From Bacteroidota bacterium (GTDB taxonomy: Bacteria > Bacteroidota > Bacteroidia > Chitinophagales > Chitinophagaceae), in contig SYIK01000006.1 of NCBI GenBank assembly GCA_005798905.1, positions 62,001 to 126,000 on the forward strand: a DNA stretch of 64,000 nucleotides. Reading direction: 5' to 3'. The notes below the pieces were generated by a model. The model was not told the DNA's origin. It saw nothing but the letters and a program-made list of their open reading frames with translations, and did not search any database. Of the stretch, positions 1 through 64,000 are shown one piece after another (positions within the stretch are counted from its first letter, which is position 1; each line of letters opens with the position of its first letter). A program made the position numbers and the translations under genes.

Positions 1-37
1 TTAAAGAATTTTTATTTTTAATAAATAACAAAAACTG

Positions 38-832
38 ATGTTTGAATTTATAACCAAGCGATCGATTTTTTTTAATATTCTTTCCGGCTTTTTTCTTATG
101 ATTGCTTGTTTGTTTTTGCTGTACACTTTATTGGGGCCAATTACGCGACACGGCAAAATAATTACTGTGCCAAATGTTGTCGGAAAAAATTTTGAGGAAG
201 CGAAAACGATTTTAAGCGGTCAAGGATTTGATGTAGAAATTCAAGATTCAATTTATACAGATACCATAACGAGCAGTGCAGTTTTGAAACAAATGCCCGA
301 AGGTGATGCCATTGTAAAAATTCATCGAAAAGTGTATCTAACAATTAATCGAAATGTGCCCCCACTTATTGAAATGCCGAATTTAATTGGTTTTAGTTTT
401 CGCAATGCAGAAATGCAATTGAAAAATTTGGGATTGCGAGTTGGTGATACTTTGTTTCGGCCGGACTTTGCGAAGAATGCAGTATTGGAACAATTGCAGA
501 ATGGTGTAAAAATTAAACCCGGCGATAAAATTCAACAAGGAAGTATTGTTGTTCTTGTTGTTGGAGATGGATTGGGTGGCGAAGTTTTTAATGTGCCCAA
601 TTTATTAGGTAGAACTTTTAGCGATGCAAAAGTATTTTTAGAGTCGAACGGGTTAAGTTTTTTAGTTGTGTTACCCGATGCTGATGTGAAGGATACTGCT
701 GCTGCATTTATTTACAAACAAAACCCTGTACAAGTTGATGAGGAAGGGAATGCTCGCAAAATTCGTCAGGGGCAAACAATAGACGTTTGGTTAAGTGTAC
801 AGCGACCTCGTATAGATACATTACACTTTTAA
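38..832 (+). CDS. PASTA domain-containing membrane-anchored protein
   Basis: 264 aa. One N-terminal membrane segment (about residues 12-32, FFNILSGFFLMIACLFLLYT) is followed by three PASTA repeats (about 44-105, 110-178, 185-258), recognisable by their starts VPNVVGKNFEEA, MPNLIGFSFRNA and VPNLLGRTFSDA. PASTA domains elsewhere bind peptidoglycan or muropeptides and occur on Ser/Thr kinases and PBPs. Here there is no kinase or transpeptidase domain, so this is a stand-alone inner-membrane protein with PASTA repeats in the periplasm, a form common in Bacteroidota. The rhodanese gene follows after 17 nt and is probably cotranscribed. Family is clear; role in the cell wall is inference. Confidence 0.88.
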   Translation: MFEFITKRSIFFNILSGFFLMIACLFLLYTLLGPITRHGKIITVPNVVGKNFEEAKTILSGQGFDVEIQDSIYTDTITSSAVLKQMPEGDAIVKIHRKVYLTINRNVPPLIEMPNLIGFSFRNAEMQLKNLGLRVGDTLFRPDFAKNAVLEQLQNGVKIKPGDKIQQGSIVVLVVGDGLGGEVFNVPNLLGRTFSDAKVFLESNGLSFLVVLPDADVKDTAAAFIYKQNPVQVDEEGNARKIRQGQTIDVWLSVQRPRIDTLHF

Positions 833-849
833 TAATTGAGATTTTTTTT

Positions 850-1167
850 ATGAAACACATTACGGTTGAAGAATTGAAAATTAAAATGGAAGATGGAATT
901 AAAATGCATTTGCTTGATGTGCGCGAATTGAGCGAATATGAGGAGTTTAATATTGGCGGGATACATATTCCACTTGGAAAAATTCAAAGTTTTCAAATTG
1001 AAGACATCGATGAGTTTAAAGATGATGAAATAATTATACATTGTCGTAGTGGAATTCGAAGTGTTACCGCTGCACTTTTTTTAGAAATGCAAGGGTTTAA
1101 AAATGTAAGTAACCTTTTAGGTGGGTTAGTTGCATGGCAGGAAAAATTTGGAAATACTTTCTCTTAG
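850..1167 (+). CDS. rhodanese-like domain protein
   Basis: 105 aa single rhodanese domain. The ATG at 850 is preferred because the longer in-frame reading would overlap the PASTA gene and add a non-family N-terminus. The active-site loop IIHCRSGIRS places the catalytic cysteine at residue 65; LLDVRE and GGIHIPLG are the family's substrate-loop landmarks. Such small cytoplasmic proteins carry persulfide sulfur for transfer or detoxification. The precise acceptor cannot be told. It ends 6 nt before the convergent TonB receptor gene. Confidence 0.9.
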   Translation: MKHITVEELKIKMEDGIKMHLLDVRELSEYEEFNIGGIHIPLGKIQSFQIEDIDEFKDDEIIIHCRSGIRSVTAALFLEMQGFKNVSNLLGGLVAWQEKFGNTFS

Positions 1168-1173
1168 TTTCTA

Positions 1174-3330
1174 TTAAAATTTCAAGTTGACTCCAATCGA
1201 AAAATTAATTCCTGCCATCGGGTAATAATAATTTTCAGTTGTTAATTTTTGGTTGTATAAATAGCTAAATGTGTAACCATTTGGTTCGTACAATTTGTTG
1301 AAAATATTTGCAGCTAATAAAATTATTTTCGCTTCTTTTAATTTTCCTTTACTTATTGAATAAGTCATTCTCGCATCTTGTGTGTAAAATGCGTTCAACT
1401 TTCTGTTTTCGTTTTGGGTATTATCCAAAAATTGGTTGCTTACATATTTACTTATCAAACTAAATTCTACATCTTTCATCGGAATTAAATTAATCGTAGC
1501 ACCTCCTACAATGTTTGGAGAAAAAGCAATATCAGTTAATGCATAGTTTTTAGTTTGTTGTCCACCGTTATCATAATCATCAATGTATTCCGTAAAATTT
1601 TCTATTTTATTTTTACTGAAAGAAATGTTGGAAGTTGCATTTATCCAAGGTTTGATAACACTTGTTGCCTCCAATTCAATTCCAGTTCTATAACTTATTG
1701 GAATGTTTGTTCTTGTGTAAGCGCCTACATCATTTATTTTTCCGGTTAACACTAATTGATCTTTATAGTTCATAAAATAAGCGGTGGCTTTCCAATAATA
1801 GTTCGATTTTTTATTGGAAATACCGAATTCAAAATCAGTTAATTTTTCTGCTTTTGGTGATTGATTTGAAGTTGCTTCAAAATCTTCGCGGTTGGGTTCT
1901 TTTTGTCCACGACTAATAGAGAAATAGCTAAGCCAATTATTTTTTGAAAATGTTAATCCTGCTTTTGGGTTGAAAAAATTGTATTTGTTTTTTACAATTA
2001 AATCCGGGTTGTTTCTAAATCCATTGATTGTATAATCTACTTTTCTAAATTGAAGGTCATAAAATACAGAAAAGTATTTTCCGATTAAAGATTGCTCTTT
2101 TAAATAAACAGAAAATTCATCTTTTTTTGCATCAAGATTATACCAGCGTGCAGGTAATGACAATCCTTTTTCGGCCCAAATAATTTCTCCAAAATGATTT
2201 CCGGAATAATTATTCCAAGTTCCTCCCATGGTAAATTCGGAAATTTTGCCTTTGTAATTGAATGAAAAAATAGAACCATAAAAATCATTGTCCAACCATA
2301 ATTGTCGTACCATATCGGAATGAGAAATGGATACTCCACCATAAATAGGTGCTTGTAAATTATAAGTAGCATATGCATTGTTCGCTTTGTATTGTTCGTA
2401 AAATCCGGCTCCTTTTACATAAAAAGCTGCTGTGTTGAATTTTAATTTCTTTCCAAAATTGTGATTGAAAAAAAATTGGTAATGGTTTTGCTCGTAGTTG
2501 TCTGTTTCGTTTTCATAAGGGTGACCCGATTTTTCCATTCCTGCATAATTAATTGTACGATTTTTTTTCAAATCAGATTCCGACACACCGTACCAAGCTT
2601 GGTACGTTTTTTCATTTCCTGTAAATAAATTAAATCGCAAAGAAGATTTTGAATTGATATATGCAGTTGAAAAATAAAAAGATTGCAAATCACTTTTAGC
2701 TCTATCAATATATCCATCGCTGTTTATACTAGAAAGTCGTGCATCAACTGTAAAATGGTTTCCGATCAAACCACTGCCGGCTTTAATTGTATTTTTCCAA
2801 GTATTAAAAGTGCCATAACTATTGTTTAATTCTGCATACGGATTTACATGTACAGTATTAGTGCTAATATTTATACTTGCTCCAAAAGAACCTGTTCCGT
2901 TTGAAGAAGTTCCAACTCCTCTTTGCAATTGAATACTACTGATGGAAGATGAAAAATCGGGTAAGTCCACAAAAAAAGTACCTTGACTTTCCGCATCATT
3001 AAATGGAATTCCGTTTAAGGTAACATTAATTCTTGTTGCATCGGTTCCACGAATTCGAATTCCTGTATAGCCAACACCGTTTCCGGCATCGGCGTTAACA
3101 ACAACGGATGGGCTTTGATTTAAAATAAAAGGAAGATCTTGTCCTAAATTTATTTTTGCAATTACTTTTTCAGAAATATTTGTTATAGAAAAAGGCGCAA
3201 GTTCTCCGGCTCGAGTTGCAATAACTTCTACAGATTCAAGCAATAATATACTATCTGTTTTTTTAGAATTTTGTTGACTGTTTGCGAAAATTGAAACCAA
3301 CAATGCAATTGCAGTACAAATGCTTTTCAT
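1174..3330 (-). CDS. TonB-dependent outer membrane receptor, probably for thiamine or a precursor
   Basis: 718 aa outer-membrane beta-barrel. It has a signal peptide (to about residue 18), a plug domain around residues 40-160 (SPSVVVNADAGNGVGYTGIR, RGTDATRINVTLNGIPFND, LQRGVGTSSNGTGSFGASI), then a long barrel ending in an aromatic residue (GVNLKF). There is no N-terminal carboxypeptidase-like domain, so it is not a SusC. A TPP riboswitch lies about 75 nt upstream on the same strand, so the likely substrate is thiamine, its phosphate or a pyrimidine/thiazole precursor, imported with TonB energy. Substrate is inferred from the riboswitch. It stands alone; no inner-membrane thiamine permease gene is adjacent. 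Confidence 0.92.
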   Translation of the reverse strand: MKSICTAIALLVSIFANSQQNSKKTDSILLLESVEVIATRAGELAPFSITNISEKVIAKINLGQDLPFILNQSPSVVVNADAGNGVGYTGIRIRGTDATRINVTLNGIPFNDAESQGTFFVDLPDFSSSISSIQLQRGVGTSSNGTGSFGASINISTNTVHVNPYAELNNSYGTFNTWKNTIKAGSGLIGNHFTVDARLSSINSDGYIDRAKSDLQSFYFSTAYINSKSSLRFNLFTGNEKTYQAWYGVSESDLKKNRTINYAGMEKSGHPYENETDNYEQNHYQFFFNHNFGKKLKFNTAAFYVKGAGFYEQYKANNAYATYNLQAPIYGGVSISHSDMVRQLWLDNDFYGSIFSFNYKGKISEFTMGGTWNNYSGNHFGEIIWAEKGLSLPARWYNLDAKKDEFSVYLKEQSLIGKYFSVFYDLQFRKVDYTINGFRNNPDLIVKNKYNFFNPKAGLTFSKNNWLSYFSISRGQKEPNREDFEATSNQSPKAEKLTDFEFGISNKKSNYYWKATAYFMNYKDQLVLTGKINDVGAYTRTNIPISYRTGIELEATSVIKPWINATSNISFSKNKIENFTEYIDDYDNGGQQTKNYALTDIAFSPNIVGGATINLIPMKDVEFSLISKYVSNQFLDNTQNENRKLNAFYTQDARMTYSISKGKLKEAKIILLAANIFNKLYEPNGYTFSYLYNQKLTTENYYYPMAGINFSIGVNLKF

Positions 3331-3404
3331 TTTATGAAAAATTTAAGAATTAAAAAGTTTGCAGGGAATATTGCGCAGAAAGAGTGCCGAAAGTTAATTA
3401 CTCC

Positions 3405-3480
3405 TTCCCTGCGCAGGCATTACCCTGATCAGGTTATACGGGTTTTTCTCAGTCCCAAAAAATAGGAACACCCCGGGAAC
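3405..3480 (-). promoter_or_regulatory. TPP (THI-box) riboswitch
   Basis: Read on the minus strand the segment carries the THI-box landmarks in order: GGGGTG, then CTGAGA, then ACCCGTATAACCTGATCAGG, then GTAATGCCTGCGCAGGGAA. P1 can form between TTCCC (3479-3475) and GGGAA (3409-3405). It lies about 75 nt upstream of the TonB receptor start, which implies feedback control by thiamine pyrophosphate. Downstream, 3368-3361 (TTCCCTGC) is complementary to the 3' side of the aptamer and is a candidate switching strand. Confidence 0.96.
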
Positions 3481-3554
3481 GCTGAATAGCAAAACGAAAG
3501 TAAGAATTATCCATTTAATAATATTACCTTTCCCATTCAAACAAAATTTATTTT

Positions 3555-4259
3555 ATGAAAAAATTATTTTTTGTATTCCAATTTCTATTTCTTTTTTGCT
3601 TTTTTTCTGAAGCACAATCTAAAAAAATCGCATTAAAACATGTAAATGCAATAAACATTTCAAGCAGTTTCGAACTTTTTATAAAGCAAGGCGATGCGGA
3701 ATCCATTGAAGTAAGTGCTTCTAATGAAGAATATTTAGATAAGATAAATGTAACTATAGAAAATGGCGAAGTAATTATTCGCTACGATAATCAAAAATCT
3801 TTTTGGTTGGGTTGGAATTCAGATCGACTTAATTTAAAAGCAGTTGTAACTCTAAAAAATTTAGAAAAATTAACAACGAGTGGTGCTTGTAATACCTATT
3901 TTGAAGAGGGAATAAATGTTGAAAACCTATCAATCAATGTTTCAGGTGCAAGTGATGTTAAAGGAAATCTAACTGTAAAAAATCTGAATGTTGAAATGAG
4001 TGGAGCTTCCGATGTTTTACTTTCCGGTTCGGTTTCAAATTTAAAAGTCAATGTAAGTGGCGCTAGTGATTTTAAAGGGTATAATCTTAATGCAGATTAT
4101 TGCAATTCAAAATTATCAGGGGCTGCATCGGCTAAAATAAGCGTAAATAAAGAATTAACAGCAAATGCAAGTGGGGCAAGCAGTGTGAAATATATTGGAA
4201 GTGGAATAATTAGAGATATTAAAATGAGTGGTGCAAGTTCAATTTCCCGAAAAAGTTAA
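3555..4259 (+). CDS. secreted DUF2807 (head GIN domain) protein
   Basis: 234 aa with a signal peptide (FFVFQFLFLFCFFSEAQ). The mature part is a DUF2807 repeat protein: SGA/SGAS motifs recur at intervals (TSGAC, VSGASDVKG, MSGASDVLL, VSGASDFKG, LSGAASAK, ASGASSVKY, MSGASSIS), consistent with a parallel beta-helix. The family is abundant in Bacteroidota and has been called putative autotransporter adhesin head, but no autotransporter barrel is present here. Biological role unknown. Followed at once by a bidirectional terminator. Confidence 0.88.
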   Translation: MKKLFFVFQFLFLFCFFSEAQSKKIALKHVNAINISSSFELFIKQGDAESIEVSASNEEYLDKINVTIENGEVIIRYDNQKSFWLGWNSDRLNLKAVVTLKNLEKLTTSGACNTYFEEGINVENLSINVSGASDVKGNLTVKNLNVEMSGASDVLLSGSVSNLKVNVSGASDFKGYNLNADYCNSKLSGAASAKISVNKELTANASGASSVKYIGSGIIRDIKMSGASSISRKS

Positions 4260-4271
4260 TTCTAATGAAAT

Positions 4272-4299
4272 AAAAAAGGTTCCAAATGGAACCTTTTTT
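4272..4299. terminator. bidirectional intrinsic terminator
   Basis: A perfect hairpin, AAAAAAGGTTCC - AAAT - GGAACCTTTTTT, has an A tract on one side and a T tract on the other. It can stop both the rightward DUF2807 gene and the leftward initiator tRNA gene. Confidence 0.92.
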
Positions 4300-4372
4300 G
4301 TTGCGAAGGGGAGGTTCGAACTCCCGACCTTCGTGTTATGAGCCCGACGAGCTACCGCTGCTCTACTTCGCG
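4300..4372 (-). tRNA. initiator tRNA-Met (CAT)
   Basis: The minus strand folds as a tRNA with anticodon CAT in loop CTCATAA. Initiator hallmarks are an unpaired C1-A72 at the top of the acceptor stem and an A11-U24 pair in the D stem. T arm is GGGAG/TTCGAAC/CTCCC. The encoded 3' end does not carry CCA, so a CCA-adding enzyme is needed (one is encoded at 46073). The anticodon stem reads TCGGG/CACGA, which leaves a G30-A40 mismatch in the middle of the three G:C pairs usual for initiators. Confidence 0.93.
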
Positions 4373-4382
4373 ATTTGGTCGG

Positions 4383-4413
4383 CAAAGATAACTGCAATGC
4401 TTTACCTTTCCAA
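4383..4413 (-). promoter_or_regulatory. promoter of initiator tRNA
   Basis: On the minus strand TATCTTTG (4390-4383) matches the Bacteroidota -7 consensus TAnnTTTG and is preceded, 20 nt away, by TTG (4413-4411) as a -33 element. The predicted start is a few nt before the tRNA 5' end. Confidence 0.7.
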
Positions 4414-4427
4414 GAAATTTTATCAGT

Positions 4428-4435
4428 TACCTTTG
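4428..4435 (+). promoter_or_regulatory. -7 element of era promoter
   Basis: TACCTTTG matches TAnnTTTG and ends 11 nt before the era ATG. It is divergent from the tRNA promoter within the same 75 nt gap. I see no clear -33 TTG at the standard distance. Confidence 0.55.
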
Positions 4436-4446
4436 CGACAATTATT

Positions 4447-5316
4447 ATGAAAGTTGGATTTGTAAATATTTTTGGGAAACCCAATGCTGGTAAAAGTACA
4501 TTGCTCAATGCGTTGATGGGTGAAAAACTGGCAATTGTATCTCACAAAGTACAAACTACGCGACATCGAATAAAAGGAATTCTTTCAGAAAAAGAATATC
4601 AAATCGTTTTTTCGGATACTCCGGGAATCATTGAACCCAAATACAAATTGCACGAAAAAATGTTGCAAGCTGTTCATAGTTCGTTAGAAGATGCAGATCT
4701 TGGTTTGCTTTTGGTAGATGTAAACGAAAACTGGGATGAATGCGATGCAATTTTTAGCGCATTAAAACTAAAGAAATCAGCTATAATTGTTATCAATAAA
4801 ATTGATGCGGCAAGTGAAGCTAAAATAAAAGAAGCGGTTGGTTTTTTTACTTCCAAATCTTATGTTAAAAAAGTAGTTACTATTTCTGCAAGAAGTGGAA
4901 TTAATAAAAAGCGATTCATAAATGTATTGTTGAAATTTTTGCCCGAAGGTGAACCATTCTATAATACAGAAGATATTAGCGATTTGCCAACCAAGTTTTT
5001 TACAGCCGAGTTGATTCGAGAAAAAATATACGAATTATTGCAAGATGAAATTCCTTATCAAACAACGGTGATGGTAAATGTGTTTGCAGAAAAGGCAAGT
5101 TTGATAAAAATTACGGCAGATATTATTGTACAAAGGGAATCACAAAAAGCAATTTTACTTGGAGAAAAAGGAAGCATGATAAAAAAAATTGGAACCGAAT
5201 CGCGCAAATCGATTGAAGGTTTTTTAGAACAAAAAGTGTTTTTGGAACTTTTTGTAAAAGTTCGACCGAAGTGGCGAGATAATGAACAATTCTTAAAAGA
5301 ATATGGCTATCATTAA
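4447..5316 (+). CDS. era: GTPase Era
   Basis: 289 aa, family length. G1 P-loop GKPNAGKST (residues 10-18), switch/G3 DTPGI, G4 NKID, then a C-terminal KH domain with GEKGSMIKKIG. Era binds the 3' end of 16S rRNA and chaperones 30S assembly. The ATG at 4447 is chosen because the family starts only a few residues before the P-loop, and further upstream lies the tRNA promoter region. The next gene overlaps its last 14 nt. Confidence 0.98.
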   Translation: MKVGFVNIFGKPNAGKSTLLNALMGEKLAIVSHKVQTTRHRIKGILSEKEYQIVFSDTPGIIEPKYKLHEKMLQAVHSSLEDADLGLLLVDVNENWDECDAIFSALKLKKSAIIVINKIDAASEAKIKEAVGFFTSKSYVKKVVTISARSGINKKRFINVLLKFLPEGEPFYNTEDISDLPTKFFTAELIREKIYELLQDEIPYQTTVMVNVFAEKASLIKITADIIVQRESQKAILLGEKGSMIKKIGTESRKSIEGFLEQKVFLELFVKVRPKWRDNEQFLKEYGYH

Positions 5317-6067
5317 TAAACAAAAAAATATAGGTTATGAAATTTATTTATTAGCAACAGTAATTTTCTTTTTTCAACTCACTGCGCAAGGGCAAGTGGT
5401 ATTGGAACATGGATCTGGTACGCAAACAAGTGATGGAGCGTTGATTGTTTATGGGGCAAATAATTTTAATTATTCAATACCATATGAAAAAATAAAAGGC
5501 AGTCCGTTTTGGCAAAATCAATGGAATACTGCAGTTTTTTATAATTGGCGCGATTCGATTATTGGTAATTACAAGTCCAAATTAAATTTTGTAACACAAG
5601 AAATATATTACATCGATAAAAACGGAAAGGAGCAAGTTGTATTACAAGGGTTGGTTGATAAAGTTATTTTTTTTAAAAATGAAGATGAATCACAAGTAAT
5701 ATCCGTATTTAAAAATGATATCGGTGAAGTAAAGAAAAAAGCGGCTTGCAAACATTGTTTTGTACAAGAAATGAATTCGGGAGATGTAAAATTGATGAAA
5801 AGTACTTCTCGTGTTTTAAAAATAGGAGATTCACTTTTTGGCACGCAAAAACGTTATTATTTTGCCGACGAATTTGAATATTTTTTGCAGGTTCATGATA
5901 GAATCTATCGAGTAAAAAAATTAGATAAAGAATCTATACTTTCTCTATTGCCCACTGCTTCGTCATACGAAGCCTGGATAAGGGAAAAACAACTTCGGTT
6001 TAAAAAAGAAAGTGATTTTATGGTATTTATTGATCATTACAATGCAACAAGAAGAAAAGAAGATTAA
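5303..6067 (+). CDS. secreted hypothetical protein
   Basis: 254 aa, unrecognised family. Hydrophobic N-terminal segment (IYLLATVIFFFQLTAQGQ) looks like a Sec signal peptide ending near residue 30. The rest is soluble, mixed alpha/beta, with one Cys pair (ACKHC). It overlaps era by 14 nt and precedes der by 31 nt, so it is probably cotranscribed with the two GTPases. No function proposed. The start could be slightly downstream, at a non-ATG codon. Confidence 0.75.
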   Translation: MAIINKQKNIGYEIYLLATVIFFFQLTAQGQVVLEHGSGTQTSDGALIVYGANNFNYSIPYEKIKGSPFWQNQWNTAVFYNWRDSIIGNYKSKLNFVTQEIYYIDKNGKEQVVLQGLVDKVIFFKNEDESQVISVFKNDIGEVKKKAACKHCFVQEMNSGDVKLMKSTSRVLKIGDSLFGTQKRYYFADEFEYFLQVHDRIYRVKKLDKESILSLLPTASSYEAWIREKQLRFKKESDFMVFIDHYNATRRKED

Positions 6068-6098
6068 GCTTTATTTAGAAAATTATTAAATTAAAAAA

Positions 6099-7412
6099 AT
6101 GGGATTTACAGTAGCCATAATTGGCAGACCAAATGTGGGCAAAAGCACACTCTTTAATAGATTATTGGAGCAACGAAAAGCTATTGTGGATGATATAAGT
6201 GGAGTTACTCGCGATCGGCAATACGGAATTGTAGAATGGAATGGAAAAAATTTTAATGTGATTGACACTGGTGGTTTTGTTCCCAAAAGCGACGATATTT
6301 TCGAAAGAGAAATTAGAAAACAAGTACACATTGCTGTGGACGAAGCCAACGCAATTATTTTTATGGTAGATGCTGCAACCGGAATCACTCATTTGGATGA
6401 TGCGATGGCGGATATTTTGAGAAGAAGCTCAAAGCCGATTTTTTTAGTTGTAAATAAAGTAGACAATAACGATAGAATGTTAGCTGCTTCAGAATTTTAT
6501 TCGCTTGGTTTTGAACATGTACATAATATTGCAGCAATAAGCGGAAGTGGAACTGGAGATTTGTTGGATGTTATTTGTGAATTGATTCCCGAAGAAAATA
6601 GTGATAAAGAAAAAACAGAAAATTCATTACCAAAATTTGCAATTATTGGGCAACCAAATGTGGGCAAATCTTCTTTGTTAAATTCATTGATTGGACAAGA
6701 GAGAACTATTGTTAGCGACATTGCCGGCACTACGCGTGATACGATTCACACCCATTATAATATGTATCAAAAAGAGTTTGTATTAATTGATACAGCCGGT
6801 ATTCGCAAAAAAACAAAGGTGCATGAAGATCTTGAGTTTTATTCGGTGATTCGTGCAATCAAAGCATTGGATGAAGCCGATGTTTGCTTGATAATGTTGG
6901 ATGCAGAAAAAGGAATTGCTGCACAGGATATTAATATTTTTAGTTTGGCTGCAAGAAAAGGAAAAGGAATTGTAGTGTTGGTAAATAAATGGGATTTGGT
7001 AGAAAAAGAAACCAATACTGCTAGAGATTACGAAGCAACTTTAAAAAAACGCTTTGCTCCATTTACGGATGTTCCTGTATTATTTATTTCTGCGAAAGAA
7101 AAAACAAGAATTTTTAAAGCAATTGAAATAGGTTTGGAAGTTTTTGAAAGCAGGCAAAGAAAAATTCCAACTCGAGAACTAAATGATGTAATGTTAAAGG
7201 CGGTTGAATCGTACCATCCGCCAGTTGTACGCGGTAAATCAGTTAAAATTAAGTTCATTACACAATTGCCAACTTATGTTCCATCGTTTGCATTTTTCTG
7301 CAATTTTCCCGACGATGTAAAAACGCCTTATAAAAATTATCTAGAAAATCAGCTTCGTCAGAACTTTAATTTTAGTGGAGTTCCGATACGCGTTTTTTTT
7401 AGAAAAAAGTGA
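6099..7412 (+). CDS. der: ribosome biogenesis GTPase Der (EngA)
   Basis: 437 aa with two tandem Era-like GTPase domains. First P-loop GRPNVGKS is at residues 9-16, G3 DTGG, G4 NKVD. Second P-loop GQPNVGKS is near residue 183, G3 DTAGI, G4 NKWD. The C-terminal KH-like domain contains the typical VRGKSVKIKFITQ. Der acts in 50S subunit maturation. Its placement close to era suggests a small ribosome-assembly cluster. Confidence 0.98.
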   Translation: MGFTVAIIGRPNVGKSTLFNRLLEQRKAIVDDISGVTRDRQYGIVEWNGKNFNVIDTGGFVPKSDDIFEREIRKQVHIAVDEANAIIFMVDAATGITHLDDAMADILRRSSKPIFLVVNKVDNNDRMLAASEFYSLGFEHVHNIAAISGSGTGDLLDVICELIPEENSDKEKTENSLPKFAIIGQPNVGKSSLLNSLIGQERTIVSDIAGTTRDTIHTHYNMYQKEFVLIDTAGIRKKTKVHEDLEFYSVIRAIKALDEADVCLIMLDAEKGIAAQDINIFSLAARKGKGIVVLVNKWDLVEKETNTARDYEATLKKRFAPFTDVPVLFISAKEKTRIFKAIEIGLEVFESRQRKIPTRELNDVMLKAVESYHPPVVRGKSVKIKFITQLPTYVPSFAFFCNFPDDVKTPYKNYLENQLRQNFNFSGVPIRVFFRKK

Positions 7413-7457
7413 AAAAGATAATTTCCTGTAGTATTAATTAAAAAAAGTGTTCAAATT

Positions 7458-7487
7458 TTGGAAAATATTTTGAAAAACCTATATTTG
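7458..7487 (+). promoter_or_regulatory. promoter of small lipoprotein gene
   Basis: TTG (7458-7460), a 19-nt spacer, then TATATTTG (7480-7487): a consensus Bacteroidota -33/-7 promoter. Start codon lies 40 nt downstream of the -7 element. Confidence 0.82.
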
Positions 7488-7527
7488 CGCAGTATTTCAA
7501 TAATTTAACAAAAAAAAACAAAGTACA

Positions 7528-7707
7528 ATGAAAAAAATGTTTGCACTTTTTGCTGTTGCAGCTGTAATGACTGCTTGCAATAACAGCGCTGAAGAAACTC
7601 CTGCTGTTGACACTACTGCTGCTGCTCCTGTTGAAGCTCCAGCTGCTGCTGATACAACTGCTGCACCTGCTGCTGAAGCTGCTGCACCTGCTGCTGAAGT
7701 GAAGTAA
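7528..7707 (+). CDS. small Ala/Pro/Thr-rich lipoprotein
   Basis: 59 aa. Signal peptide MKKMFALFAVAAVMTAC ends in a lipobox with Cys17; after it comes NNSAEE, then low-complexity sequence of Ala, Pro, Thr, Glu and Asp. About half the residues are Ala, mostly GCT codons, a strong codon bias suggesting high expression. It has its own near-perfect promoter and a strong terminator, so it is monocistronic. It resembles the abundant short lipoproteins of Bacteroidota in general form only; function unknown, possibly a spacer-like envelope protein. Confidence 0.87.
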   Translation: MKKMFALFAVAAVMTACNNSAEETPAVDTTAAAPVEAPAAADTTAAPAAEAAAPAAEVK

Positions 7708-7745
7708 TTATTGTTGTTTTACAATATACTTCTTGCAAGAAGATT

Positions 7746-7779
7746 TCCTCTCGTCTCAGACGGGAGGATTTTTCTTTTT
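7746..7779 (+). terminator. intrinsic terminator of small lipoprotein gene
   Basis: Ten-pair stem TCCTCTCGTC / GACGGGAGGA with loop TCA and one G-T pair, then a T-rich tail. Confidence 0.9.
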
Positions 7780-9985
7780 AGACCTTTAATTGTTTGATTG
7801 TAAGTGCAACCAATTTTTTATAACTCTCCATTTCCTGCACTTGTTGTTGAACAAAACCATTTCCGTTTGGATCTCCAAGTACATTTATCATTTCCGCTTC
7901 ATTTTCATAAACCATCTTTCGGAAAGGGTTTTTGTAATCTTTGGATTTAGAATCTTGCATATTTTCAACCATCCAAATTCTGGTTGCTTGCGATTTTAAT
8001 AATAGTGATTTGAAAGTTGATTTATCAAATTTCTTAATTGAAAGTTCGCAAACTTCGATGAGTGAAGCGAAAGCATGTTCAAATTTTTGTTGCGGATAGC
8101 TATTGCCGTTAGCAGCATAAAAAGTGTGCACTTCGTCCCAGCTTTTTATTTTCCCCGAATTAATATCTTTTCGAAGAGAAGAAATTTCAGATTTTAAAAT
8201 TAATTGTCCACCCACATTTATCCATTCTGTTCGGTAATTAATGGATTTGATTTTAGCAGTTAATTTTTCCCAACTGGTAATTTTTTGAATTTTTATATTG
8301 TTCAACAATTGACTAACGCCGTAATAAACTACAATCTCCTTAAAAATGGAGTAAGCTTGGTTTACTTTGAGCAGTTGTACTTTTCTTTTTGAGTTTTCAA
8401 AACCCGGTGCAAGTATTTCTAATTTATCAACTACTTTACTTTTTTCTTGCAATAATTTTTTTCCAATCTTTTTTTTTTCTTCCGTAGTTAATTTTTTCTT
8501 TTTAAAAACAGCGAAAGATTCTCCGGTATATTTTTCCAGAAGACCAAGTGCCGTAAAAATTTCATTGATGCTGTCTGGAGAAAGAAAATCATATTCTAAA
8601 AGTTGCGTTTTGTCCACTCGATTATCTCTGTTTCGATGTTTGATTTCGTTTCGAGATAGCGCATACATATTATGTAAAAAAAAATAAGCGGGAACGACAA
8701 CTAATTTATTTGCATGTGTGTCATTATTTACTAAAGAAAAAGGAATTGGAATGTTTAATTCATTTGGATAATCGCTTTTTGAAAGCAACGTAAAAGTTGC
8801 AAATTTTGAGTTATGTTTTAAATTAACACAAAGCCCAGCCCAAAATCCACGAGCAGCAATTAGTTCGCCATCTGCACCGCGGCTATTGTGGTTTGAGCCA
8901 ATTGTTGCACCAGCTGCAATATTACTTTGTCCCATCACCATGGACGCACAAAGAAATGAATTGTTGTGATGTTGTTCGTGCGCATGAAATAACAATGAAT
9001 TCAAAACTTCGCAACAAGAAATTGTGGAATTACTTCCAAGATAAGAGTTGATAAGTCGAGCGCCATATTTTAATTGTGAATTGTCCGATAAAATAAACCG
9101 AACAGCTTTCACCCCGTAAAAAATTCTGCATCCCATTCCAATTATCCCATTTACTAATTCACATCCCTCACCAATTTGTGTTTTGTTTTGAGAATTAGAA
9201 TTAATCGTAAGATTCTTTAATTTATTTGCTCCTTTTATATAAGCGTATTCGCCAATCCAAACATTTTTTATAATGCCACAGTTTTTAATAATAGTACTAT
9301 TTCCAATTTTTCCATAATAACCTCTTTTATTATCAAATTTATTTTCGGTAAATAATTTGAATTTCTGCATTAACGTTTCATCATCTCGATAGCGGCTCCA
9401 CAAATATGCATCACCCGACAACATTCCATCGAAAGGCATTATACTTCGTCCTGCATTTTCATTACACACTTCCATCCAAATACGAGTTTGTTCCACTTCA
9501 CCTTCTTTTAAAATTCCATTACCGAATTTTGAATAATCAGAAGTTGACATTTCATTTATATTCGTTAAAATAACTTCTGATCCTATAATAAAATGACTCA
9601 GATAATTCACATTATTAATTGCTACATTGTCTTCAAAATCACAGCTAATAATGGTGCTGTTGTATAAACCAACTAATTGACGGATCTCGTTATGTTGTAT
9701 ATATAAATTTTCAAGTTTTCCAATTCGTACTAATCCAAAAAAGTTGCAATTTTTTATCAAAGCGGCATTGAATCCATTGCAAACTTGGATATCGTTCCAA
9801 TTGTTTGCTGTATTATTATTTTGGATTAACTCCTTTTTTTCAGCAGCTGTTAGTTTTCGATAGTTGATTCCGCTGCGGTTTTGAATGTTGCGGAAATGAT
9901 ATTCATCTTTTCCATTGGGGATAAAATTTTTATCAATAAAATTATAGCCGAGTGTATGAGATGATTTTTTAAAAGGATTACTCAT
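7778..9985 (-). CDS. DUF4954 family protein with left-handed beta-helix
   Basis: 735 aa. The central region has many hexapeptide-like turns (for example IIKNCGIIKNVWIGEY, NKTQIGEGCELVNGIIGMGC, SNIAAGATIGSNHNSRGADG), the pattern of a left-handed parallel beta-helix as in acyl- and nucleotidyltransferases. The last ~250 residues are alpha-helical. Matches the Bacteroidota DUF4954 family in length and layout. Substrate and reaction are unknown; the NHNSRGADGELIAARGFWAG segment is the most conserved-looking part and may be an active site (inference). It lies 13 nt downstream of glmS and could be cotranscribed with it, which would fit a sugar-nucleotide or acyl transfer role. Confidence 0.85.
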   Translation of the reverse strand: MSNPFKKSSHTLGYNFIDKNFIPNGKDEYHFRNIQNRSGINYRKLTAAEKKELIQNNNTANNWNDIQVCNGFNAALIKNCNFFGLVRIGKLENLYIQHNEIRQLVGLYNSTIISCDFEDNVAINNVNYLSHFIIGSEVILTNINEMSTSDYSKFGNGILKEGEVEQTRIWMEVCNENAGRSIMPFDGMLSGDAYLWSRYRDDETLMQKFKLFTENKFDNKRGYYGKIGNSTIIKNCGIIKNVWIGEYAYIKGANKLKNLTINSNSQNKTQIGEGCELVNGIIGMGCRIFYGVKAVRFILSDNSQLKYGARLINSYLGSNSTISCCEVLNSLLFHAHEQHHNNSFLCASMVMGQSNIAAGATIGSNHNSRGADGELIAARGFWAGLCVNLKHNSKFATFTLLSKSDYPNELNIPIPFSLVNNDTHANKLVVVPAYFFLHNMYALSRNEIKHRNRDNRVDKTQLLEYDFLSPDSINEIFTALGLLEKYTGESFAVFKKKKLTTEEKKKIGKKLLQEKSKVVDKLEILAPGFENSKRKVQLLKVNQAYSIFKEIVVYYGVSQLLNNIKIQKITSWEKLTAKIKSINYRTEWINVGGQLILKSEISSLRKDINSGKIKSWDEVHTFYAANGNSYPQQKFEHAFASLIEVCELSIKKFDKSTFKSLLLKSQATRIWMVENMQDSKSKDYKNPFRKMVYENEAEMINVLGDPNGNGFVQQQVQEMESYKKLVALTIKQLKV

Positions 9986-9998
9986 AGGTTAAATATAA

Positions 9999-11834
9999 TT
10001 ATTCCACGGTAACAGATTTTGCCAAATTGCGTGGCTTATCCACATCGCAACCTTTTGCAATTCCAATATAATAGGCTAACAGTTGTAACGGAATTACATT
10101 AAGCATTGGTGCAACAATTTCATCTGCTGCAGGAACAGCAATTAATTCGTTGGAAACAGAAATTGCCGACTCATCATTTTCTGTAATGATTGAAATTATT
10201 TTTCCTTTTCTTGCTTTAATTTCCTGCATATTGCTAATCGTTTTTTCTATATTTGAATCTTTTGTTGCAATAAAAACAACTGGTAAAGAGTCATCAACTA
10301 ATGCAATTGGTCCGTGTTTCATTTCTGCTGCAGGATAGCCAGAAGCATGGATGTAGGATATTTCTTTTAGTTTTAATGCTCCTTCTAAAGCAATTGGAAA
10401 ATTGTAACCACGACCGAGGTAAAGAAAGTTGGTAAAATTTTTATATTTTTCAGCAATAGATTTAATCAAATCATTTGATTCAAGAATTTTGGAAACTTTT
10501 ACGGGAACATCATTTAACTCGTTTAGACATGAACGATAGCGTTCATTCGAAATTGTATTTTTTTCTTTAGCAATTTTCAGGGCAACCATAGTAAGTACAG
10601 CAAGTTGTGCGGTAAATGCTTTAGTACTAGCAACGCCAATTTCAGATCCTGCATGTGTATATGCACCAGCATGAGAAGTTCGAGCTATTGAAGATCCAAC
10701 AACATTTACAATGCCAAAAATAAAAGCACCTTTTTCTTTTGCATTTTCAATAGCAACTAATGTATCAGCAGTTTCGCCACTTTGTGAAATGGCAATGATT
10801 ACATCTCCTGGGATAATGATTGGATTTCGATAACGAAATTCTGAAGCATATTCAACTTCAACAGAAGTTCGGCATAATTCTTCAAAAATATATTCAGCAA
10901 TCAAACCGGCATGCCAACTTGTACCGCAGGCAAGAATAATAATTCGATTTGCGTTAATTAATTTATCCAAATTATCCTGTACGCCTGCCATTTGGATTGT
11001 TCCATTCTCCACATCGAGACGACCGCGTAAACAATCAAATATTGTTGTGGGTTGTTCATAAATTTCCTTGAGCATGAAATAATCAAAACCGCCTTTTTCA
11101 ATTGCGGCTAATTCGATATCTAATTTTTGAACAAAGGGTGTTAATATTTCATTACCCAAATTTTTTAGAATTAATTCATTGGGCTTTACAATTGCAAGTT
11201 CGTAATCATTTACATAAACAACTTCTTTGGTATATTCCAACATGGGCGATGCATCTGAACCAAGAAAATGTTCGTTTTTTCCAATGCCAATTACTAATGG
11301 GCTTCCTTTACGCGCTGCGATAATTGTTCCAGGGTTGTCTTCATCAATGAGTAAAATAACATAAGCTCCAACTACTCTTTTTAACGCAATACGAATAGCT
11401 TCTTCTAAATCACAATTGTTTTTAGTTTTTATTTCTTCAATAAAATTTAGTAATACTTCCGAATCGGTATCGCTTGTAAAATTGTAACCTTTAGAGATTA
11501 GTTCTTTTTTTAGAGAGGCATAATTTTCAATAATTCCATTATGAATCATTGCTAATTTTCCACTTGAAGATTGGTGTGGATGTGCATTTTGATCATTGGG
11601 TTCTCCATGAGTTGCCCATCTTGTATGTCCAATTCCGGCGAATCCGTGTAAATCTTCACCAACTAAAGTTTCTTCCAATTCGGCTACTTTTCCTTTTTTT
11701 TTGAAAACTTTCAGTCCACTATTTAATAATGCAACACCTGTGCTGTCGTATCCACGATATTCCAATCGTTTTAAACCTTTAATAATTATAGGGTAAGCTT
11801 GTTTCGTTCCAGTATAGCCAACAATTCCGCACAT
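9999..11834 (-). CDS. glmS: glutamine--fructose-6-phosphate aminotransferase (isomerizing)
   Basis: 611 aa, family length. Starts MCGIVGYTG, giving the N-terminal nucleophile Cys2 of the class II glutamine amidotransferase domain (to about residue 240), with GIGHTRWATHG and HNGIIENY. Two SIS sugar-isomerase domains follow (ACGTSWHAGL, ISQSGETADT; LGRGYNFPIALEGALKLKE), ending LAKSVTVE as in other GlmS. It makes glucosamine-6-phosphate for peptidoglycan and lipopolysaccharide in the cytoplasm. I see no glmS ribozyme upstream. Confidence 0.98.
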   Translation of the reverse strand: MCGIVGYTGTKQAYPIIIKGLKRLEYRGYDSTGVALLNSGLKVFKKKGKVAELEETLVGEDLHGFAGIGHTRWATHGEPNDQNAHPHQSSSGKLAMIHNGIIENYASLKKELISKGYNFTSDTDSEVLLNFIEEIKTKNNCDLEEAIRIALKRVVGAYVILLIDEDNPGTIIAARKGSPLVIGIGKNEHFLGSDASPMLEYTKEVVYVNDYELAIVKPNELILKNLGNEILTPFVQKLDIELAAIEKGGFDYFMLKEIYEQPTTIFDCLRGRLDVENGTIQMAGVQDNLDKLINANRIIILACGTSWHAGLIAEYIFEELCRTSVEVEYASEFRYRNPIIIPGDVIIAISQSGETADTLVAIENAKEKGAFIFGIVNVVGSSIARTSHAGAYTHAGSEIGVASTKAFTAQLAVLTMVALKIAKEKNTISNERYRSCLNELNDVPVKVSKILESNDLIKSIAEKYKNFTNFLYLGRGYNFPIALEGALKLKEISYIHASGYPAAEMKHGPIALVDDSLPVVFIATKDSNIEKTISNMQEIKARKGKIISIITENDESAISVSNELIAVPAADEIVAPMLNVIPLQLLAYYIGIAKGCDVDKPRNLAKSVTVE

Positions 11835-11928
11835 AGAAAATAATTATCAAATTAGGAAAAATGGTTAATAATGATGGTTGAATTTTAGGAAATGATTTGA
11901 ATAAATATAATTCAATTTATTTAAATCA

Positions 11929-13320
11929 TTATAATAGGACACCTTTTAAAAATAAAAATGCAGTACCAAAATAAATTAACAATCCAGTTACATCAACCAG
12001 GGTTGCAATGAAAGGAGTTGAAGATGCTGCAGGATCGGCTCCTAATCTTTTTAATAAAAGGGGTAGCATAGACCCCATGATTGTTCCCCACAAAACAACG
12101 CCAATAATAGCAACTCCAATTGCAATTCCAATGAGTTTATAATGTTCGCCAAACAATCCTCCAAAATTATGTCCACCAAAAACGATTAAAAATCCAATAA
12201 CTCCTAAAGTAGTTCCCATAGCAATGCCAGAAATGATTTCTCTTTTCGCAATGTGCCACCAATCCGATAGTTGTATTTCGCCCAATGCCATTGCTTGAAT
12301 AATCAATGTTGCTGCTTGTGATCCGCTATTGCCACCACTTGAAATGATTAATGGGATAAAAGTTGAAAGTATCAAAACATGTTCAAGTGTTTCTTGAAAA
12401 CCAGACATGGCTATAATTGTCAATGTTTCTCCGATAAAGAGTATCAATAACCAAATTATTCTTTTTTTATAAAGTTGAAACAGAGAGACATCTAAGTAGG
12501 GCTGTTCTAATGCCTCTGTACCTCCCATTTTTTGCATGTCTTCACTGTATTCTTCACTTGCCACCCATAAAATATCGTCGATTGTAACAATTCCTAATAG
12601 TTTATTACTGTTGCTAACAACCGGCAATGCAACGCGGTTATTCATTTTAAATTCTTCAGCAGCTTTTTCTTGATCATCAAATGCATTCAATGCAATGAAG
12701 CGAAAGTCAGTCAAATCTTTTACTTGTGTTTCTGGTGGGGAGAGAATGAATTCCTGAATTCGAATATCATCGAGCAATTCACCCGATTCGTTTATTACAT
12801 AAATCACGTTAATGGTTTCACTATCCTTACCATATTTACGAATAGTAGTAAAAACTTCTTCAACTGTATTATGTGGATACACATACACATAATCTGGTGT
12901 CATCAATCGTCCGATACTGTTTTCAGGATAACCAAGTAATGAGAGTGTAATTTTTCTTTCATCAGGTGTTAAGAGTTTAATTAACTCTCGAACGGCACTA
13001 CTGGGTAATTCTTCCAAGAAATCAGTTCGGTCATCTGCCGGAAGTTCATTTAATAATTCTGCAGTTTTAGATGGTTGTAATTCTTGGATGATTATTTTTT
13101 GAGTAGAAATATCCAGTATTTTAAAAACCATTGCAGCACGATGAATACTCATTTCTGCAACTATTCGACTACTCGAATCAGGGTATTCAGAAATTAAATC
13201 TGCTACATCGCTGATTATTTGATCGTCGAGAAAATTTTGAAGTTTTTTTGAGTTTTGACTTGTTAGAATTTGCTCAAAATTTTCATACGGATTTGATTCT
13301 ATTTGAAGCCGCTCTTGCAT
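11929..13320 (-). CDS. mgtE: magnesium transporter MgtE
   Basis: 463 aa. Order of parts: acidic helical N domain (to ~135), two CBS motifs (GRLMTPDYVYVYPHNTVEEV and NRVALPVVSNSNKLLGIVTI), then five membrane helices with the pore segment GSQAATLIIQAMALGE and the terminal helix LLIYFGTAFLFL. MgtE is a Mg2+-gated channel of the inner membrane. Its -7 element TACTTTTG ends 4 nt before the ATG, so the mRNA may be leaderless. Confidence 0.97.
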   Translation of the reverse strand: MQERLQIESNPYENFEQILTSQNSKKLQNFLDDQIISDVADLISEYPDSSSRIVAEMSIHRAAMVFKILDISTQKIIIQELQPSKTAELLNELPADDRTDFLEELPSSAVRELIKLLTPDERKITLSLLGYPENSIGRLMTPDYVYVYPHNTVEEVFTTIRKYGKDSETINVIYVINESGELLDDIRIQEFILSPPETQVKDLTDFRFIALNAFDDQEKAAEEFKMNNRVALPVVSNSNKLLGIVTIDDILWVASEEYSEDMQKMGGTEALEQPYLDVSLFQLYKKRIIWLLILFIGETLTIIAMSGFQETLEHVLILSTFIPLIISSGGNSGSQAATLIIQAMALGEIQLSDWWHIAKREIISGIAMGTTLGVIGFLIVFGGHNFGGLFGEHYKLIGIAIGVAIIGVVLWGTIMGSMLPLLLKRLGADPAASSTPFIATLVDVTGLLIYFGTAFLFLKGVLL

Positions 13321-13324
13321 GCGT

Positions 13325-13332
13325 CAAAAGTA
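13325..13332 (-). promoter_or_regulatory. -7 element of mgtE, 4 nt from ATG
   Basis: Minus strand TACTTTTG fits TAnnTTTG and is separated from the mgtE ATG by only ACGC. No clear -33 TTG at 19-20 nt. Confidence 0.55.
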
Positions 13333-13375
13333 CGATGTTTGTAGGACGGAATTGAACTAATTATATTTATTTTAT

Positions 13376-13759
13376 ATGATACTACCTTTTCTGTTTATTG
13401 GGCCAACAACAAAAATGGGACGTGGCGTATTTACCAATGAAACAATTGCTACACAAACTTTGGTGGAAGAATCTTCTGTAATTGTAATGGATGGAAGGGA
13501 GCGAAAATTGCTTGATCAAACCTTATTGCACGATTATATTTTTGAATGGGGAGAGGATAAGTCGCAATGTTGTATAGCACTTGGTTATGGTTCAATTTAT
13601 AACCATTCGTATCAATCAAATTGTGAATACGAAATGGATTATGAAAAACAAATGATTCGAATAATTTCGACTCAGCAAATCGAAGCTGGAAAAGAATTGT
13701 TTATTAATTACAATGGGGATTGGGATGATACTACTTCAGTTTGGTTTGACGCACAATAG
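13376..13759 (+). CDS. stand-alone SET domain protein
   Basis: 127 aa SET domain without pre- or post-SET cysteine clusters. Landmarks: GRGVFTNETIA (SET-I start), the pseudoknot pair YNHSYQSNCEY and ELFINYNGDWDD. In eukaryotes these residues bind S-adenosylmethionine and the target lysine; bacterial minimal SET proteins are presumed protein lysine methyltransferases, with unknown targets here. Divergent from mgtE and convergent with mutS, so no operon clue. Confidence 0.88.
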   Translation: MILPFLFIGPTTKMGRGVFTNETIATQTLVEESSVIVMDGRERKLLDQTLLHDYIFEWGEDKSQCCIALGYGSIYNHSYQSNCEYEMDYEKQMIRIISTQQIEAGKELFINYNGDWDDTTSVWFDAQ

Positions 13760-13770
13760 GCAAATAAGAT

Positions 13771-16377
13771 TTACTCTTTTATTCGATTTTTAATTTCTTG
13801 CAATTTCAATAAAGCTTCTACAGGTGAAAGCCGATTAATGTCAATTTCATTTAGTGTTTTTCTGATTTCTTCAAAAGTTTCGCTGTGTGCATCAAAGATG
13901 GAAAGTTGCATTTTTGATGTGGTTATATTTTTTATAATATTTTCTTTATTGTCATCAACGTGTTTTGTTTCCAATTGTTGCAAAATTTCATTTGCTCTTT
14001 CAATTAACGATGTCGGCATTCCGGCCATTTTCGCAACATGTATTCCAAAACTATGTGTACTTCCTCCTGCTTCAATTTTTCTTAAAAAAATAATTTTGTT
14101 TCCTACTTCTTTATGTGTGATATGAAAATTTTTAATTCGTTCAAATTTTTCTTCCAATTCATTCAATTCGTGATAATGCGTTGCAAACAAAGTTTTAGGT
14201 TTAAATGGAGATTGGTGCAAATATTCAGCAATGCTCCACGCAATCGAAATTCCATCGTAAGTAGAAGTTCCTCTTCCAATTTCATCCAGCAAAATCAAAC
14301 TTTTTGCAGTAAGATTATTAATGATGGAAGCGGTTTCGTTCATCTCCACTAAAAATGTAGATTCGCCACCACTTAGATTATCCGAAGCACCAACTCTTGT
14401 AAATATTTTATCTGTCAATGAAATGTGCGCTTTTGTTGCAGGCACAAAACTTCCCATGTGCGCCATTATTGTGATGAGTGCCGTTTGGCGAAGCAACGCA
14501 CTTTTACCACTCATATTAGGTCCTGTAAGAATGATGATTTGTTGTTCATCTTTATTTAGTTCAATCGAATTGTCAATGTACGTTTCGCCAATTGGTAAAT
14601 TTCTTTCTATTACTGGATGGCGACCTTCCGTGATAATCAATTCTGAACCTTCGTGTAATTGTGGTTTTCGATAGCGAAATTGAATAGCATTATTCGCAAA
14701 GCAAATCAAACAATCCTGAGTGGCTAAAATATTTCCATTTGTTTTTATTGGCGCAAGATAAGCGTGCAATTCATTCAGTAAATTTTCAAATAATTCTAAT
14801 TCTAACTTTAGTATTTTTTCTTCTGCGCCAATTATTTTCTCTTCGTAATCTTTTAATTCCGGCGTTACATATCTTTCTGCAGTTGTAAGTGTTTGCTTTC
14901 TTGTCCAATCCGAAGGAACTTTATTTTTATGTAAATGAGTTACTTCTAAATAATATCCAAAAACATTATTAAATCCAATCTTCAACGAACTAATTCCTGT
15001 TTTTGCAGCTTCCGTTTGTTGCAATTGTGCAAGATAATTTTTTCCATTGTGCGCAATTTGTCGCAAATCATCCAATTCTTTATTAATGCCATTATTAATT
15101 ATGCCTCCTTTTGTTGCGAGTGCCGGTGGATTTTCTTTGATTTCCAAATTTATTTTTTCTGCAATTGTCGAACAAGGATTTAGTACATCACTCAATCGTT
15201 TTAAATATTCATTTTTTGTAGTTGCACAATAATTTTTGATTTCGGAAATATGGTTTAATCCTTTTCCCAATTGCAAAAGTTCTCTTGGATTTATTTTTTT
15301 CAATGGGATTTTAGAAACAAGTCGTTCAATATCTCCACAAAGTTTGATGTGGTGCGAAATATTGTTTCGTTCATCTTGTTGCGCAATAAAATATTCAACT
15401 AAATCTAATCGTTCGTTTATTTTTTTTATTTCTTTTAACGGGAATAGCATCCATCGTTTTAATAATCTTGCACCCATGGGCGAAACCGTGTTATCTAAAA
15501 TATCTAAAAGCGAATGTCTCGATTCAGAGTTATTTGACAATAACTCCAAATTTCTCATGGTAAAACGATCCATCCATAAAAAATCTTCGCGATCAATTCT
15601 TTGCAATGTAGTGATGTGCTGAAGGTGAGGATGTTCGGTATCTTTTAAATAATGCAAAATAGCACTGGCAGCAATTTGCGCATTTTTCAAATCAGCTACG
15701 CCAAACCCTTTCAAGGAGTGAGTCTGAAATTGTTTTATTAAAGTTTCTGTTGCATAAGTTTCATTAAAAACCCATTCGTCTAAAGCATAACTATACATTT
15801 TGTTTCCAAAATATTCTTTTAATGCTTTTTGATTTTGGCGTTGAAAAATAAGTTCAGCCGGTTTGAAATTTTGCAAAAGATTATCCGCATATTCTCGATT
15901 TCCTTCCGCCATCAAAAACTCACCTGTTGAAATATCTAAAAACGCTAATCCAAATTCGTCTTCATTTGCAAAATGAATTCCTGCTAAAAAATTATTTGAA
16001 TGATGTTCAAGTAGTTTGTCGTTAACCGCAATTCCGGGTGTTACAATTTCTGTCACACCTCTTTTCACAATTCCTTTAACCGATTTTGGATCTTCCAACT
16101 GATCGCAAATTGCAACGCGATATCCTGCTTTTACCAATTTGTGTAAATAAGTATCTAATGCATGATGTGGAAATCCCGCCAACTCTGCTGAAGCAGCTGC
16201 ATTATTATTTCTTTTTGTTAATGTAATTCCTAAAACACGAGAAGCAATGATGGCATCGTTTCCAAAAGTCTCATAAAAATCACCCACGCGAAATAATAAA
16301 ATTGCATCGGGATATTTTTGTTTGATCGCGCTGTGTTGCTGCATCAACGGAGTAATTTCGGACTTTGATTTTGCCAT
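13771..16377 (-). CDS. mutS: DNA mismatch repair protein MutS
   Basis: 868 aa, full-length MutS. N-terminal mismatch-binding motif GDFYETF supplies the Phe and Glu that probe the mispaired base. Lever/clamp domains fill the middle. The ATPase domain has Walker A GPNMSGKSALLRQ near residue 618, Walker B with DEIGRGTSTYDG, and the ATHYHEL motif. Initiates methyl-independent mismatch repair with MutL (not in this window). Its -7 element is 5 nt from the ATG. Confidence 0.98.
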   Translation of the reverse strand: MAKSKSEITPLMQQHSAIKQKYPDAILLFRVGDFYETFGNDAIIASRVLGITLTKRNNNAAASAELAGFPHHALDTYLHKLVKAGYRVAICDQLEDPKSVKGIVKRGVTEIVTPGIAVNDKLLEHHSNNFLAGIHFANEDEFGLAFLDISTGEFLMAEGNREYADNLLQNFKPAELIFQRQNQKALKEYFGNKMYSYALDEWVFNETYATETLIKQFQTHSLKGFGVADLKNAQIAASAILHYLKDTEHPHLQHITTLQRIDREDFLWMDRFTMRNLELLSNNSESRHSLLDILDNTVSPMGARLLKRWMLFPLKEIKKINERLDLVEYFIAQQDERNNISHHIKLCGDIERLVSKIPLKKINPRELLQLGKGLNHISEIKNYCATTKNEYLKRLSDVLNPCSTIAEKINLEIKENPPALATKGGIINNGINKELDDLRQIAHNGKNYLAQLQQTEAAKTGISSLKIGFNNVFGYYLEVTHLHKNKVPSDWTRKQTLTTAERYVTPELKDYEEKIIGAEEKILKLELELFENLLNELHAYLAPIKTNGNILATQDCLICFANNAIQFRYRKPQLHEGSELIITEGRHPVIERNLPIGETYIDNSIELNKDEQQIIILTGPNMSGKSALLRQTALITIMAHMGSFVPATKAHISLTDKIFTRVGASDNLSGGESTFLVEMNETASIINNLTAKSLILLDEIGRGTSTYDGISIAWSIAEYLHQSPFKPKTLFATHYHELNELEEKFERIKNFHITHKEVGNKIIFLRKIEAGGSTHSFGIHVAKMAGMPTSLIERANEILQQLETKHVDDNKENIIKNITTSKMQLSIFDAHSETFEEIRKTLNEIDINRLSPVEALLKLQEIKNRIKE

Positions 16378-16382
16378 TTTGA

Positions 16383-16390
16383 CAAATATA
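16383..16390 (-). promoter_or_regulatory. -7 element of mutS, 5 nt from ATG
   Basis: Minus strand TATATTTG, a perfect TAnnTTTG match, is followed by TCAAA and the mutS ATG, predicting a leaderless or nearly leaderless mRNA. Confidence 0.62.
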
Positions 16391-16452
16391 ACTAAGCCAT
16401 TGCAATTTATGAATCAAGCATTATTTTGTTAAAACCAAATAAGCAATAAAAC

Positions 16453-16460
16453 TATATTTG
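16453..16460 (+). promoter_or_regulatory. -7 element of RNA methyltransferase gene, 4 nt from ATG
   Basis: TATATTTG followed by CGCA and the ATG at 16465. Same spacing pattern as at mgtE and mutS. A TTG lies 24 nt upstream, further than the usual 19-20. Confidence 0.6.
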
Positions 16461-16464
16461 CGCA

Positions 16465-17007
16465 ATGCGAAAATTAAGTATGGATGAGTTGGGGCGAAAA
16501 TCTATCAATGATTTTAAAGCTGCAGAAAAATTTTCCTTGGTTGTTGTTCTTGAAAATATCCGAAGTGCACACAATGTTGGGAGTGTGTTTCGTACAGCTG
16601 ATGCATTTTTGTTACAAGCAATTTTTACAACGGGTTACACGGCGCATCCGCCACATAAACAAGTTACAAAAACTGCATTGGGTGCAGATTTAACCGTTTT
16701 TACAAAACATTTTGATAATGCGAACGATGCGATTTTGAATTTGAAAAATGACGGGTTTAAAGTTTTTGCAGCTGAGCAAACAGTAAATAGTTTAAAACTT
16801 CAACAGCTTAAATTTGAAAGAGAAGAAAAAGTAGCAATTGTTTTTGGAAATGAAGTTACTGGCGTAGAACAGGAGACAATTCAACTTTGTGATGGTTGTA
16901 TTGAAATTCCACAATTAGGAATGAAACATTCCTTAAATGTATCTGTAGCAGCTGGAATTGTTTTGTGGGAATTTGTACGGGAGAAGATTTCAAACGAATC
17001 AAATTAA
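16465..17007 (+). CDS. TrmH/SpoU family RNA 2'-O-methyltransferase
   Basis: 180 aa SPOUT-class methyltransferase. Three family motifs: NIRSAHNVGSVFRTADAF (motif 1, with the catalytic Arg), VFGNEVTGVEQE (motif 2) and IPQLGMKHSLNVSVAAGIVL (motif 3), which form the trefoil-knot SAM site. Substrate, tRNA or rRNA ribose, cannot be told from the sequence; the small size fits TrmH/TrmL-like enzymes. Followed after 6 nt by the UbiA gene, probably cotranscribed. Confidence 0.93.
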   Translation: MRKLSMDELGRKSINDFKAAEKFSLVVVLENIRSAHNVGSVFRTADAFLLQAIFTTGYTAHPPHKQVTKTALGADLTVFTKHFDNANDAILNLKNDGFKVFAAEQTVNSLKLQQLKFEREEKVAIVFGNEVTGVEQETIQLCDGCIEIPQLGMKHSLNVSVAAGIVLWEFVREKISNESN

Positions 17008-17013
17008 TTGAAG

Positions 17014-17877
17014 ATGAAAAAAATTGAAAATTATTTTAGGTTAATACAATTTTCGCATACAATTTTCGCAATGCCTTTTGCATTGATTGGTTTTTATTTA
17101 GGCACTATAGAGTCTCAAAATTCGTTTTCTTTTTATAAATTTTTACTGGTCATACTTTGTATGATTTTTGCAAGAAGTACAGCTATGGCTTTCAATCGCT
17201 ATCTCGATAAAAATTTTGACGCAAAAAATCTAAGAACTGCAATTAGAGAAATTCCTGCCGGAATAATTAAAGCCAAGAGTGTTCTTTTTTTTACAATTGC
17301 GAACAGTTTATTGTTTCTTATTTGTACTTTTTTTATAAATAAACTTTGTTTTTTTCTTGCGCCAATTGCCTTGTTTGTTGTGCTGGGGTATAGTTTTACA
17401 AAAAGATTCACCAGTTTTTGTCATTTAATTCTTGGCTTGGGTTTAAGTCTTGCTCCTATTGGATCTTACCTTGCAGTTACGGGAAAATTTAATTTACTTC
17501 CATTGTTGTTTTCAATAAGTGTTCTGTTTTGGGTTAGTGGTTTTGACATTGTTTATGCGTTACAAGATGAAGCATTTGATAAAGAAAACAAACTATATTC
17601 AATTCCTGTTTTATTGGGTAGAAAAAATGCAATAAATGTTTCCAAATTATTTCATTTATTAAGTAGTGCAGCTTTAGTTGTTGCTGGAATTGTTGGCAGT
17701 TTTGGATGGTTTTTTTGGATAGGATTTTGTGTATTTGTCGCAATGTTGATTTTTCAACATTCAGTAATAAAAAGAAATGGATTAAAAGAAATTAACTTAG
17801 CATTTATGACAGCCAATGGTGTTGCAAGTATTGTTTTCTCGATTTTTGTTTTGGCAGATCTATTTTTTCATTTTTAA
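17014..17877 (+). CDS. UbiA-family polyprenyltransferase (menaquinone pathway type)
   Basis: 287 aa integral membrane protein with about eight helices. Both prenyl-diphosphate/Mg binding motifs are present: NRYLDKNFDAKN (near residue 55) and DIVYALQDEAFDKENKLYSIP-like (near residue 180). ATG at 17014 chosen over an in-frame TTG at 17008. It matches the ubiA-like subgroup that in many Bacteroidota serves menaquinone synthesis (MqnP of the futalosine route). No men or mqn gene adjoins it, so the exact acceptor is inference. Confidence 0.85.
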   Translation: MKKIENYFRLIQFSHTIFAMPFALIGFYLGTIESQNSFSFYKFLLVILCMIFARSTAMAFNRYLDKNFDAKNLRTAIREIPAGIIKAKSVLFFTIANSLLFLICTFFINKLCFFLAPIALFVVLGYSFTKRFTSFCHLILGLGLSLAPIGSYLAVTGKFNLLPLLFSISVLFWVSGFDIVYALQDEAFDKENKLYSIPVLLGRKNAINVSKLFHLLSSAALVVAGIVGSFGWFFWIGFCVFVAMLIFQHSVIKRNGLKEINLAFMTANGVASIVFSIFVLADLFFHF

Positions 17878-17886
17878 TTATAAAAG

Positions 17887-18300
17887 TTGCCACGAATAAT
17901 TTCAATCGATTACGGATTAAAAAGAACTGGGATAGCAGTTACCGATCCTTTGCAAATAATTGCAACAGGGTTAACAACAGTTGATTCAAAATTGCTAATG
18001 TCGTTTCTTAAAAAATATTTTGCAAGTGAAGTTGTTGAATTAATAATTGTTGGAGAACCTAAAAATTGGGATGATACTGATACACACGCCACGCCTTTGG
18101 TAAAAAAAATCGTGAAAGATTTACAAAAACAATTTCCAACAATTCCAATAACGATGGTTGACGAACGCTTTACTTCTAAAATGGCAAAAGATGCCATGTT
18201 GGAAATGGGACTTAAGAAAAAAGATCGGAGAAATAAAAAATTAGTAGATGAAATAGCTGCTACCATTATGTTGCAAGAGTATTTACGATCTATTGAATGA
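17887..18300 (+). CDS. ruvX: Holliday junction resolvase-like RuvX/YqgF
   Basis: 137 aa RNase H-fold protein. Begins PRIISIDYGLKRTGIAV, with the metal-binding Asp of the IDxGxKRxG motif, then VGEPKNWD, VDERFTSKMA and a late Asp-Glu (VDEIAA) typical of YqgF. The only start in the right place is TTG at 17887. YqgF is linked to pre-16S rRNA processing and to recombination. It begins 9 nt after the UbiA gene, likely one transcript. Confidence 0.93.
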   Translation: MPRIISIDYGLKRTGIAVTDPLQIIATGLTTVDSKLLMSFLKKYFASEVVELIIVGEPKNWDDTDTHATPLVKKIVKDLQKQFPTIPITMVDERFTSKMAKDAMLEMGLKKKDRRNKKLVDEIAATIMLQEYLRSIE

Positions 18301-18322
18301 ATAAAAAATGATGAAATAAGAT

Positions 18323-18330
18323 TAACTTTG
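18323..18330 (+). promoter_or_regulatory. -7 element of def promoter
   Basis: TAACTTTG matches TAnnTTTG, 17 nt before the def start codon. Confidence 0.5.
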
Positions 18331-18347
18331 CATCATTAATTTTAAGT

Positions 18348-18929
18348 ATGAATTTACCAATTGTGGCTTACGGAAATCCTGTTTTGAGAAAAATTTCTAA
18401 CTCCATTTCGGCAAACTATCCCGACCTTTTAAAATTGATTGATGACATGTGGGAAACTATGTATGCAAGTAATGGGGTTGGTCTTGCGGCTCCACAAATC
18501 AATAAAGATATTCGGCTTTTTGTTGTAGATACAGAACAAATATTTCGTAATATGGAAGAAGACGACGAAGAAATTGAATATTCGGATGCGCCGGGTTTGA
18601 AGCAAGTTTTTATTAATGCACAGATTAAAGAGTTAGCTGGAGAAAAATGGATTTACAAAGAAGGTTGTTTGAGCATTCCAAAAATTCGTGAAGATGTAAA
18701 TCGAAATGCGATTGTAACAATGGAATATTTTGATGAAAATTTTCAACAGCACATGCGAACATTTCATGGAATTTCTGCTCGCGTTATTTTGCACGAATAC
18801 GATCATATTGAAGGCAAACTTTTTATCGATCACATTTCTCTTTTAAAACGAAAATTGTTGAAAAGGAAATTAGAAGATATTTCGAAAGGGAATATTAAAG
18901 TAGATTATAAGATGTTGTTTCAACGTTAA
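18348..18929 (+). CDS. def: peptide deformylase
   Basis: 193 aa with all three catalytic motifs: GVGLAAPQ (motif 1), EGCLSIP (motif 2, metal Cys) and HEYDHIEG (motif 3, HExxH variant HEYDH with metal His and Glu). Removes the formyl group from nascent proteins in the cytoplasm. An acidic insertion (EEDDEEIEYSD) between motifs 1 and 2 is common in Bacteroidota enzymes. Followed after 8 nt by a secreted hypothetical gene. Confidence 0.97.
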   Translation: MNLPIVAYGNPVLRKISNSISANYPDLLKLIDDMWETMYASNGVGLAAPQINKDIRLFVVDTEQIFRNMEEDDEEIEYSDAPGLKQVFINAQIKELAGEKWIYKEGCLSIPKIREDVNRNAIVTMEYFDENFQQHMRTFHGISARVILHEYDHIEGKLFIDHISLLKRKLLKRKLEDISKGNIKVDYKMLFQR

Positions 18930-18937
18930 CCAATCTT

Positions 18938-19861
18938 TTGAAATATATTTTTTTCATATTACAATTCATTTCAATTTTTTCCTTTGCTCAGGAGGTCGAT
19001 TCTACTGATAATGCTCGATTGGCAAAACTTATTACGCTTTCAGAAACGGTCATTCGAAGCGATTTGAATGTCTCTAAATTTATTGAAAGAATAAAGAATG
19101 ATACTTCTTTTTACAAAGCATTTAAAAATTTAAGGGTGTTGAATTTTTCTTCATTAAATGATATTCGTGTTTTAGATGAAACAGGAAAAAATATAGCATC
19201 GCTTTTTAGTAAAACGCGACAATATCGTTTTGATAATTGCAGAACCATGGAGGTTTTGGAAGAAAAGTACACGGGTGATTTTTTTGATAAAAAGAAAAAC
19301 TATAATTATTATACTGCTGAGTTGTATGCAAGTTTATTTTTTACAAAAGGAAAAATTTGTGGCGAAACCAACATCGTAAAAAATAAGCAGCGCGATGTAA
19401 AATCCAAAAAAGGAATTGAAAAAAGAAAAGAACAATTGAAAATGCTTTTTTTCGATCCCGGAAAAAAAATCACTGGAATTCCATTGATGGGAGATAAAGC
19501 CGCTATTTTTTTGGAAAATAATTTAGAGCATTATAATTTTTCGATAGAATTTGAAGAACACGAAGGACAGAATTGTTACAAGTTTGAAATTATTGCGAAA
19601 GAAAATTCAAAGAATCAAGTTGTAATAGATAAAATGACAACTTGGTTTAACAGTCGCACAATGCAAATAGTTGCGCGTAATTACGAACTAAGTTATAATG
19701 CGGGTATTTACAATTTTGATGTGCAAATGGAAGTAAAAATGAAACCGTTTGGAGAATTATTAGTTCCGCAAACACTGCGCTATATTGGTTTTTGGGATTT
19801 GCCTTTTCATAAAAAAGAGAAAGCTATTTTTACTGCAACATTATTTGATTTTAGTAATTGA
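18938..19861 (+). CDS. secreted hypothetical protein
   Basis: 307 aa, family not recognised. Starts at TTG (18938) with a signal peptide (YIFFILQFISIFSFAQ). The mature part has paired beta strands (MTTWFNSRTMQIVARNYELS, FGELLVPQTLRYIGFWDLP) that resemble outer-membrane lipoprotein-sorting (LolA/RseB-like) folds in a general way only. Immediately downstream of def, convergent with the pseudouridine synthase gene 2 nt away. No function assigned. Confidence 0.78.
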   Translation: MKYIFFILQFISIFSFAQEVDSTDNARLAKLITLSETVIRSDLNVSKFIERIKNDTSFYKAFKNLRVLNFSSLNDIRVLDETGKNIASLFSKTRQYRFDNCRTMEVLEEKYTGDFFDKKKNYNYYTAELYASLFFTKGKICGETNIVKNKQRDVKSKKGIEKRKEQLKMLFFDPGKKITGIPLMGDKAAIFLENNLEHYNFSIEFEEHEGQNCYKFEIIAKENSKNQVVIDKMTTWFNSRTMQIVARNYELSYNAGIYNFDVQMEVKMKPFGELLVPQTLRYIGFWDLPFHKKEKAIFTATLFDFSN

Positions 19862-19863
19862 AA

Positions 19864-20913
19864 TTAAATAATGCTTTTTGTTGTAGCATATTTCCGCCAT
19901 TTTTCTATAACATCAAATAAATCTTTTGGCATTTGGCTGTCAAAGTTTACTTGCTTTTCAATTGTTGGATGAAGAAATCCCAACGTTTTTGCATGCAATG
20001 CTTGCCGCGCACAAATTGAAAAACAATTGTCTACAAATTGTTTGTATTTCGCAAAAACAGTTCCTTTTACAATTCTATCACCGCCGTAAATTTCATCATT
20101 AAATAATGGATGTCCCAAATGTTTCATGTGTACGCGAATTTGGTGAGTTCTACCTGTTTCTAAAATACATTCTACGAGTGTAACGTAGCCTAATCGTTCC
20201 AAAACATTGTAATGTGTAATTGCTTCTTTGCCATGATCGCCATCAGGAAATGCAGCAAATTGTTTTCTAAAACGAAGATGTCGCCCAACATGTGCATTGA
20301 TGGTTCCGCTGTCATTTTTTACATCTCCCCAAACGAGTGCAATGTATTTTCTGCTAATTGTGTGATCGAAAAATTGTTTGGCAAGATGGCTCAATGCCTT
20401 GTCATTTTTTGCAATTACCAAAAGTCCGCTTGTGTTTTTATCAATCCGATGAACAAGTCCAAAACGTGGCATTGAATCTTCGGAAATTAAATTATGTTGT
20501 TGTTGATGCCAAGCAATTCCATTGAGCAAAGTGCCTTTATAATTGCCACTTCCCGGATGTACAACCATTCCTGCAGGTTTGTTAATAATCATCAAATCAT
20601 CATCTTCGTAAGTGATATTCAAATTCATTTTTTCGGGAACAACTGCTGTGTCTTCCGGACTCATGTCACTGAATACTATTATTTCATCAAGCGGTTTTAT
20701 TTTATAATTCGCTTTTATTTCTTTGCCATTTACTTGTACAAGTTTAGCAGCAATGGCTTGTTGAATTTTATTGCGTGTTGCACCTTCAATTCTATTCATC
20801 AAAAATTTATCAATCCGCAATGGCTCTTGTCCTTTGTCGATTTTTAACAAAAATCGTTCGAACAATTCTTCATTTTCATTTTGCGAATCATCTGTAATAA
20901 TTTCTTTTGTCAT
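19864..20913 (-). CDS. RluA-family rRNA pseudouridine synthase (RluD-like)
   Basis: 349 aa. N-terminal S4 RNA-binding domain (LRIDKFLMNRIEGATRNKIQ; residues ~30-90), then the catalytic domain with HRIDKNTSGLLVIAK, in which the Asp is the nucleophile, and GRTHQIRVHMKHLGHP. Two-domain layout matches RluD, which modifies helix 69 of 23S rRNA. A -7 element TACCTTTG lies at 20937-20930, 16 nt before the ATG. Exact target site is inferred. Confidence 0.93.
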   Translation of the reverse strand: MTKEIITDDSQNENEELFERFLLKIDKGQEPLRIDKFLMNRIEGATRNKIQQAIAAKLVQVNGKEIKANYKIKPLDEIIVFSDMSPEDTAVVPEKMNLNITYEDDDLMIINKPAGMVVHPGSGNYKGTLLNGIAWHQQQHNLISEDSMPRFGLVHRIDKNTSGLLVIAKNDKALSHLAKQFFDHTISRKYIALVWGDVKNDSGTINAHVGRHLRFRKQFAAFPDGDHGKEAITHYNVLERLGYVTLVECILETGRTHQIRVHMKHLGHPLFNDEIYGGDRIVKGTVFAKYKQFVDNCFSICARQALHAKTLGFLHPTIEKQVNFDSQMPKDLFDVIEKWRKYATTKSII

Positions 20914-20929
20914 TTTATTTCAATTGTTG

Positions 20930-20966
20930 CAAAGGTAACAGATGTGAAAACCCTGTGTTAAATTTG
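20930..20966. promoter_or_regulatory. divergent -7 elements between the rluD-like gene and lipB
   Basis: Minus strand TACCTTTG at 20937-20930 serves the pseudouridine synthase; plus strand TAAATTTG at 20959-20966 serves lipB. Both match TAnnTTTG and lie 16-28 nt from the starts. Confidence 0.55.
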
Positions 20967-20994
20967 CAATTCCAAAGATTAATTTAAAATAAAT

Positions 20995-21696
20995 ATGAGC
21001 AAACAAAATGTCATTGTTGAAGATTTAGGCAAAATGAATTATAAGCTTGCTTGGGATTATCAAGAAAAATTGTTGCAGGAAAATGTACAAATAAAATCGG
21101 AAGCAGATGACAAACAACCGGCTACTAAAAATTATTTACTTTTTGTAGAGCATCCTGCAGTTTATACATTGGGGAAAAGTGGAAATATTGAAAATGTATT
21201 AATGAATGAACAGCAGTTGAACGAAAATGGGATTGAATTTTTTCGAACTAATCGGGGAGGAGATATTACTTTTCACGGCGAGCAACAAATTGTTGGCTAT
21301 CCAATTCTTGATTTAGAAAATTTTTATACAGATATTGGAAAATATTTGAGAAATCTTGAAGAAGTTATTATCCTCACTTTAAAAGAATATGGAATCGTTG
21401 GCGAAAGATCAAAAGGCGAAACAGGTGTTTGGATTAATCCGACAGTTGCAGGAATGGAAAGAAAAATTTGTGCGCTGGGAGTTCGCACCAGTCGCTGGAT
21501 TACGATGCACGGGTTTGCGTTAAATGTAAATACCGATTTGTCTTATTTTAATAATATTGTTCCTTGCGGCATTCAAAATAAACAAGTGACATCAATAGAA
21601 AAAGAGTTGGGAGAAAAAGTAGATTTTGAAGATGCAAAAGAAAAAGTGAAAAATAATTTTGCAAAAGTATTTGATGTAAATTTTATACTGCAATAA
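20995..21696 (+). CDS. lipB: octanoyl-ACP:protein N-octanoyltransferase LipB
   Basis: 233 aa. Motifs in order: VEHPAVYTLGKSG, RGGDITFHGEQQIVGYP (acyl-binding), the catalytic Lys in KICALGVRTSRWITMHGFAL, and PCGI carrying the catalytic Cys. It transfers octanoate from ACP to lipoyl domains of 2-oxoacid dehydrogenases and GcvH as the first step of lipoate synthesis. Monocistronic; lipA is not in the window. Confidence 0.96.
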   Translation: MSKQNVIVEDLGKMNYKLAWDYQEKLLQENVQIKSEADDKQPATKNYLLFVEHPAVYTLGKSGNIENVLMNEQQLNENGIEFFRTNRGGDITFHGEQQIVGYPILDLENFYTDIGKYLRNLEEVIILTLKEYGIVGERSKGETGVWINPTVAGMERKICALGVRTSRWITMHGFALNVNTDLSYFNNIVPCGIQNKQVTSIEKELGEKVDFEDAKEKVKNNFAKVFDVNFILQ

Positions 21697-21697
21697 G

Positions 21698-22477
21698 TTA
21701 AAAGTTCTTTGGGATGAAAAAGTGTTGTTTTTCAATTAATTTTTCATTATCAAATAATTCATAATAAAACCAACCTGCGCGAAGAAAATTTGATTTTTCT
21801 AATAAAAGCAATGGCTCTTTTATTAATTTAATTTCAAAAAGAAAAGTTGCATCTTCTTCAAAAAATTTAATTGAATATTTTTTAGAATTAAAATCAACTA
21901 ATCTAATTTTTACAAGTCCATCCGAGTTTGCAATAATGCGATAGGTATTCAACTGTAAATCCAATTTATCTTTTATTGTAATGGAGCCGTCCATCTCGCG
22001 AAAAGCAGAATTAGTTAATAAATTAAATTTTTCATCTTTCATTCTCTTTAAAAGTTGAATCGCTTCTATTTGTACTTGTTCGGGCAAAACTTCTATCACA
22101 GCTTTATCTGGAAGTTTTGGTTTTATGATTTGAGGTTGAATACTGTCATAAATTGGTGTTTTCGATTTTGAAACGATAAAAGCAGTACCATTTATTAAAA
22201 TATAAATTCTATAAAATAATTTTCCTGATGGGGCTTTCGTATCCATAAATCCATTTTGAGGATTCATTGGATCGGGAACAGTAAGAATTGTTTTGTAATT
22301 GATTAAACTATCGGAAGACCGTTGAATACTAATTTGTTTTAATTGAGGAAACTTATTTTTCCAACTGATAATAATGCGATTATTCCCTTTATGCACAACC
22401 GAAAAATTAGGAAGTGAATCTTGAGAAAAACAAGAAAAAGATACAAAAAGTAAAACTGAGAAAAACCATTTATTCAT
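21698..22477 (-). CDS. secreted fibronectin-III-like hypothetical protein
   Basis: 259 aa. Signal peptide WFFSVLLFVSFSCFSQ. Residues ~25-100 look like an Fn3/beta-sandwich domain (NRIIISWKNKFPQLKQISIQ ... SGKLFYRIYILING). The remaining 150 residues are beta-rich without a recognised motif. Such proteins are often periplasmic or surface located; a C-terminal T9SS domain is not visible. A -7 element TATCTTTG at 22505-22498 lies 20 nt before the start. Function unknown. Confidence 0.78.
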   Translation of the reverse strand: MNKWFFSVLLFVSFSCFSQDSLPNFSVVHKGNNRIIISWKNKFPQLKQISIQRSSDSLINYKTILTVPDPMNPQNGFMDTKAPSGKLFYRIYILINGTAFIVSKSKTPIYDSIQPQIIKPKLPDKAVIEVLPEQVQIEAIQLLKRMKDEKFNLLTNSAFREMDGSITIKDKLDLQLNTYRIIANSDGLVKIRLVDFNSKKYSIKFFEEDATFLFEIKLIKEPLLLLEKSNFLRAGWFYYELFDNEKLIEKQHFFIPKNF

Positions 22478-22520
22478 TCGTTAATAACTGCTTTGCGCAA
22501 AGATAAGTGTCGGTAATGTT

Positions 22521-23399
22521 TTAAAATTTTAGCAGTTCTTTTTGTAAAGAACTGTTCCCTTGCAAACCGCCTGAATGAATTACAAGCAGTTTACTTCCTT
22601 GCGGAAATCTATCTTTTTTAATAAGCTCCATAATTGCGTAAAATAATTTTCCGGTGTAAACAAAGTCCGTTGGAATTTTTGTTTCTTCATAAAAATTGTT
22701 CATGAAATTGATGAGTTCAGTTGTATATTTTGCATAACCTCCAAAATGAAATTCGCTATAAATAATTGCATTAGGAGTTGGACTCGTTATTGAGTTTAAT
22801 CCTTTTAAAACTTCGATTCCGATTATTTTTTGTGAAGGAGTTGATGCTTTACAAATTCCACTAAACATAGTTCCCGTGCCAATTGCACAAGCAATGTGGG
22901 TGTAATCTATTTTAGTTACTAAATCCAAAATTTCACCAGCACCCTTTTCGCCGCTTTCTCCTCTTCCACCTTCAGGAATAAAATAAAAATGGGGGAATTG
23001 TTTTTTTAATTCAGTTAAATAAAACGTATTTTTTTGTTTGTAATTTTCTCTCGAAATAAACTGAAGCTGCATACCAAATGATTCTGCAAATTGTAATGTA
23101 GCTGATAGTTTTTTTGGCTTTTCTCCTCGAATAATTCCTATCGATTTTGTATTTAGCATTGCACAAGTACTTGCTGTGGCAATAATATGATTAGACCAAG
23201 CTCCTCCAAAAGTTATAATTCCTTCATAATTGTTTGCAGCATAATTTTTTAAATAGTATTTTAATTTAAACCATTTATTACCGGAAATAACCGGATGGAT
23301 TTTATCTATTCGAAGTACGGAGAGTTCTATATTTTTCTCCTTTAACAAGGTGGATTCAATATTATCAATTGATACATTTGTTAAATCTATTGTTTGCAT
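22521..23399 (-). CDS. PLP-dependent 1-aminocyclopropane-1-carboxylate deaminase / D-cysteine desulfhydrase family
   Basis: 292 aa fold-type II PLP enzyme. The PLP lysine is in SGNKWFKLKYYL; ITFGGAWSNHI and GTGTMFSG bind the cofactor phosphate, and the C-terminal HSGGLQGN matches the family. The ring-opening ACC deaminase and the D-cysteine desulfhydrase cannot be separated by sequence alone; in bacteria outside plant hosts the latter is more likely. Divergent from the nucleotidyltransferase gene. Cytoplasmic. Confidence 0.9.
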   Translation of the reverse strand: MQTIDLTNVSIDNIESTLLKEKNIELSVLRIDKIHPVISGNKWFKLKYYLKNYAANNYEGIITFGGAWSNHIIATASTCAMLNTKSIGIIRGEKPKKLSATLQFAESFGMQLQFISRENYKQKNTFYLTELKKQFPHFYFIPEGGRGESGEKGAGEILDLVTKIDYTHIACAIGTGTMFSGICKASTPSQKIIGIEVLKGLNSITSPTPNAIIYSEFHFGGYAKYTTELINFMNNFYEETKIPTDFVYTGKLFYAIMELIKKDRFPQGSKLLVIHSGGLQGNSSLQKELLKF

Positions 23400-23466
23400 G
23401 ATAAGTTTGTAAAATAGGTGCTGCTAATTTATCTATTTTCGCAACATTTATTAATAGAAATTCTTT

Positions 23467-24363
23467 ATGAAACCAAGTTTGATTATTCTGGCGGCAGGGA
23501 TGGCTTCTCGTTACGGTAGTATGAAGCAGATGGAAGGATTTGGCCCTTCGGGCGAAACAATTATGGAATACTCGATTTATGATGCAATCCGTGCGGGGTT
23601 TGGTAAAATTGTTTTCATCATTCGAAAAAAATTTGAAAATAGTTTTAGAGAATTAATCGAAGCAAAAATTGGAAATAGCATTTCGGTGGAATATGTTTTT
23701 CAAGAAATCGAAATGCAGACAGATGGGTTTGAAATTCCAAAAGATCGAACTAAACCTTGGGGAACAGCCCACGCAGTTCTTTGCGCAGCGGATAAAATTA
23801 ATGAACCATTTGCTGTAATTAATGCAGATGATTTTTACGGAAGCGATAGTTTTAAAAAAGCATCCAATTTTTTGATGAATCAATGTAATGAGAAAATATA
23901 TGGATTGGTTGGGTACGAACTTTTGAAAACGCTTTCCGCAAATGGTACTGTTAATAGAGGTATTTGTACGGTGGATGAAAAAAGTCAACTTGCATCAATT
24001 TCTGAACGGATTAATATTTCGCTTGTGGATGGTAAAATAAAAAGCGATGATGGTCAATTGCCGAATGAGTTTCTATTTTCAACACAAGTGTCAATGAATT
24101 TTTGGTGTTTTTCTCCTTCCATTTTTACTATTACAAAAAAATTGTTTCAAAAATTTCTAACAGAAAATATAGAGAACCCGAAAGCTGAGTTTTACATTCC
24201 TGCTGTAGCAGATTTTTTTATTAAAGAAAATGGGGGAGTTATTAAAATAATTCAAACATCAGCACAATGGTTTGGTGTAACATATAAAGAAGATGCTCCA
24301 TTTGTAAAAGAAAAATTAATGAAACTGATTGAGAAAGATGAATATCCTGTAAATCTTTGGTAA
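23467..24363 (+). CDS. nucleotidyltransferase family protein (GT-A sugar-phosphate type)
   Basis: 298 aa Rossmann-like NTP transferase. Starts SLIILAAGMASRYGSMKQME, the G-rich nucleotide-binding loop, with AVINADDFYG as the metal-binding Asp pair and KTLSANGTVNRGICTVD as a substrate loop. Sugar substrate (glucose-, mannose- or other 1-phosphate) is not evident. Typical of a Bacteroidota group that is often encoded near sugar kinases, none of which is here. Followed by the attenuator region. Confidence 0.87.
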   Translation: MKPSLIILAAGMASRYGSMKQMEGFGPSGETIMEYSIYDAIRAGFGKIVFIIRKKFENSFRELIEAKIGNSISVEYVFQEIEMQTDGFEIPKDRTKPWGTAHAVLCAADKINEPFAVINADDFYGSDSFKKASNFLMNQCNEKIYGLVGYELLKTLSANGTVNRGICTVDEKSQLASISERINISLVDGKIKSDDGQLPNEFLFSTQVSMNFWCFSPSIFTITKKLFQKFLTENIENPKAEFYIPAVADFFIKENGGVIKIIQTSAQWFGVTYKEDAPFVKEKLMKLIEKDEYPVNLW

Positions 24364-24428
24364 ATCATTAAAATCTTCTGATTATAAACAAATAATTGGT
24401 AGTTTTTCTTTTGTTTTTGATAAAAGAT

Positions 24429-24458
24429 TTGTTAGTTGATAATAGTTCCCTATTTTTG
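24429..24458 (+). promoter_or_regulatory. promoter of aromatic amino acid operon
   Basis: TTG (24429-24431), 19-nt spacer, TATTTTTG (24451-24458): fits the Bacteroidota -33/-7 consensus in both sequence and spacing. The leader ORF starts 8 nt beyond the -7 element, so transcription is expected to start at or just before its ATG. Confidence 0.83.
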
Positions 24459-24465
24459 AAATCAC

Positions 24466-24555
24466 ATGACAACCAAAAAAGTATATTATTGTTTCTGTTT
24501 TTATTACTTCTTTTTTAATAAGAAGCCGGGAATGCTTTTGTTGGTCAATAATTAA
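24466..24555 (+). CDS. Phe/Tyr-rich leader peptide (attenuator)
   Basis: 29 codons. The core YYCFCFYYFFF (residues 7-17, bases 24484-24516) has 9 Phe or Tyr in 11 positions and no Trp; it is followed by Asn-Lys-Lys and a hydrophobic tail, then TAA at 24553. It sits between a consensus promoter and an intrinsic terminator upstream of pheA. The density of Phe and Tyr codons immediately before the genes that make Phe and Tyr is the signature of a ribosome-sensing leader peptide, as in pheL. The peptide itself probably has no other job. The sequence evidence is direct; control of translation and transcription is inferred. No Shine-Dalgarno is seen. Confidence 0.85.
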   Translation: MTTKKVYYCFCFYYFFFNKKPGMLLLVNN

Positions 24556-24587
24556 AACAACTTAAAATCAACATAAAAAATCCCGGT
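24525..24587 (+). promoter_or_regulatory. candidate antiterminator pairing
   Basis: GCCGGGA (24525-24531, inside the leader ORF just past the aromatic codons) can pair with TCCCGGT (24581-24587), the left arm of the terminator. The two structures exclude each other: a ribosome stalled on the aromatic codons would leave 24525-24531 free, one that reaches the stop codon would cover it. A small local AAGC/GCTT hairpin also encloses the segment. Confidence 0.68.
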
Positions 24588-24607
24588 CAGCAAAGGCCGG
24601 GATTTTT
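24576..24607 (+). terminator. leader terminator of the aromatic operon
   Basis: AAAAATCCCGG - TCAGCAAAGG - CCGGGATTTTT: 11-pair stem (6 of them G:C-rich) with 10-nt loop and T tract, 10 nt before the pheA ATG. Being upstream of the structural genes it is an attenuator rather than an operon end. Confidence 0.93.
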
Positions 24608-24617
24608 GTTTAAAAAC

Positions 24618-25448
24618 ATGGGTACAAAAATTTCGATACAAGGTTATGAAGGCAGCTTTCATCAGATGGCATCTCAACAGTTTTTTGGGAAAGATGTGGA
24701 AGTAATTTACTGTGCTACTTTTCGAGATGTGATAAAGATAGCTTCATGCAAAAAGGAAAGTGATGGTGGTGTAATGGCAATTGAAAACTCTATTGCGGGT
24801 AGTATTCTTGCTAATTACAATCTTCTTCAAAAATCAAAGCTGAAAATCATTGGAGAGGTTTATTTGCACATAAGGCAAAACCTACTTGTAAATATAGGTG
24901 TGAAGTTTGAAGATATCCGTGAAGTGCATTCTCATACAATGGCTTTGCAGCAGTGTCATGATTTTTTAGATAAATATAAATGGAAACTAGTTGAAACTGA
25001 AGATACAGCATTAAGTGCAAAACATGTTTACCAACATAAAAGCAAACATGTGGCTGTCATTGCTAGCAAACTGGCGGCAGATCTCTACAATTTGGATGTG
25101 ATTGCTCCTAATATTCATACATTGAAAAATAATTACACTCGGTTTCTTGTCTTACAAAGAGAAGAGATTGTGATGAAAGTAGAGGGTGCTAATAAAGCTT
25201 CTGTTAATTTTCATACCGACCATTCCAAAGGAAGTTTGGCAAAAGTTTTGACAAAAATTTCAGAAGAAGGGATCAACCTAAGCAAGTTGCAAAGTTTTCC
25301 AATCCCAGGTAGTGATTTTAAATATAGTTTTCATGCAGATATGGAATTTGATTCTATCGAACAATTTGATAAAATGATTGAACTTATCAGGCCGCTGACT
25401 GCAGCTTTAAAAATTTATGGAGTTTATAAAAGAGGATTATGGAAGTAG
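24618..25448 (+). CDS. pheA: prephenate dehydratase
   Basis: 276 aa. Prephenate dehydratase domain (to ~185) with IENSIAGSI and the catalytic Thr174 in NNYTRF, followed by a regulatory ACT domain (~195-270, GSLAKVLTKISEEGINLSKL). There is no chorismate mutase domain; that activity is fused to the DAHP synthase downstream. The ESRP motif of the Phe-binding ACT site is replaced by QSFP, as in other Bacteroidota-like forms, so allostery may differ. ATG at 24618 is preferred to the in-frame TTG inside the terminator. Overlaps the next gene by 10 nt. Confidence 0.96.
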   Translation: MGTKISIQGYEGSFHQMASQQFFGKDVEVIYCATFRDVIKIASCKKESDGGVMAIENSIAGSILANYNLLQKSKLKIIGEVYLHIRQNLLVNIGVKFEDIREVHSHTMALQQCHDFLDKYKWKLVETEDTALSAKHVYQHKSKHVAVIASKLAADLYNLDVIAPNIHTLKNNYTRFLVLQREEIVMKVEGANKASVNFHTDHSKGSLAKVLTKISEEGINLSKLQSFPIPGSDFKYSFHADMEFDSIEQFDKMIELIRPLTAALKIYGVYKRGLWK

Positions 25449-26590
25449 CAAAACGATTAATTGATATTGGAGAATATTATTTCTCCCAAAAGTTGAGAGA
25501 AATAGATAAGCTTAATAAAGCTGGCAAGAATATAATAAACCTTGGTATTGGAAGTCCAGATTTGCCGCCTCACCCCGACGTAATTAATACGTTGCGGGAA
25601 GAAAGTGTTAAACCAGATGTACATGGCTATCAATCTTACAAAGGTTCAATTGTGTTGCGAAAGGCAATGAGTGGTTGGTATAAGAAATGGTACAATGTTG
25701 AATTGAATCCTGATAATGAAATACTTCCGTTGATTGGAAGTAAAGAAGGTATTATGCATATATGCATGACTTATTTGAATGAAGGTGATCAGGTGTTGGT
25801 GCCGAATCTTGGGTATCCTACTTACAGAAGTGCAGTGAAAATGGCAGGTGGAATTTGCATTGATTATGATTTGAAAGAAGTGAACAATTACACACCTGAT
25901 TTTGTAGTATTGGAAGCTGTCGATCTTTCAAAAGTGAGATTGATGTTTGTAAATTATCCGCAAATGCCAACGGGTCAACCAGCTAATAAAAAATTGTTTG
26001 AACAGCTTGTTGCATTCGGAAAGAAAACAGGCATCCTCATCATTCATGATAACCCCTATAGTTTTATTCTGAACGAATATCCAATGAGTTTATTAAGTAT
26101 TGATGGTGCAAAAGATTGTGTATTGGAATTAAACTCGCTCAGCAAAAGTCAGAACATGGCTGGCTGGAGAGTGGGTATGTTGAGTGGTGCAAAAGAACGG
26201 ATTGAAGAAGTGCTTCGTTTCAAGAGTAATATGGATAGCGGAATGTATCTCCCATTGCAACTTGCAGCAGCAACAGCATTAAACCTTGGGAAAGAATGGT
26301 ACGATACCCTAAATAGTATTTATCGTGAACGCCGTAAAAAAGTATTTGAATTACTTGATTTACTGAACTGTGAATATTCAAAAGATCAAGTTGGAATGTT
26401 TGTTTGGGCAAAAATTCCGGCAAAGAGGAAAACGGGTTATGAGTTGAGTGATGAAATCTTATATAATAGCAATGTATTTATTACGCCGGGTGGAATTTTT
26501 GGAAATACTGGTGATGGACATATAAGAGTGAGTTTGTGTGCATCTATTGAACGATTTGAAGAAGCAATTAAGAGAATAAGTCAAAAATAA
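25439..26590 (+). CDS. class I/II pyridoxal-phosphate aminotransferase (aromatic/aspartate type)
   Basis: 383 aa fold-type I enzyme. PLP Lys lies in SLSKSQNMAGWRVG; INLGIGSPDLPPHP and HDNPYSFI are the other family marks, and the C-terminal FGNTGDGHIRVSLC carries the substrate Arg. Between pheA and tyrA it probably transaminates phenylpyruvate and 4-hydroxyphenylpyruvate or prephenate; specificity is inferred from position. Overlaps pheA by 10 nt and is followed by tyrA after 5 nt. Confidence 0.93.
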   Translation: MEVAKRLIDIGEYYFSQKLREIDKLNKAGKNIINLGIGSPDLPPHPDVINTLREESVKPDVHGYQSYKGSIVLRKAMSGWYKKWYNVELNPDNEILPLIGSKEGIMHICMTYLNEGDQVLVPNLGYPTYRSAVKMAGGICIDYDLKEVNNYTPDFVVLEAVDLSKVRLMFVNYPQMPTGQPANKKLFEQLVAFGKKTGILIIHDNPYSFILNEYPMSLLSIDGAKDCVLELNSLSKSQNMAGWRVGMLSGAKERIEEVLRFKSNMDSGMYLPLQLAAATALNLGKEWYDTLNSIYRERRKKVFELLDLLNCEYSKDQVGMFVWAKIPAKRKTGYELSDEILYNSNVFITPGGIFGNTGDGHIRVSLCASIERFEEAIKRISQK

Positions 26591-26595
26591 AAGTC

Positions 26596-27444
26596 ATGGA
26601 AAGAAAACGTATTGCAATTATTGGTGTGGGTTTAATTGGAGGATCTCTCGCTATTCGATTGCATGAGAAAAAAATTTCATCAAGATTGATTGGTGTTGAT
26701 GCCAATAAAAAACACGAAGCAATAGCTTTGGAACTTGAACTGATAGATGAGGTTTTACCATTGAACGAAGCGATTGCAAAAAGCGAAGTGGTGATACTTG
26801 CTTTCCCAGTTGATCTCATGGTTGGATTGTTACCTTCAATTCTTGATCAGGTTGATCGGCAAATCGTAATTGATTTGGGTTCTACAAAATCACAAATGAT
26901 AGAAGTAGTTGCAACCCATCCGAAACGTGGACGTTATGTGGCAACACATCCCATGTGGGGTACAGAATACAACGGTCCAGCTGCAGCTATACCTGGCGCT
27001 TTTGAAAATAAAGCTGTGTTTATTTGTAATGAAGATGAAAGTGACCTAGATGCACTAGAGTGGACAAAATATATGTATAAAAAAATAGGTATGCATTTAT
27101 TGAGTATGGTAGCAAAAGCACATGATTTGCACGCTGCGTATGTTAGCCATATTTCACATATCACATCATTTGCATTAGCAAACACGGTATTGAAAAAAGA
27201 GAAAGAAGATAATGCTATTTTCGAAATGGCCAGTGCGGGCTTTGAAAGTACGGTTCGTTTGGCAAAGAGTAATCCTGCAATGTGGGTTCCTATCCTTTTG
27301 CAGAATAAAGTAAATGTGTTGGATGTATTGAACGAACATATTGAACAATTGACAAAATTCAGGGACAGTATCAGAGATGATAAAGAAGTTGAATTGAAAA
27401 ATCTAATTGAACATGCAAATAAAATAAAACGCATCATTAAATGA
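26596..27444 (+). CDS. tyrA: prephenate/arogenate dehydrogenase
   Basis: 282 aa. NAD(P)-binding Rossmann motif GVGLIGGS (residues ~10-17), catalytic His in SHISHITSFALANTV, THPMWGTEYNGP for substrate binding. No ACT domain or chorismate mutase domain. Oxidises prephenate to 4-hydroxyphenylpyruvate. Overlaps the next (broken) gene by 4 nt, so cotranscribed. Confidence 0.96.
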   Translation: MERKRIAIIGVGLIGGSLAIRLHEKKISSRLIGVDANKKHEAIALELELIDEVLPLNEAIAKSEVVILAFPVDLMVGLLPSILDQVDRQIVIDLGSTKSQMIEVVATHPKRGRYVATHPMWGTEYNGPAAAIPGAFENKAVFICNEDESDLDALEWTKYMYKKIGMHLLSMVAKAHDLHAAYVSHISHITSFALANTVLKKEKEDNAIFEMASAGFESTVRLAKSNPAMWVPILLQNKVNVLDVLNEHIEQLTKFRDSIRDDKEVELKNLIEHANKIKRIIK

Positions 27445-27898
27445 TTTTTCGGGAAGCTACTATACAGGACATTTTGCAGATACAGATTGTTCGCAATGCT
27501 GTAAAAGAAAACATGTTGACGAGTCCGGACCTAGTACCTAATGTTGATGTGGAAGATTACATCACAAGAAGAGGCAAGGGGTGGGTTTGTGTAATAGACA
27601 ATATGGTAGTTGGTTTTTCAATTGTGAGTGTAATGGATCATAATATCTGGGCTTTGTTTGTTACTCCAAAGTATGAAGAAAAAAAATTGGCAAGCAATTA
27701 CACGATCTGATGATGAACTGGTATTTCAATCAAACAAATGAAACGGTTTGGTTGAGTTCAAGCCCGGGTACAAGAGCTGAAATATTTTATTGCAAACAGG
27801 GATGGAAAGAAATAGGTATGTATGGGAAAGGTGAGATAAAATTTGAAATGAAAAAAGAAGATTGGAAAAGGGCGATGATGCGAGTGATACAGCAGTAG
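27441..27898 (+). pseudogene. GNAT N-acetyltransferase, frameshifted
   Basis: The first 80 codons read a GNAT N-terminus (EATIQDILQIQIVRNAVKEN ... NIWALFVTPKYE), then the frame hits TGA at 27708. The rest of the domain (NWYFNQTNETVWLSSS, EIFYCKQGWKEIGMYGKGEI) continues in the -1 frame to 27898. The break lies at an eight-A run (27679-27686). Correct reading would give ...YEEKKIGKQLHDLMMNWYF. The acetyl-CoA loop is also degraded (EEKKIG; usual pattern Q/RxxGxG). Could be a real pseudogene, a sequencing error in the homopolymer, or a product of slippage. Position inside the aromatic operon suggests it was once part of it. Confidence 0.8.
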
Positions 27899-27953
27899 TC
27901 CAATAGCAGAACAATTGTTCGAAACATTAAACTTAACTTTACATTCAATAACA

Positions 27954-29051
27954 ATGCAAACAATTGAAGCAAAGATGAAAGAAAAAGTGCAGGAAGCATG
28001 GGGTAAGAAGCCTCTCCTCATTGCTGGGCCATGCAGCGCAGAAACCGAAGATCAATTAGTATCAACCGCACAGCGTTTAGCAGCAATAGGGGGAATAAAT
28101 ATGTTGCGTGCAGGTATTTGGAAGCCACGAACCAAGCCTGGTATGTTCGAAGGGATTGGAGCAAAAGGTTTACCATGGCTGCAAAAAGCAAAAGCATTAA
28201 CAGGCTTGCCAACGACTGTTGAAGTTGCAACGGGCAAGCAAGTGGAAGATGCATTGAACTTTGAAGTGGATGTATTGTGGATTGGCGCACGTACAACGGT
28301 GAATCCGTTTAGCGTACAGGAAGTGGCCGATGCATTACGAGGTGTTGATATTCCAGTGTTGATAAAAAATCCCATCAATCCTGATTTAGAACTGTGGAGT
28401 GGTGCAGTGGAGCGAGTGGCTCGTGCAGGCATCAAACAAATCGGGTTAATTCATCGTGGGTTTTCTTCTTACGGCAATACAGAATATCGCAATGCACCCA
28501 TGTGGCATTTGGCTATTGAAATGAAGCGTCGTAATCCTGATCAGATTATCATCAACGATCCTTCACATATTTGCGGTTGTAGAACTATTTTACAAGAGAC
28601 AGCACAGAAAGCAATCGATCTTGATTTTGATGGGCTAATGGTCGAAAGTCATATTGATCCTGACAAAGCATGGAGTGATGCGAAACAACAAATAACACCT
28701 GAGCGGTTAGCAGAAATGCTTGGTAATATTGTTTGGCGGAAAGAAGATGTGGCATCAGCAGAATATCACGCTGCATTAGAAAAATTGCGTCAACAAATTA
28801 ATCATCTTGATGATGAGATGATGCAGTTACTTGGACAACGTATGAAAATTGCGGAGAGTATTGGCCGGTATAAAAAAGATAATAGTATTACCATTTTGCA
28901 AACCAATCGCTGGAACGAAATTCTAGACCGAGCTTTTAAAGAAGGGGCACAAAAAGGGTTGAGCAAAGAATTTATTACCAAGTATTTTGATGCGGTGCAT
29001 ATGGAAAGCATTAATCGTCAAAATAACATTATGAATGTAAATGACGAATGA
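27954..29051 (+). CDS. 3-deoxy-7-phosphoheptulonate synthase / chorismate mutase fusion
   Basis: 365 aa. N-terminal DAHP synthase of the type I-beta (KDO8PS-like) kind: IAGPCSAETEDQLVS, RAGIWKPRTKPG, NDPSHICGCR and VESHIDPDKAWSDAKQQ (metal and substrate residues). C-terminal AroQ-type chorismate mutase (~270-355): LEKLRQQINHLDDEMMQLLG and RMKIAESIGRYKK. It provides both the first shikimate step and the branch-point mutase missing from PheA, as typical of Bacteroidota. GC is markedly higher than its neighbours. ATG 27954 preferred to a TTG upstream. Overlaps aroB by 4 nt (ATGA). Confidence 0.95.
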   Translation: MQTIEAKMKEKVQEAWGKKPLLIAGPCSAETEDQLVSTAQRLAAIGGINMLRAGIWKPRTKPGMFEGIGAKGLPWLQKAKALTGLPTTVEVATGKQVEDALNFEVDVLWIGARTTVNPFSVQEVADALRGVDIPVLIKNPINPDLELWSGAVERVARAGIKQIGLIHRGFSSYGNTEYRNAPMWHLAIEMKRRNPDQIIINDPSHICGCRTILQETAQKAIDLDFDGLMVESHIDPDKAWSDAKQQITPERLAEMLGNIVWRKEDVASAEYHAALEKLRQQINHLDDEMMQLLGQRMKIAESIGRYKKDNSITILQTNRWNEILDRAFKEGAQKGLSKEFITKYFDAVHMESINRQNNIMNVNDE

Positions 29052-30064
29052 AACAACAGTATAAGTTTTCAAGTGCAATTGTAGATTACTATTTTTCAGA
29101 AAGGGTTTCTTATTTGAAAAAAATAGTAGAGTATAAAAAAACAATTATCATTACTGATGAAAATATCTTTAAGTGCCATTCTAAAAAGTTTAAAAAATGG
29201 AAACTAATTGTACTCAAATCTGGTGAAGCATACAAAGTACAAACGACGGTCGATTCTATAATCAAAAAATTGATTGAAATGAATGCAGATCGAACAACTA
29301 CTTTAATTGGAGTTGGCGGTGGAGTGGTTACGGACATCACTGGATATACAGCTTCGGTGTATTTGCGCGGAATTGATTTTGGATTTGTTCCAACAACTTT
29401 ATTAGCGATGGTGGATGCATCTATTGGAGGGAAAAATGGGGTTGATGTGGATAATTGTAAAAACATGGTTGGAATAATTCGGCAACCAAAATTTATTTTG
29501 TATGATTTTAATTTTTTGAAAACACTTCCACAAGGTGAATGGAGAAATGGATTTGCGGAAATAATCAAACATGCTTGTATTAAAGATGCGATTTCATTTA
29601 GTATACTTGAAAAACAATCAATCAAGTTTTATCAAAAAAATAGGGGGGCACTAAGTGAACTTATAATCCGAAATGTACTTTTAAAAACAAAACTAGTGCA
29701 ACATGATGAATTTGAAAAAGGAGAAAGAATGTTGTTAAATTTTGGGCATACTATTGGTCATGCATTAGAAATGAAATATGAATTAAGCCATGGTCAAGCT
29801 GTTTCAATAGGTATGGCTTATGCATCGATGATTTCAGAAAAATTATTTGGATTTAAAGATGCAAAAAAAATAATTACTCTTCTTACAAAATACGAGTTGC
29901 CAACCTTTGCTGAATTTGACAATAATAAAATATTCGCAAATTTAAAAAAAGACAAAAAAAGAGTGCGCCAAGAAATTAATTATGTGTTTTTGAAGAAAAT
30001 AGGGATAGGAGTTGTGCAATTAATTTCGTTAAAAAAGTTAGAAAAATTAATTCAAACATTATAA
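29048..30064 (+). CDS. aroB: 3-dehydroquinate synthase
   Basis: 338 aa. NAD-binding GGGVVTDITGYTASVYLRGI, FVPTTLLAMVDASIGGKNGVD, and metal-binding His residues in NFGHTIGHALE and LSHGQAVSIGMAY. Second shikimate step. The gene shares ATGA with the preceding stop, so translation may be coupled. Local GC falls to roughly 22% in places. Confidence 0.97.
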   Translation: MKQQYKFSSAIVDYYFSERVSYLKKIVEYKKTIIITDENIFKCHSKKFKKWKLIVLKSGEAYKVQTTVDSIIKKLIEMNADRTTTLIGVGGGVVTDITGYTASVYLRGIDFGFVPTTLLAMVDASIGGKNGVDVDNCKNMVGIIRQPKFILYDFNFLKTLPQGEWRNGFAEIIKHACIKDAISFSILEKQSIKFYQKNRGALSELIIRNVLLKTKLVQHDEFEKGERMLLNFGHTIGHALEMKYELSHGQAVSIGMAYASMISEKLFGFKDAKKIITLLTKYELPTFAEFDNNKIFANLKKDKKRVRQEINYVFLKKIGIGVVQLISLKKLEKLIQTL

Positions 30065-30065
30065 T

Positions 30066-31346
30066 TTGAAAGTAACAATAAATCCTTCTTTATTAGCTGG
30101 GGTGTTGCAAGCTCCAGCATCTAAAAGTTCCATGCAACGAGCATGTGCAGCTGCTTTGTTGAATAAAGGGACAAGCGTTATTAAAAATTTTGGGAATAGT
30201 AATGATGAAAAAACTGCTTTGACAGTTGTTGAAAAACTAGGTGCCGAAATTGAAAAAGGAAATAAACGGATTGTTGTTAAATGCGATGGGGTTTCGGTAA
30301 AAACAAATGAAATTAATTGTGGGGAAAGTGGCTTGTTCACAAGAATGATTACACCAATAGCTGCATTAAGTAAAAAGAAAATTAGGATAACTGGAGAAGG
30401 AAGTTTACAATTTCGTCCCTTTCATTTTTTTGATACAGTTTTTCCTCAATTGGGAGTAAAAATAAAAACCAGTAACGGAAAACTCCCCTTATTTATTCAA
30501 GGTCCATTATCTCCAAAGAGTATTGAAATTGACGGATCTCTTAGTTCACAGTTTTTGACAGGATTGTTGATGGCATTTTCTGCAGCTGATGCAAAAAATG
30601 TAACTATATATGTTAGGAATTTAAAAAGTTTTCCCTACATCGATTTAACATTGAATGTGATGAAAAAATTTGGGATGAAAGTACCCAAAAACAATAATTA
30701 TGAAAGCTTTTATTTTTCTCCAAAATCATTTAATCAACAATACAAAACGTGCAACTATAAAATAGAACGTGATTGGAGTAATGCAGCTTTTTTGTTAGTT
30801 GCTGGTGCCATTGCAGGTTCGATAACAGTTAGAGGGTTAGATTTGAATTCAGCGCAATCGGATAAAGCAATTTTAATTGCATTGACAAAAGCAAATGCTA
30901 ACATTGAAGTTGAAAAGAATAGTATAAGAATAGGTATTTCCAAACTAAAGTCATTTGAATTTGATGCAACTAATTGTCCCGATTTATTCCCTCCTTTAGT
31001 AGCGTTAGCAGCATATTGTAAAGGGAATACAAGAATTAAAGGTGTGACAAGGTTGAAACATAAAGAATCAAATCGTGGTCTAACATTAAAACAGGAGTTT
31101 GGAAAAATGGGAGTAAAAATAGAATTGCTAAAAGATGAAATGGTAATTCATGGGGCTAAAAAAATTAAAGGGGCCGTCGTACATTCTCATAACGACCATC
31201 GAATTGCAATGGCTTGTGCAGTTGCAGCATTAAGAGCAACAAATAATACTGAAATTAACAAGGCACAAGCGGTGAATAAATCTTACCCTGATTTTTTTAG
31301 AGATTTAGAAAAACTTGGAGCTGTCGTATCTTTAAACAAAAGTTAA
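30066..31346 (+). CDS. aroA: 3-phosphoshikimate 1-carboxyvinyltransferase (EPSP synthase)
   Basis: 426 aa. Starts at TTG (30066), 1 nt after the aroB stop. Substrate-binding APASKSSMQRACAAALL near the N-terminus, CPDLFPPLVALAAYCKG with the catalytic Asp, LKHKESNRGLTL and SHNDHRIAMACAVAALRA are the family marks. Joins PEP to shikimate-3-phosphate. Class as to glyphosate tolerance not judged. Confidence 0.96.
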   Translation: MKVTINPSLLAGVLQAPASKSSMQRACAAALLNKGTSVIKNFGNSNDEKTALTVVEKLGAEIEKGNKRIVVKCDGVSVKTNEINCGESGLFTRMITPIAALSKKKIRITGEGSLQFRPFHFFDTVFPQLGVKIKTSNGKLPLFIQGPLSPKSIEIDGSLSSQFLTGLLMAFSAADAKNVTIYVRNLKSFPYIDLTLNVMKKFGMKVPKNNNYESFYFSPKSFNQQYKTCNYKIERDWSNAAFLLVAGAIAGSITVRGLDLNSAQSDKAILIALTKANANIEVEKNSIRIGISKLKSFEFDATNCPDLFPPLVALAAYCKGNTRIKGVTRLKHKESNRGLTLKQEFGKMGVKIELLKDEMVIHGAKKIKGAVVHSHNDHRIAMACAVAALRATNNTEINKAQAVNKSYPDFFRDLEKLGAVVSLNKS

Positions 31347-31350
31347 ATAG

Positions 31351-32370
31351 ATGAATAGTTTTGGAACCATATTTCGTATTTCTATTTTCGGAGAATCACA
31401 CGGCGAATCTGTCGGGATTGTAATTGACGGTTGCCCTGCAGGATTGCCATTAGTTGCAGAAGATTTTTTACCCGATCTTGAAAGAAGAAAAGGAGGTACT
31501 CAAAAAGGAACAACACCGCGCCAAGAAGATGACTATCCTATTTTTAAAAGTGGAATTTTTAAAAATAGAACAACAGGAGCTCCCATTACTATCTTATTTG
31601 AGAATAAAAATACGCGTAGTGAAGATTACGAAAAGAAAAAAAATATTCCACGACCCGGCCATGCAGATTTTGTTGCCAATAAAAAATTTGCTGGATTTGA
31701 AGATTATCGCGGAAGCGGACATTTTAGCGGAAGACTTACCGTAGCATTGGTTGCTGCTGGAGTTATTTCAAAAAAAATATTAAGTAAAATAAATATTTCT
31801 GCTAAAATTCTTGAAATAGGTGGAGAGCAGGATTTGGAAAAAGGGCTGCAAAAAGCAATAGCTGCAAAAGATTCTGTTGGAGGGATAATTGAATGTACCG
31901 CAAAAGATTTGCCAATTGGATTGGGTGAACCGTTTTTCAATTCTGTAGAATCGCAAATCAGCCAAATTGTGTTTTCAATTCCGGCAGTTCGTGCAATCGA
32001 ATTTGGAACAGGTTTTGCCGCGGCAAAAATGTTTGGAAGTGAACACAACGATGCAATTAGAAATACAGAAGGGAAAACTAAAACCAATCATGCAGGTGGT
32101 GTAGTAGGTGGGTTAACTAATGGAAATGATTTTGTTTTCAGAATTGCGGTTAAGCCAACTTCGTCTATAGCAAAAGAGCAAAAAACACTGAACAGGAAAA
32201 CTGGAAAGCAAGAAATTATTTCAGTAAAAGGTCGCCACGATTTGTGTATTGCTCTACGCGTTCCTGTAGTGTTAGAATCCGTTACAGCAATTGTTTTAGC
32301 AGATTTAATGCTTTTGGAACAACAGATTCCGCGGCGCCTATTTCAAGAAAAAAATAAGCTTTTGAAATGA
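31351..32370 (+). CDS. aroC: chorismate synthase
   Basis: 339 aa. FRISIFGESHGESVGIVIDG at the N-terminus, RPGHADF, RGSGHFSGRLT and the late KGRHDLCIALRVP are the FMN/substrate motifs. Last common step before the Phe/Tyr/Trp split, making the substrate for the mutase domain encoded upstream. It overlaps the RlpA-like gene by 4 nt. Confidence 0.97.
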   Translation: MNSFGTIFRISIFGESHGESVGIVIDGCPAGLPLVAEDFLPDLERRKGGTQKGTTPRQEDDYPIFKSGIFKNRTTGAPITILFENKNTRSEDYEKKKNIPRPGHADFVANKKFAGFEDYRGSGHFSGRLTVALVAAGVISKKILSKINISAKILEIGGEQDLEKGLQKAIAAKDSVGGIIECTAKDLPIGLGEPFFNSVESQISQIVFSIPAVRAIEFGTGFAAAKMFGSEHNDAIRNTEGKTKTNHAGGVVGGLTNGNDFVFRIAVKPTSSIAKEQKTLNRKTGKQEIISVKGRHDLCIALRVPVVLESVTAIVLADLMLLEQQIPRRLFQEKNKLLK

Positions 32371-32789
32371 ATGGGTTCTATTTTATAATATTTTTTTTTG
32401 TAGTTTTTTTCAACTTGCAAGTTGCCGCACAGGATAGTTTGCAAATAAAAGATAGTTTGTTAGTTGTTGAAAAAAAAGTAGATACACTCTTTGGAATTGC
32501 AAGTTATTATTCGGATAAATTTATTGGAAGAAAAACAGCAAACGGTGAAATTTTTAGTCAAGAGAAAATGACAGCTGCTTGTAATTTCGTTCCATTAGGG
32601 ACTTGGGTAAGTATTACAAATCTTAGAAATAATCGTGTTGTAGAGGTGAAAATAAATGATAGACTGCACCCAAAAAACAAACGAATTGTAGATCTTACTT
32701 TTTTAGCTGCAAAGCGATTAGGATTTATTAGAGCAGGACTAACTCCAGTTCAAGTTGAAATTTTGGGAAAAACCCCTAAAAAGAATTAG
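32367..32789 (+). CDS. RlpA-like septal ring lytic transglycosylase / DPBB protein
   Basis: 140 aa with an N-terminal signal peptide (FFVVFFNLQVAAQ) and a double-psi beta-barrel domain: GIASYYSDKFIGRKTANGE, NFVPLGTWVSITNLRN, VKINDR (barrel Asp). RlpA-type proteins cut or bind denuded glycan strands at the septum; there is no SPOR domain here. It starts within the last codons of aroC (ATGA) and may be read from the aromatic transcript. Confidence 0.9.
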   Translation: MNGFYFIIFFFVVFFNLQVAAQDSLQIKDSLLVVEKKVDTLFGIASYYSDKFIGRKTANGEIFSQEKMTAACNFVPLGTWVSITNLRNNRVVEVKINDRLHPKNKRIVDLTFLAAKRLGFIRAGLTPVQVEILGKTPKKN

Positions 32790-32852
32790 TATATTTTATT
32801 TCAGAATGTTACATTTAGCTATTATTTTTGTTAAACTACTAAATAAATTTTT

Positions 32853-33428
32853 ATGAAGAAATTATTACTACTCTTGATTGCAAGTACTACAATTAGTTTT
32901 TTTGCAAATAGCCAAGATAAAATTAGAGGTTGTGAAATCGGTATTAGTTTTAATCTATATGATTTTGTAACTGCCGATTTAATTCGCACAACTTCTTTAA
33001 GTGCTGTACTTCGTGACGAAAGCTGGGCTAAATTGGGGCAAATGACACCAGGAGTGTCTGTTCATCATTTTAAAGGGTTAACTAAAAATGTTGATTTTGC
33101 TGGAACATTTTCTGGGTCAATCATTAATTTTCCTTTACCCAACAAACCTAATACAGGTGTTACTAAGCTTTTATTAGCGGTTGATGCATCTGCTCAAATA
33201 AAGTTAGTAGGAGAAGATTATTGGTTTCAACCTTATATTTCTGTAGGTGCTGGCGCTCATAAATTAGGGTCATACTGGGGTGCTTTTGCTCCTGTTGGAC
33301 TAGGATTAAATCTTAATATTTTTAACGAGGCAAAATTTTTTATGAATTGTCAATACCGTATTCCTGTAACAAATGAGTCTGGGAATTATCATTATTTTCA
33401 TGCAATAGGGATTTCAACTAAATTATAA
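32853..33428 (+). CDS. secreted outer-membrane-type hypothetical protein
   Basis: 191 aa. Signal peptide LLLLLIASTTISFFANSQ. The mature sequence alternates like a small beta-barrel (FAGTFSGSIINFPLPN, YWFQPYISVGAGAHKLGSYW, KFFMNCQYRIPV), as in OmpA-like 8-stranded barrels of Bacteroidota. No binding domain. Ends just before a strong bidirectional terminator. Function unknown. Confidence 0.8.
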   Translation: MKKLLLLLIASTTISFFANSQDKIRGCEIGISFNLYDFVTADLIRTTSLSAVLRDESWAKLGQMTPGVSVHHFKGLTKNVDFAGTFSGSIINFPLPNKPNTGVTKLLLAVDASAQIKLVGEDYWFQPYISVGAGAHKLGSYWGAFAPVGLGLNLNIFNEAKFFMNCQYRIPVTNESGNYHYFHAIGISTKL

Positions 33429-33446
33429 CCGTATTGATATTTAATA

Positions 33447-33476
33447 AAAATGTCCTCCAAATGGGGGACATTTTTA
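33447..33476. terminator. bidirectional intrinsic terminator
   Basis: Thirteen-pair stem AAAAATGTCCTCC / GGGGGACATTTTT, loop AAAT, with A and T tracts on either side. It separates the convergent outer-membrane-type gene and plsX. Confidence 0.92.
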
Positions 33477-33499
33477 TTATCTTACAAGTATAATTTTAG

Positions 33500-34438
33500 T
33501 TACACGATTTCTTTTTTCATCTTTTCCATCACATTTTTTTCAATCATTTTTTCAGCAAGTAAAATCATGTTTTTGAATGCTTTGTTTTGAGAAATTCCAT
33601 GACCAATGACAATAGGTTTGTTTACGCCAAGTATTGGAGTCCCTCCATAGTTTTCAAAGTTTAATCGGTTAAAATAGGGATGTTGAATATTATTTTTTTG
33701 AGCAATTGAATAAAGAGACTCCGCCATTTTTAGAATTATATTTCCTGTAAATCCTTCGCAAACGATCACGTCTGCTTTTTCCATAAAGACATCTCTTCCT
33801 TCAATATTTCCAATGAAATTAATATGTTTATTTTCTTTCAACAGCGGGTAAGTGGCAAGGGCCAATAAGTTTCCTTTCCCTTCTTCTTCACCTATATTCA
33901 ACAGCCCAACTTTTGGGTTTTCAATTCCAAGTATTTGCTGTGCATAAACGGTGCCTAATATTGCAAATTGGTTTAGTTGTTCGGGCTTACAATCTGCATT
34001 TAATCCTACATCAAGCAATAAACCAGTGCTTCCATTTTCTTTTGGAATAATTGTAGAAATGGTTGGACGAAGTACACCTTCAATTGCTTTTATGCTAAAC
34101 AGTGCACCCACAAGCATCGCTCCAGTATTTCCTGCACTTATAAAAGCGTCAACTTTACTTGTTGATAATAAATGAAATCCAATGGCAATTGACGATTGTT
34201 GTTTTTCTTTTAAAGCCTTTGTGGGATGTTCATGCATATCAATTACTTGTTCTGCATGAATCAATTTTATCTTGTCCGATTGAAAATTGTATTCGTGGAA
34301 TAGTTCTTCAAGTTTAGGTTGATTGCCAATCAAATAAAGTAGAGCAGAAGAGTTGGACGCATTACAAAAATCTATTACACCTTTTACAGCTTCTCTTGGT
34401 GCAAAGTCGCCACCCATCATGTCTATTCCAATATTCAT
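33500..34438 (-). CDS. plsX: phosphate acyltransferase PlsX
   Basis: 312 aa. N-terminal MNIGIDMMGGDFAPREAVKG, SAGNTGAMLVGAL, GLLLDVGLN, VGLLNIGEEEGKGN and CEGFTGNIILKMAE are characteristic. Converts acyl-ACP to acyl-phosphate for phospholipid synthesis. Third gene of the yceD-rpmF-plsX cluster, but a terminator-like hairpin lies between it and rpmF. Confidence 0.97.
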   Translation of the reverse strand: MNIGIDMMGGDFAPREAVKGVIDFCNASNSSALLYLIGNQPKLEELFHEYNFQSDKIKLIHAEQVIDMHEHPTKALKEKQQSSIAIGFHLLSTSKVDAFISAGNTGAMLVGALFSIKAIEGVLRPTISTIIPKENGSTGLLLDVGLNADCKPEQLNQFAILGTVYAQQILGIENPKVGLLNIGEEEGKGNLLALATYPLLKENKHINFIGNIEGRDVFMEKADVIVCEGFTGNIILKMAESLYSIAQKNNIQHPYFNRLNFENYGGTPILGVNKPIVIGHGISQNKAFKNMILLAEKMIEKNVMEKMKKEIV

Positions 34439-34464
34439 TTGATTTTTAGTATTGGTAAAATAAA

Positions 34465-34511
34465 AAATCTAAATTCTAATAAGCAACCTTGGTTACTTAG
34501 AATTTAGATTT
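34465..34511 (-). terminator. long inverted repeat between rpmF and plsX
   Basis: AAATCTAAATTCTAA (34465-34479) is exactly complementary to TTAGAATTTAGATTT (34497-34511), with an inner AACC/GGTT stem. On the minus strand the arm is followed by a T-rich tail, so it can terminate rpmF transcription 27 nt before plsX. Confidence 0.8.
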
Positions 34512-34528
34512 CTAAAGTTAGACAATTC

Positions 34529-34723
34529 TTACTTCTTAATAGGGGATTTTTCGGCCACTAATTTTCCTTTGTAGTAAAGTTTTCCTTCGCTTACATTGGC
34601 GCGGTGGCGTACATGTATTTCCCCAGTAGTGCTGTCTGTACTTAGCGTAGCAGCAACTGCTTTGTAATGTGTTCTTCTTTTAGCACTTCTTTGTTGACTG
34701 TGCCGTCTTTTTGGATTTGGCAT
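34529..34723 (-). CDS. rpmF: 50S ribosomal protein L32
   Basis: 64 aa basic protein: MPNPKRRHSQQRSAKRRTHY, then a beta part. No zinc-binding Cys motif (CxxC...CxxC) is present, so it is the cysteine-free form. Between yceD and plsX, the usual bacterial neighbourhood. Confidence 0.97.
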   Translation of the reverse strand: MPNPKRRHSQQRSAKRRTHYKAVAATLSTDSTTGEIHVRHRANVSEGKLYYKGKLVAEKSPIKK

Positions 34724-34750
34724 AATTGATGCAATTTATATTCTAAAAAA

Positions 34751-35293
34751 TCAAGTATCTAAATTCTTTAATTTATCCAATCCCTTCCAAATTGGATTTT
34801 CTTTATTTTCTTGGGGCTCCATTTTTTTCAAAAGTTGCTTAACATTTTTATTGCAATTTGGTCCGTCCATTTTTTCAAAAGCACATGTCTTTTGAATGGG
34901 GATGCTTAGGTTGATGAATTCATAAATCCAATTCGAAACATCAATATGACTCTCAGCCCGACTGATATAAAAAATATCAGGATCATTTTCTTGTTCATTC
35001 ATCAGTGTTGCATCTTCAACCATTTTTAAAGTAATAGTGAATTCATCCCACAATTCTAAGGATAAATCATTATTACACCTATCGCAAGAAACAGTTAAAT
35101 CACCTCCTATTTCAAATTTTAAAATCATAAAGCTTGATTGCTTGTCAAAATGCAATTTCACTTCTGCTTTACAGTTTGTAAAATTCTGTTGTTGGAAAGC
35201 CTCAAAGAACTTATCATCAATTAAATAATTATACTCATGAATTCCGGGTTTCAACCCGACAAAAGCTATTTCAAACTTTCGTTTTGGGTTCAT
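34751..35293 (-). CDS. YceD/DUF177 family protein
   Basis: 180 aa. DUF177 marks: the CxxC-like pair in SCDRCNNDLSLEL and ENPIWKGLDKLKNL near the C-terminus. The ATG at 35293 is preferred over a TTG at 35302. Probably a 23S rRNA/ribosome accumulation factor, as described for YceD homologues; this role is inferred. Followed by rpmF after 27 nt, in the same operon. A -7 element TACCTTTG is at 35336-35329, 35 nt upstream. Confidence 0.9.
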   Translation of the reverse strand: MNPKRKFEIAFVGLKPGIHEYNYLIDDKFFEAFQQQNFTNCKAEVKLHFDKQSSFMILKFEIGGDLTVSCDRCNNDLSLELWDEFTITLKMVEDATLMNEQENDPDIFYISRAESHIDVSNWIYEFINLSIPIQKTCAFEKMDGPNCNKNVKQLLKKMEPQENKENPIWKGLDKLKNLDT

Positions 35294-35433
35294 GAGGCAC
35301 AACTTTAATTCCCGATTTTTTCGGTTGGCAAAGGTAGGGGATTAATTCTGAAGTTTAGAACTGCTTTTGCTTTATTTTTAACATCTACTTATCTTCATTC
35401 CTTTTTTGGGGTAGTAAATTAAAAATTAATTAA

Positions 35434-36546
35434 TTGCAACAGTTTCTGAGTAAATTATTTACCTATTTAATGAGGAGTTGGAGCTGGGTTTTATTGATAG
35501 TATTTGCTATAGCTATCAAGTTTATTGCTTCGCATCCATTTTGGGTAGAAGCTCATTATTCATCTGGTATTTACCCATTAATTTCAAAAGTACAACGTGC
35601 TATTTTTGGTTGGGTTCCCTTTAGTCTTGGAGATGTTTTATATGCATTTATTGGACTTATAGTTTGTGTAAAAACTGGACAATTGATTAAAACCCTACTA
35701 AAGAAACAAGTAAATCGACATTATTTACTTATCGGTCTGAGGCAGTTACTTTTCTTTTTTCTTTTTCTATATGTTACTTTTTATGCTTTTTGGGGGTTGA
35801 ATTATAGTCGACAAGGAATAGATTATCAGCTTAGTCTCGATATAAAAGAAATTAATATACAAGATGCCGATACACTTACGGGATTGTTGCAGCAACGATT
35901 AAATTATTTTGCGAATTTGGTGAATGAAGCTGAGCGAGATTCTTTTAATCGAAAAAAAAATCTTTTTGAAAAAGCCAATGAAGCATTTTTATATGCTGCA
36001 AATTCCCAATCTTTTTTATCGTATACACCCCCGTCTATCAAACCATCTTTATTCAGTTATGCAGGAAACTATCTTGGTTTTCAGGGGTATTACAATGCAT
36101 TTTCAGGAGAAGCGCAAGTTAATACTACAATACCTCGCTGTTTAGAGCCATTTGTTACTGTGCACGAGATAGCACATCAACTTGGCTATGCTAAAGAAAG
36201 TGATGCGAATTTTATCGCCTTTATTGCCTGTAAATCTTTGCCCGAAAATAGCTTTCAATATTCCATGTATTTAGATTTATATAATTATGCCCAATCCGAA
36301 CTTTTCCAAAAAGATTCTCTATTGGCAATTTCTTATCAAAATAAATTGCATCCACAAGCTTTAATGGATTTTGAAGAATGTAGGGTGTTTTACCAACGAC
36401 ATCAAAACCCTGTTGAAGTAATGATAACTTGGCTTTATGGAAGTTTTTTGAAAGCCAACAATCAACCAGAAGGAAAAAGAAGTTATAGTCGCGTGATTAA
36501 TTTTTTAGTTGCTTATTATAAAAAATACGGGAAGGAAGCAATCTAA
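35434..36546 (+). CDS. DUF3810 family membrane metallopeptidase-like protein
   Basis: 370 aa with about three N-terminal membrane helices, then a soluble domain with the zinc motif VTVHEIAHQLGYAKESDANF (HExxH plus a downstream Glu). DUF3810 proteins are Bacteroidota-specific and presumed zinc proteases; substrate unknown. Start is a TTG at 35434; an ATG at 35470 (MRSWSWVLLIVF) is an equally plausible start. Convergent with dcd, overlapping by 4 nt. Confidence 0.86.
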   Translation: MQQFLSKLFTYLMRSWSWVLLIVFAIAIKFIASHPFWVEAHYSSGIYPLISKVQRAIFGWVPFSLGDVLYAFIGLIVCVKTGQLIKTLLKKQVNRHYLLIGLRQLLFFFLFLYVTFYAFWGLNYSRQGIDYQLSLDIKEINIQDADTLTGLLQQRLNYFANLVNEAERDSFNRKKNLFEKANEAFLYAANSQSFLSYTPPSIKPSLFSYAGNYLGFQGYYNAFSGEAQVNTTIPRCLEPFVTVHEIAHQLGYAKESDANFIAFIACKSLPENSFQYSMYLDLYNYAQSELFQKDSLLAISYQNKLHPQALMDFEECRVFYQRHQNPVEVMITWLYGSFLKANNQPEGKRSYSRVINFLVAYYKKYGKEAI

Positions 36547-37079
36547 AATTTATTCTTCCACATCATACTTTCAATTGGTTTGTCGGGTTGTCCGCTATAC
36601 TTTGCATTCGATTTTTGATTGTACCTAATTTCAATTTCTCCATCAACTGGAAAATAAATTAATTGACCAATGGGCATCCCTTTATAAATTTTTACAGGTT
36701 GCTTAACGGAGATTTCAAGCGTCCAATTACCACAAAACCCAACATCCCCCTTTCCAGCAGTGGCATGAATATCAATTCCTAATCGACCAGTTGAAGATTT
36801 TCCTTCTAAAAAAGGAACATGTGCATGAGTTTCTGTATATTCTTCTGTTGCACCTAAATAAAATAAATGAGGGTAAAGAATATAACCGTCATCTGGAATT
36901 TCAAAATAGTTTATTTGGTTGTGTTTTTTTGCATCTAAAATTGGATCGATGTAAGTAGCCAACCATTTTCCAAGATGTACGTCATAGGAATTGCTGCCAA
37001 GGCATTCTCGGTTGTACGGAGAAATTTTAATATTGCCAATTTCAATTTCTTCTAAAATACGTTTGTCTGAAAGAATCAT
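36543..37079 (-). CDS. dcd: dCTP deaminase
   Basis: 178 aa. The catalytic region GKSSTGRLGIDIHATAGKGD and NWTLEISVKQPVKIYKGMPI are diagnostic. Converts dCTP to dUTP, the precursor of dTMP. Monocistronic, divergent from the phosphopantetheinyl transferase. Confidence 0.94.
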   Translation of the reverse strand: MILSDKRILEEIEIGNIKISPYNRECLGSNSYDVHLGKWLATYIDPILDAKKHNQINYFEIPDDGYILYPHLFYLGATEEYTETHAHVPFLEGKSSTGRLGIDIHATAGKGDVGFCGNWTLEISVKQPVKIYKGMPIGQLIYFPVDGEIEIRYNQKSNAKYSGQPDKPIESMMWKNKF

Positions 37080-37141
37080 TTGTTGTTATAGTTTTTTCGT
37101 TGTCAATTTGTAATCCACAAAATAAAGAGGAATATTTGGCT

Positions 37142-37759
37142 ATGCCTATTTTTTTTCAACATCAAATTAATCTAACTTCAAAACTTGCCATTTGGAAGAT
37201 TGAAGAATTGGCATTGTTTTTCTCAAAAATAGATTCAAAGCAATTAAAAATTTTGCATCCTCAAAAACAATTACAACAACTTGCCGGGCGATTTTTGTTG
37301 AATTTTTTAGAACCTGAATTTCCATTAGCAATGATACAAGTTCCTCAATTTGGTAAACCATTTTTGCAAAATGATGAATTCATCTTTTCTATTTCTCACT
37401 GTGGAAATTTTGCCGCCGCTATTTTAAGTAAAGATTCGAAAGTTGGAATTGATATAGAAATTTCTACTGTGCGTACATTTAAAGTTGTAAATAAATATTT
37501 ATCGGAAAAAGAAATTGAAATTTTTGTTGAGCAATTTTCCGAATTGGATGCTTCACTATTGACGTTGCTTTGGTCGGCAAAGGAAGCCGTATTTAAATGG
37601 CATGGACAAAACCAAGTTGATTTTAGAAAAGATATTCAGCTGAATAAATTAAATAAAACAGAAAATATTATTCCTTGTTTTTTCGCAAAAACCAATCAAC
37701 AAATAAATATTCATTTCCGAAAATTTGAAGATTTGTGGTTGACTTGGGTAATTGATTGA
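37142..37759 (+). CDS. 4'-phosphopantetheinyl transferase (Sfp superfamily)
   Basis: 205 aa. Mg/CoA motifs VGIDIEI (first Asp-Glu pair) and LLWSAKEAVFKWHG (family WxxKEAxxK). Transfers phosphopantetheine from CoA to carrier proteins; whether to fatty acid ACP or a secondary-metabolism carrier is not known, and no PKS or NRPS gene is in the window. ATG at 37142 preferred to a TTG at 37100. Convergent with the DUF2130 gene. Confidence 0.9.
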   Translation: MPIFFQHQINLTSKLAIWKIEELALFFSKIDSKQLKILHPQKQLQQLAGRFLLNFLEPEFPLAMIQVPQFGKPFLQNDEFIFSISHCGNFAAAILSKDSKVGIDIEISTVRTFKVVNKYLSEKEIEIFVEQFSELDASLLTLLWSAKEAVFKWHGQNQVDFRKDIQLNKLNKTENIIPCFFAKTNQQINIHFRKFEDLWLTWVID

Positions 37760-37770
37760 CGAAAAAAACA

Positions 37771-38931
37771 TCAAGTTGTTTCTTCGATTGTTTCTGTTTC
37801 TTCGGAAGGAGGTAAAAGATTTAAGTCAATGTCACTTCCCGAAATTCCATCAATTGATCCGCGAATATGCGTTGCATTCAGCAATACTTTTTCTAATTGT
37901 TTTTCTCGCGCTTTCCATAGTTTTTCCATTGCGTCTCGCTCTCTTTGAATGGATAGTTTCATGCTTAAGAACCCTTCTCGCACTGCTTTCCATTGTTCTG
38001 TAAATTCAGAACTGTTTAAATAATCATAGAGCAAATGCATTTTATCACCTTTGTTTTCATTGCTTTTTGTTGCGGCAAATAATTTTAAAATTCCATCGCG
38101 CAACAATTGTGTGAGTGGTTTGACTTCCAAAAAAGTACAAATCCAAATACCGTCTTTTTCACCAAATCGACACATTTCTTTTGGCAATACCTGTGTTACC
38201 AAAACTGCAACATCGGCATGTTGGTTGCGCATGTCAGATTTTAATTTTTCAATCCATTCGTTGCTAAAATCTTTTGTTCGTTTGCTTTCAAAAATTATTT
38301 TACCACATTCTATTCCAAAGTTGTTTCTAATAGTTTGAATGCAGTCTGCACCACGAACACCTTTTCCTACTTCATTAATTACATCAAAAGGGAAAGAGTT
38401 TTTCAACAACTCTTCCAAGGCAAGCTCCTGAACTTCGCCTTGCAACTGCATAGAACCCTGTTCGGACTTGCGTTTCATTTCATCCACTAATTTTTTATAA
38501 TCTTCAATTTGCTTTTGCAATTCTTTAAATCGCAGTTGGTGTTCGGTTTCTTTTGATAAACTTTTTTGTTCTTCAAATTTTCTTAATTCTTCCGAACGTT
38601 TTTCCAGTTCGGTTTGCACTTTTTGTTGAACGGTTAGTTCAATTTCCGATTCTTTAGTTTTTATTTCTTGTTGTTTTGATAAAAATTCTATCTCTTTTTG
38701 TTGGGCTGCTTTCAATTTATCATCTTTCTCTTTGTTGTTTTTTTCCAACAAACTCAACTTAACTTCAAAATCACTTTGTGTTTTTTTGAAAATATCTTCT
38801 TCAGTTTTTGCTTTCCAAATTTTTGCATCTTTATTTGCTTTTTCTTCAGCTTCTTTTCGTGCTTCAATTCTGAAAGATTCTTCAGGTTCAAAAGCAAAGT
38901 TGCAATTGGGGCATTTTACAGTTGTTGACAT
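37771..38931 (-). CDS. DUF2130 coiled-coil protein
   Basis: 386 aa. N-terminal CPNCNFAF zinc-ribbon-like half site, then a long acidic/basic coiled coil (~20-165), then the DUF2130 domain (~170-360: RTKDFSNEWIEKLKSDMRNQ, DVAVLVTQVLPKE). The C-terminal region resembles nuclease-fold proteins (SKRTKDF as a possible active site; inference). Widespread in Bacteroidota and others; function unknown. Confidence 0.88.
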   Translation of the reverse strand: MSTTVKCPNCNFAFEPEESFRIEARKEAEEKANKDAKIWKAKTEEDIFKKTQSDFEVKLSLLEKNNKEKDDKLKAAQQKEIEFLSKQQEIKTKESEIELTVQQKVQTELEKRSEELRKFEEQKSLSKETEHQLRFKELQKQIEDYKKLVDEMKRKSEQGSMQLQGEVQELALEELLKNSFPFDVINEVGKGVRGADCIQTIRNNFGIECGKIIFESKRTKDFSNEWIEKLKSDMRNQHADVAVLVTQVLPKEMCRFGEKDGIWICTFLEVKPLTQLLRDGILKLFAATKSNENKGDKMHLLYDYLNSSEFTEQWKAVREGFLSMKLSIQRERDAMEKLWKAREKQLEKVLLNATHIRGSIDGISGSDIDLNLLPPSEETETIEETT

Positions 38932-38979
38932 TAGCAGTTATTTAGCACAAATTAAGCAACCTTTTTTTATGATTGATTG

Positions 38980-40848
38980 TTATTCTGAAAGTTCACTCAG
39001 TTCCAACCAACGAAATTCTTTCTCGTCCAACATTTTCGTAATTGTTTCAATGCGAATTGAAAGTTGAGTAAGTTCTTCAAAAGGAAGATTACTGTCATTT
39101 AATTTTTTTGTAATCTCTATTTTTTCTGAATTTAATGCAGTAATTTCTTTTTCCAAAAATTCAAATTCTCTTTTTTCTTTAAATGTGAATTTTTGTTTTG
39201 GTTTAGTTTTTGAAACTGCTTCAGTTTTGGTTTGCACAATTGAAGTTTGTGGCAATGTATCATTTAGTGAAAGTCGGTATTGTGAATAGTTTCCAGGAAA
39301 ATCTCGAACAATCCCACCTCCTTCAAAAACAAATAAATGATCAACCAATCGATCCATAAAATAACGATCGTGCGAGGCAATCACCAAACATCCCGGGAAG
39401 TCGTTTAAAAAGTTTTCTAAAACGCCAAGCGTTGGAAGATCTAAATCATTTGTTGGTTCGTCCAACACAAGAAAATTTGGGTTACGAAATAAGATAGAAA
39501 GTAAATGTAATCGTCTTTTTTCTCCACCACTCAGCGAGTTGATGTAAGTGTATTGTTTTTCCGGATCGAATAAAAATAATTGAAGAAACTGAGCAGCACT
39601 CAACGTTCCACCACTTGCCAACGGGAAATGTTCGGCAATATTTTTTACAAATTCAATCACCCGAACATTTTCTTTTATTTCCAAACCTTGTTGCGAATAA
39701 TTTCCAAAAACAACGGTGTCGCCGATATTTATTTTTCCGCTATCGGCATTTTCCAAACCAAGAATCATGTTAATAAAAGTAGATTTTCCAATTCCGTTTT
39801 TTCCAACAATTCCTACTCGTTCGCCTTTTACAAATGTGTAATCAAATCCTTTTAAAATAATTTTTTCATCAAAACATTTATTTACTTTTTTCATCTCCAC
39901 CACTTTGCCGCCAAGTCGAGACATTTTCATTTCCAATTTTAGTTGTTCATCTACAATTTGTTGTTTTGCCTTTTTTTCTATTTCGTAAAAATTATCTTGC
40001 CGACTTTTACTTTTTGTCGTTCTTGCTTTTGGTTGTTTTCGCATCCATTCCAATTCTTTGCGAAAAGTATTTTTAGCTTTACCAATGCTGGCTGCATCAC
40101 TTTCGATGCGGGCTGTTTTCTTTTCTAAATAATTTTCATAATCACCTTTGTAAACAAAAAGTTCGCTTTTATCTAATTCCCAAATTTCTTTGCAAACCGC
40201 AGATAAAAAATAGCGATCATGTGTAACTAAAAGCAATGTAATTTTTTCATGATTGAGATAATGTTCCAACCATTCCACCATTTCCACATCGAGGTGATTG
40301 GTGGGTTCATCCATAATTAATAAAACATGTTTGTTTTCAAAACCAATATCAATAAGCGTTTTAGCAAGCGCCACTCTTTTTCGCTGCCCACCGCTAAGTG
40401 TTTTTACGGATTGATTTAGATGATGAATGTTTAATTTCCCTAAAATCTGTTTCACTTTTACATCAAAATTCCAAGCACCGAGTTCGTCCATTTTGTGGAT
40501 AGAAGCACTTATTTTTTCTGCATTGTCTTCGTCACAAGCAACTTCATATTCTGCAATCGCATTTATTATTGGATGCTTGTGATGAAAAATATTTTCTAAA
40601 ATAGATTTGTCATCGTGAAAAATTGGCTCTTGTTCAAAAAGCGCAACAGTGATTTCTTTGTTAATCCAAACTTTACCAGAATCGGCAAATTCCTGTTCGG
40701 CTAAAATTTTTAATAGGGTAGATTTTCCAAAACCATTTCTAGCAACAAGCGCAATTTTATCTCCCTCTTCGATGTGAAAAGAAATATTTGTAAATAAAGA
40801 TTGAACACCAAAACTTTTTGATAAATCAGTTACAGATACATAGTGCAT
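38980..40848 (-). CDS. ABC-F family ATP-binding protein (Uup/EttA-type)
   Basis: 622 aa with two ABC domains and no membrane helices. First Walker A ARNGFGKSTLLK and signature LSGGQRKRVALAK; second Walker A GKNGIGKSTFIN and signature LSGGEKRRLHLLS; both followed by DEPTN. A basic linker between domains (KARTTKSKSRQ) and a C-terminal coiled coil (FLEKEITALNSEK) fit Uup-type factors acting on the ribosome or DNA. Its -7 element lies 4 nt from the ATG. Confidence 0.95.
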   Translation of the reverse strand: MHYVSVTDLSKSFGVQSLFTNISFHIEEGDKIALVARNGFGKSTLLKILAEQEFADSGKVWINKEITVALFEQEPIFHDDKSILENIFHHKHPIINAIAEYEVACDEDNAEKISASIHKMDELGAWNFDVKVKQILGKLNIHHLNQSVKTLSGGQRKRVALAKTLIDIGFENKHVLLIMDEPTNHLDVEMVEWLEHYLNHEKITLLLVTHDRYFLSAVCKEIWELDKSELFVYKGDYENYLEKKTARIESDAASIGKAKNTFRKELEWMRKQPKARTTKSKSRQDNFYEIEKKAKQQIVDEQLKLEMKMSRLGGKVVEMKKVNKCFDEKIILKGFDYTFVKGERVGIVGKNGIGKSTFINMILGLENADSGKINIGDTVVFGNYSQQGLEIKENVRVIEFVKNIAEHFPLASGGTLSAAQFLQLFLFDPEKQYTYINSLSGGEKRRLHLLSILFRNPNFLVLDEPTNDLDLPTLGVLENFLNDFPGCLVIASHDRYFMDRLVDHLFVFEGGGIVRDFPGNYSQYRLSLNDTLPQTSIVQTKTEAVSKTKPKQKFTFKEKREFEFLEKEITALNSEKIEITKKLNDSNLPFEELTQLSIRIETITKMLDEKEFRWLELSELSE

Positions 40849-40852
40849 CGGG

Positions 40853-40860
40853 CAAAGATA
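40853..40860 (-). promoter_or_regulatory. -7 element of ABC-F gene, 4 nt from ATG
   Basis: Minus strand TATCTTTG followed by CCCG and the ATG at 40848, again predicting a leaderless mRNA. Confidence 0.6.
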
Positions 40861-40906
40861 AAGTTCCGCACCTCGTTAAACTCAAAGGAATTTGTTAATG
40901 ATACAT

Positions 40907-43090
40907 TTACATTCCAGGATGATATTTTTTTTCAACGTGTTTCAATATATCTTCTTTGTAAAAAAGAACATCTTTAAATTCGCCTTTGCTGTATTGCACA
41001 GATTGGTCGAAAAAATGTTTTGAATTTGGATCGCCACTTTGTCCACCGGCAAGTAATGATTTTGCTTTTACTTTTTCCCCAAATTCCACTGCACAAATAA
41101 AACTATTTCCATTTACACCGTATCTTTTCTTGGTTTCAGGATAGGCGCGGCTTGTATAAGAAGGAAGCATTCCCCAAGTAGAAGAAACAAACCCTACAGG
41201 AATACTTGGTTTTGCATCGTCAAACCTATTTTCAATAGCAGCAGAAATTCGTTGAAAGCGATTGATATTTCCCCATGGCATTTGCCAAGTTCCAAATTTT
41301 GAATTCAATTCAAGAATTGTTGAATGCAACGGATTTATTAATTCATTGGGCAATGCACTTGTAGCAAATTGTTTTGCTTTTTTTACTTGATCTGCTTCTT
41401 CATCATCAATAATTTTCGTTCTAAAAATTGCCGGTAATATTTTTTGACCCCATTCTACAGCTATTGTTGTTGCAATGGAATTTTCAGAACTACGAAAATC
41501 CCAATTTTTTAATTCGGTAATTGGTTGAATGAGTAATGAGTACATCGAATCGCTTGGTAAAATATTTTTTTCAAAAGCATTTATCAAAGCAGGAATTAAT
41601 ACTTCAAATGCAGTTAGTCGATTATCGTAACCTGCTTTTATTACTTTATCGATTGAGTATTTTTTTTCTTCGTTAAGAACTCTTACGGCATTTAATCCGC
41701 GAAAATTTTCACCATCTGGCGCCATGTAACTTGGATAAATTTCTTTTTTTGGACTATTATTTCCTGCAACAGTAAAGGGAGTTGAATTACAATTTTGCAA
41801 CCATCCGTTTTCCGGATTTATGCTATACACCGTTTCATTTATTGGGTGCAATCCTTGCCATTCTGTTGCGCTTGTACTACCGTCAATGGGTTTATTCCAA
41901 TCAAATTGGTTATCTCTTTTTGGAATTCTATTACCGTGCCAGTAAGCAATATTTCCCTGTTTATCTGCATAAACAGTATTGTTGGAAATATTTCCTTTTA
42001 AATCCAATGTCTTTTCAAAATCTTCCAAACCTTTTGCTTTTGTTCTTTGCCAGCATTGGATCAATCCATTGGCAATTCTGTTATCTGCTTTCAGACTTAA
42101 CCAATTCTCATTTCTTTTTGCAAGAATGGGCCCGTGATGTGTGAACAGTGCATCAATTATTTTTGTTTCAATAAGATTTCCTTTTTTAAATCGAAGTGTT
42201 ATTTCTTTTTCAATAACATCTTTTTCTTTTCCATCGTATTCATATTTATAATGATTGTTCTGCGGAAAAATTTTTTCGATGTAAGAATCCGCAGCGTCCA
42301 CATAACTGGAAGTATGCATCCATCCACAGTTTTCGTTAAACCCTTGGTAAATAAAAAACTGACCCCAAGTAACTGCACCATAAGCATTCAATCCTTCTTC
42401 GCTTACCATGTGCACTTCCGGACGGAAATAAAAAGTTACATGAGGATTGATGTACAAAATAGAATTTCCATTTTCAGTAATTTTTGGAGAAAAAGCAAAT
42501 CCGTTGGAACCGGTCAGTATTTCTTCTTCTTGTTTAACAAAAGAAATGGGGTCGTTTTTTTTAAAATAAAAATTATTCAATTCTCCAATTGTAATATCGG
42601 CTGTACTAATGGCACCAATACTTCCGTCGGTCCACAAAAATGGATACCAAGGTTGAAATTGGGTTAACAAAATTGGTTTTTTCGAAGGGTTTTTATATAA
42701 ATAAAAATTGATTCCATCTGCAAAAGCAATGCAAAGTTTTTTCAACCAATCGGGTGCTTTTTCAAAATCTTTTTTAGCATCTTCCGCGTCAATAATTAAT
42801 CGAAAAAGTAAGTCATCGGCTAATTGAGATTCACCTTTTACTTCGGCCATTCTTCCCAATTTTTCTATGTAATTCATTTCTACTCTGTTGAAATCGTCTT
42901 CGCATTGCGCATACAATAATCCAAAAACGGCATCGGCATCTGTTTTGCCGTAAATATGCGGCACACCCCAATTATCGCGGATAATGGTAACATCTTTTGC
43001 TTGCTTTTCCCAGCGTTGAAAGGTAGAATTTGAAGTTTGCTGTGCAACTAATTGAAATGGTAAAAGGAGAAAATAAAAAATGAATTTCAT
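40907..43090 (-). CDS. penicillin acylase family Ntn-hydrolase
   Basis: 727 aa with a signal peptide (FIFYFLLLPFQLVAQQ). Alpha-chain start WGVPHIYGKTDADAVFGLLY, then the processing site GSNGFAF, in which Ser195 would be the new N-terminal nucleophile after self-cleavage; ITFYFRPEVHMVSE-like and MHTSSYVDAADSYIE regions follow. Homologous to penicillin G and acyl-homoserine-lactone acylases; substrate unknown. Probably periplasmic heterodimer. Lies 58 nt from the ABC-F start, same strand. Confidence 0.94.
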   Translation of the reverse strand: MKFIFYFLLLPFQLVAQQTSNSTFQRWEKQAKDVTIIRDNWGVPHIYGKTDADAVFGLLYAQCEDDFNRVEMNYIEKLGRMAEVKGESQLADDLLFRLIIDAEDAKKDFEKAPDWLKKLCIAFADGINFYLYKNPSKKPILLTQFQPWYPFLWTDGSIGAISTADITIGELNNFYFKKNDPISFVKQEEEILTGSNGFAFSPKITENGNSILYINPHVTFYFRPEVHMVSEEGLNAYGAVTWGQFFIYQGFNENCGWMHTSSYVDAADSYIEKIFPQNNHYKYEYDGKEKDVIEKEITLRFKKGNLIETKIIDALFTHHGPILAKRNENWLSLKADNRIANGLIQCWQRTKAKGLEDFEKTLDLKGNISNNTVYADKQGNIAYWHGNRIPKRDNQFDWNKPIDGSTSATEWQGLHPINETVYSINPENGWLQNCNSTPFTVAGNNSPKKEIYPSYMAPDGENFRGLNAVRVLNEEKKYSIDKVIKAGYDNRLTAFEVLIPALINAFEKNILPSDSMYSLLIQPITELKNWDFRSSENSIATTIAVEWGQKILPAIFRTKIIDDEEADQVKKAKQFATSALPNELINPLHSTILELNSKFGTWQMPWGNINRFQRISAAIENRFDDAKPSIPVGFVSSTWGMLPSYTSRAYPETKKRYGVNGNSFICAVEFGEKVKAKSLLAGGQSGDPNSKHFFDQSVQYSKGEFKDVLFYKEDILKHVEKKYHPGM

Positions 43091-43288
43091 AAGTTGATTT
43101 TAAACAGTAATTGCATCGATTTTATCCTAATAAAAGTAGAAATTTTAAAGTTATTAGATATTAAACGAACTTAAAAAGTAAAATTTAATAAAACATGTAT
43201 CATTTCAAATAAATTACATAAGCGGCAATATTGAGTTTATTCTTTTGTATTTATCTTTATCTTTATCTATTCTAAAACCTACTTATGA
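43091..43288. other. noncoding gap with short repeat
   Basis: No gene seen. It holds an AT-rich stretch and three tandem TTATCT units (43251-43268). With the relic that follows it makes up a 339-nt interval between the acylase and dapD. Confidence 0.6.
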
Positions 43289-43429
43289 GAAAATGGACTT
43301 TACAATAATAATGGACAGTTGATTTGGGATAAGAAATTCGATACAGGAATTCAAAGCATCAATGTTTCCGAATTAAAACAAGGGGTTTATTTATTAAAAT
43401 CGAAATCGGTGCAAATAGTTTTACAATAA
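43289..43429 (+). pseudogene. relic of a T9SS type A sorting domain
   Basis: An open frame of 46 codons without a start codon. It reads LYNNNGQLIWDKKF, then SINVSELKQGVYLLKS and a short tail VQIVLQ before TAA. This is the pattern of the C-terminal Por-secretion tail (Gly-rich turn, then the L-xx-GVY-xx motif) that directs proteins to the type IX machinery. A stop at 43286 precedes it and there is no gene body, so it is the end of a deleted secreted protein. Its TAA directly abuts the dapD stop. Confidence 0.75.
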
Positions 43430-44236
43430 TTACACACTTACATTAAATTCACGCAGCGCATCATTCAAGCTGGTTTTTAAATCAGTGCTTGGTTTTCGTT
43501 TACCAATTATTAGTGCACAACCAACGCCAAATTCACCAGCCGCAAATTTTTTGGTATAAGAACCGGGAATCACTACGCTTCTTGCAGGAATTCGACCTTT
43601 CATTTCAACAGCAGTTGCACCACTTACATCAATTATTTTCGTTGAATTGGTCAGCACTACATTTGCACCAAGTACAGCTTCTTTTTCTACAATTACCCCT
43701 TCCACTACAATGCAGCGACTTCCAATAAAGCAACCATCTTCAATAATTACTGGACTTGCTTGCAGAGGTTCCAACACGCCACCAATGCCAACTCCACCAC
43801 TTAAATGCACTCCTTTTCCGATTTGCGCACAACTGCCCACGGTTGCCCAAGTGTCCACCATTGTTCCTTCGTCAACATACGCACCAATATTTACATAACT
43901 TGGCATGAGGACCACATTTTTTGCCAAAAAAGCGCCGTAACGCGCTACGGCATGCGGCACCGCACGAACGCCTAATTCTTTATAATTTTTTTTCAATAAC
44001 ATTTTATCATAAAATTCAAATGGAGCTAATTCCCATGTTTGCATTTTTTGAATTCCGAAATACAAAAGAATTGCTTGCTTCACCCATTCATTTACAATCC
44101 ATCCATTTTCGGTTGGTGCGGTTGTGCGTAATCTTCCTTTATCAACTTCTTCAATAACGGCATTCACAGCTTCTTTGTACTTTTCTTCTTTCAGCAATTC
44201 GCGATTATTCCAAACTTCAATTATAAAATCTTTCAT
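43430..44236 (-). CDS. dapD: 2,3,4,5-tetrahydropyridine-2,6-dicarboxylate N-succinyltransferase
   Basis: 268 aa. Left-handed beta-helix enzyme: GVRAVPHAVARYGAFLAKNV, SYVNIGAYVDEGTMVDTW and GGVLEPLQASPVIIEDGCFI, then GSRCIVVEGVIVEKEAVLGA. Length and motifs fit the succinyl- (not acetyl-) transferase of the lysine/diaminopimelate pathway. A -7 element TACCTTTG is at 44259-44252. Monocistronic; other dap genes are elsewhere. Confidence 0.95.
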   Translation of the reverse strand: MKDFIIEVWNNRELLKEEKYKEAVNAVIEEVDKGRLRTTAPTENGWIVNEWVKQAILLYFGIQKMQTWELAPFEFYDKMLLKKNYKELGVRAVPHAVARYGAFLAKNVVLMPSYVNIGAYVDEGTMVDTWATVGSCAQIGKGVHLSGGVGIGGVLEPLQASPVIIEDGCFIGSRCIVVEGVIVEKEAVLGANVVLTNSTKIIDVSGATAVEMKGRIPARSVVIPGSYTKKFAAGEFGVGCALIIGKRKPSTDLKTSLNDALREFNVSV

Positions 44237-44251
44237 TCATAAAAATTTTTT

Positions 44252-44259
44252 CAAAGGTA
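44252..44259 (-). promoter_or_regulatory. -7 element of dapD
   Basis: Minus strand TACCTTTG, 15 nt before the ATG; matches TAnnTTTG. Confidence 0.5.
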
Positions 44260-44337
44260 GCTATCCAATTTTAGTTGCTTTGAATTAATTGAAGTAGAGT
44301 TAAAAAACGCATTTTTGCAATTCAGAAATAATAAAAA

Positions 44338-45480
44338 ATGAATATTGGCTTTGACGCAAAAAGAGCTTTTCACAACACAACGGGATTGGGACATTACAGC
44401 CGATCGCTGATTCATTCCTTGTCGGTTGATTTTCCAGAAAATGAATATTATTTATTCAATCCAAAACCTTCCAAAAATTTTAAAATGGAAGGAAACAACT
44501 TGCACGAAATACTTCCAACCACATTTTTAAACAAACTGATTCCATCTGCTTGGCGAAGTAATTGGGTGAAAAATGATTTGAGGAAATTTAAAATTGATTT
44601 ATATCACGGGCTTAGTCACGAAATTCCTTTCAATATTCAACAAACAAAAATAAAGTCGGTAGTTACCATTCACGATTTAATTTTTGAACGCTATCCTTCG
44701 CAATATTCAAAAATTGATGTACAAATTTATCGTAAAAAATTTCTATATGCATGTCGAAATGCGAATCATATCATTGCCAGTAGCGAGCAAACGAAAAATG
44801 ATATCGTCGAGTTTTATAAAATAGAAAAAGAAAAAATAACTACATGTTATCAAAGTTGTAATCCGCGATTTGAAAAAACATGTTCAGAGACTGAAAAAAA
44901 TACAATCAAAAAAAAGTATGATTTGCCTGATCAGTTTTTTCTTTCGGTTGGTTCCATTATCGAACGAAAAAATTTATTGAATGTGTGCAAAGCCATTCAG
45001 TTGTTGAATACGGAAATTCCATTAGTTGTAATTGGCGATGGGAAAGAATATAAACAAGAAGTAAAAAATTATATTCAAAAAAATAATTTGCAGAAAAAAA
45101 TTGTTTTTCTTGCTGAAAATATTGAGTCAAATTCTTTGGGATATGGGACAGCTGCGGATTTTCCTGCAATTTATCAATTGGCAATTGCACTAATTTATCC
45201 ATCTGTTTTTGAAGGTTTTGGCATTCCTATTTTGGAAGCACTTTGGAGTAAGTTGCCCGTTATTACTTCCAATATTTCCAGTTTGCCAGAAGTTGGCGGT
45301 GATGCAGCAATTTATGTAAATCCAAAAAATGAATTGGATATTGCAGCTGGATTGAAAAAAATTGTTGAGGATACTACATTCGTAAATCAATTAAAAGAAA
45401 AAAGTTGGATGCAAGCTCAAAAATTTTCGTCAAAAAATGCAGCAGCTGCTGTAATGAATGTTTATAAAACTGTATGTTAA
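44338..45480 (+). CDS. glycosyltransferase family 4 (GT-B)
   Basis: 380 aa. N-terminal GFDAKRAFHNTTGLGHYSRS acceptor loop; C-terminal GT-B nucleotide-sugar site YPSVFEGFGIPILEALWSKL (EX7E). Likely adds a hexose to a glycan such as LPS or capsule; donor and acceptor unknown. Its stop overlaps the next gene's start by 7 nt. Confidence 0.92.
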   Translation: MNIGFDAKRAFHNTTGLGHYSRSLIHSLSVDFPENEYYLFNPKPSKNFKMEGNNLHEILPTTFLNKLIPSAWRSNWVKNDLRKFKIDLYHGLSHEIPFNIQQTKIKSVVTIHDLIFERYPSQYSKIDVQIYRKKFLYACRNANHIIASSEQTKNDIVEFYKIEKEKITTCYQSCNPRFEKTCSETEKNTIKKKYDLPDQFFLSVGSIIERKNLLNVCKAIQLLNTEIPLVVIGDGKEYKQEVKNYIQKNNLQKKIVFLAENIESNSLGYGTAADFPAIYQLAIALIYPSVFEGFGIPILEALWSKLPVITSNISSLPEVGGDAAIYVNPKNELDIAAGLKKIVEDTTFVNQLKEKSWMQAQKFSSKNAAAAVMNVYKTVC

Positions 45481-46043
45481 ATTTTCACTACGATATTGAA
45501 CAAAGTTTGTCCGTGTTAAAAAAAGGCGGATTGTTGCTTTATCCAACCGATACAATTTGGGGAATTGGTTGCGATGCAACCAACGAGTCGGCAGTTGCTA
45601 AAATCTATAAACTAAAAAATAGAGTTGATTCCAAAGCAATGATTGTACTTGTTACCAAAAAACAAGATGTGTTGAAACATGTTGCTGCACTTGATTTAGC
45701 AGTATTTGATTATTTAAATGAAACGAAAAAACCAACAACAGTTATTTATCAAAATGCAATTGGATTTGCAGAAAATTTATTGGCAGAAGATAGCTCAATT
45801 GGAATTCGAATTTGCAAAGATGATTTTTGCCGACAGTTGATAAAGCGTTTTCGAAAACCAATTGTTTCTACTTCTGCTAATATTTCGGGAAACAATTCGC
45901 CACAAAATTTTGATGGGATTGATTTGCAAATACGAAATGGTGTTGATTACATTGTTAAACATCGACAAGATGAAAAAATAATTGCATTGCCTTCTTCCAT
46001 TATTAAATGGGAAAATGGGAAAGTGCAAATACTTCGTTACTAA
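45474..46043 (+). CDS. Sua5/YciO/YrdC family protein (threonylcarbamoyl-AMP synthase)
   Basis: 189 aa YrdC domain. KKGGLLLYPTDTIWGIGCDA and KIYKLKNR bind ATP and threonine; STSANISG is the third motif. It makes L-threonylcarbamoyladenylate, used for t6A37 in tRNAs decoding ANN codons. Overlaps both neighbours (7 nt upstream; the next gene begins 29 nt downstream), so likely an operon with the CCA enzyme, which fits a tRNA maturation theme. Confidence 0.93.
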   Translation: MLNFHYDIEQSLSVLKKGGLLLYPTDTIWGIGCDATNESAVAKIYKLKNRVDSKAMIVLVTKKQDVLKHVAALDLAVFDYLNETKKPTTVIYQNAIGFAENLLAEDSSIGIRICKDDFCRQLIKRFRKPIVSTSANISGNNSPQNFDGIDLQIRNGVDYIVKHRQDEKIIALPSSIIKWENGKVQILRY

Positions 46044-46056
46044 ATTTTACAGAAAC

Positions 46057-46064
46057 TATCTTTG
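46057..46064 (+). promoter_or_regulatory. -7 element upstream of CCA-adding enzyme
   Basis: TATCTTTG, matching TAnnTTTG, 8 nt before the ATG at 46073. Confidence 0.5.
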
Positions 46065-46072
46065 TGCTGTTT

Positions 46073-47494
46073 ATGGATATAAATTGTACAGAAAAGGAAT
46101 TATTTCTATTTAAAAAAATTGCGAAGGCTGCAAAAGCTATCGGTGTAGAAACTTATGTCGTTGGCGGTTTTGTGCGCGATAAAATTATTGGAAGAAATAC
46201 AAAAGATGCCGATATTGTTTGTGTGGGTGATGGTATTGAATTGGCAAATGTTGTTGCAAGTTATTTTAATCCAGAACCAAAAGTTAATTTCTTTAAAAAT
46301 TTTGGAACAGCACATATCAAAGTTGATGATTTTGATATAGAATTTGTAGGAGCAAGAAAAGAAAGTTATCAAACCGATTCCCGCAATCCAACAGTAAATC
46401 CAGGAACAATTGTGGAAGATCAAAACAGAAGAGATTTTACAATTAATGCAATGGCAATTAGTTTAAACGAAGCCAATTATGGGAAACTAATTGATCCTTT
46501 CAATGGCGTAAATAAAATTGCTGAAAAAATTATTGTCACACCGCTCGACCCAAATCAAACTTTCAGCGATGATCCGTTGCGTATGTTGCGCGCCATTCGA
46601 TTTGCAACACAACTCAATTTTTCAATTGCACCGGAAACTTTTCAAGCGATAAAAAATAATACCAAACGCATTTCAATTATTTCTCAAGAAAGAATTACAG
46701 ATGAACTAAACAAAATTATTGCAAGTGAAAAACCATCTATCGGATTTGATTTATTATTTAAAAGTGGGGTGTTACAAATTATTTTTTCTCAAATGGTCGA
46801 TCTTGCCGGTGCTGAATACAGAGATGGAATAGGGCACAAAGATAATTTCTATCACACTCTCCAAGTATTGGATAATGTAGCGTTGAAGTCAGATGATTTA
46901 TGGTTGCGTTGGGCTGCTATTTTGCATGATATTGCAAAACCTGTCACAAAAAAATTTGAAGAAAATCACGGCTGGACTTTTCACGGGCACGAAGCAGTGG
47001 GAGCAAGAATGGTTCCGAAAATTTTTACGAAATTAAAATTGCCATTAACGGAAAAAATGCGCTTTGTTAAAAAGTTGGTGGAATTGCATTTGCGCCCAAT
47101 CAGTCTTACCAAAGAAAATATTACGGACTCGGCAATTCGCAGGTTGTTGTTTGATGCAGGTGACGATTATGAAAGTTTAATGCTGCTTTGCGAAGCTGAT
47201 ATTACTTCAAAAAATAAATGGAAAGTGACCAAGTATTTGGAGAATTTCAGATTGGTTCGACAACGTTGCAAAGAAGTTGAAGAAAAAGATAAAATCCGCA
47301 ACTGGCAACCGCCAATAACCGGCGAAATGATTATGGAAATTTTTGGGATTAAACCTTCAAAGCCCGTTGGTGAAATAAAAACTGCCATCCGTGATGCAAT
47401 TTTGGATGGTGTAATCAATAACAATTTTGAAGAGGCCTATCAATTTATGATCCAAAAAGCAAATGAATTGGGATTAAAATCTGCGAAGGCCTAA
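46073..47494 (+). CDS. cca: CCA-adding tRNA nucleotidyltransferase with HD domain
   Basis: 473 aa. N-terminal polymerase-beta head: VVGGFVRDKIIGRNTKDADI with the metal-binding DxD; neck and body (RRDFTINAMAIS, DPLRMLRAIRFATQLNF); then an HD phosphohydrolase domain (AAILHDIAKP). The ATG at 46073 is preferred because the longer frame overlaps the YrdC gene with a non-family N-terminus. Needed because the tRNA gene here does not encode CCA. Confidence 0.95.
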   Translation: MDINCTEKELFLFKKIAKAAKAIGVETYVVGGFVRDKIIGRNTKDADIVCVGDGIELANVVASYFNPEPKVNFFKNFGTAHIKVDDFDIEFVGARKESYQTDSRNPTVNPGTIVEDQNRRDFTINAMAISLNEANYGKLIDPFNGVNKIAEKIIVTPLDPNQTFSDDPLRMLRAIRFATQLNFSIAPETFQAIKNNTKRISIISQERITDELNKIIASEKPSIGFDLLFKSGVLQIIFSQMVDLAGAEYRDGIGHKDNFYHTLQVLDNVALKSDDLWLRWAAILHDIAKPVTKKFEENHGWTFHGHEAVGARMVPKIFTKLKLPLTEKMRFVKKLVELHLRPISLTKENITDSAIRRLLFDAGDDYESLMLLCEADITSKNKWKVTKYLENFRLVRQRCKEVEEKDKIRNWQPPITGEMIMEIFGIKPSKPVGEIKTAIRDAILDGVINNNFEEAYQFMIQKANELGLKSAKA

Positions 47495-47540
47495 AACTAA
47501 ATGTGCATTTTTTAAAAAAAGTAGAGATAAATTAAAATCG

Positions 47541-47548
47541 TAATTTTG
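47541..47548 (+). promoter_or_regulatory. -7 element 3 nt from ATG of pRiA4b ORF-3-like gene
   Basis: TAATTTTG followed by GTT and the ATG at 47552: same leaderless-type arrangement as at mgtE, mutS and others. Confidence 0.5.
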
Positions 47549-47551
47549 GTT

Positions 47552-48127
47552 ATGGCTGTTTTAAAATTCAGAGTTTATTTAGAAGAAGATGATAGTATTT
47601 ATCGGGATATTTCCATTAAGCACACGCAGTTATTTTCCGAATTACACGAAACAATTTTAACTGCTTTTGAATTTGATAATAAACATAAAGCTACTTTTTT
47701 TAGAAGCAACGAACAGTGGCAAAGAGGTAAAGAAATAACGCTTGAAGTGTACGACAAAGCTTACACGGTTCCACCACAAATGATGAAGGAAACTGCAGTC
47801 GGTTCTGAAATTCGCGATTCCAATCAGAAGTTTGTTTATTTGTATGACTTTAATAAAAATTGGGTTTTTCTTTTGGAGTTGATTAGTGTTTCAAAAGAAG
47901 AAAATATAAAAATTACTTATCCTGCAATTGTCAGAAAAGAAGGCGTTGGCCCAAGTCAATATGGAGTTAAAAGCTTGTTGGATAGCCGATTTGCAGAAGT
48001 AGAAGAAAAGTATGATCTTAATAAAGAAGCAGATGGTTATGGAGAAGAAGGCGAAGATGGAGCCGATGAAGATTCGGAATTTGAAGATGATGTAATTGTG
48101 GATGAAGAAGGAACGCAAGAAGAATAA
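47552..48127 (+). CDS. plasmid pRiA4b ORF-3-like (TnpR passenger family) protein
   Basis: 191 aa. Domain of the pRiA4b_ORF3 kind: LKFRVYLEEDDSIYRDISIK ... FSELHETILTAFEF and WVFLLELISVSKEEN. Ends in a very acidic tail (YGEEGEDGADEDSEFEDD). The family name comes from plasmid and IS1096 passengers, but no transposon is present here, and this group is chromosomal in Bacteroidota. Function unknown. Confidence 0.83.
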   Translation: MAVLKFRVYLEEDDSIYRDISIKHTQLFSELHETILTAFEFDNKHKATFFRSNEQWQRGKEITLEVYDKAYTVPPQMMKETAVGSEIRDSNQKFVYLYDFNKNWVFLLELISVSKEENIKITYPAIVRKEGVGPSQYGVKSLLDSRFAEVEEKYDLNKEADGYGEEGEDGADEDSEFEDDVIVDEEGTQEE

Positions 48128-48155
48128 TTTCATTTTCTGAAAGTTTATAAAATTT

Positions 48156-48178
48156 AACCCCGATCTTTTATCGGGGTT
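48156..48178. repeat. perfect inverted repeat, possible weak terminator
   Basis: AACCCCGAT / ATCGGGGTT with a 5-nt loop just after the pRiA4b-like gene. No T tract follows, so termination is uncertain. Confidence 0.5.
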
Positions 48179-48194
48179 ATTCATAAAATTAAAA

Positions 48195-49112
48195 ATGCAA
48201 GTAACCGATTCTAAAAAAACAGTAATAATTGTTTGTGGTCCAACAGCAGTTGGAAAAACAGATGTTGCTATTGAACTTGCAAAATATTTTAATACAGAAA
48301 TTATTTCTGCTGATAGTCGACAATGTTTTAAAGAATTAAACATTGGTGTGGCAAGGCCTTCGGAGGAAGCATTGAAAAAAGTAGTTCACCATTTCATTGC
48401 TTCACATTCCATTCTCGAAGAAATGAATGCTGCAATTTTTGAAATTTATGCGTTAAATAAAGTTGCCAAATTGTTTGAAACAAAAAACCAAGTTGTGTTG
48501 GTTGGTGGCACGGGACTGTATATTAAAGCATTTTGTGAAGGGCTTGATACAATTCCACAAATACCGATTTCAATTCGCGAAAAAATTAACAAAGATTATT
48601 TTGAAAAAGGGATGGATTGGTTGCAAAACGAAGTGATGCAAAAAGATTCGTTATTTTATAAAGAAAGTGAAAACAAAAATCCACATCGTTTGCTGCGAGC
48701 CTTGGAAGTTGTAGAAGCTACTGGGAAATCGATATTGACTTTTCGTAAGAATAAAAAATTCGAAAGAGACTTTGAAATAATAAAAATTGGTTTGGATTTG
48801 CCGAAAGAAATACTTCATCAAAATATTGCAACTCGTGTGGATAAAATGATGGAAGTTGGTCAATTGGATGAAGTAAAATCTTTATTGGGTTTTAAAAATT
48901 GTAATGCTTTGCAAACAGTTGGCTATTCAGAATTGGTTGACTTTATTGAAAATAAAATTTCTTTAACACAATCAATTGAAGAAATAAAAAAGAACACAAG
49001 AAGATACGCCAAACGACAACTGACTTGGTTTAGAAAGGATAAAGAAATTTTTTGGTTTCATCCCAATCAAATAAGCGATGTACTTGAATTTGCAGCGAAA
49101 AATTGTAATTAG
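48195..49112 (+). CDS. miaA: tRNA dimethylallyltransferase MiaA
   Basis: 305 aa. P-loop GPTAVGKTDVAIELAK, ISADSRQ (tRNA A37 recognition), LVGGTGLYIKA and the C-terminal YAKRQLTWFR. Adds dimethylallyl to A37 of tRNAs reading UNN codons. Convergent with the FadL-like gene, overlapping by 4 nt. Confidence 0.97.
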   Translation: MQVTDSKKTVIIVCGPTAVGKTDVAIELAKYFNTEIISADSRQCFKELNIGVARPSEEALKKVVHHFIASHSILEEMNAAIFEIYALNKVAKLFETKNQVVLVGGTGLYIKAFCEGLDTIPQIPISIREKINKDYFEKGMDWLQNEVMQKDSLFYKESENKNPHRLLRALEVVEATGKSILTFRKNKKFERDFEIIKIGLDLPKEILHQNIATRVDKMMEVGQLDEVKSLLGFKNCNALQTVGYSELVDFIENKISLTQSIEEIKKNTRRYAKRQLTWFRKDKEIFWFHPNQISDVLEFAAKNCN

Positions 49113-50650
49113 GAAATTTTAAATCCAAAAGTCAGTAAAATGTTTCCACTACTTTCTTTTAGTTCAGCAAAAGTGTTTGCTCTCGGCGGATTTACACGAT
49201 ACGGAAAATTTACATCTTTATTAAAATGGTGCAAATAGGTAATGTCTAAAAAGAATCCTTTGTTTCTATAACCCGCGCCAGCACAAAGATTTATTTTCCG
49301 CGCATTTAATTCTTTGTCTTTGTACGGGTTTCCAAAATAGGCAAACCCGGCTCTTGCCATTAATGTTTTAAATTTTAATTCTCCACCAACTTTCAAATTA
49401 AATGTTCCTTTATAAATTGCTTTGATGGCTTCGTTTTGTGGGTTGAAAATATCTTTTGCAATATTCTCTTCTGACGGGGAAAAATCCATCCAACGATAGT
49501 TTACATATTCAATATCGGCAGTAATGAAACCTTTTTGTTTTGCAACATCTTCTACTTCGCGAAACACAAAAGCACCACTTACTAAAATTTTGGATGGGGT
49601 TGCTAATTGGTATTTTGATTTATTGTTATTTGAAAAAATAGTTGATGAGACACTGTCGTAGCCACTTGCAGGGGAAAATAATTTTTCTACATCTGCTGCA
49701 AATCCCGAATTTATTTTTTCTGTTAGCGAAATAAAATTGGGTGTGTGAAATGCAAGTCCAAGTCGAATGTATTCGGTTGGTCTGTAAATAATGCCACCTT
49801 TTATATTAATTCCAAAACCTGAAATGCGCACATTTTCCGAATAAGAAAGAAAGTTGAAATTATTATTTGTGTTTCCCGTGGCATCTACTTCTCTATAAAA
49901 AATAGTTTGGTTGAAGTTTACAATCGGAATTCCAAAACTATAACCAACCATTAATTTATCATTTATTTCGCCGCTTTGTCCATAAGTTATTTCGGTAATT
50001 CCACCGTTGGTTTCAATTCTATTTTCTTGTTCTCGATTAGCTACAAGTTCCGAGCGGGCAATTACTTTTTTCACCCCTACAATTGTTGCTGTATCTACTA
50101 AATAAGTGTAAAGCGCCATTTTCGTTTGTAGCGAAATTGCATTGCTATTCAATGCTTGCGCAATTGTTAAATTGGAAGCTGCAAATTCGTCGGCGAGCGG
50201 TTCACCAAAACTGCTGTAATTGTTTTGTCCTTTGTAAAAAATTTGTTGGTTGAAATCTGCAATTTTTGAAACAATAATTCCGGAAGATGTATTTGTGTTA
50301 TTACGGCTATATTTTTTTCCTCCAGAAATAAATCCGGAAATGCCGATTAGGTTTTTGTTTGTAGCATTATTTTTTGATACACTTCCTCTGAAATTAGATT
50401 TTCCTTTTTCAAAACCAAAACCAGGAGTTAAAATAAAATCTGATGTTTTAAAAAATGCCAAACCTGCTGGGTTTACCAATAGTGCAGTTGCATCGCCGCC
50501 AAGCGAACCCATTGCACCGCCAATAGCTTGGTTTCGGGCGGTTCCTGTACTTGTATTCCAAGAAAGGCGAAGGGCAACTTCGGGCAGTTGAGAATAAGCT
50601 TGAAAAGAAAAAAACAGAAAAAAAATCGTCGTAAAATAGTTAATCCGCAT
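49109..50650 (-). CDS. OmpP1/FadL/TodX-like outer membrane protein
   Basis: 513 aa. Signal peptide FFLFFSFQAYSQ, then the Bacteroidota-type N-terminus GTARNQAIGGAMGSLGGDAT and LLVNPAGLAFFKTSDF, followed by a beta-barrel ending ILLTFGFKIS. Homologues of FadL move hydrophobic substrates such as fatty acids, but this variant's cargo is unknown. Monocistronic. Confidence 0.9.
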   Translation of the reverse strand: MRINYFTTIFFLFFSFQAYSQLPEVALRLSWNTSTGTARNQAIGGAMGSLGGDATALLVNPAGLAFFKTSDFILTPGFGFEKGKSNFRGSVSKNNATNKNLIGISGFISGGKKYSRNNTNTSSGIIVSKIADFNQQIFYKGQNNYSSFGEPLADEFAASNLTIAQALNSNAISLQTKMALYTYLVDTATIVGVKKVIARSELVANREQENRIETNGGITEITYGQSGEINDKLMVGYSFGIPIVNFNQTIFYREVDATGNTNNNFNFLSYSENVRISGFGINIKGGIIYRPTEYIRLGLAFHTPNFISLTEKINSGFAADVEKLFSPASGYDSVSSTIFSNNNKSKYQLATPSKILVSGAFVFREVEDVAKQKGFITADIEYVNYRWMDFSPSEENIAKDIFNPQNEAIKAIYKGTFNLKVGGELKFKTLMARAGFAYFGNPYKDKELNARKINLCAGAGYRNKGFFLDITYLHHFNKDVNFPYRVNPPRANTFAELKESSGNILLTFGFKIS

Positions 50651-50705
50651 TTTGAAAAAATTGCATTTGAAATAAACAAAATCGAAACTAATTTATTGAT
50701 GAATA

Positions 50706-51368
50706 TTAGTTTCCTCCACGATTTGGACGGCTTACTTCCCCACTACTGCTGGAAGAACTTCCGCTGCTACTTCCTGAATTTGAAGACGGCGGCGGCGAGT
50801 AGGTTCTTGATGGTTCTGAAACGGCAGGAGAGTAGTTGCTATTATTTTGTCCACTTGAATAATTGTTATTTGAATTATTATATTTTGTACGAACTACATT
50901 AACAATATTTGAAATTTTGTTGCTATTGTTATAATTGGGATTGCTATAAGACGCAATAGTAAATGGTTTCGGTTTTACAATAGTTGCCGTACTTGTAGAA
51001 ATAGTAGGGTTAATTACAATAATATTATTGTGGTAATAGGGATTGTAATAATAATGCCAAGCCGTGTAAGGGTTGTAATAAGTTCCATAGAAATAATTAT
51101 AGCGATAGCTGTATCGGTCATAAGAAAACCAATCATCTAAATCATTCCATTGATTACGGTTGTTGACTTTCATCCTCAAATAGCGGTCATCATAATAAGA
51201 ATCGCTGTAATTATATTTTTTTCTTCCCGATTCAACTCGCACATATTCCTCTTGATTTTTTGCGGGAGAAAAATAAACATCATCAGGAGTTTGGGCACTT
51301 TTGTAAATGGTAGAACAGCTAACGAACATTACTGTCACAAAAACCAAAGCCAGATTTATATTTTTCAT
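50706..51368 (-). CDS. lipoprotein with Tyr/Asn/Ser-rich low-complexity C-terminus
   Basis: 220 aa. Lipobox LVFVTVMFVSC, then a region rich in Tyr, Asp and Asn (YNYSDSYYDDRYLRMK, SYRYNYFYGTYYNPYTAWHY), ending in a Ser/Gly tail (SNSGSSSGSSSSSSGEVS). No recognised family. The composition suggests a flexible surface lipoprotein; AT-poor codon choice is not evident. Confidence 0.78.
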   Translation of the reverse strand: MKNINLALVFVTVMFVSCSTIYKSAQTPDDVYFSPAKNQEEYVRVESGRKKYNYSDSYYDDRYLRMKVNNRNQWNDLDDWFSYDRYSYRYNYFYGTYYNPYTAWHYYYNPYYHNNIIVINPTISTSTATIVKPKPFTIASYSNPNYNNSNKISNIVNVVRTKYNNSNNNYSSGQNNSNYSPAVSEPSRTYSPPPSSNSGSSSGSSSSSSGEVSRPNRGGN

Positions 51369-51506
51369 CTTAAATGGTTTAATCAGTTTAAAAGCGAAGT
51401 TGTTACTTTTGCCAAATGCTAAATTAATTCTTTTGTATTTGGCTTTTGTCGATTATAAAATTAGATAATGATGTGTTAATAAAAAATTAAAACTACTCGA
51501 AATAAT

Positions 51507-52985
51507 ATGGGAAAAGGAATTGCAACAAGGGAGGAAGATTATTCGCAATGGTACAATGATTTGGTACTAAAAGGCGGGCTTGCCGATTACTCAGCCGTTC
51601 GTGGTTGTATGGTTATCAAGCCATACGGCTTTGCACTTTGGGAAAATATGCACGATGCATTGGACAAAATGTTTAAAGATACTGGACATCAAAATGCGTA
51701 TTTCCCCCTTTTCGTTCCAAAGAGTTTTTTAGAAAAAGAAGAAGGGCATGCAGAAGGTTTTGCTAAAGAATGTGCAGTTGTAACTCATTACCGATTAAAA
51801 GCAAATCCTGAAAAAAAAGGGGCATTGATGGTAGATTCGGATTCTAAATTGGAAGAAGAGTTGATTATTCGTCCAACAAGCGAAGCTATCATTTGGAATA
51901 CTTATAAAGATTGGATTCAATCCTATCGCGATTTACCTATTTTGATAAATCAATGGGCGAATGTGGTAAGATGGGAAATGCGCACACGCTTGTTTTTGCG
52001 AACAGCAGAATTTCTTTGGCAAGAAGGTCATACTGCTCACGCAACAGCCGAAGAAGCAATGGATGAAACAAAAAAAATGTTGGAAGTATATGCAACTTTT
52101 GCGGAAGAATTTATGGCCTTACCAGTAATTCGTGGTGTAAAAACAGAATCAGAACGTTTTGCCGGCGCATTAGATACATTTTGCATTGAAGCATTAATGC
52201 AAGATGGAAAAGCATTGCAAGCAGGGACTTCTCATTTTCTTGGGCAAAATTTTGCAAAAGCATTCGATGTGAAATTTATGAACAAATCCAATCAACAGGA
52301 ATATGTTTGGGCAACCAGTTGGGGTGTAAGTACACGACTGATTGGAGCTTTGGTAATGGCGCATAGCGATGATGAAGGGCTGATACTTCCTCCAAAAATT
52401 GCACCTTTTCAGGTTGTAATTGTTCCGGTTTATAAAGGCGACGAATCAAAACCAATCATTGATAAAAAAGCAAATGAAATTATTGTTGCATTAAAAGCTG
52501 TGGGCATTCGTGTAAAATTTGATGATAATGATAATAACAGACCCGGATGGAAATTTGCCGAACATGAATTGAAAGGTGTTCCGGTAAGACTTGCTTTGGG
52601 ATTGCGTGATATAGAAAATAATGTATTGGAATTAGCAAGAAGAGATACAAAAGAAAAAGCAGTCGTGCCAATGGATGGAATTGCAAACAGGATTGCAGAT
52701 TTGCTCATTGAAATTCAAGCTAATTTATTTAATCGTGCAAAAAAATATCGCGATGAGCATATAACCAAAGTGGATGTTTGGGAAGATTTTATAAAAGTAT
52801 TAAATGAAAAAGGTGGATTTGTTGCTGCACATTGGGATGGAACTACGGAAACGGAAAATAAAATCAAAGAAAAAACAAAAGCTACCATTCGTTGCATTCC
52901 GTTGGGAAATGAGCAAGAAGTTGGCGTTTGTATTTTGACAGGAAAGCCAAGCAGCCAAAGAGTTTTATTTGCGAATGCTTATTAA
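51507..52985 (+). CDS. proS: prolyl-tRNA synthetase (short, archaeal-type)
   Basis: 492 aa class IIa synthetase. [29 protein letters not shown] (motif 2 with Arg), [14 protein letters not shown] and [20 protein letters not shown] (motif 3), plus an anticodon-binding C-terminus. Lacks the large editing insertion of the usual bacterial ProRS; this archaeal/eukaryotic-like form is normal in Bacteroidota. Confidence 0.97.
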
Positions 52986-52996
52986 TTTTTTTTAAA

Positions 52997-53698
52997 ATGA
53001 ATAACGCCGCAAATTCTTACGAAGAAGGTTGTGTATTGTTAATCAATAAACCAATGCATTGGACTTCTTTTGATGCTGTTCATAAAATCAGAAATACTAT
53101 TCGTACAAAAAAAGTAGGGCATGCGGGAACACTTGATCCGCTTGCAAGCGGATTATTAATTATATGCACCGGAAAGTTTACTAAAAAAATAAACGAATAC
53201 ATGGCGCAAGAAAAGGAATATACGGGCACAATTACTTTAGGTGCAACTACGCCAACTTTTGATTTAGAAAGTGAGCCACAAAATTTTATGTCGTTAACTG
53301 GTTTAACGGAAGAAAATATTTATGAAATGCTTCCAAGTTTTACCGGCGAAATTTTGCAAGTGCCACCCATTCATTCTGCAATTAAAGTGAACGGGAAACG
53401 GGTGTATAAATTAGCAAGAAAAGGAGATGATGTAAAATTGGAACCAAGAAAAACAACGATCAAAGAATTTGAAATTGTGAAAATAGAATTTCCGATTTTA
53501 AGTTTTCGAGTTGTTTGCTCAACGGGTACTTATATTCGAAGTCTTGCAAATGATTTTGGAGCTGCACTTGGATGTGGTGGCTATCTCAGCAGTTTGTGTC
53601 GTACAAGAATTGGTTCTTATTTATTAAGTGATGCTGTTACAATTGAAGAATTTGTAAATGCAGAAAAATCAAAAATTGAAAGGAAAATTAATTCCTAA
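52997..53698 (+). CDS. truB: tRNA pseudouridine(55) synthase TruB
   Basis: 233 aa. Catalytic motif GHAGTLDPLASGLLIICTGK contains the nucleophilic Asp; VCSTGTYIRSLANDFGAALG follows. Modifies U55 of all tRNAs. ATG at 52997, 11 nt after proS, suggests cotranscription. Its 3' end overlaps the convergent Omp85 gene by 30 nt. Confidence 0.96.
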   Translation: MNNAANSYEEGCVLLINKPMHWTSFDAVHKIRNTIRTKKVGHAGTLDPLASGLLIICTGKFTKKINEYMAQEKEYTGTITLGATTPTFDLESEPQNFMSLTGLTEENIYEMLPSFTGEILQVPPIHSAIKVNGKRVYKLARKGDDVKLEPRKTTIKEFEIVKIEFPILSFRVVCSTGTYIRSLANDFGAALGCGGYLSSLCRTRIGSYLLSDAVTIEEFVNAEKSKIERKINS

Positions 53699-55987
53699 TT
53701 GCATAACACCGCCAAAAGGGTTCAGTTGATAAAACCATTTATTTTGAGCAGCAGCATTTACAGGTTCGGGAGTTGGATTTTTTATTTTATATGCATAATC
53801 AAGTCGCAAACGGAAATAGTTGAAATCAATTCGTAAGCCTGTTCCCGCGCCGACTGCTAAATCTTTCAAAAAATTATTTGCTGTTAAATGTCCATTTGGA
53901 AAGTCGTTGTGTTTTTTAATAAACCAAACATTTCCGATATCAACAAACAAGCAACTGCTTACAGGATAATTGAAAAACGTTGTTAACGGAAACCGATATT
54001 CTAAATTGGTTTCAAATTGAAAATCTCCAAATCGGAACGGCGCATCATTTCTTGTTTTTAAAGTGGAGCCAGGCCCCAACTGCCTTACACCCCAAGCCCG
54101 CATGCTGTTTGGGCCACCAGCATAAAATTGTTTAAAAAACGGCAGGTTCGGATTTTCGGTTCTTGTTCTTGTTTTGAAAGCAAAACTTGCACCAATGTAT
54201 GTTCGAAATACAAATTCATTTTTGTGAGAAACTATTTTTTTTATAAATTCTAAATCGAGTTTTACAAATCGAAACAAACTATCAAATGCTTTTGTTTTTA
54301 TTAAATTAGAAACTAGTCCTGATTCTTCAATTGATGTACTAAAAAAATGAGTTGAATTCCCTTTTCCACCACGAAATTGGTATGCAGCTTGCGTTGAAAG
54401 CACAAGTCCTTCATTAAAAATGTAACGAAAAGTTGGCGTTCTTGTAAAAATGGAATCAAGCCCGGGTTTTGGCGTCAATAAAGCATATTCAATATTGGGA
54501 AGTTTGAATGAAAAAGTTTTGTTTTTCCATGAAAAATTATACCCCAATGCTGCTTGAAGTGAAGTGTGATTAAAAAAATCTTTGCGTTCCAGATTTGAAA
54601 AGGAGAAAGAAAGTATGGTTTTAAAATTGTCTCGATATTTTGTTGGAATCCATTTAAAATTCGGAACAGGTTTTGGAAAATAAATAGAGTGGCTGAGATT
54701 TATTTGTTTCGATTTTACAAATTCACCTTTCGATTCTACTTCCGTTCCATATCGAATGCTAGTTACAACTTGGTTGGATGAGCGATTAAAATTTCGATTT
54801 AGTAATTGTGCATTGATGCCGATTCCTAAAAGTGTTTCATCAAAAATTAAATTTGAATTGCTATTTCTACTTCCTTCGATATTGGCGGAGAAAAAATATT
54901 TTTCTGAAGGGGTAAGATAAATTGCAAAATCTACAGTGTCTGTTTCGTTTCGGAAAAACTGTTCAATATTTACTTGTTTCCAAGCGCCAAGTTGGTTGAA
55001 ACGATTGATTGTTTTTAAAAATAATTTTTTATTGTAACGTTCACCTCTCTGAAAAAAAATATTTTGTGCGATAAAATCCTGTTTAAAAATTAGTTCATTA
55101 AAAATGAATTCAAAATTTGAATTGTAATTGTTTTTCTTTTTATTAATTGAAATTGTGTCGGCAGAAAAATCAGGATAAATCGTTGTAAGTCCAACAAAAT
55201 ATTCTTTTAACTTACTGCTATCATTAATTATTCGGAGTTGAATTTCGAGATTTGCAGTTGGTGTTTTACTTTCCATTTTTTCAAGCAGTGCAATTTGTGC
55301 AATGGGGTTGATAGATGGATTTAGAAAAGAATAATCCAATGTGTCCCAAACAGCAACCAATTCGTCGCGAGTAATTTTTAGAAATCCATTATCGCGATAA
55401 ATATCTACAAGGCGGTCAAGTTCATTTGAAATGGATTCTCTTGAAAAAGGTGCTCCTTTTTTCAGAAACGAATTTGCTGAGTTAGCAATTGTAAGTTGTT
55501 GTAAAAATGGATGATTGAGATTGAAATTTATTGAATCGAATTTTACTTGTTGGTTTGGCTTTACATTAAAATTTACAATGGTGCGTTGTTCTATTGAGTT
55601 TGCATTTTCTTTTTTTATCAAAGAAGTGTCGAAATTAATTTCATTGTTTAAATAACCATTGGCATCTAATAATGTTTTCATGTAAGCTGCCGATCGTGCA
55701 GCATTATTGCTATCGTAGGCTGGCGAATTTTCAATTACTAAACGGTTAAATCCATTATAAAAAAATTTACGAGTTGGATTTAATTTTATGCTGTCATCCA
55801 ATTGATTATTCAGCCGGGAAATCATTTCTTTTTTTTCTTCTTTAGAAAAATCACCTTCCAATTTTATATTGGTTTGGTAAACAAATGGTTTGTTCGTTGG
55901 ATGATTTTTTGGGATTACCGAACAAGACGCAAAAAGAAAACTAATTACGAATGTAAAAAGGAGCTTTGTTTTAGATTGTAACATCAT
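53669..55987 (-). CDS. lipidated BamA/TamA-family (Omp85) outer membrane protein, TamL-like
   Basis: 772 aa. Lipoprotein signal LLFTFVISFLFASC (lipobox Cys), POTRA-type N-terminal repeats (about 100-330), then a 16-stranded barrel with the family's Omp85 signature (FYAGGPNSMRAWGVRQLGPG) and C-terminal GGVMQLGINFPFNF. A lipidated TamA is characteristic of Bacteroidota (TamL) and is thought to work with TamB in outer-membrane homeostasis. TamB is not here. Two ATGs, 55987 and 55984, both fit. Confidence 0.9.
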   Translation of the reverse strand: MMLQSKTKLLFTFVISFLFASCSVIPKNHPTNKPFVYQTNIKLEGDFSKEEKKEMISRLNNQLDDSIKLNPTRKFFYNGFNRLVIENSPAYDSNNAARSAAYMKTLLDANGYLNNEINFDTSLIKKENANSIEQRTIVNFNVKPNQQVKFDSINFNLNHPFLQQLTIANSANSFLKKGAPFSRESISNELDRLVDIYRDNGFLKITRDELVAVWDTLDYSFLNPSINPIAQIALLEKMESKTPTANLEIQLRIINDSSKLKEYFVGLTTIYPDFSADTISINKKKNNYNSNFEFIFNELIFKQDFIAQNIFFQRGERYNKKLFLKTINRFNQLGAWKQVNIEQFFRNETDTVDFAIYLTPSEKYFFSANIEGSRNSNSNLIFDETLLGIGINAQLLNRNFNRSSNQVVTSIRYGTEVESKGEFVKSKQINLSHSIYFPKPVPNFKWIPTKYRDNFKTILSFSFSNLERKDFFNHTSLQAALGYNFSWKNKTFSFKLPNIEYALLTPKPGLDSIFTRTPTFRYIFNEGLVLSTQAAYQFRGGKGNSTHFFSTSIEESGLVSNLIKTKAFDSLFRFVKLDLEFIKKIVSHKNEFVFRTYIGASFAFKTRTRTENPNLPFFKQFYAGGPNSMRAWGVRQLGPGSTLKTRNDAPFRFGDFQFETNLEYRFPLTTFFNYPVSSCLFVDIGNVWFIKKHNDFPNGHLTANNFLKDLAVGAGTGLRIDFNYFRLRLDYAYKIKNPTPEPVNAAAQNKWFYQLNPFGGVMQLGINFPFNF

Positions 55988-55994
55988 AATTTTG
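55987..55994 (+). promoter_or_regulatory. -7 element of SPOUT gene, 3 nt from ATG
   Basis: TAATTTTG followed by GAC and the ATG at 55998. It overlaps the start codon of the divergent Omp85 gene, so the two promoters cannot be independent. Confidence 0.5.
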
Positions 55995-55997
55995 GAC

Positions 55998-56726
55998 ATG
56001 CTGTCGAAAAAAGAAATCAAAGATATTCAAAGTTTATTCCACAAAAATAATCGAGAAGAGCATAATCTGTTTATTGCGGAAGGTCCAAAAATTGTTACAG
56101 AATTAATTGCAGAAAAAAATGTTGTGATTAAAAAAATTTATGCATTGCCCAGTTGGCTATCCGAAAATAATTGTAAAGAAATAGAATCAGTTGGAATAAT
56201 CGAAGCAGAGTTGAGTAGAATTTCACAAAATAAATCGCCCAACAAAGTAATTGCAATTGTAGAAAAAATAAGTTGGAAAAATAAGCCGGGTTTAGAAAAA
56301 ACGATTTCTTTAGCATTGGATGGGATACAGGATCCAGGCAACTTAGGAACTATTATTCGATTGGCAGATTGGTTTGGGATTAAACAAATATTTTGTAGTA
56401 ATAATTGCGCAACAATTTATAATAATAAAGTCATCCAAGCAAGCATGGGAAGTATTGCCCGTGTTCGTGTTGAATATGTTGCGTTAGAAAAATTGTTGAA
56501 TGAAAATTTATCAATAAAAATTTACGCAGCTACTTTGGATGGAAAAGATGTTTCTAAAATTGAAAAACTTAAAGAAGGAATAATTTTAATTGGCAACGAA
56601 TCGAAAGGGATTAGAAAAGAGTTAATTGCCGCTGCGCATCAACAAATAAAAATTGTCGGCAAAGGAAATGTGGAATCGCTGAATGCAGCAGTTGCAACAG
56701 GAATTCTACTTTTTCATCTTACCTAA
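55998..56726 (+). CDS. TrmH/SpoU family rRNA methyltransferase
   Basis: 242 aa SPOUT enzyme. N-terminal substrate-binding domain (HNLFIAEGPKIVTELI), then the knot: DGIQDPGNLGTIIRLADWFG (motif 1), LIGNESKGIRKE (motif 2), GKGNVESLNAAVATGILLFH (motif 3). Methylates a 2'-O ribose in rRNA; which one is not known. The association with a TamA-like gene is frequent in Bacteroidota. Confidence 0.93.
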   Translation: MLSKKEIKDIQSLFHKNNREEHNLFIAEGPKIVTELIAEKNVVIKKIYALPSWLSENNCKEIESVGIIEAELSRISQNKSPNKVIAIVEKISWKNKPGLEKTISLALDGIQDPGNLGTIIRLADWFGIKQIFCSNNCATIYNNKVIQASMGSIARVRVEYVALEKLLNENLSIKIYAATLDGKDVSKIEKLKEGIILIGNESKGIRKELIAAAHQQIKIVGKGNVESLNAAVATGILLFHLT

Positions 56727-57972
56727 ATTGAATTGATTTAACAGGGTTTATTCGTTTAACAAGAAAGCTCGGGATTAGTAATACAGCAAAACAAATTGCA
56801 AAAGTGCTGATACAAATTATCGCAATTTGCCACCAAACAATTTTTACTGCAGCAGTGTTCATATAATAAGCTTCTTCTTGTAAAGTTATAAAACCAGTTT
56901 GTTGTTGTAGAAAAAGAAGTCCTAATCCCAAAATCAAACCACAAAAAATTCCTGTAGATGCAATGATTAATACATGTCTGAGAAATATTTTTTGTACAAT
57001 CCAATCGGATAATCCCAGCGCTTTCAACACACCTACCATTCGTATTCGTTCTAAAACTAAAATTAGAATACAAGTAATCAAATTGATAATTGCAACCAAC
57101 AACATAAACACAATCAATACATTTCTGGTAACATTTTGCATATTGAGCCAATCGAAAATATTTGGATAAAGGTTGTAAATTGTTTTTGTATTCCATGCAG
57201 AAGGAAATTCATCCAAATTGTATAATTCTTCACTTGTTTTTCCCATTTGACTATAATCATCAAGAAAAATTTCATAGCCACCAATTTTCGAAGAGTCCCA
57301 CCCATTCAGCTTTTGAATAAGTCTTAAATCACTCAACGCAAAGCTGTTGTCGTACATTTCGATTCCTGTTTTATAAATTCCAACAATCGTTAATTTGTCA
57401 GGACGCAACGAACCATCGGGGCGAATAAAATAAATTAAAATGGCATCATTCAGTTTCAGTTTAAGCAGCTTTGAAAAATGAGAAGAGATAATAATTTCCT
57501 TTGAATAGTTTGAATAGTTTAATTGCAACCAACGACCTTCTTTTAAAAATTGTTTAATGTTTTTAAAATCGTAACTGCTTTCAATTCCCTTTACCATTAC
57601 GCCTTCCACTTCTTCATTGGTTTTTAAAATTGCATAACGTGTTGCAAACGGATGAATGCTTTTTACATTTTCATTTTTTTTAATTGCATTTAATAATGTG
57701 TCATTTTTTACAATGGAAATTTCTTCTGCAGTTGAAGAACGTTCGCCTTGTTTGTATTCTACACGAATATGCCCCCAAAAACTAAAAATTTTCTGACTCA
57801 CTGTTTCTTGAAATCCGTTGACAAGTGAAATGGTGATAATCATTACAGCTACACTAATTGCTGTTGCAACAGTTGATAAGCGAATTATAAAACGGGAAAA
57901 TGATTTTTGCCGATTGAATGCAATTCGATTTGCTATGAATTTTGAGAGGTTCAATTTTAGTATTGTTTTCAA
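56719..57972 (-). CDS. ABC transporter permease, LolC/E-type (FtsX/MacB domain)
   Basis: 417 aa. One N-terminal helix (RLSTVATAISVAVMIITISL), a periplasmic domain (~50-280), then three helices (LIVFMLLVAIINLITCILIL, IASTGIFCGLILGLGLLFL, CISTFAICFAVLLIPSFL). This is the fold of MacB, LolC and LolE; lipoprotein release from the inner membrane is the best guess, as no ATPase is adjacent. Convergent with the methyltransferase gene, overlapping by 8 nt. Confidence 0.9.
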   Translation of the reverse strand: MKTILKLNLSKFIANRIAFNRQKSFSRFIIRLSTVATAISVAVMIITISLVNGFQETVSQKIFSFWGHIRVEYKQGERSSTAEEISIVKNDTLLNAIKKNENVKSIHPFATRYAILKTNEEVEGVMVKGIESSYDFKNIKQFLKEGRWLQLNYSNYSKEIIISSHFSKLLKLKLNDAILIYFIRPDGSLRPDKLTIVGIYKTGIEMYDNSFALSDLRLIQKLNGWDSSKIGGYEIFLDDYSQMGKTSEELYNLDEFPSAWNTKTIYNLYPNIFDWLNMQNVTRNVLIVFMLLVAIINLITCILILVLERIRMVGVLKALGLSDWIVQKIFLRHVLIIASTGIFCGLILGLGLLFLQQQTGFITLQEEAYYMNTAAVKIVWWQIAIICISTFAICFAVLLIPSFLVKRINPVKSIQFR

Positions 57973-58067
57973 AAATAAGTTGCAATAAAGATTAAATCGC
58001 TTTTTTCAAATAATTTCACAATATTGTTGTTAAATTTCTGTTTAAGATCAACTATTCTATTTTATTT

Positions 58068-59333
58068 ATGAAATTGTTTTTTGGAATTTTATTTTTATTG
58101 AGTTCAATAATGACGGCGGCTCAAATTCCCGATCATATTTACAAGTCGTCAATCCATTCTGTAAAATTATTTAAATCCGATGATCCGCTTGCTTTTCCTG
58201 TTATAAAATTAAACAGTTCGGAAACATTGCAACTTTATTTTGATGATTTGGATGCGTCTGTAAAAAATTATTATTACACCTATCAGTTGTGTAATAGTGA
58301 TTGGTCGGCTGCAAGTTTAAAATCATTTGATTACATCAAAGGGTTTCAAAATGTTCGAATTAACACTTATCGAAATTCTTCCATTGCCCTTACAAAATAT
58401 ATTCATTATCAAGCACGGTTGCCGGAAAATTCTTGTTTGCCTTCGCGTTCAGGAAATTATTTATTAAAAATATTTTTAGATGGAGATACATCAAAACTTG
58501 TTTTTACAAAACGGTTTTTAGTTGTTGATAGCAAAGTTGCTGTTGCTTCTCAAGTGATGCAACCGTTTAACGGGGCAATTTTTCGAACACATCAAAAATT
58601 GCAAATTGCTTTTAATATAAACGAACAAATGAAAGTTCATAATCCACAAGACATAAAAGTAGTGTTGCTTCAAAATAATAATTGGACTTCTGCTTTGGAG
58701 CTTTCGCGTCCAACAATTTATCGTGGAAATTATTTTGAATACAGTGATGAATTTTATACATCATTTGCAGCTGGGAAAGAATGGCGGTGGATTGATTTAA
58801 GAAGTTTGAAATTGATGAGCGAACGAATGCTGCGAATAGAGAAACGTTCAATACAAACAGATGTTTTTGTAAAAACAGACGAAGTGCGCCATCAAGAAAC
58901 TTATCTTCAATATCGAGATATTAATGGAATGTTTGAAATTGAAAATTCAGATAATATCAATCCGTTTTGGCAGTCGGATTATGGCAATGTGCATTTCAGT
59001 TTTTCTCCGCCGGGCAAAAATCCTTACATTGGAAAAGATGTTTATTTATTTGGCGAATTGACTAATTATGCAAAAAACGAAAATGCAAAAATGATTTTCA
59101 ATGTTGAAAAAGGTGTTTATGAAAACTCATTATTGTTAAAACAAGGATTTTATAATTATTCCTACATTACTGTTTCTCGTAAAACAAATGACAATAATTT
59201 TATTTACGAAAACGTAGATGGAAATTACTGGGCAACAGAAAATAGCTACACGATTTTGGTTTATTATCGTTCATTTGGCGGCAGAGCAGATGAATTGATT
59301 GGTTATTCAATTTGCAATTCAGTGTTTAAATAA
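58068..59333 (+). CDS. type IX secretion system plug protein (DUF5103)
   Basis: 421 aa. Signal peptide FFGILFLLSSIMTAAQ. N-terminal DUF5103 (HIYKSSIHSVKLFKSDDPLA, LQLYFDDLDASVKNYYYTYQ), with the conserved FQNVRINTYRNSSIAL-like part. In structural work on T9SS this family plugs the SprA translocon when no PorV is bound. It supports a functional type IX system in this organism, in line with the sorting-domain relic at 43289. Confidence 0.9.
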   Translation: MKLFFGILFLLSSIMTAAQIPDHIYKSSIHSVKLFKSDDPLAFPVIKLNSSETLQLYFDDLDASVKNYYYTYQLCNSDWSAASLKSFDYIKGFQNVRINTYRNSSIALTKYIHYQARLPENSCLPSRSGNYLLKIFLDGDTSKLVFTKRFLVVDSKVAVASQVMQPFNGAIFRTHQKLQIAFNINEQMKVHNPQDIKVVLLQNNNWTSALELSRPTIYRGNYFEYSDEFYTSFAAGKEWRWIDLRSLKLMSERMLRIEKRSIQTDVFVKTDEVRHQETYLQYRDINGMFEIENSDNINPFWQSDYGNVHFSFSPPGKNPYIGKDVYLFGELTNYAKNENAKMIFNVEKGVYENSLLLKQGFYNYSYITVSRKTNDNNFIYENVDGNYWATENSYTILVYYRSFGGRADELIGYSICNSVFK

Positions 59334-59362
59334 AATCGAATTTAAGCACTACTGATATTCCG

Positions 59363-59370
59363 TATATTTG
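59363..59370 (+). promoter_or_regulatory. -7 element of SRP RNA gene
   Basis: TATATTTG, a perfect TAnnTTTG match, 4 nt before the RNA's 5' stem. Confidence 0.68.
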
Positions 59371-59374
59371 CAGC

Positions 59375-59475
59375 GGCAGGTCTTACACGACCAGCTCCTA
59401 CTGAAACTCCCCAGGGCTGGAAGGCAGCAAGGATACGTGGTTGTAGCGGTGCGATGTAATTAGCCTGCCTTTTTT
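59375..59475 (+). ncRNA. ffs: small bacterial SRP RNA (4.5S type)
   Basis: GGCAGG (59375-59380) pairs with CCTGCC (59464-59469) as closing stem; the apical domain carries CCCCAGGGCTGGAAGGCAGC, including the GGAAG tetraloop receptor for Ffh and the AGCA internal-loop strand. About 95-100 nt, followed by a T tract that ends transcription. Part of the signal recognition particle for membrane protein targeting. Confidence 0.95.
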
Positions 59476-59495
59476 AATCAATTTTAAAAAAAATT

Positions 59496-60149
59496 ATGAA
59501 ATTTTTTATCGACACAGCAAATCTTGCACAAATTAAAGAAGCCAGTGAATTAGGAATTTTAGATGGTGTAACTACCAATCCCTCATTAATGGCGAAAGAA
59601 GGTATTAAGGGCGAGGCTGCAATCATGAATCATTACAAGGCAATTTGCGAAATGGTGGATGGCGATATTAGTGCTGAAGTTATTTCTACAGATTTTGCAG
59701 GCATAATTGAAGAAGGAAAAAAATTGGCGGCAATTCATAAAAATATAGTTGTAAAAGTTCCAATGATTAAAGAAGGAATTAAAGCAATTAAATGGTTTAC
59801 TGATAATGGAATTAGAACAAATTGCACACTTGTCTTTTCGGTCGGTCAAGCAATACTTGCTGCAAAAGCTGGTGCAACTTATGTTTCACCATTTATTGGC
59901 AGAATAGATGATGGTGGTTGGGATGGCGTTCAACTTATTGAACAAATTGTACATGTATTTTCAATTCAAGGATTTAAGACAGAAGTTTTAGCAGCATCCA
60001 TTCGTTATCCAAATCATATCATTCGTTGTGCCGAAGCAGGTGCAAATGTTTGTACTTGTCCGTTAGAGTCAATTCTTGGTTTATTGAAACATCCACTTAC
60101 AGATATTGGCCTTGCAAAGTTTTTAGAAGATGCAAAAAAGACACAATAG
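59496..60149 (+). CDS. fructose-6-phosphate aldolase / transaldolase family protein
   Basis: 217 aa, short transaldolase (TalC/Fsa subgroup). IDTANLAQIKEASELGILDG, VTTNPSLMAKEG, and the Schiff-base Lys in VVKVPMIKEGIKAI. The subgroup includes fructose-6-phosphate aldolases and true transaldolases; which of these it is cannot be told. Possibly read from the SRP RNA promoter if termination is incomplete. Confidence 0.9.
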   Translation: MKFFIDTANLAQIKEASELGILDGVTTNPSLMAKEGIKGEAAIMNHYKAICEMVDGDISAEVISTDFAGIIEEGKKLAAIHKNIVVKVPMIKEGIKAIKWFTDNGIRTNCTLVFSVGQAILAAKAGATYVSPFIGRIDDGGWDGVQLIEQIVHVFSIQGFKTEVLAASIRYPNHIIRCAEAGANVCTCPLESILGLLKHPLTDIGLAKFLEDAKKTQ

Positions 60150-60168
60150 AAATTCATTGATAAAGTTA

Positions 60169-61455
60169 TTATCTTGTTTGTATAGGTATAAATTTATCCT
60201 CCTTGCTATGTTTCAAAACAAACCATACCGTAACAGACTCAGAAACGAGGAAATAAGTGACTATTACATATTTTAAAGAAGGAGATAAAATTATATCAGA
60301 TCCAAACCAATCTCCTATAAAATAAATAACCAAAAGCCCACTTGCATTTTTTATTGTTTCCCAAATAATTACAAACCGGTTTCTATCCATTAATTCCGAA
60401 AGGGCATAAACTGTAAGAAAAATAAATGCACCATAATAGTAAATCAGGTTAATATCAATATTATTGATAGAAGCAATGTTTCCAAAAAGGTAACTGACAA
60501 ATAGAAAAATCACCAGCAACTGAAACCAGCACCATACATTTAATGCAAGAGATGTTTTAGTGTCATATTTTTTAAAATGATAAATATCTTCTATTTTATA
60601 AACCGGGTATTTGGAAGTGATATCGGTAGGACGGTAGCCGGTGTGCCTGAACCATAAAAAAAATTTATCTTTCCAAATCTTTGTAGACCATGCATCTTTC
60701 ATTAGCAGCCATACATGCAAAAAGTTTATTTTAATCGGATTCCATGTATGTACCGGTATTGTAATACCATATACTGGTGGCACATCAGGCAACTCAGGTT
60801 GAAATGTGCCAAACCATTTATCCCAAAAAATAAAAATTTGTCCATAATTTTTATCAATATATTCTTTGTTAATAGCATGATGTACCCTGTGATGAGATGG
60901 TGTTACAATTATTTTTTCCAAGAACCCCATTTTATTAATATGTTGTGTATGGTACCAAAATTGGGCAAAGAGGTGAAGCGGTGCAACAATGGCAATTACG
61001 TTTGCAGGCACACCAAACAAAGCGGCAGGTAGTAAAAAAATGGTGAATATTTTTACAATTGACGAAATACTTTGACGCAATGCACAGGCAAGGTTATATT
61101 CTTCGCTGCTATGATGTATGATATGGCCGTTCCAGAATAAATTGATTTCATGTTGAATTCGATGTACCCAATAACCTGCAAAATCTAAATTAATAAAGGC
61201 AATAATATATACAATAATACTTGACGAAACAGTCATAAAAGAAAGGTGCTCTAGGAAGAAAGGGTAAGAAAGTATAATAAAATACAACCCAATAACATCT
61301 TTGGTAACATTCGTTACCCCGCTAGTTAGCGAAGAAATCATATCCATATTACGGACGGTATCTTTGCCTCGGTACCATCCATAAAATTTTTCGAACAATA
61401 TCAAAAAAAGAAAGGCCGGCATCGCAATCAAAAGAATTTTTCCGTAAGTTTCCAT
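60169..61455 (-). CDS. sterol desaturase / fatty acid hydroxylase superfamily protein
   Basis: 428 aa with about seven membrane segments. Di-iron histidine clusters: HRIQHEINLFWNGHIIHHSS, HTQHINKMG and HHRVHHAIN. Members hydroxylate lipids or sterol-like substrates; the substrate here is unknown. A C-terminal extension of three helices is present. Convergent with the aldolase gene; mean codon choice is slightly less AT-rich than its neighbours. Confidence 0.92.
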   Translation of the reverse strand: METYGKILLIAMPAFLFLILFEKFYGWYRGKDTVRNMDMISSLTSGVTNVTKDVIGLYFIILSYPFFLEHLSFMTVSSSIIVYIIAFINLDFAGYWVHRIQHEINLFWNGHIIHHSSEEYNLACALRQSISSIVKIFTIFLLPAALFGVPANVIAIVAPLHLFAQFWYHTQHINKMGFLEKIIVTPSHHRVHHAINKEYIDKNYGQIFIFWDKWFGTFQPELPDVPPVYGITIPVHTWNPIKINFLHVWLLMKDAWSTKIWKDKFFLWFRHTGYRPTDITSKYPVYKIEDIYHFKKYDTKTSLALNVWCWFQLLVIFLFVSYLFGNIASINNIDINLIYYYGAFIFLTVYALSELMDRNRFVIIWETIKNASGLLVIYFIGDWFGSDIILSPSLKYVIVTYFLVSESVTVWFVLKHSKEDKFIPIQTR

Positions 61456-61493
61456 ATAGTTATTTTTACTTTCACAAATTTAATAAAACAGCG

Positions 61494-61634
61494 GTGAGAA
61501 AATTAGCTTTGTTTCTTTTACATACGGGAGGTGTTCTGTTTTTATATACTGTTGATACTAAAGAATGGGAAAAATTTATGGAGTGATATGATTTTAATTG
61601 ATTCAAAGGATGAATCATTTGCTTTTGAATTTCA
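61494..61634 (+). pseudogene. possible relic of a PLP-enzyme C-terminus
   Basis: Open frame from GTG (61494) reads LALFLLHTGGVLFLYTVD and TKEWEKFME, then TGA at 61584; the following bases in the next frame read DSKDESFAFEFQGF to a stop. HTGG is the C-terminal loop of D-cysteine desulfhydrase/ACC deaminase-type enzymes. Too short to be sure; could also be chance. Confidence 0.25.
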
Positions 61635-61656
61635 AGGGTTCTAATATTGTTTTAAA

Positions 61657-62904
61657 ATGAGTAAAATAGTTATTGTTGGTGGAGGAATTATTGGGTTGAG
61701 TTGTGCATATTTTTTGCAAAAAGACGGACATGAAGTTGTTGTCATCGACCGCGACAATATAACTGATGGATGTTCTTTTGGAAATATGGGTTATGTTTCT
61801 CCAAGTCATTTCAATCCCTTAGCCGCTCCGGGAATTATTAACCAAGGATTGAAATGGATGTTAAGTTCTTCATCACCGTTTTACATCAAACCAAGATTTA
61901 ATCTGGATTTGCTAAGATGGGGAATGAGTTTTTGGGAAAATGCGACTACCCAAAAAATGGAAGAAAATTCAATTCATTTGAATAATTTACTACAGTTGAG
62001 TCGAGCATTGATGACAGATTTTAAAAATGATTTGGGAAACTCATTTGACATGGTTGAAAAAGGATGTTGGATGTTGTACAAACAAGAAAAAACGGGAGAT
62101 CACGAAAAACAATTAGCAGAAAAAGCAAACAAGTTTGGGCTAAAAACAATTATTTGCAACGCACAGCAAGTTCAAGAATACGAAACGCAAGTAGAGGTGG
62201 ATGTCGCAGGAGGTGTGCTTTATCTTGATGATTGCCATATCAATACTCGAAAATTTATGTTGGAATTACATTCTTATTTACAAAATAAAGGTGTAAAATT
62301 TTATCTCAACAATGAAGTTGTCGGATTTGAAAAATCAAACAAAAAAATAACTGCAGTAATTCTGAAAAATGAAAAAGTAGAATTTGACGAATTGGTAATT
62401 TCAAATGGTTCTTGGTTGCAACAAATTTCAAAATTATTGGGGATTTACATTCCGATGCAACCTGGGAAAGGTTATAGTATTATGTATGATAACTTGGAAA
62501 ATAATCTACAGTTTCCATCCATTTTAGTAGACGATCGTACTGCAACGACACCAATTGATAAATGGTTGAGAATTGGTGGTACAATGGAATTAAGTGGGCA
62601 TAGCGATACCATTTTATCTAAAAGAGTACTCGCACTTTATAATGCGTTTAAAAAATATTATCCAACTTTAAATTTGCCAACACCTGATTTAAAGAAAGCA
62701 TGGTTTGGATATCGTCCGGTTTCGCCGGATGGAATGCCGTATATTGGTCGCCACAAAGGGTTTAAGAACTTGAGCTATGCCGGAGGACACGCCATGTTGG
62801 GTGTAAGTTCGGCTACAGGCACGGGTAAATTAATTTCAGAAATTTTGAAGGAAAAGCCAACAACAATTGAAACTATGGCATTTAGTCCACATCGATTTAG
62901 CTAA
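61657..62904 (+). CDS. FAD-dependent oxidoreductase (D-amino acid dehydrogenase-like)
   Basis: 415 aa DAO-fold enzyme. N-terminal dinucleotide motif VGGGIIGLSCAYFLQKDGHE, then CSFGNMGYVSPSHF as the FAD region, and C-terminal WFGYRPVSPDGMPYIGRHKG with the DadA-typical second half. DadA-type enzymes oxidise D-amino acids (e.g. D-Ala) in the membrane; here substrate is unproven. A PLP D-amino acid gene is not adjacent. Confidence 0.9.
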   Translation: MSKIVIVGGGIIGLSCAYFLQKDGHEVVVIDRDNITDGCSFGNMGYVSPSHFNPLAAPGIINQGLKWMLSSSSPFYIKPRFNLDLLRWGMSFWENATTQKMEENSIHLNNLLQLSRALMTDFKNDLGNSFDMVEKGCWMLYKQEKTGDHEKQLAEKANKFGLKTIICNAQQVQEYETQVEVDVAGGVLYLDDCHINTRKFMLELHSYLQNKGVKFYLNNEVVGFEKSNKKITAVILKNEKVEFDELVISNGSWLQQISKLLGIYIPMQPGKGYSIMYDNLENNLQFPSILVDDRTATTPIDKWLRIGGTMELSGHSDTILSKRVLALYNAFKKYYPTLNLPTPDLKKAWFGYRPVSPDGMPYIGRHKGFKNLSYAGGHAMLGVSSATGTGKLISEILKEKPTTIETMAFSPHRFS

Positions 62905-62936
62905 TAAATTTTCTGTTGTTATTTTTACAACTGGTT

Positions 62937-64000
62937 ATGAATTCTTCAACACATCATATTCCATATCGACAAACAGGGTTTTTTAACAAAACGGTTTTGA
63001 ATTATATCGATCAAGAACAAACATTAAAATCTTTTTTTTCTCATACGCCCAATTTATCAGGGTTGAAAACTTGCATAGAACAAAGAAAATCCGTTCCTGT
63101 AAATAGGGAATTAATTGTACAAGAATTGAAGAAGCAATACAGCAAAGTTGAAAATGCTGATTTAGTAAACCAGAATATTGATTTGTTGCTTTTAGAAAAA
63201 ACATTTACGATTAATACTGCACATCAACCCAATATTTTTACAGGGCCACTTTATTTTTTATATAAAATAATTCATGCAATAAAATTAGCGGCGCATTGTA
63301 AAACTTCATTTCCGCAAAACGAATTTGTTCCTGTATTTTTTTTAGGATCCGAGGATGATGATTTAGAAGAGTTGAATCATATTAATTTGAATGGAGAAAA
63401 AATAATCTGGAAAACAGGCCAGAAAGGAGCTGTGGGCAGAATGGTGATTGATGAAAATTTAATTAAACTCATTGAATCCATCAGTGGTCAATTGCTTGTA
63501 CATTCAAATGGGGGTTCAATTATTTCACTCATTAAAAATTGTTATAAAATTGGAGAATCTATTCAAGATGCAACTTTCAAATTTGTTCATGAATTATTTT
63601 CGGATTACGGATTGATAATTTTATTGCCTGATAATGCGAATCTAAAAACAGTTTTACAAGAGATAGCTGAGAAGGACGTTTTTAATCAATTTGTTTCTCC
63701 GATTGTAAATGAAACTTCAAAAAAATTAAATGAAATTGGTTATAAAAGTCAGGTAAATCCTCGGCCAATTAATTTATTTTATTTAAAAGATAATCTGCGA
63801 GAGCGGATTGTACAGCAAGGTTCAGTTTTCAAAGTGTTGAATTCTACAATTGAATTTTCGGAAAAAGAGATAAAATTAGAATTGCAAAATCACCCAGAAA
63901 GATTTAGCCCAAACGCAGTACTACGTAGTGTTTACCAAGAAATATTGTTACCCAATATTGCGTTTATTGGCGGAGGAAGTGAATTAAATTATTGGTTGCA
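62937..64000 (+). CDS. bshC: bacillithiol biosynthesis cysteine-adding enzyme BshC (partial)
   Basis: 354 codons up to the window edge, no stop. Family marks: INTAHQPNIFTGPLYFLYKI, FVPVFFLGSEDDDLEELNH and, near the end, IAFIGGGSELNYWL. BshC joins Cys to glucosamine-malate in the last step of bacillithiol, the low-molecular-weight thiol of Firmicutes and many Bacteroidota. The 3' end is outside the window; the family is usually about 530 aa. ATG at 62937 is 32 nt after the oxidoreductase stop. Confidence 0.93.
   Translation, partial: MNSSTHHIPYRQTGFFNKTVLNYIDQEQTLKSFFSHTPNLSGLKTCIEQRKSVPVNRELIVQELKKQYSKVENADLVNQNIDLLLLEKTFTINTAHQPNIFTGPLYFLYKIIHAIKLAAHCKTSFPQNEFVPVFFLGSEDDDLEELNHINLNGEKIIWKTGQKGAVGRMVIDENLIKLIESISGQLLVHSNGGSIISLIKNCYKIGESIQDATFKFVHELFSDYGLIILLPDNANLKTVLQEIAEKDVFNQFVSPIVNETSKKLNEIGYKSQVNPRPINLFYLKDNLRERIVQQGSVFKVLNSTIEFSEKEIKLELQNHPERFSPNAVLRSVYQEILLPNIAFIGGGSELNYWL

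Follow-up and report, generated by a model that had tools for sequence, protein, structure and literature searches.

Does the DNA between a predicted promoter and the pheA gene of a Chitinophagaceae bacterium let a translating ribosome decide whether the aromatic genes behind it are transcribed? The locus lies at positions 24429-24617 of a 64,000-nucleotide stretch of contig, which was analysed as a whole and is called the window below. As in attenuators, it combines a short ORF, in which codons for the products of the operon stand in a run, with mutually exclusive antiterminator and terminator stems. From the sequence and its comparison with relatives, we consider that 24429-24617 is very probably a transcription attenuator in which the ribosome senses the charging of tRNA-Phe and tRNA-Tyr.

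The pheA leader and the genes behind it

An earlier sequence-only reading of this locus had described a promoter, a 29-codon ORF, the run YYCFCFYYFFF, a CCGGGA motif and a terminator, and each was found where it had been placed. The features used below are the following.

24429..24458, + strand: predicted primary sigma-factor promoter (TTG 24429-24431, N19, TATTTTTG 24451-24458)
24466..24555, + strand: leader peptide ORF, ATG at 24466, 29 codons and TAA (24553-24555)
24484..24516, + strand: putative sensing codons 7-17, YYCFCFYYFFF
24472..24484, + strand: segment 1, predicted partner of segment 2 (about 24532-24545) in the absence of a stalled ribosome
24525..24545, + strand: segment 2, predicted 5′ half of the antiterminator, GCCGGGA (24525-24531) and UGUUGGU (24539-24545)
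24567..24588, + strand: segment 3, AUCAACA (24567-24573) and the left arm of the terminator (24576-24588)
24576..24612, + strand: intrinsic terminator, arms 24576-24588 and 24595-24607 (segment 4), loop 24589-24594, T-rich tail
24618..25448, + strand: pheA, prephenate dehydratase (best matches are prephenate dehydratase models, below curated cut-offs)
25439..26590, + strand: PLP-dependent aminotransferase, AT (below curated cut-offs)
26596..27444, + strand: tyrA, prephenate dehydrogenase (NF006307, above cut-off)
27957..29051, + strand: aroF, DAHP synthase with a C-terminal chorismate mutase domain (below curated cut-offs)
29048..30064, + strand: aroB (TIGR01357, above cut-off)
30066..31346, + strand: aroA (TIGR01356, above cut-off)
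31351..32370, + strand: aroC (TIGR00033, above cut-off)

The predicted transcription start is at about 24463, leaving a predicted 5′UTR of about 3 nt before an ORF that would encode MTTKKVYYCFCFYYFFFNKKPGMLLLVNN. This is the sole ORF of 10-50 amino acids with at least seven F/Y per 10 residues on either strand of the 64 kb. The leader folds better than its dinucleotide shuffles (z -3.96, 1 of 200 shuffles as good), as does the antiterminator stretch alone (z -3.34). The exact box TAnnTTTG occurs five times in 24300-32900, and the leader box alone has a TTG 18-21 nt upstream. A simple consensus terminator scan listed nothing in 24200-24900, and no Rfam family, T-box and riboswitch families included, reaches its own cut-off at the leader. 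Elsewhere in the window we noted a TPP riboswitch (3388-3485, - strand) and a Bacteroidales small SRP RNA (59367-59474, + strand).

CCGGGA lies at 24526-24531 and TCCCGG at 24581-24586. The pairing of 24525-24531 with 24581-24587 that had been proposed from these motifs holds: the two stretches are complementary, with one G-U. Two pairings absent from that account can be added. UGUUGGU (24539-24545) pairs with AUCAACA (24567-24573) and lengthens the antiterminator (-16.8 kcal/mol), and the start of the ORF (about 24472-24484) can pair with about 24532-24545, forming a 1:2 stem.

The genes of the supraoperon are contiguous, with overlaps or short gaps. A GNAT-acetyltransferase-like ORF, recognised by eye and broken into two frames of 89 and 62 amino acids, lies between tyrA and aroF (27441-27898). 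The order pheA-AT-tyrA-aroF-aroB-aroA-aroC on one strand was found in 50 of 62 relatives with more than 10 kb of sequence, order being counted and not adjacency. The tyrA-aroF interval holds no exact TAnnTTTG; its three sigma-70-type matches hardly exceed the 2.1 expected by chance, and an internal promoter at this place was rejected. Gene order and the absence of a convincing promoter match inside the operon thus agree with the earlier suggestion that the leader would control the whole supraoperon, and we infer co-transcription through to aroC.

Conservation of the leader and of its alternative stems

Relatives of pheA occur in 102 of 147 family genomes and in 5 of 6 genomes of the genus, the window's genome being counted in both, which gave a family set of 106 loci (102, and 4 from the genus). 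A leader was scored as an ATG-started ORF of less than 50 amino acids with at least six F/Y per 10 residues, at most 600 nt upstream of pheA. Such a Phe/Tyr-rich leader was present in 101 of the 106 upstream regions, and in 98 together with a terminator. Reverse complements gave 0/106, and five shuffle rounds gave 0-1 leaders and none with a terminator; these controls rule out a chance ORF or an ordinary upstream terminator. Reading of the sequences added two loci (L077, and L087 with a GTG start), bringing the total to 103/106, and left L093, L105 and L106 without a leader by both scan and reading. The aromatic leader is therefore kept in the alignment of Chitinophagaceae pheA upstream regions that the sequence-only reading had proposed as a check. 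With a looser scan, all 103 leaders have a hairpin and T-rich tail, located between +79 and +148 relative to the leader start, which itself lies 119 to 331 nt upstream of the pheA match. In a second set of loci, partly overlapping the first, 79 of 80 had a leader; culturable carriers include Niastella yeongjuensis DSM 17621 and Terrimonas ferruginea DSM 30193.

A covariance model (R1) was built from 93 of the family pheA leader loci. It matched in 97 of the 102 pheA-bearing family genomes, a result largely expected because the model was built from those loci, and in only 5 of the 45 that lack pheA. Two of these five matches precede tyrA (G073 and G079). The other three were taken as chance: in G049 the match contains an aromatic-rich 29-codon frame that overlaps the terminal part of a longer ORF (99 codons from stop to stop); in G116 it is the end of an 87-codon frame; and in G140 there is no aromatic leader. 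In the window's genome R1 has one strong match, the present site (1.6e-17), the next being at 0.023. Second matches in G078, G108, G076 and G142 showed no aromatic leader by eye, and that in G053 is an ilvD leader.

The survey was extended to the class, which we take to be the GTDB Bacteroidia, with a sample of 295 genomes. A pheA match was obtained in 78 of them, 73 outside the family, and 60 of those 73 loci were examined. A leader was present in 39/60 and a leader with terminator in 31/60 (reverse complements 1 and 0), while 21/60 missed the leader threshold; among these, inspection by eye showed weaker aromatic ORFs accompanied by hairpins in L107, L112, L114, L117 and L143. The pheA leader device is widespread in the class, yet not universal in this 60-locus sample. 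Tandem aromatic leader ORFs precede pheA at two family loci (L097, L101) and at three class loci (L108, L111, L144), where each ORF has its own predicted hairpin; these tandem loci are possible double attenuators.

The stems were examined in two ways. In a swap test, duplex energies of each leader's own segments were compared with those of segments swapped between leaders (102 leaders, 5000 permutations). Own segments paired better in 101/102 leaders for the 3:4 stem (z -22.6), in 98/102 for 2:3 (z -14.3) and in 95/102 for 1:2 (z -12.5), and in each case 0/5000 permutations reached the own value. The control combinations gave z +0.8 (1:3) and z -3.4 (2:4); as the 2:4 control is also negative, relatedness inflates the z values of this test.

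The other way used a fixed alignment of 93 leaders, in which five pairing measures were compared with 500 shuffles. For 3:4, 97.2% of cells are paired, 5 of 7 pairs are changed on both sides and 0/500 shuffles reach any of the five measures. For 2:3, 77.9% of cells are paired and 9 of 13 pairs are changed on both sides; three of the five measures lie beyond all shuffles, and the other two are reached by 50 and 31 of 500. For 1:2, 56.2% of cells are paired, a level that 75/500 shuffles reach, and cells changed on both sides are matched by 1/500; the position of these duplexes slides from leader to leader. The compensatory changes whose search had been proposed earlier are thus found in 3:4 and 2:3, and the 1:2 stem is weak on the fixed alignment. 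Altered yet complementary 2:3 stems are illustrated by L009 (GCCAGGATT/AATCCTGGC), L088 (GATCGGGT/ACCCGATC) and L099 (CTGAGGCTC/GAGCCTCAG). By script, 88 of 103 leaders contain an exact complement of their own of at least 6 nt; in a few of them the longest such match falls in A/T-rich sequence rather than in the segment 2 core.

Folding was computed with and without a ribosome. With a ribosome on the first or the middle aromatic codon and no segment 4, the fold of lowest energy is 2:3, both in the window and in six of six relatives. With no ribosome, or with one at the stop codon, the window folds into the terminator; folding without a ribosome gave the terminator in six of seven leaders, the minimum of L099 being the antiterminator. 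Once segment 4 is present, even a stalled ribosome leaves the terminator of the window lowest in energy, and the switch must therefore be kinetic. Many leaders have their stop codon downstream of the segment 2 core, where a terminating ribosome would leave this core unmasked, so that 1:2 would need to refold after release.

Control codons, promoter spacing and leaders of other operons

Phe accounts for 22.6% and Tyr for 13.7% of family leader residues, and both synonyms of each are used (TTT 431, TTC 173, TAT 180, TAC 186). The aromatic run is constant as amino acids while its codons vary. The CCGGG of segment 2 is in frame 0 in 46, in frame 2 in 19 and in frame 1 in 7 of the 103 leaders, and is missing in its exact form from the stretch scanned in 31. 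Since the same motif is read in three frames, the 3′ half of the leader is constrained as RNA.

To compare codon content with gene content, we turned to family leaders that precede tyrA without pheA, of which there are four. The G073 leader, directly upstream of tyrA, is MTQYSKYYYWYYLNRITG, with six Y and no F; that of G079, upstream of AT-tyrA, is MTITKTYTRVYSYFFYYALKRGML, with five Y and two F. In G021 a second leader precedes the separate tyrA, and G054 has one before AT-tyrA, its pheA lying on another contig without a leader. In ascending order the Tyr shares of Y+F in the four are 0.50, 0.62, 0.71 and 1.00, whereas the 103 pheA leaders average 0.38 (Mann-Whitney, one-sided p 0.0009, on four family cases of which three were known before the test was framed). 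With two class-level cases added, six against 142, p is 8e-5. A Tyr share of at least 0.5 is likewise seen in 18/103 pheA leaders. Twenty further tyrA regions unlinked to pheA were hand-picked, G012 and partial matches being left out. Leaders with terminators were recognised by eye in three (L332, L346 and L348), and a convincing leader is lacking in 17: fourteen regions have none, two of them (L334 and L342) with less than 900 nt upstream, and in L336, L343 and L344 Phe-richer ORFs lie 667 to 1522 nt upstream and were taken as unrelated. Control codons would thus tend to follow the pathway product, with a shift towards Tyr before tyrA without pheA in a few cases.

The position of the promoter is also conserved. 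An exact TAnnTTTG ends 4-10 nt upstream of the leader start in 75 of the 103 family leaders, most commonly at 7 nt (33), and 28 have no exact box within 10 nt; in the same regions, an exact box lies at 4-10 nt before 0/966 other ATGs. Among the promoters of 81 relatives, TTG precedes the box by 19 nt in 34 cases and by 20 nt in 20. According to the accessible text of a study of Flavobacterium psychrophilum, the TAnnTTTG box sits at -12 to -5 (PMC9723704). Together with the 4-10 nt spacing, this predicts a 5′UTR of 0-6 nt in family leaders. Outside the family, an exact box at 4-10 nt was found in only 2 of 39 pheA leaders. The leader mRNA had been proposed earlier to be leaderless: promoter spacing, which is the evidence here, fits a leaderless or near-leaderless transcript. 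Leaderless mRNAs are given as just 5.5% in F. psychrophilum, a species without Shine-Dalgarno sequences, in the same accessible text (PMC9723704).

Leaders of other amino acid operons in the family were sought at hisG, trpE and ilvD by scans run without a shuffle control. His-run ORFs were found upstream of hisG at 27/30 family loci and Trp-run ORFs of WWWH type upstream of trpE at 29/29, two of the latter (L206 and L223) being doubtful by position or pattern (the hisG and trpE loci span L167-L225). An exact box lies at 4-10 nt in 19/27 hisG leaders and 6/29 trpE leaders; with one mismatch allowed, 21/29 trpE leaders have it, against 56/966 background ATGs. Ile/Leu/Val-rich ORFs occur upstream of ilvD in 19/29, nine of them 1.1-1.4 kb upstream; at least that of L240 looks like chance, and the box is at 4-10 nt in 0/19. 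No Rfam match to the hisG or trpE leaders was obtained in ten loci scanned.

The near-leaderless design is thus predicted on hisG too and, less clearly, on trpE. On balance, we favour the view that the Phe/Tyr, His and probably Trp attenuators of Chitinophagaceae share a leaderless or near-leaderless design, in which a promoter locked 4-10 nt before the AUG would, in a phylum devoid of Shine-Dalgarno signals, have the ribosome load on the 5′ end and couple at once, whereas relatives outside the family would keep the pheA attenuator with ordinary 5′UTRs.

In the window's own genome (G000, 1.86 Mb), HisG, the TrpE N-terminal domain and homoserine dehydrogenase were not detected, and the Phe/Tyr operon and ilvD are present; its ilvD (L254) has no Ile/Leu/Val leader. 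The organism is likely a multiple auxotroph.

The proposed switch, competing explanations and known systems

For the pheA leader we infer the following course of events. The transcript would have a 5′UTR of 0-6 nt, and of about 3 nt in the window, so that a ribosome could load as the 5′ end emerges. With ample Phe and Tyr, this ribosome would translate through and leave; segment 1 would pair with 2 and segment 3 with 4, and the 3:4 terminator would stop the polymerase upstream of pheA. When Phe or Tyr is scarce, the ribosome would stall in codons 7-17 and cover segment 1, so that segment 2 could form its stem with segment 3 before segment 4 is synthesized. The terminator would then fail and pheA-AT-tyrA-aroF-aroB-aroA-aroC would be transcribed. 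Ribosome-mediated Phe/Tyr attenuation, as first proposed for this locus, is backed by the 103/106 leaders, the covarying stems and, in few cases, the Tyr shift at tyrA.

Strong conserved alternative stems would also be expected if a riboswitch, a T-box or a protein-controlled terminator were at work and the ORF were incidental, and translation of the leader is itself a prediction. Such a device would not account for an aromatic run kept as amino acids while codons vary, for Phe/Tyr use that shifts with gene content, or for a start codon placed just behind the promoter in 75/103; no Rfam family reaches its cut-off at the locus, and His, Trp and Ile/Val runs precede hisG, trpE and ilvD in the same family (in scans without shuffle control). 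We consider it very unlikely. Control of translation, with the hairpin hiding the start of pheA, seems about equally improbable: in the window the pheA ATG (24618) is indeed only some 10 nt past the right arm of the hairpin (24607), but a T-rich tail follows the stem, and among relatives the leader start is 119 to 331 nt away from the pheA match, while its distance to the hairpin varies only from +79 to +148. Less probable still is that the strongly conserved ORF encodes a functional small peptide with its own terminator, as its C-terminal half is the same RNA motif in three frames and stop positions differ among relatives.

The attenuator reading can be compared with known systems. PheL (Phe_leader) resembles the present leader in being a leader before pheA with alternative stems. 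At the locus, the Rfam model Phe_leader RF01859 reaches 23.9 bits (E 0.061), the second-highest bit score among the sub-threshold Rfam matches there and far below its gathering score of 55. The present leader differs from pheL and RF01859 in its mixed Phe/Tyr run and in a gene set with tyrA and aro genes. No Chitinophagaceae pheA attenuator was found in the open-licence PMC literature; a work on attenuation in bacteria, Lopatovskaya et al. 2010, may cover Bacteroidota. The Bacteroid-trp RNA (RF01692), which we presume from its name to be linked to trp genes, has no match in the window or in six Chitinophagaceae trpE loci scanned. It is described, in the accessible part of the source, as a candidate cis-regulatory RNA of Bacteroidetes (PMC2864571), and leader-peptide-like short ORFs are likewise mentioned in Bacteroides thetaiotaomicron (PMC7366714, accessible part).

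The sequence-only reading had held such a leader to be no textbook example for Bacteroidota. This novelty is weakened by F. psychrophilum, for which the accessible text gives strong indications that leader peptides attenuate amino-acid operons and describes, at pheA, a structured 5′ element kept in other genera of Flavobacteriaceae and without Rfam hits (PMC9723704). That element resembles the present leader in gene and phylum, and in its accessible text the source gives no leader peptide, segments or covariation for pheA (PMC9723704). The present leader differs in belonging to another family, in its four segments, in the shift of codons with gene content and in near-leaderless spacing. In Sinorhizobium meliloti, the accessible text describes a trpL attenuator whose leaderless transcript starts at the leader-ORF AUG (PMC7298713); this is a trp operon in an alphaproteobacterium, whereas the design is predicted here for Chitinophagaceae pheA, hisG and, less clearly, trpE. 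What is added beyond the known mechanism, already suspected for Flavobacterium pheA (PMC9723704), is the four-segment switch, its breadth, the codon shift and the near-leaderless design.

The pheA leader thus offers a concrete, testable regulator, not listed by Rfam, for the aromatic supraoperon of a large and little-studied group, in which, as natural gene loss shows, the choice of control codons tends to track what the pathway makes. If the near-leaderless design is true, it can be compared between families, relatives outside Chitinophagaceae having ordinary 5′UTRs, and these very short-leadered transcripts would provide material for the study of translation-transcription coupling in bacteria without Shine-Dalgarno signals.
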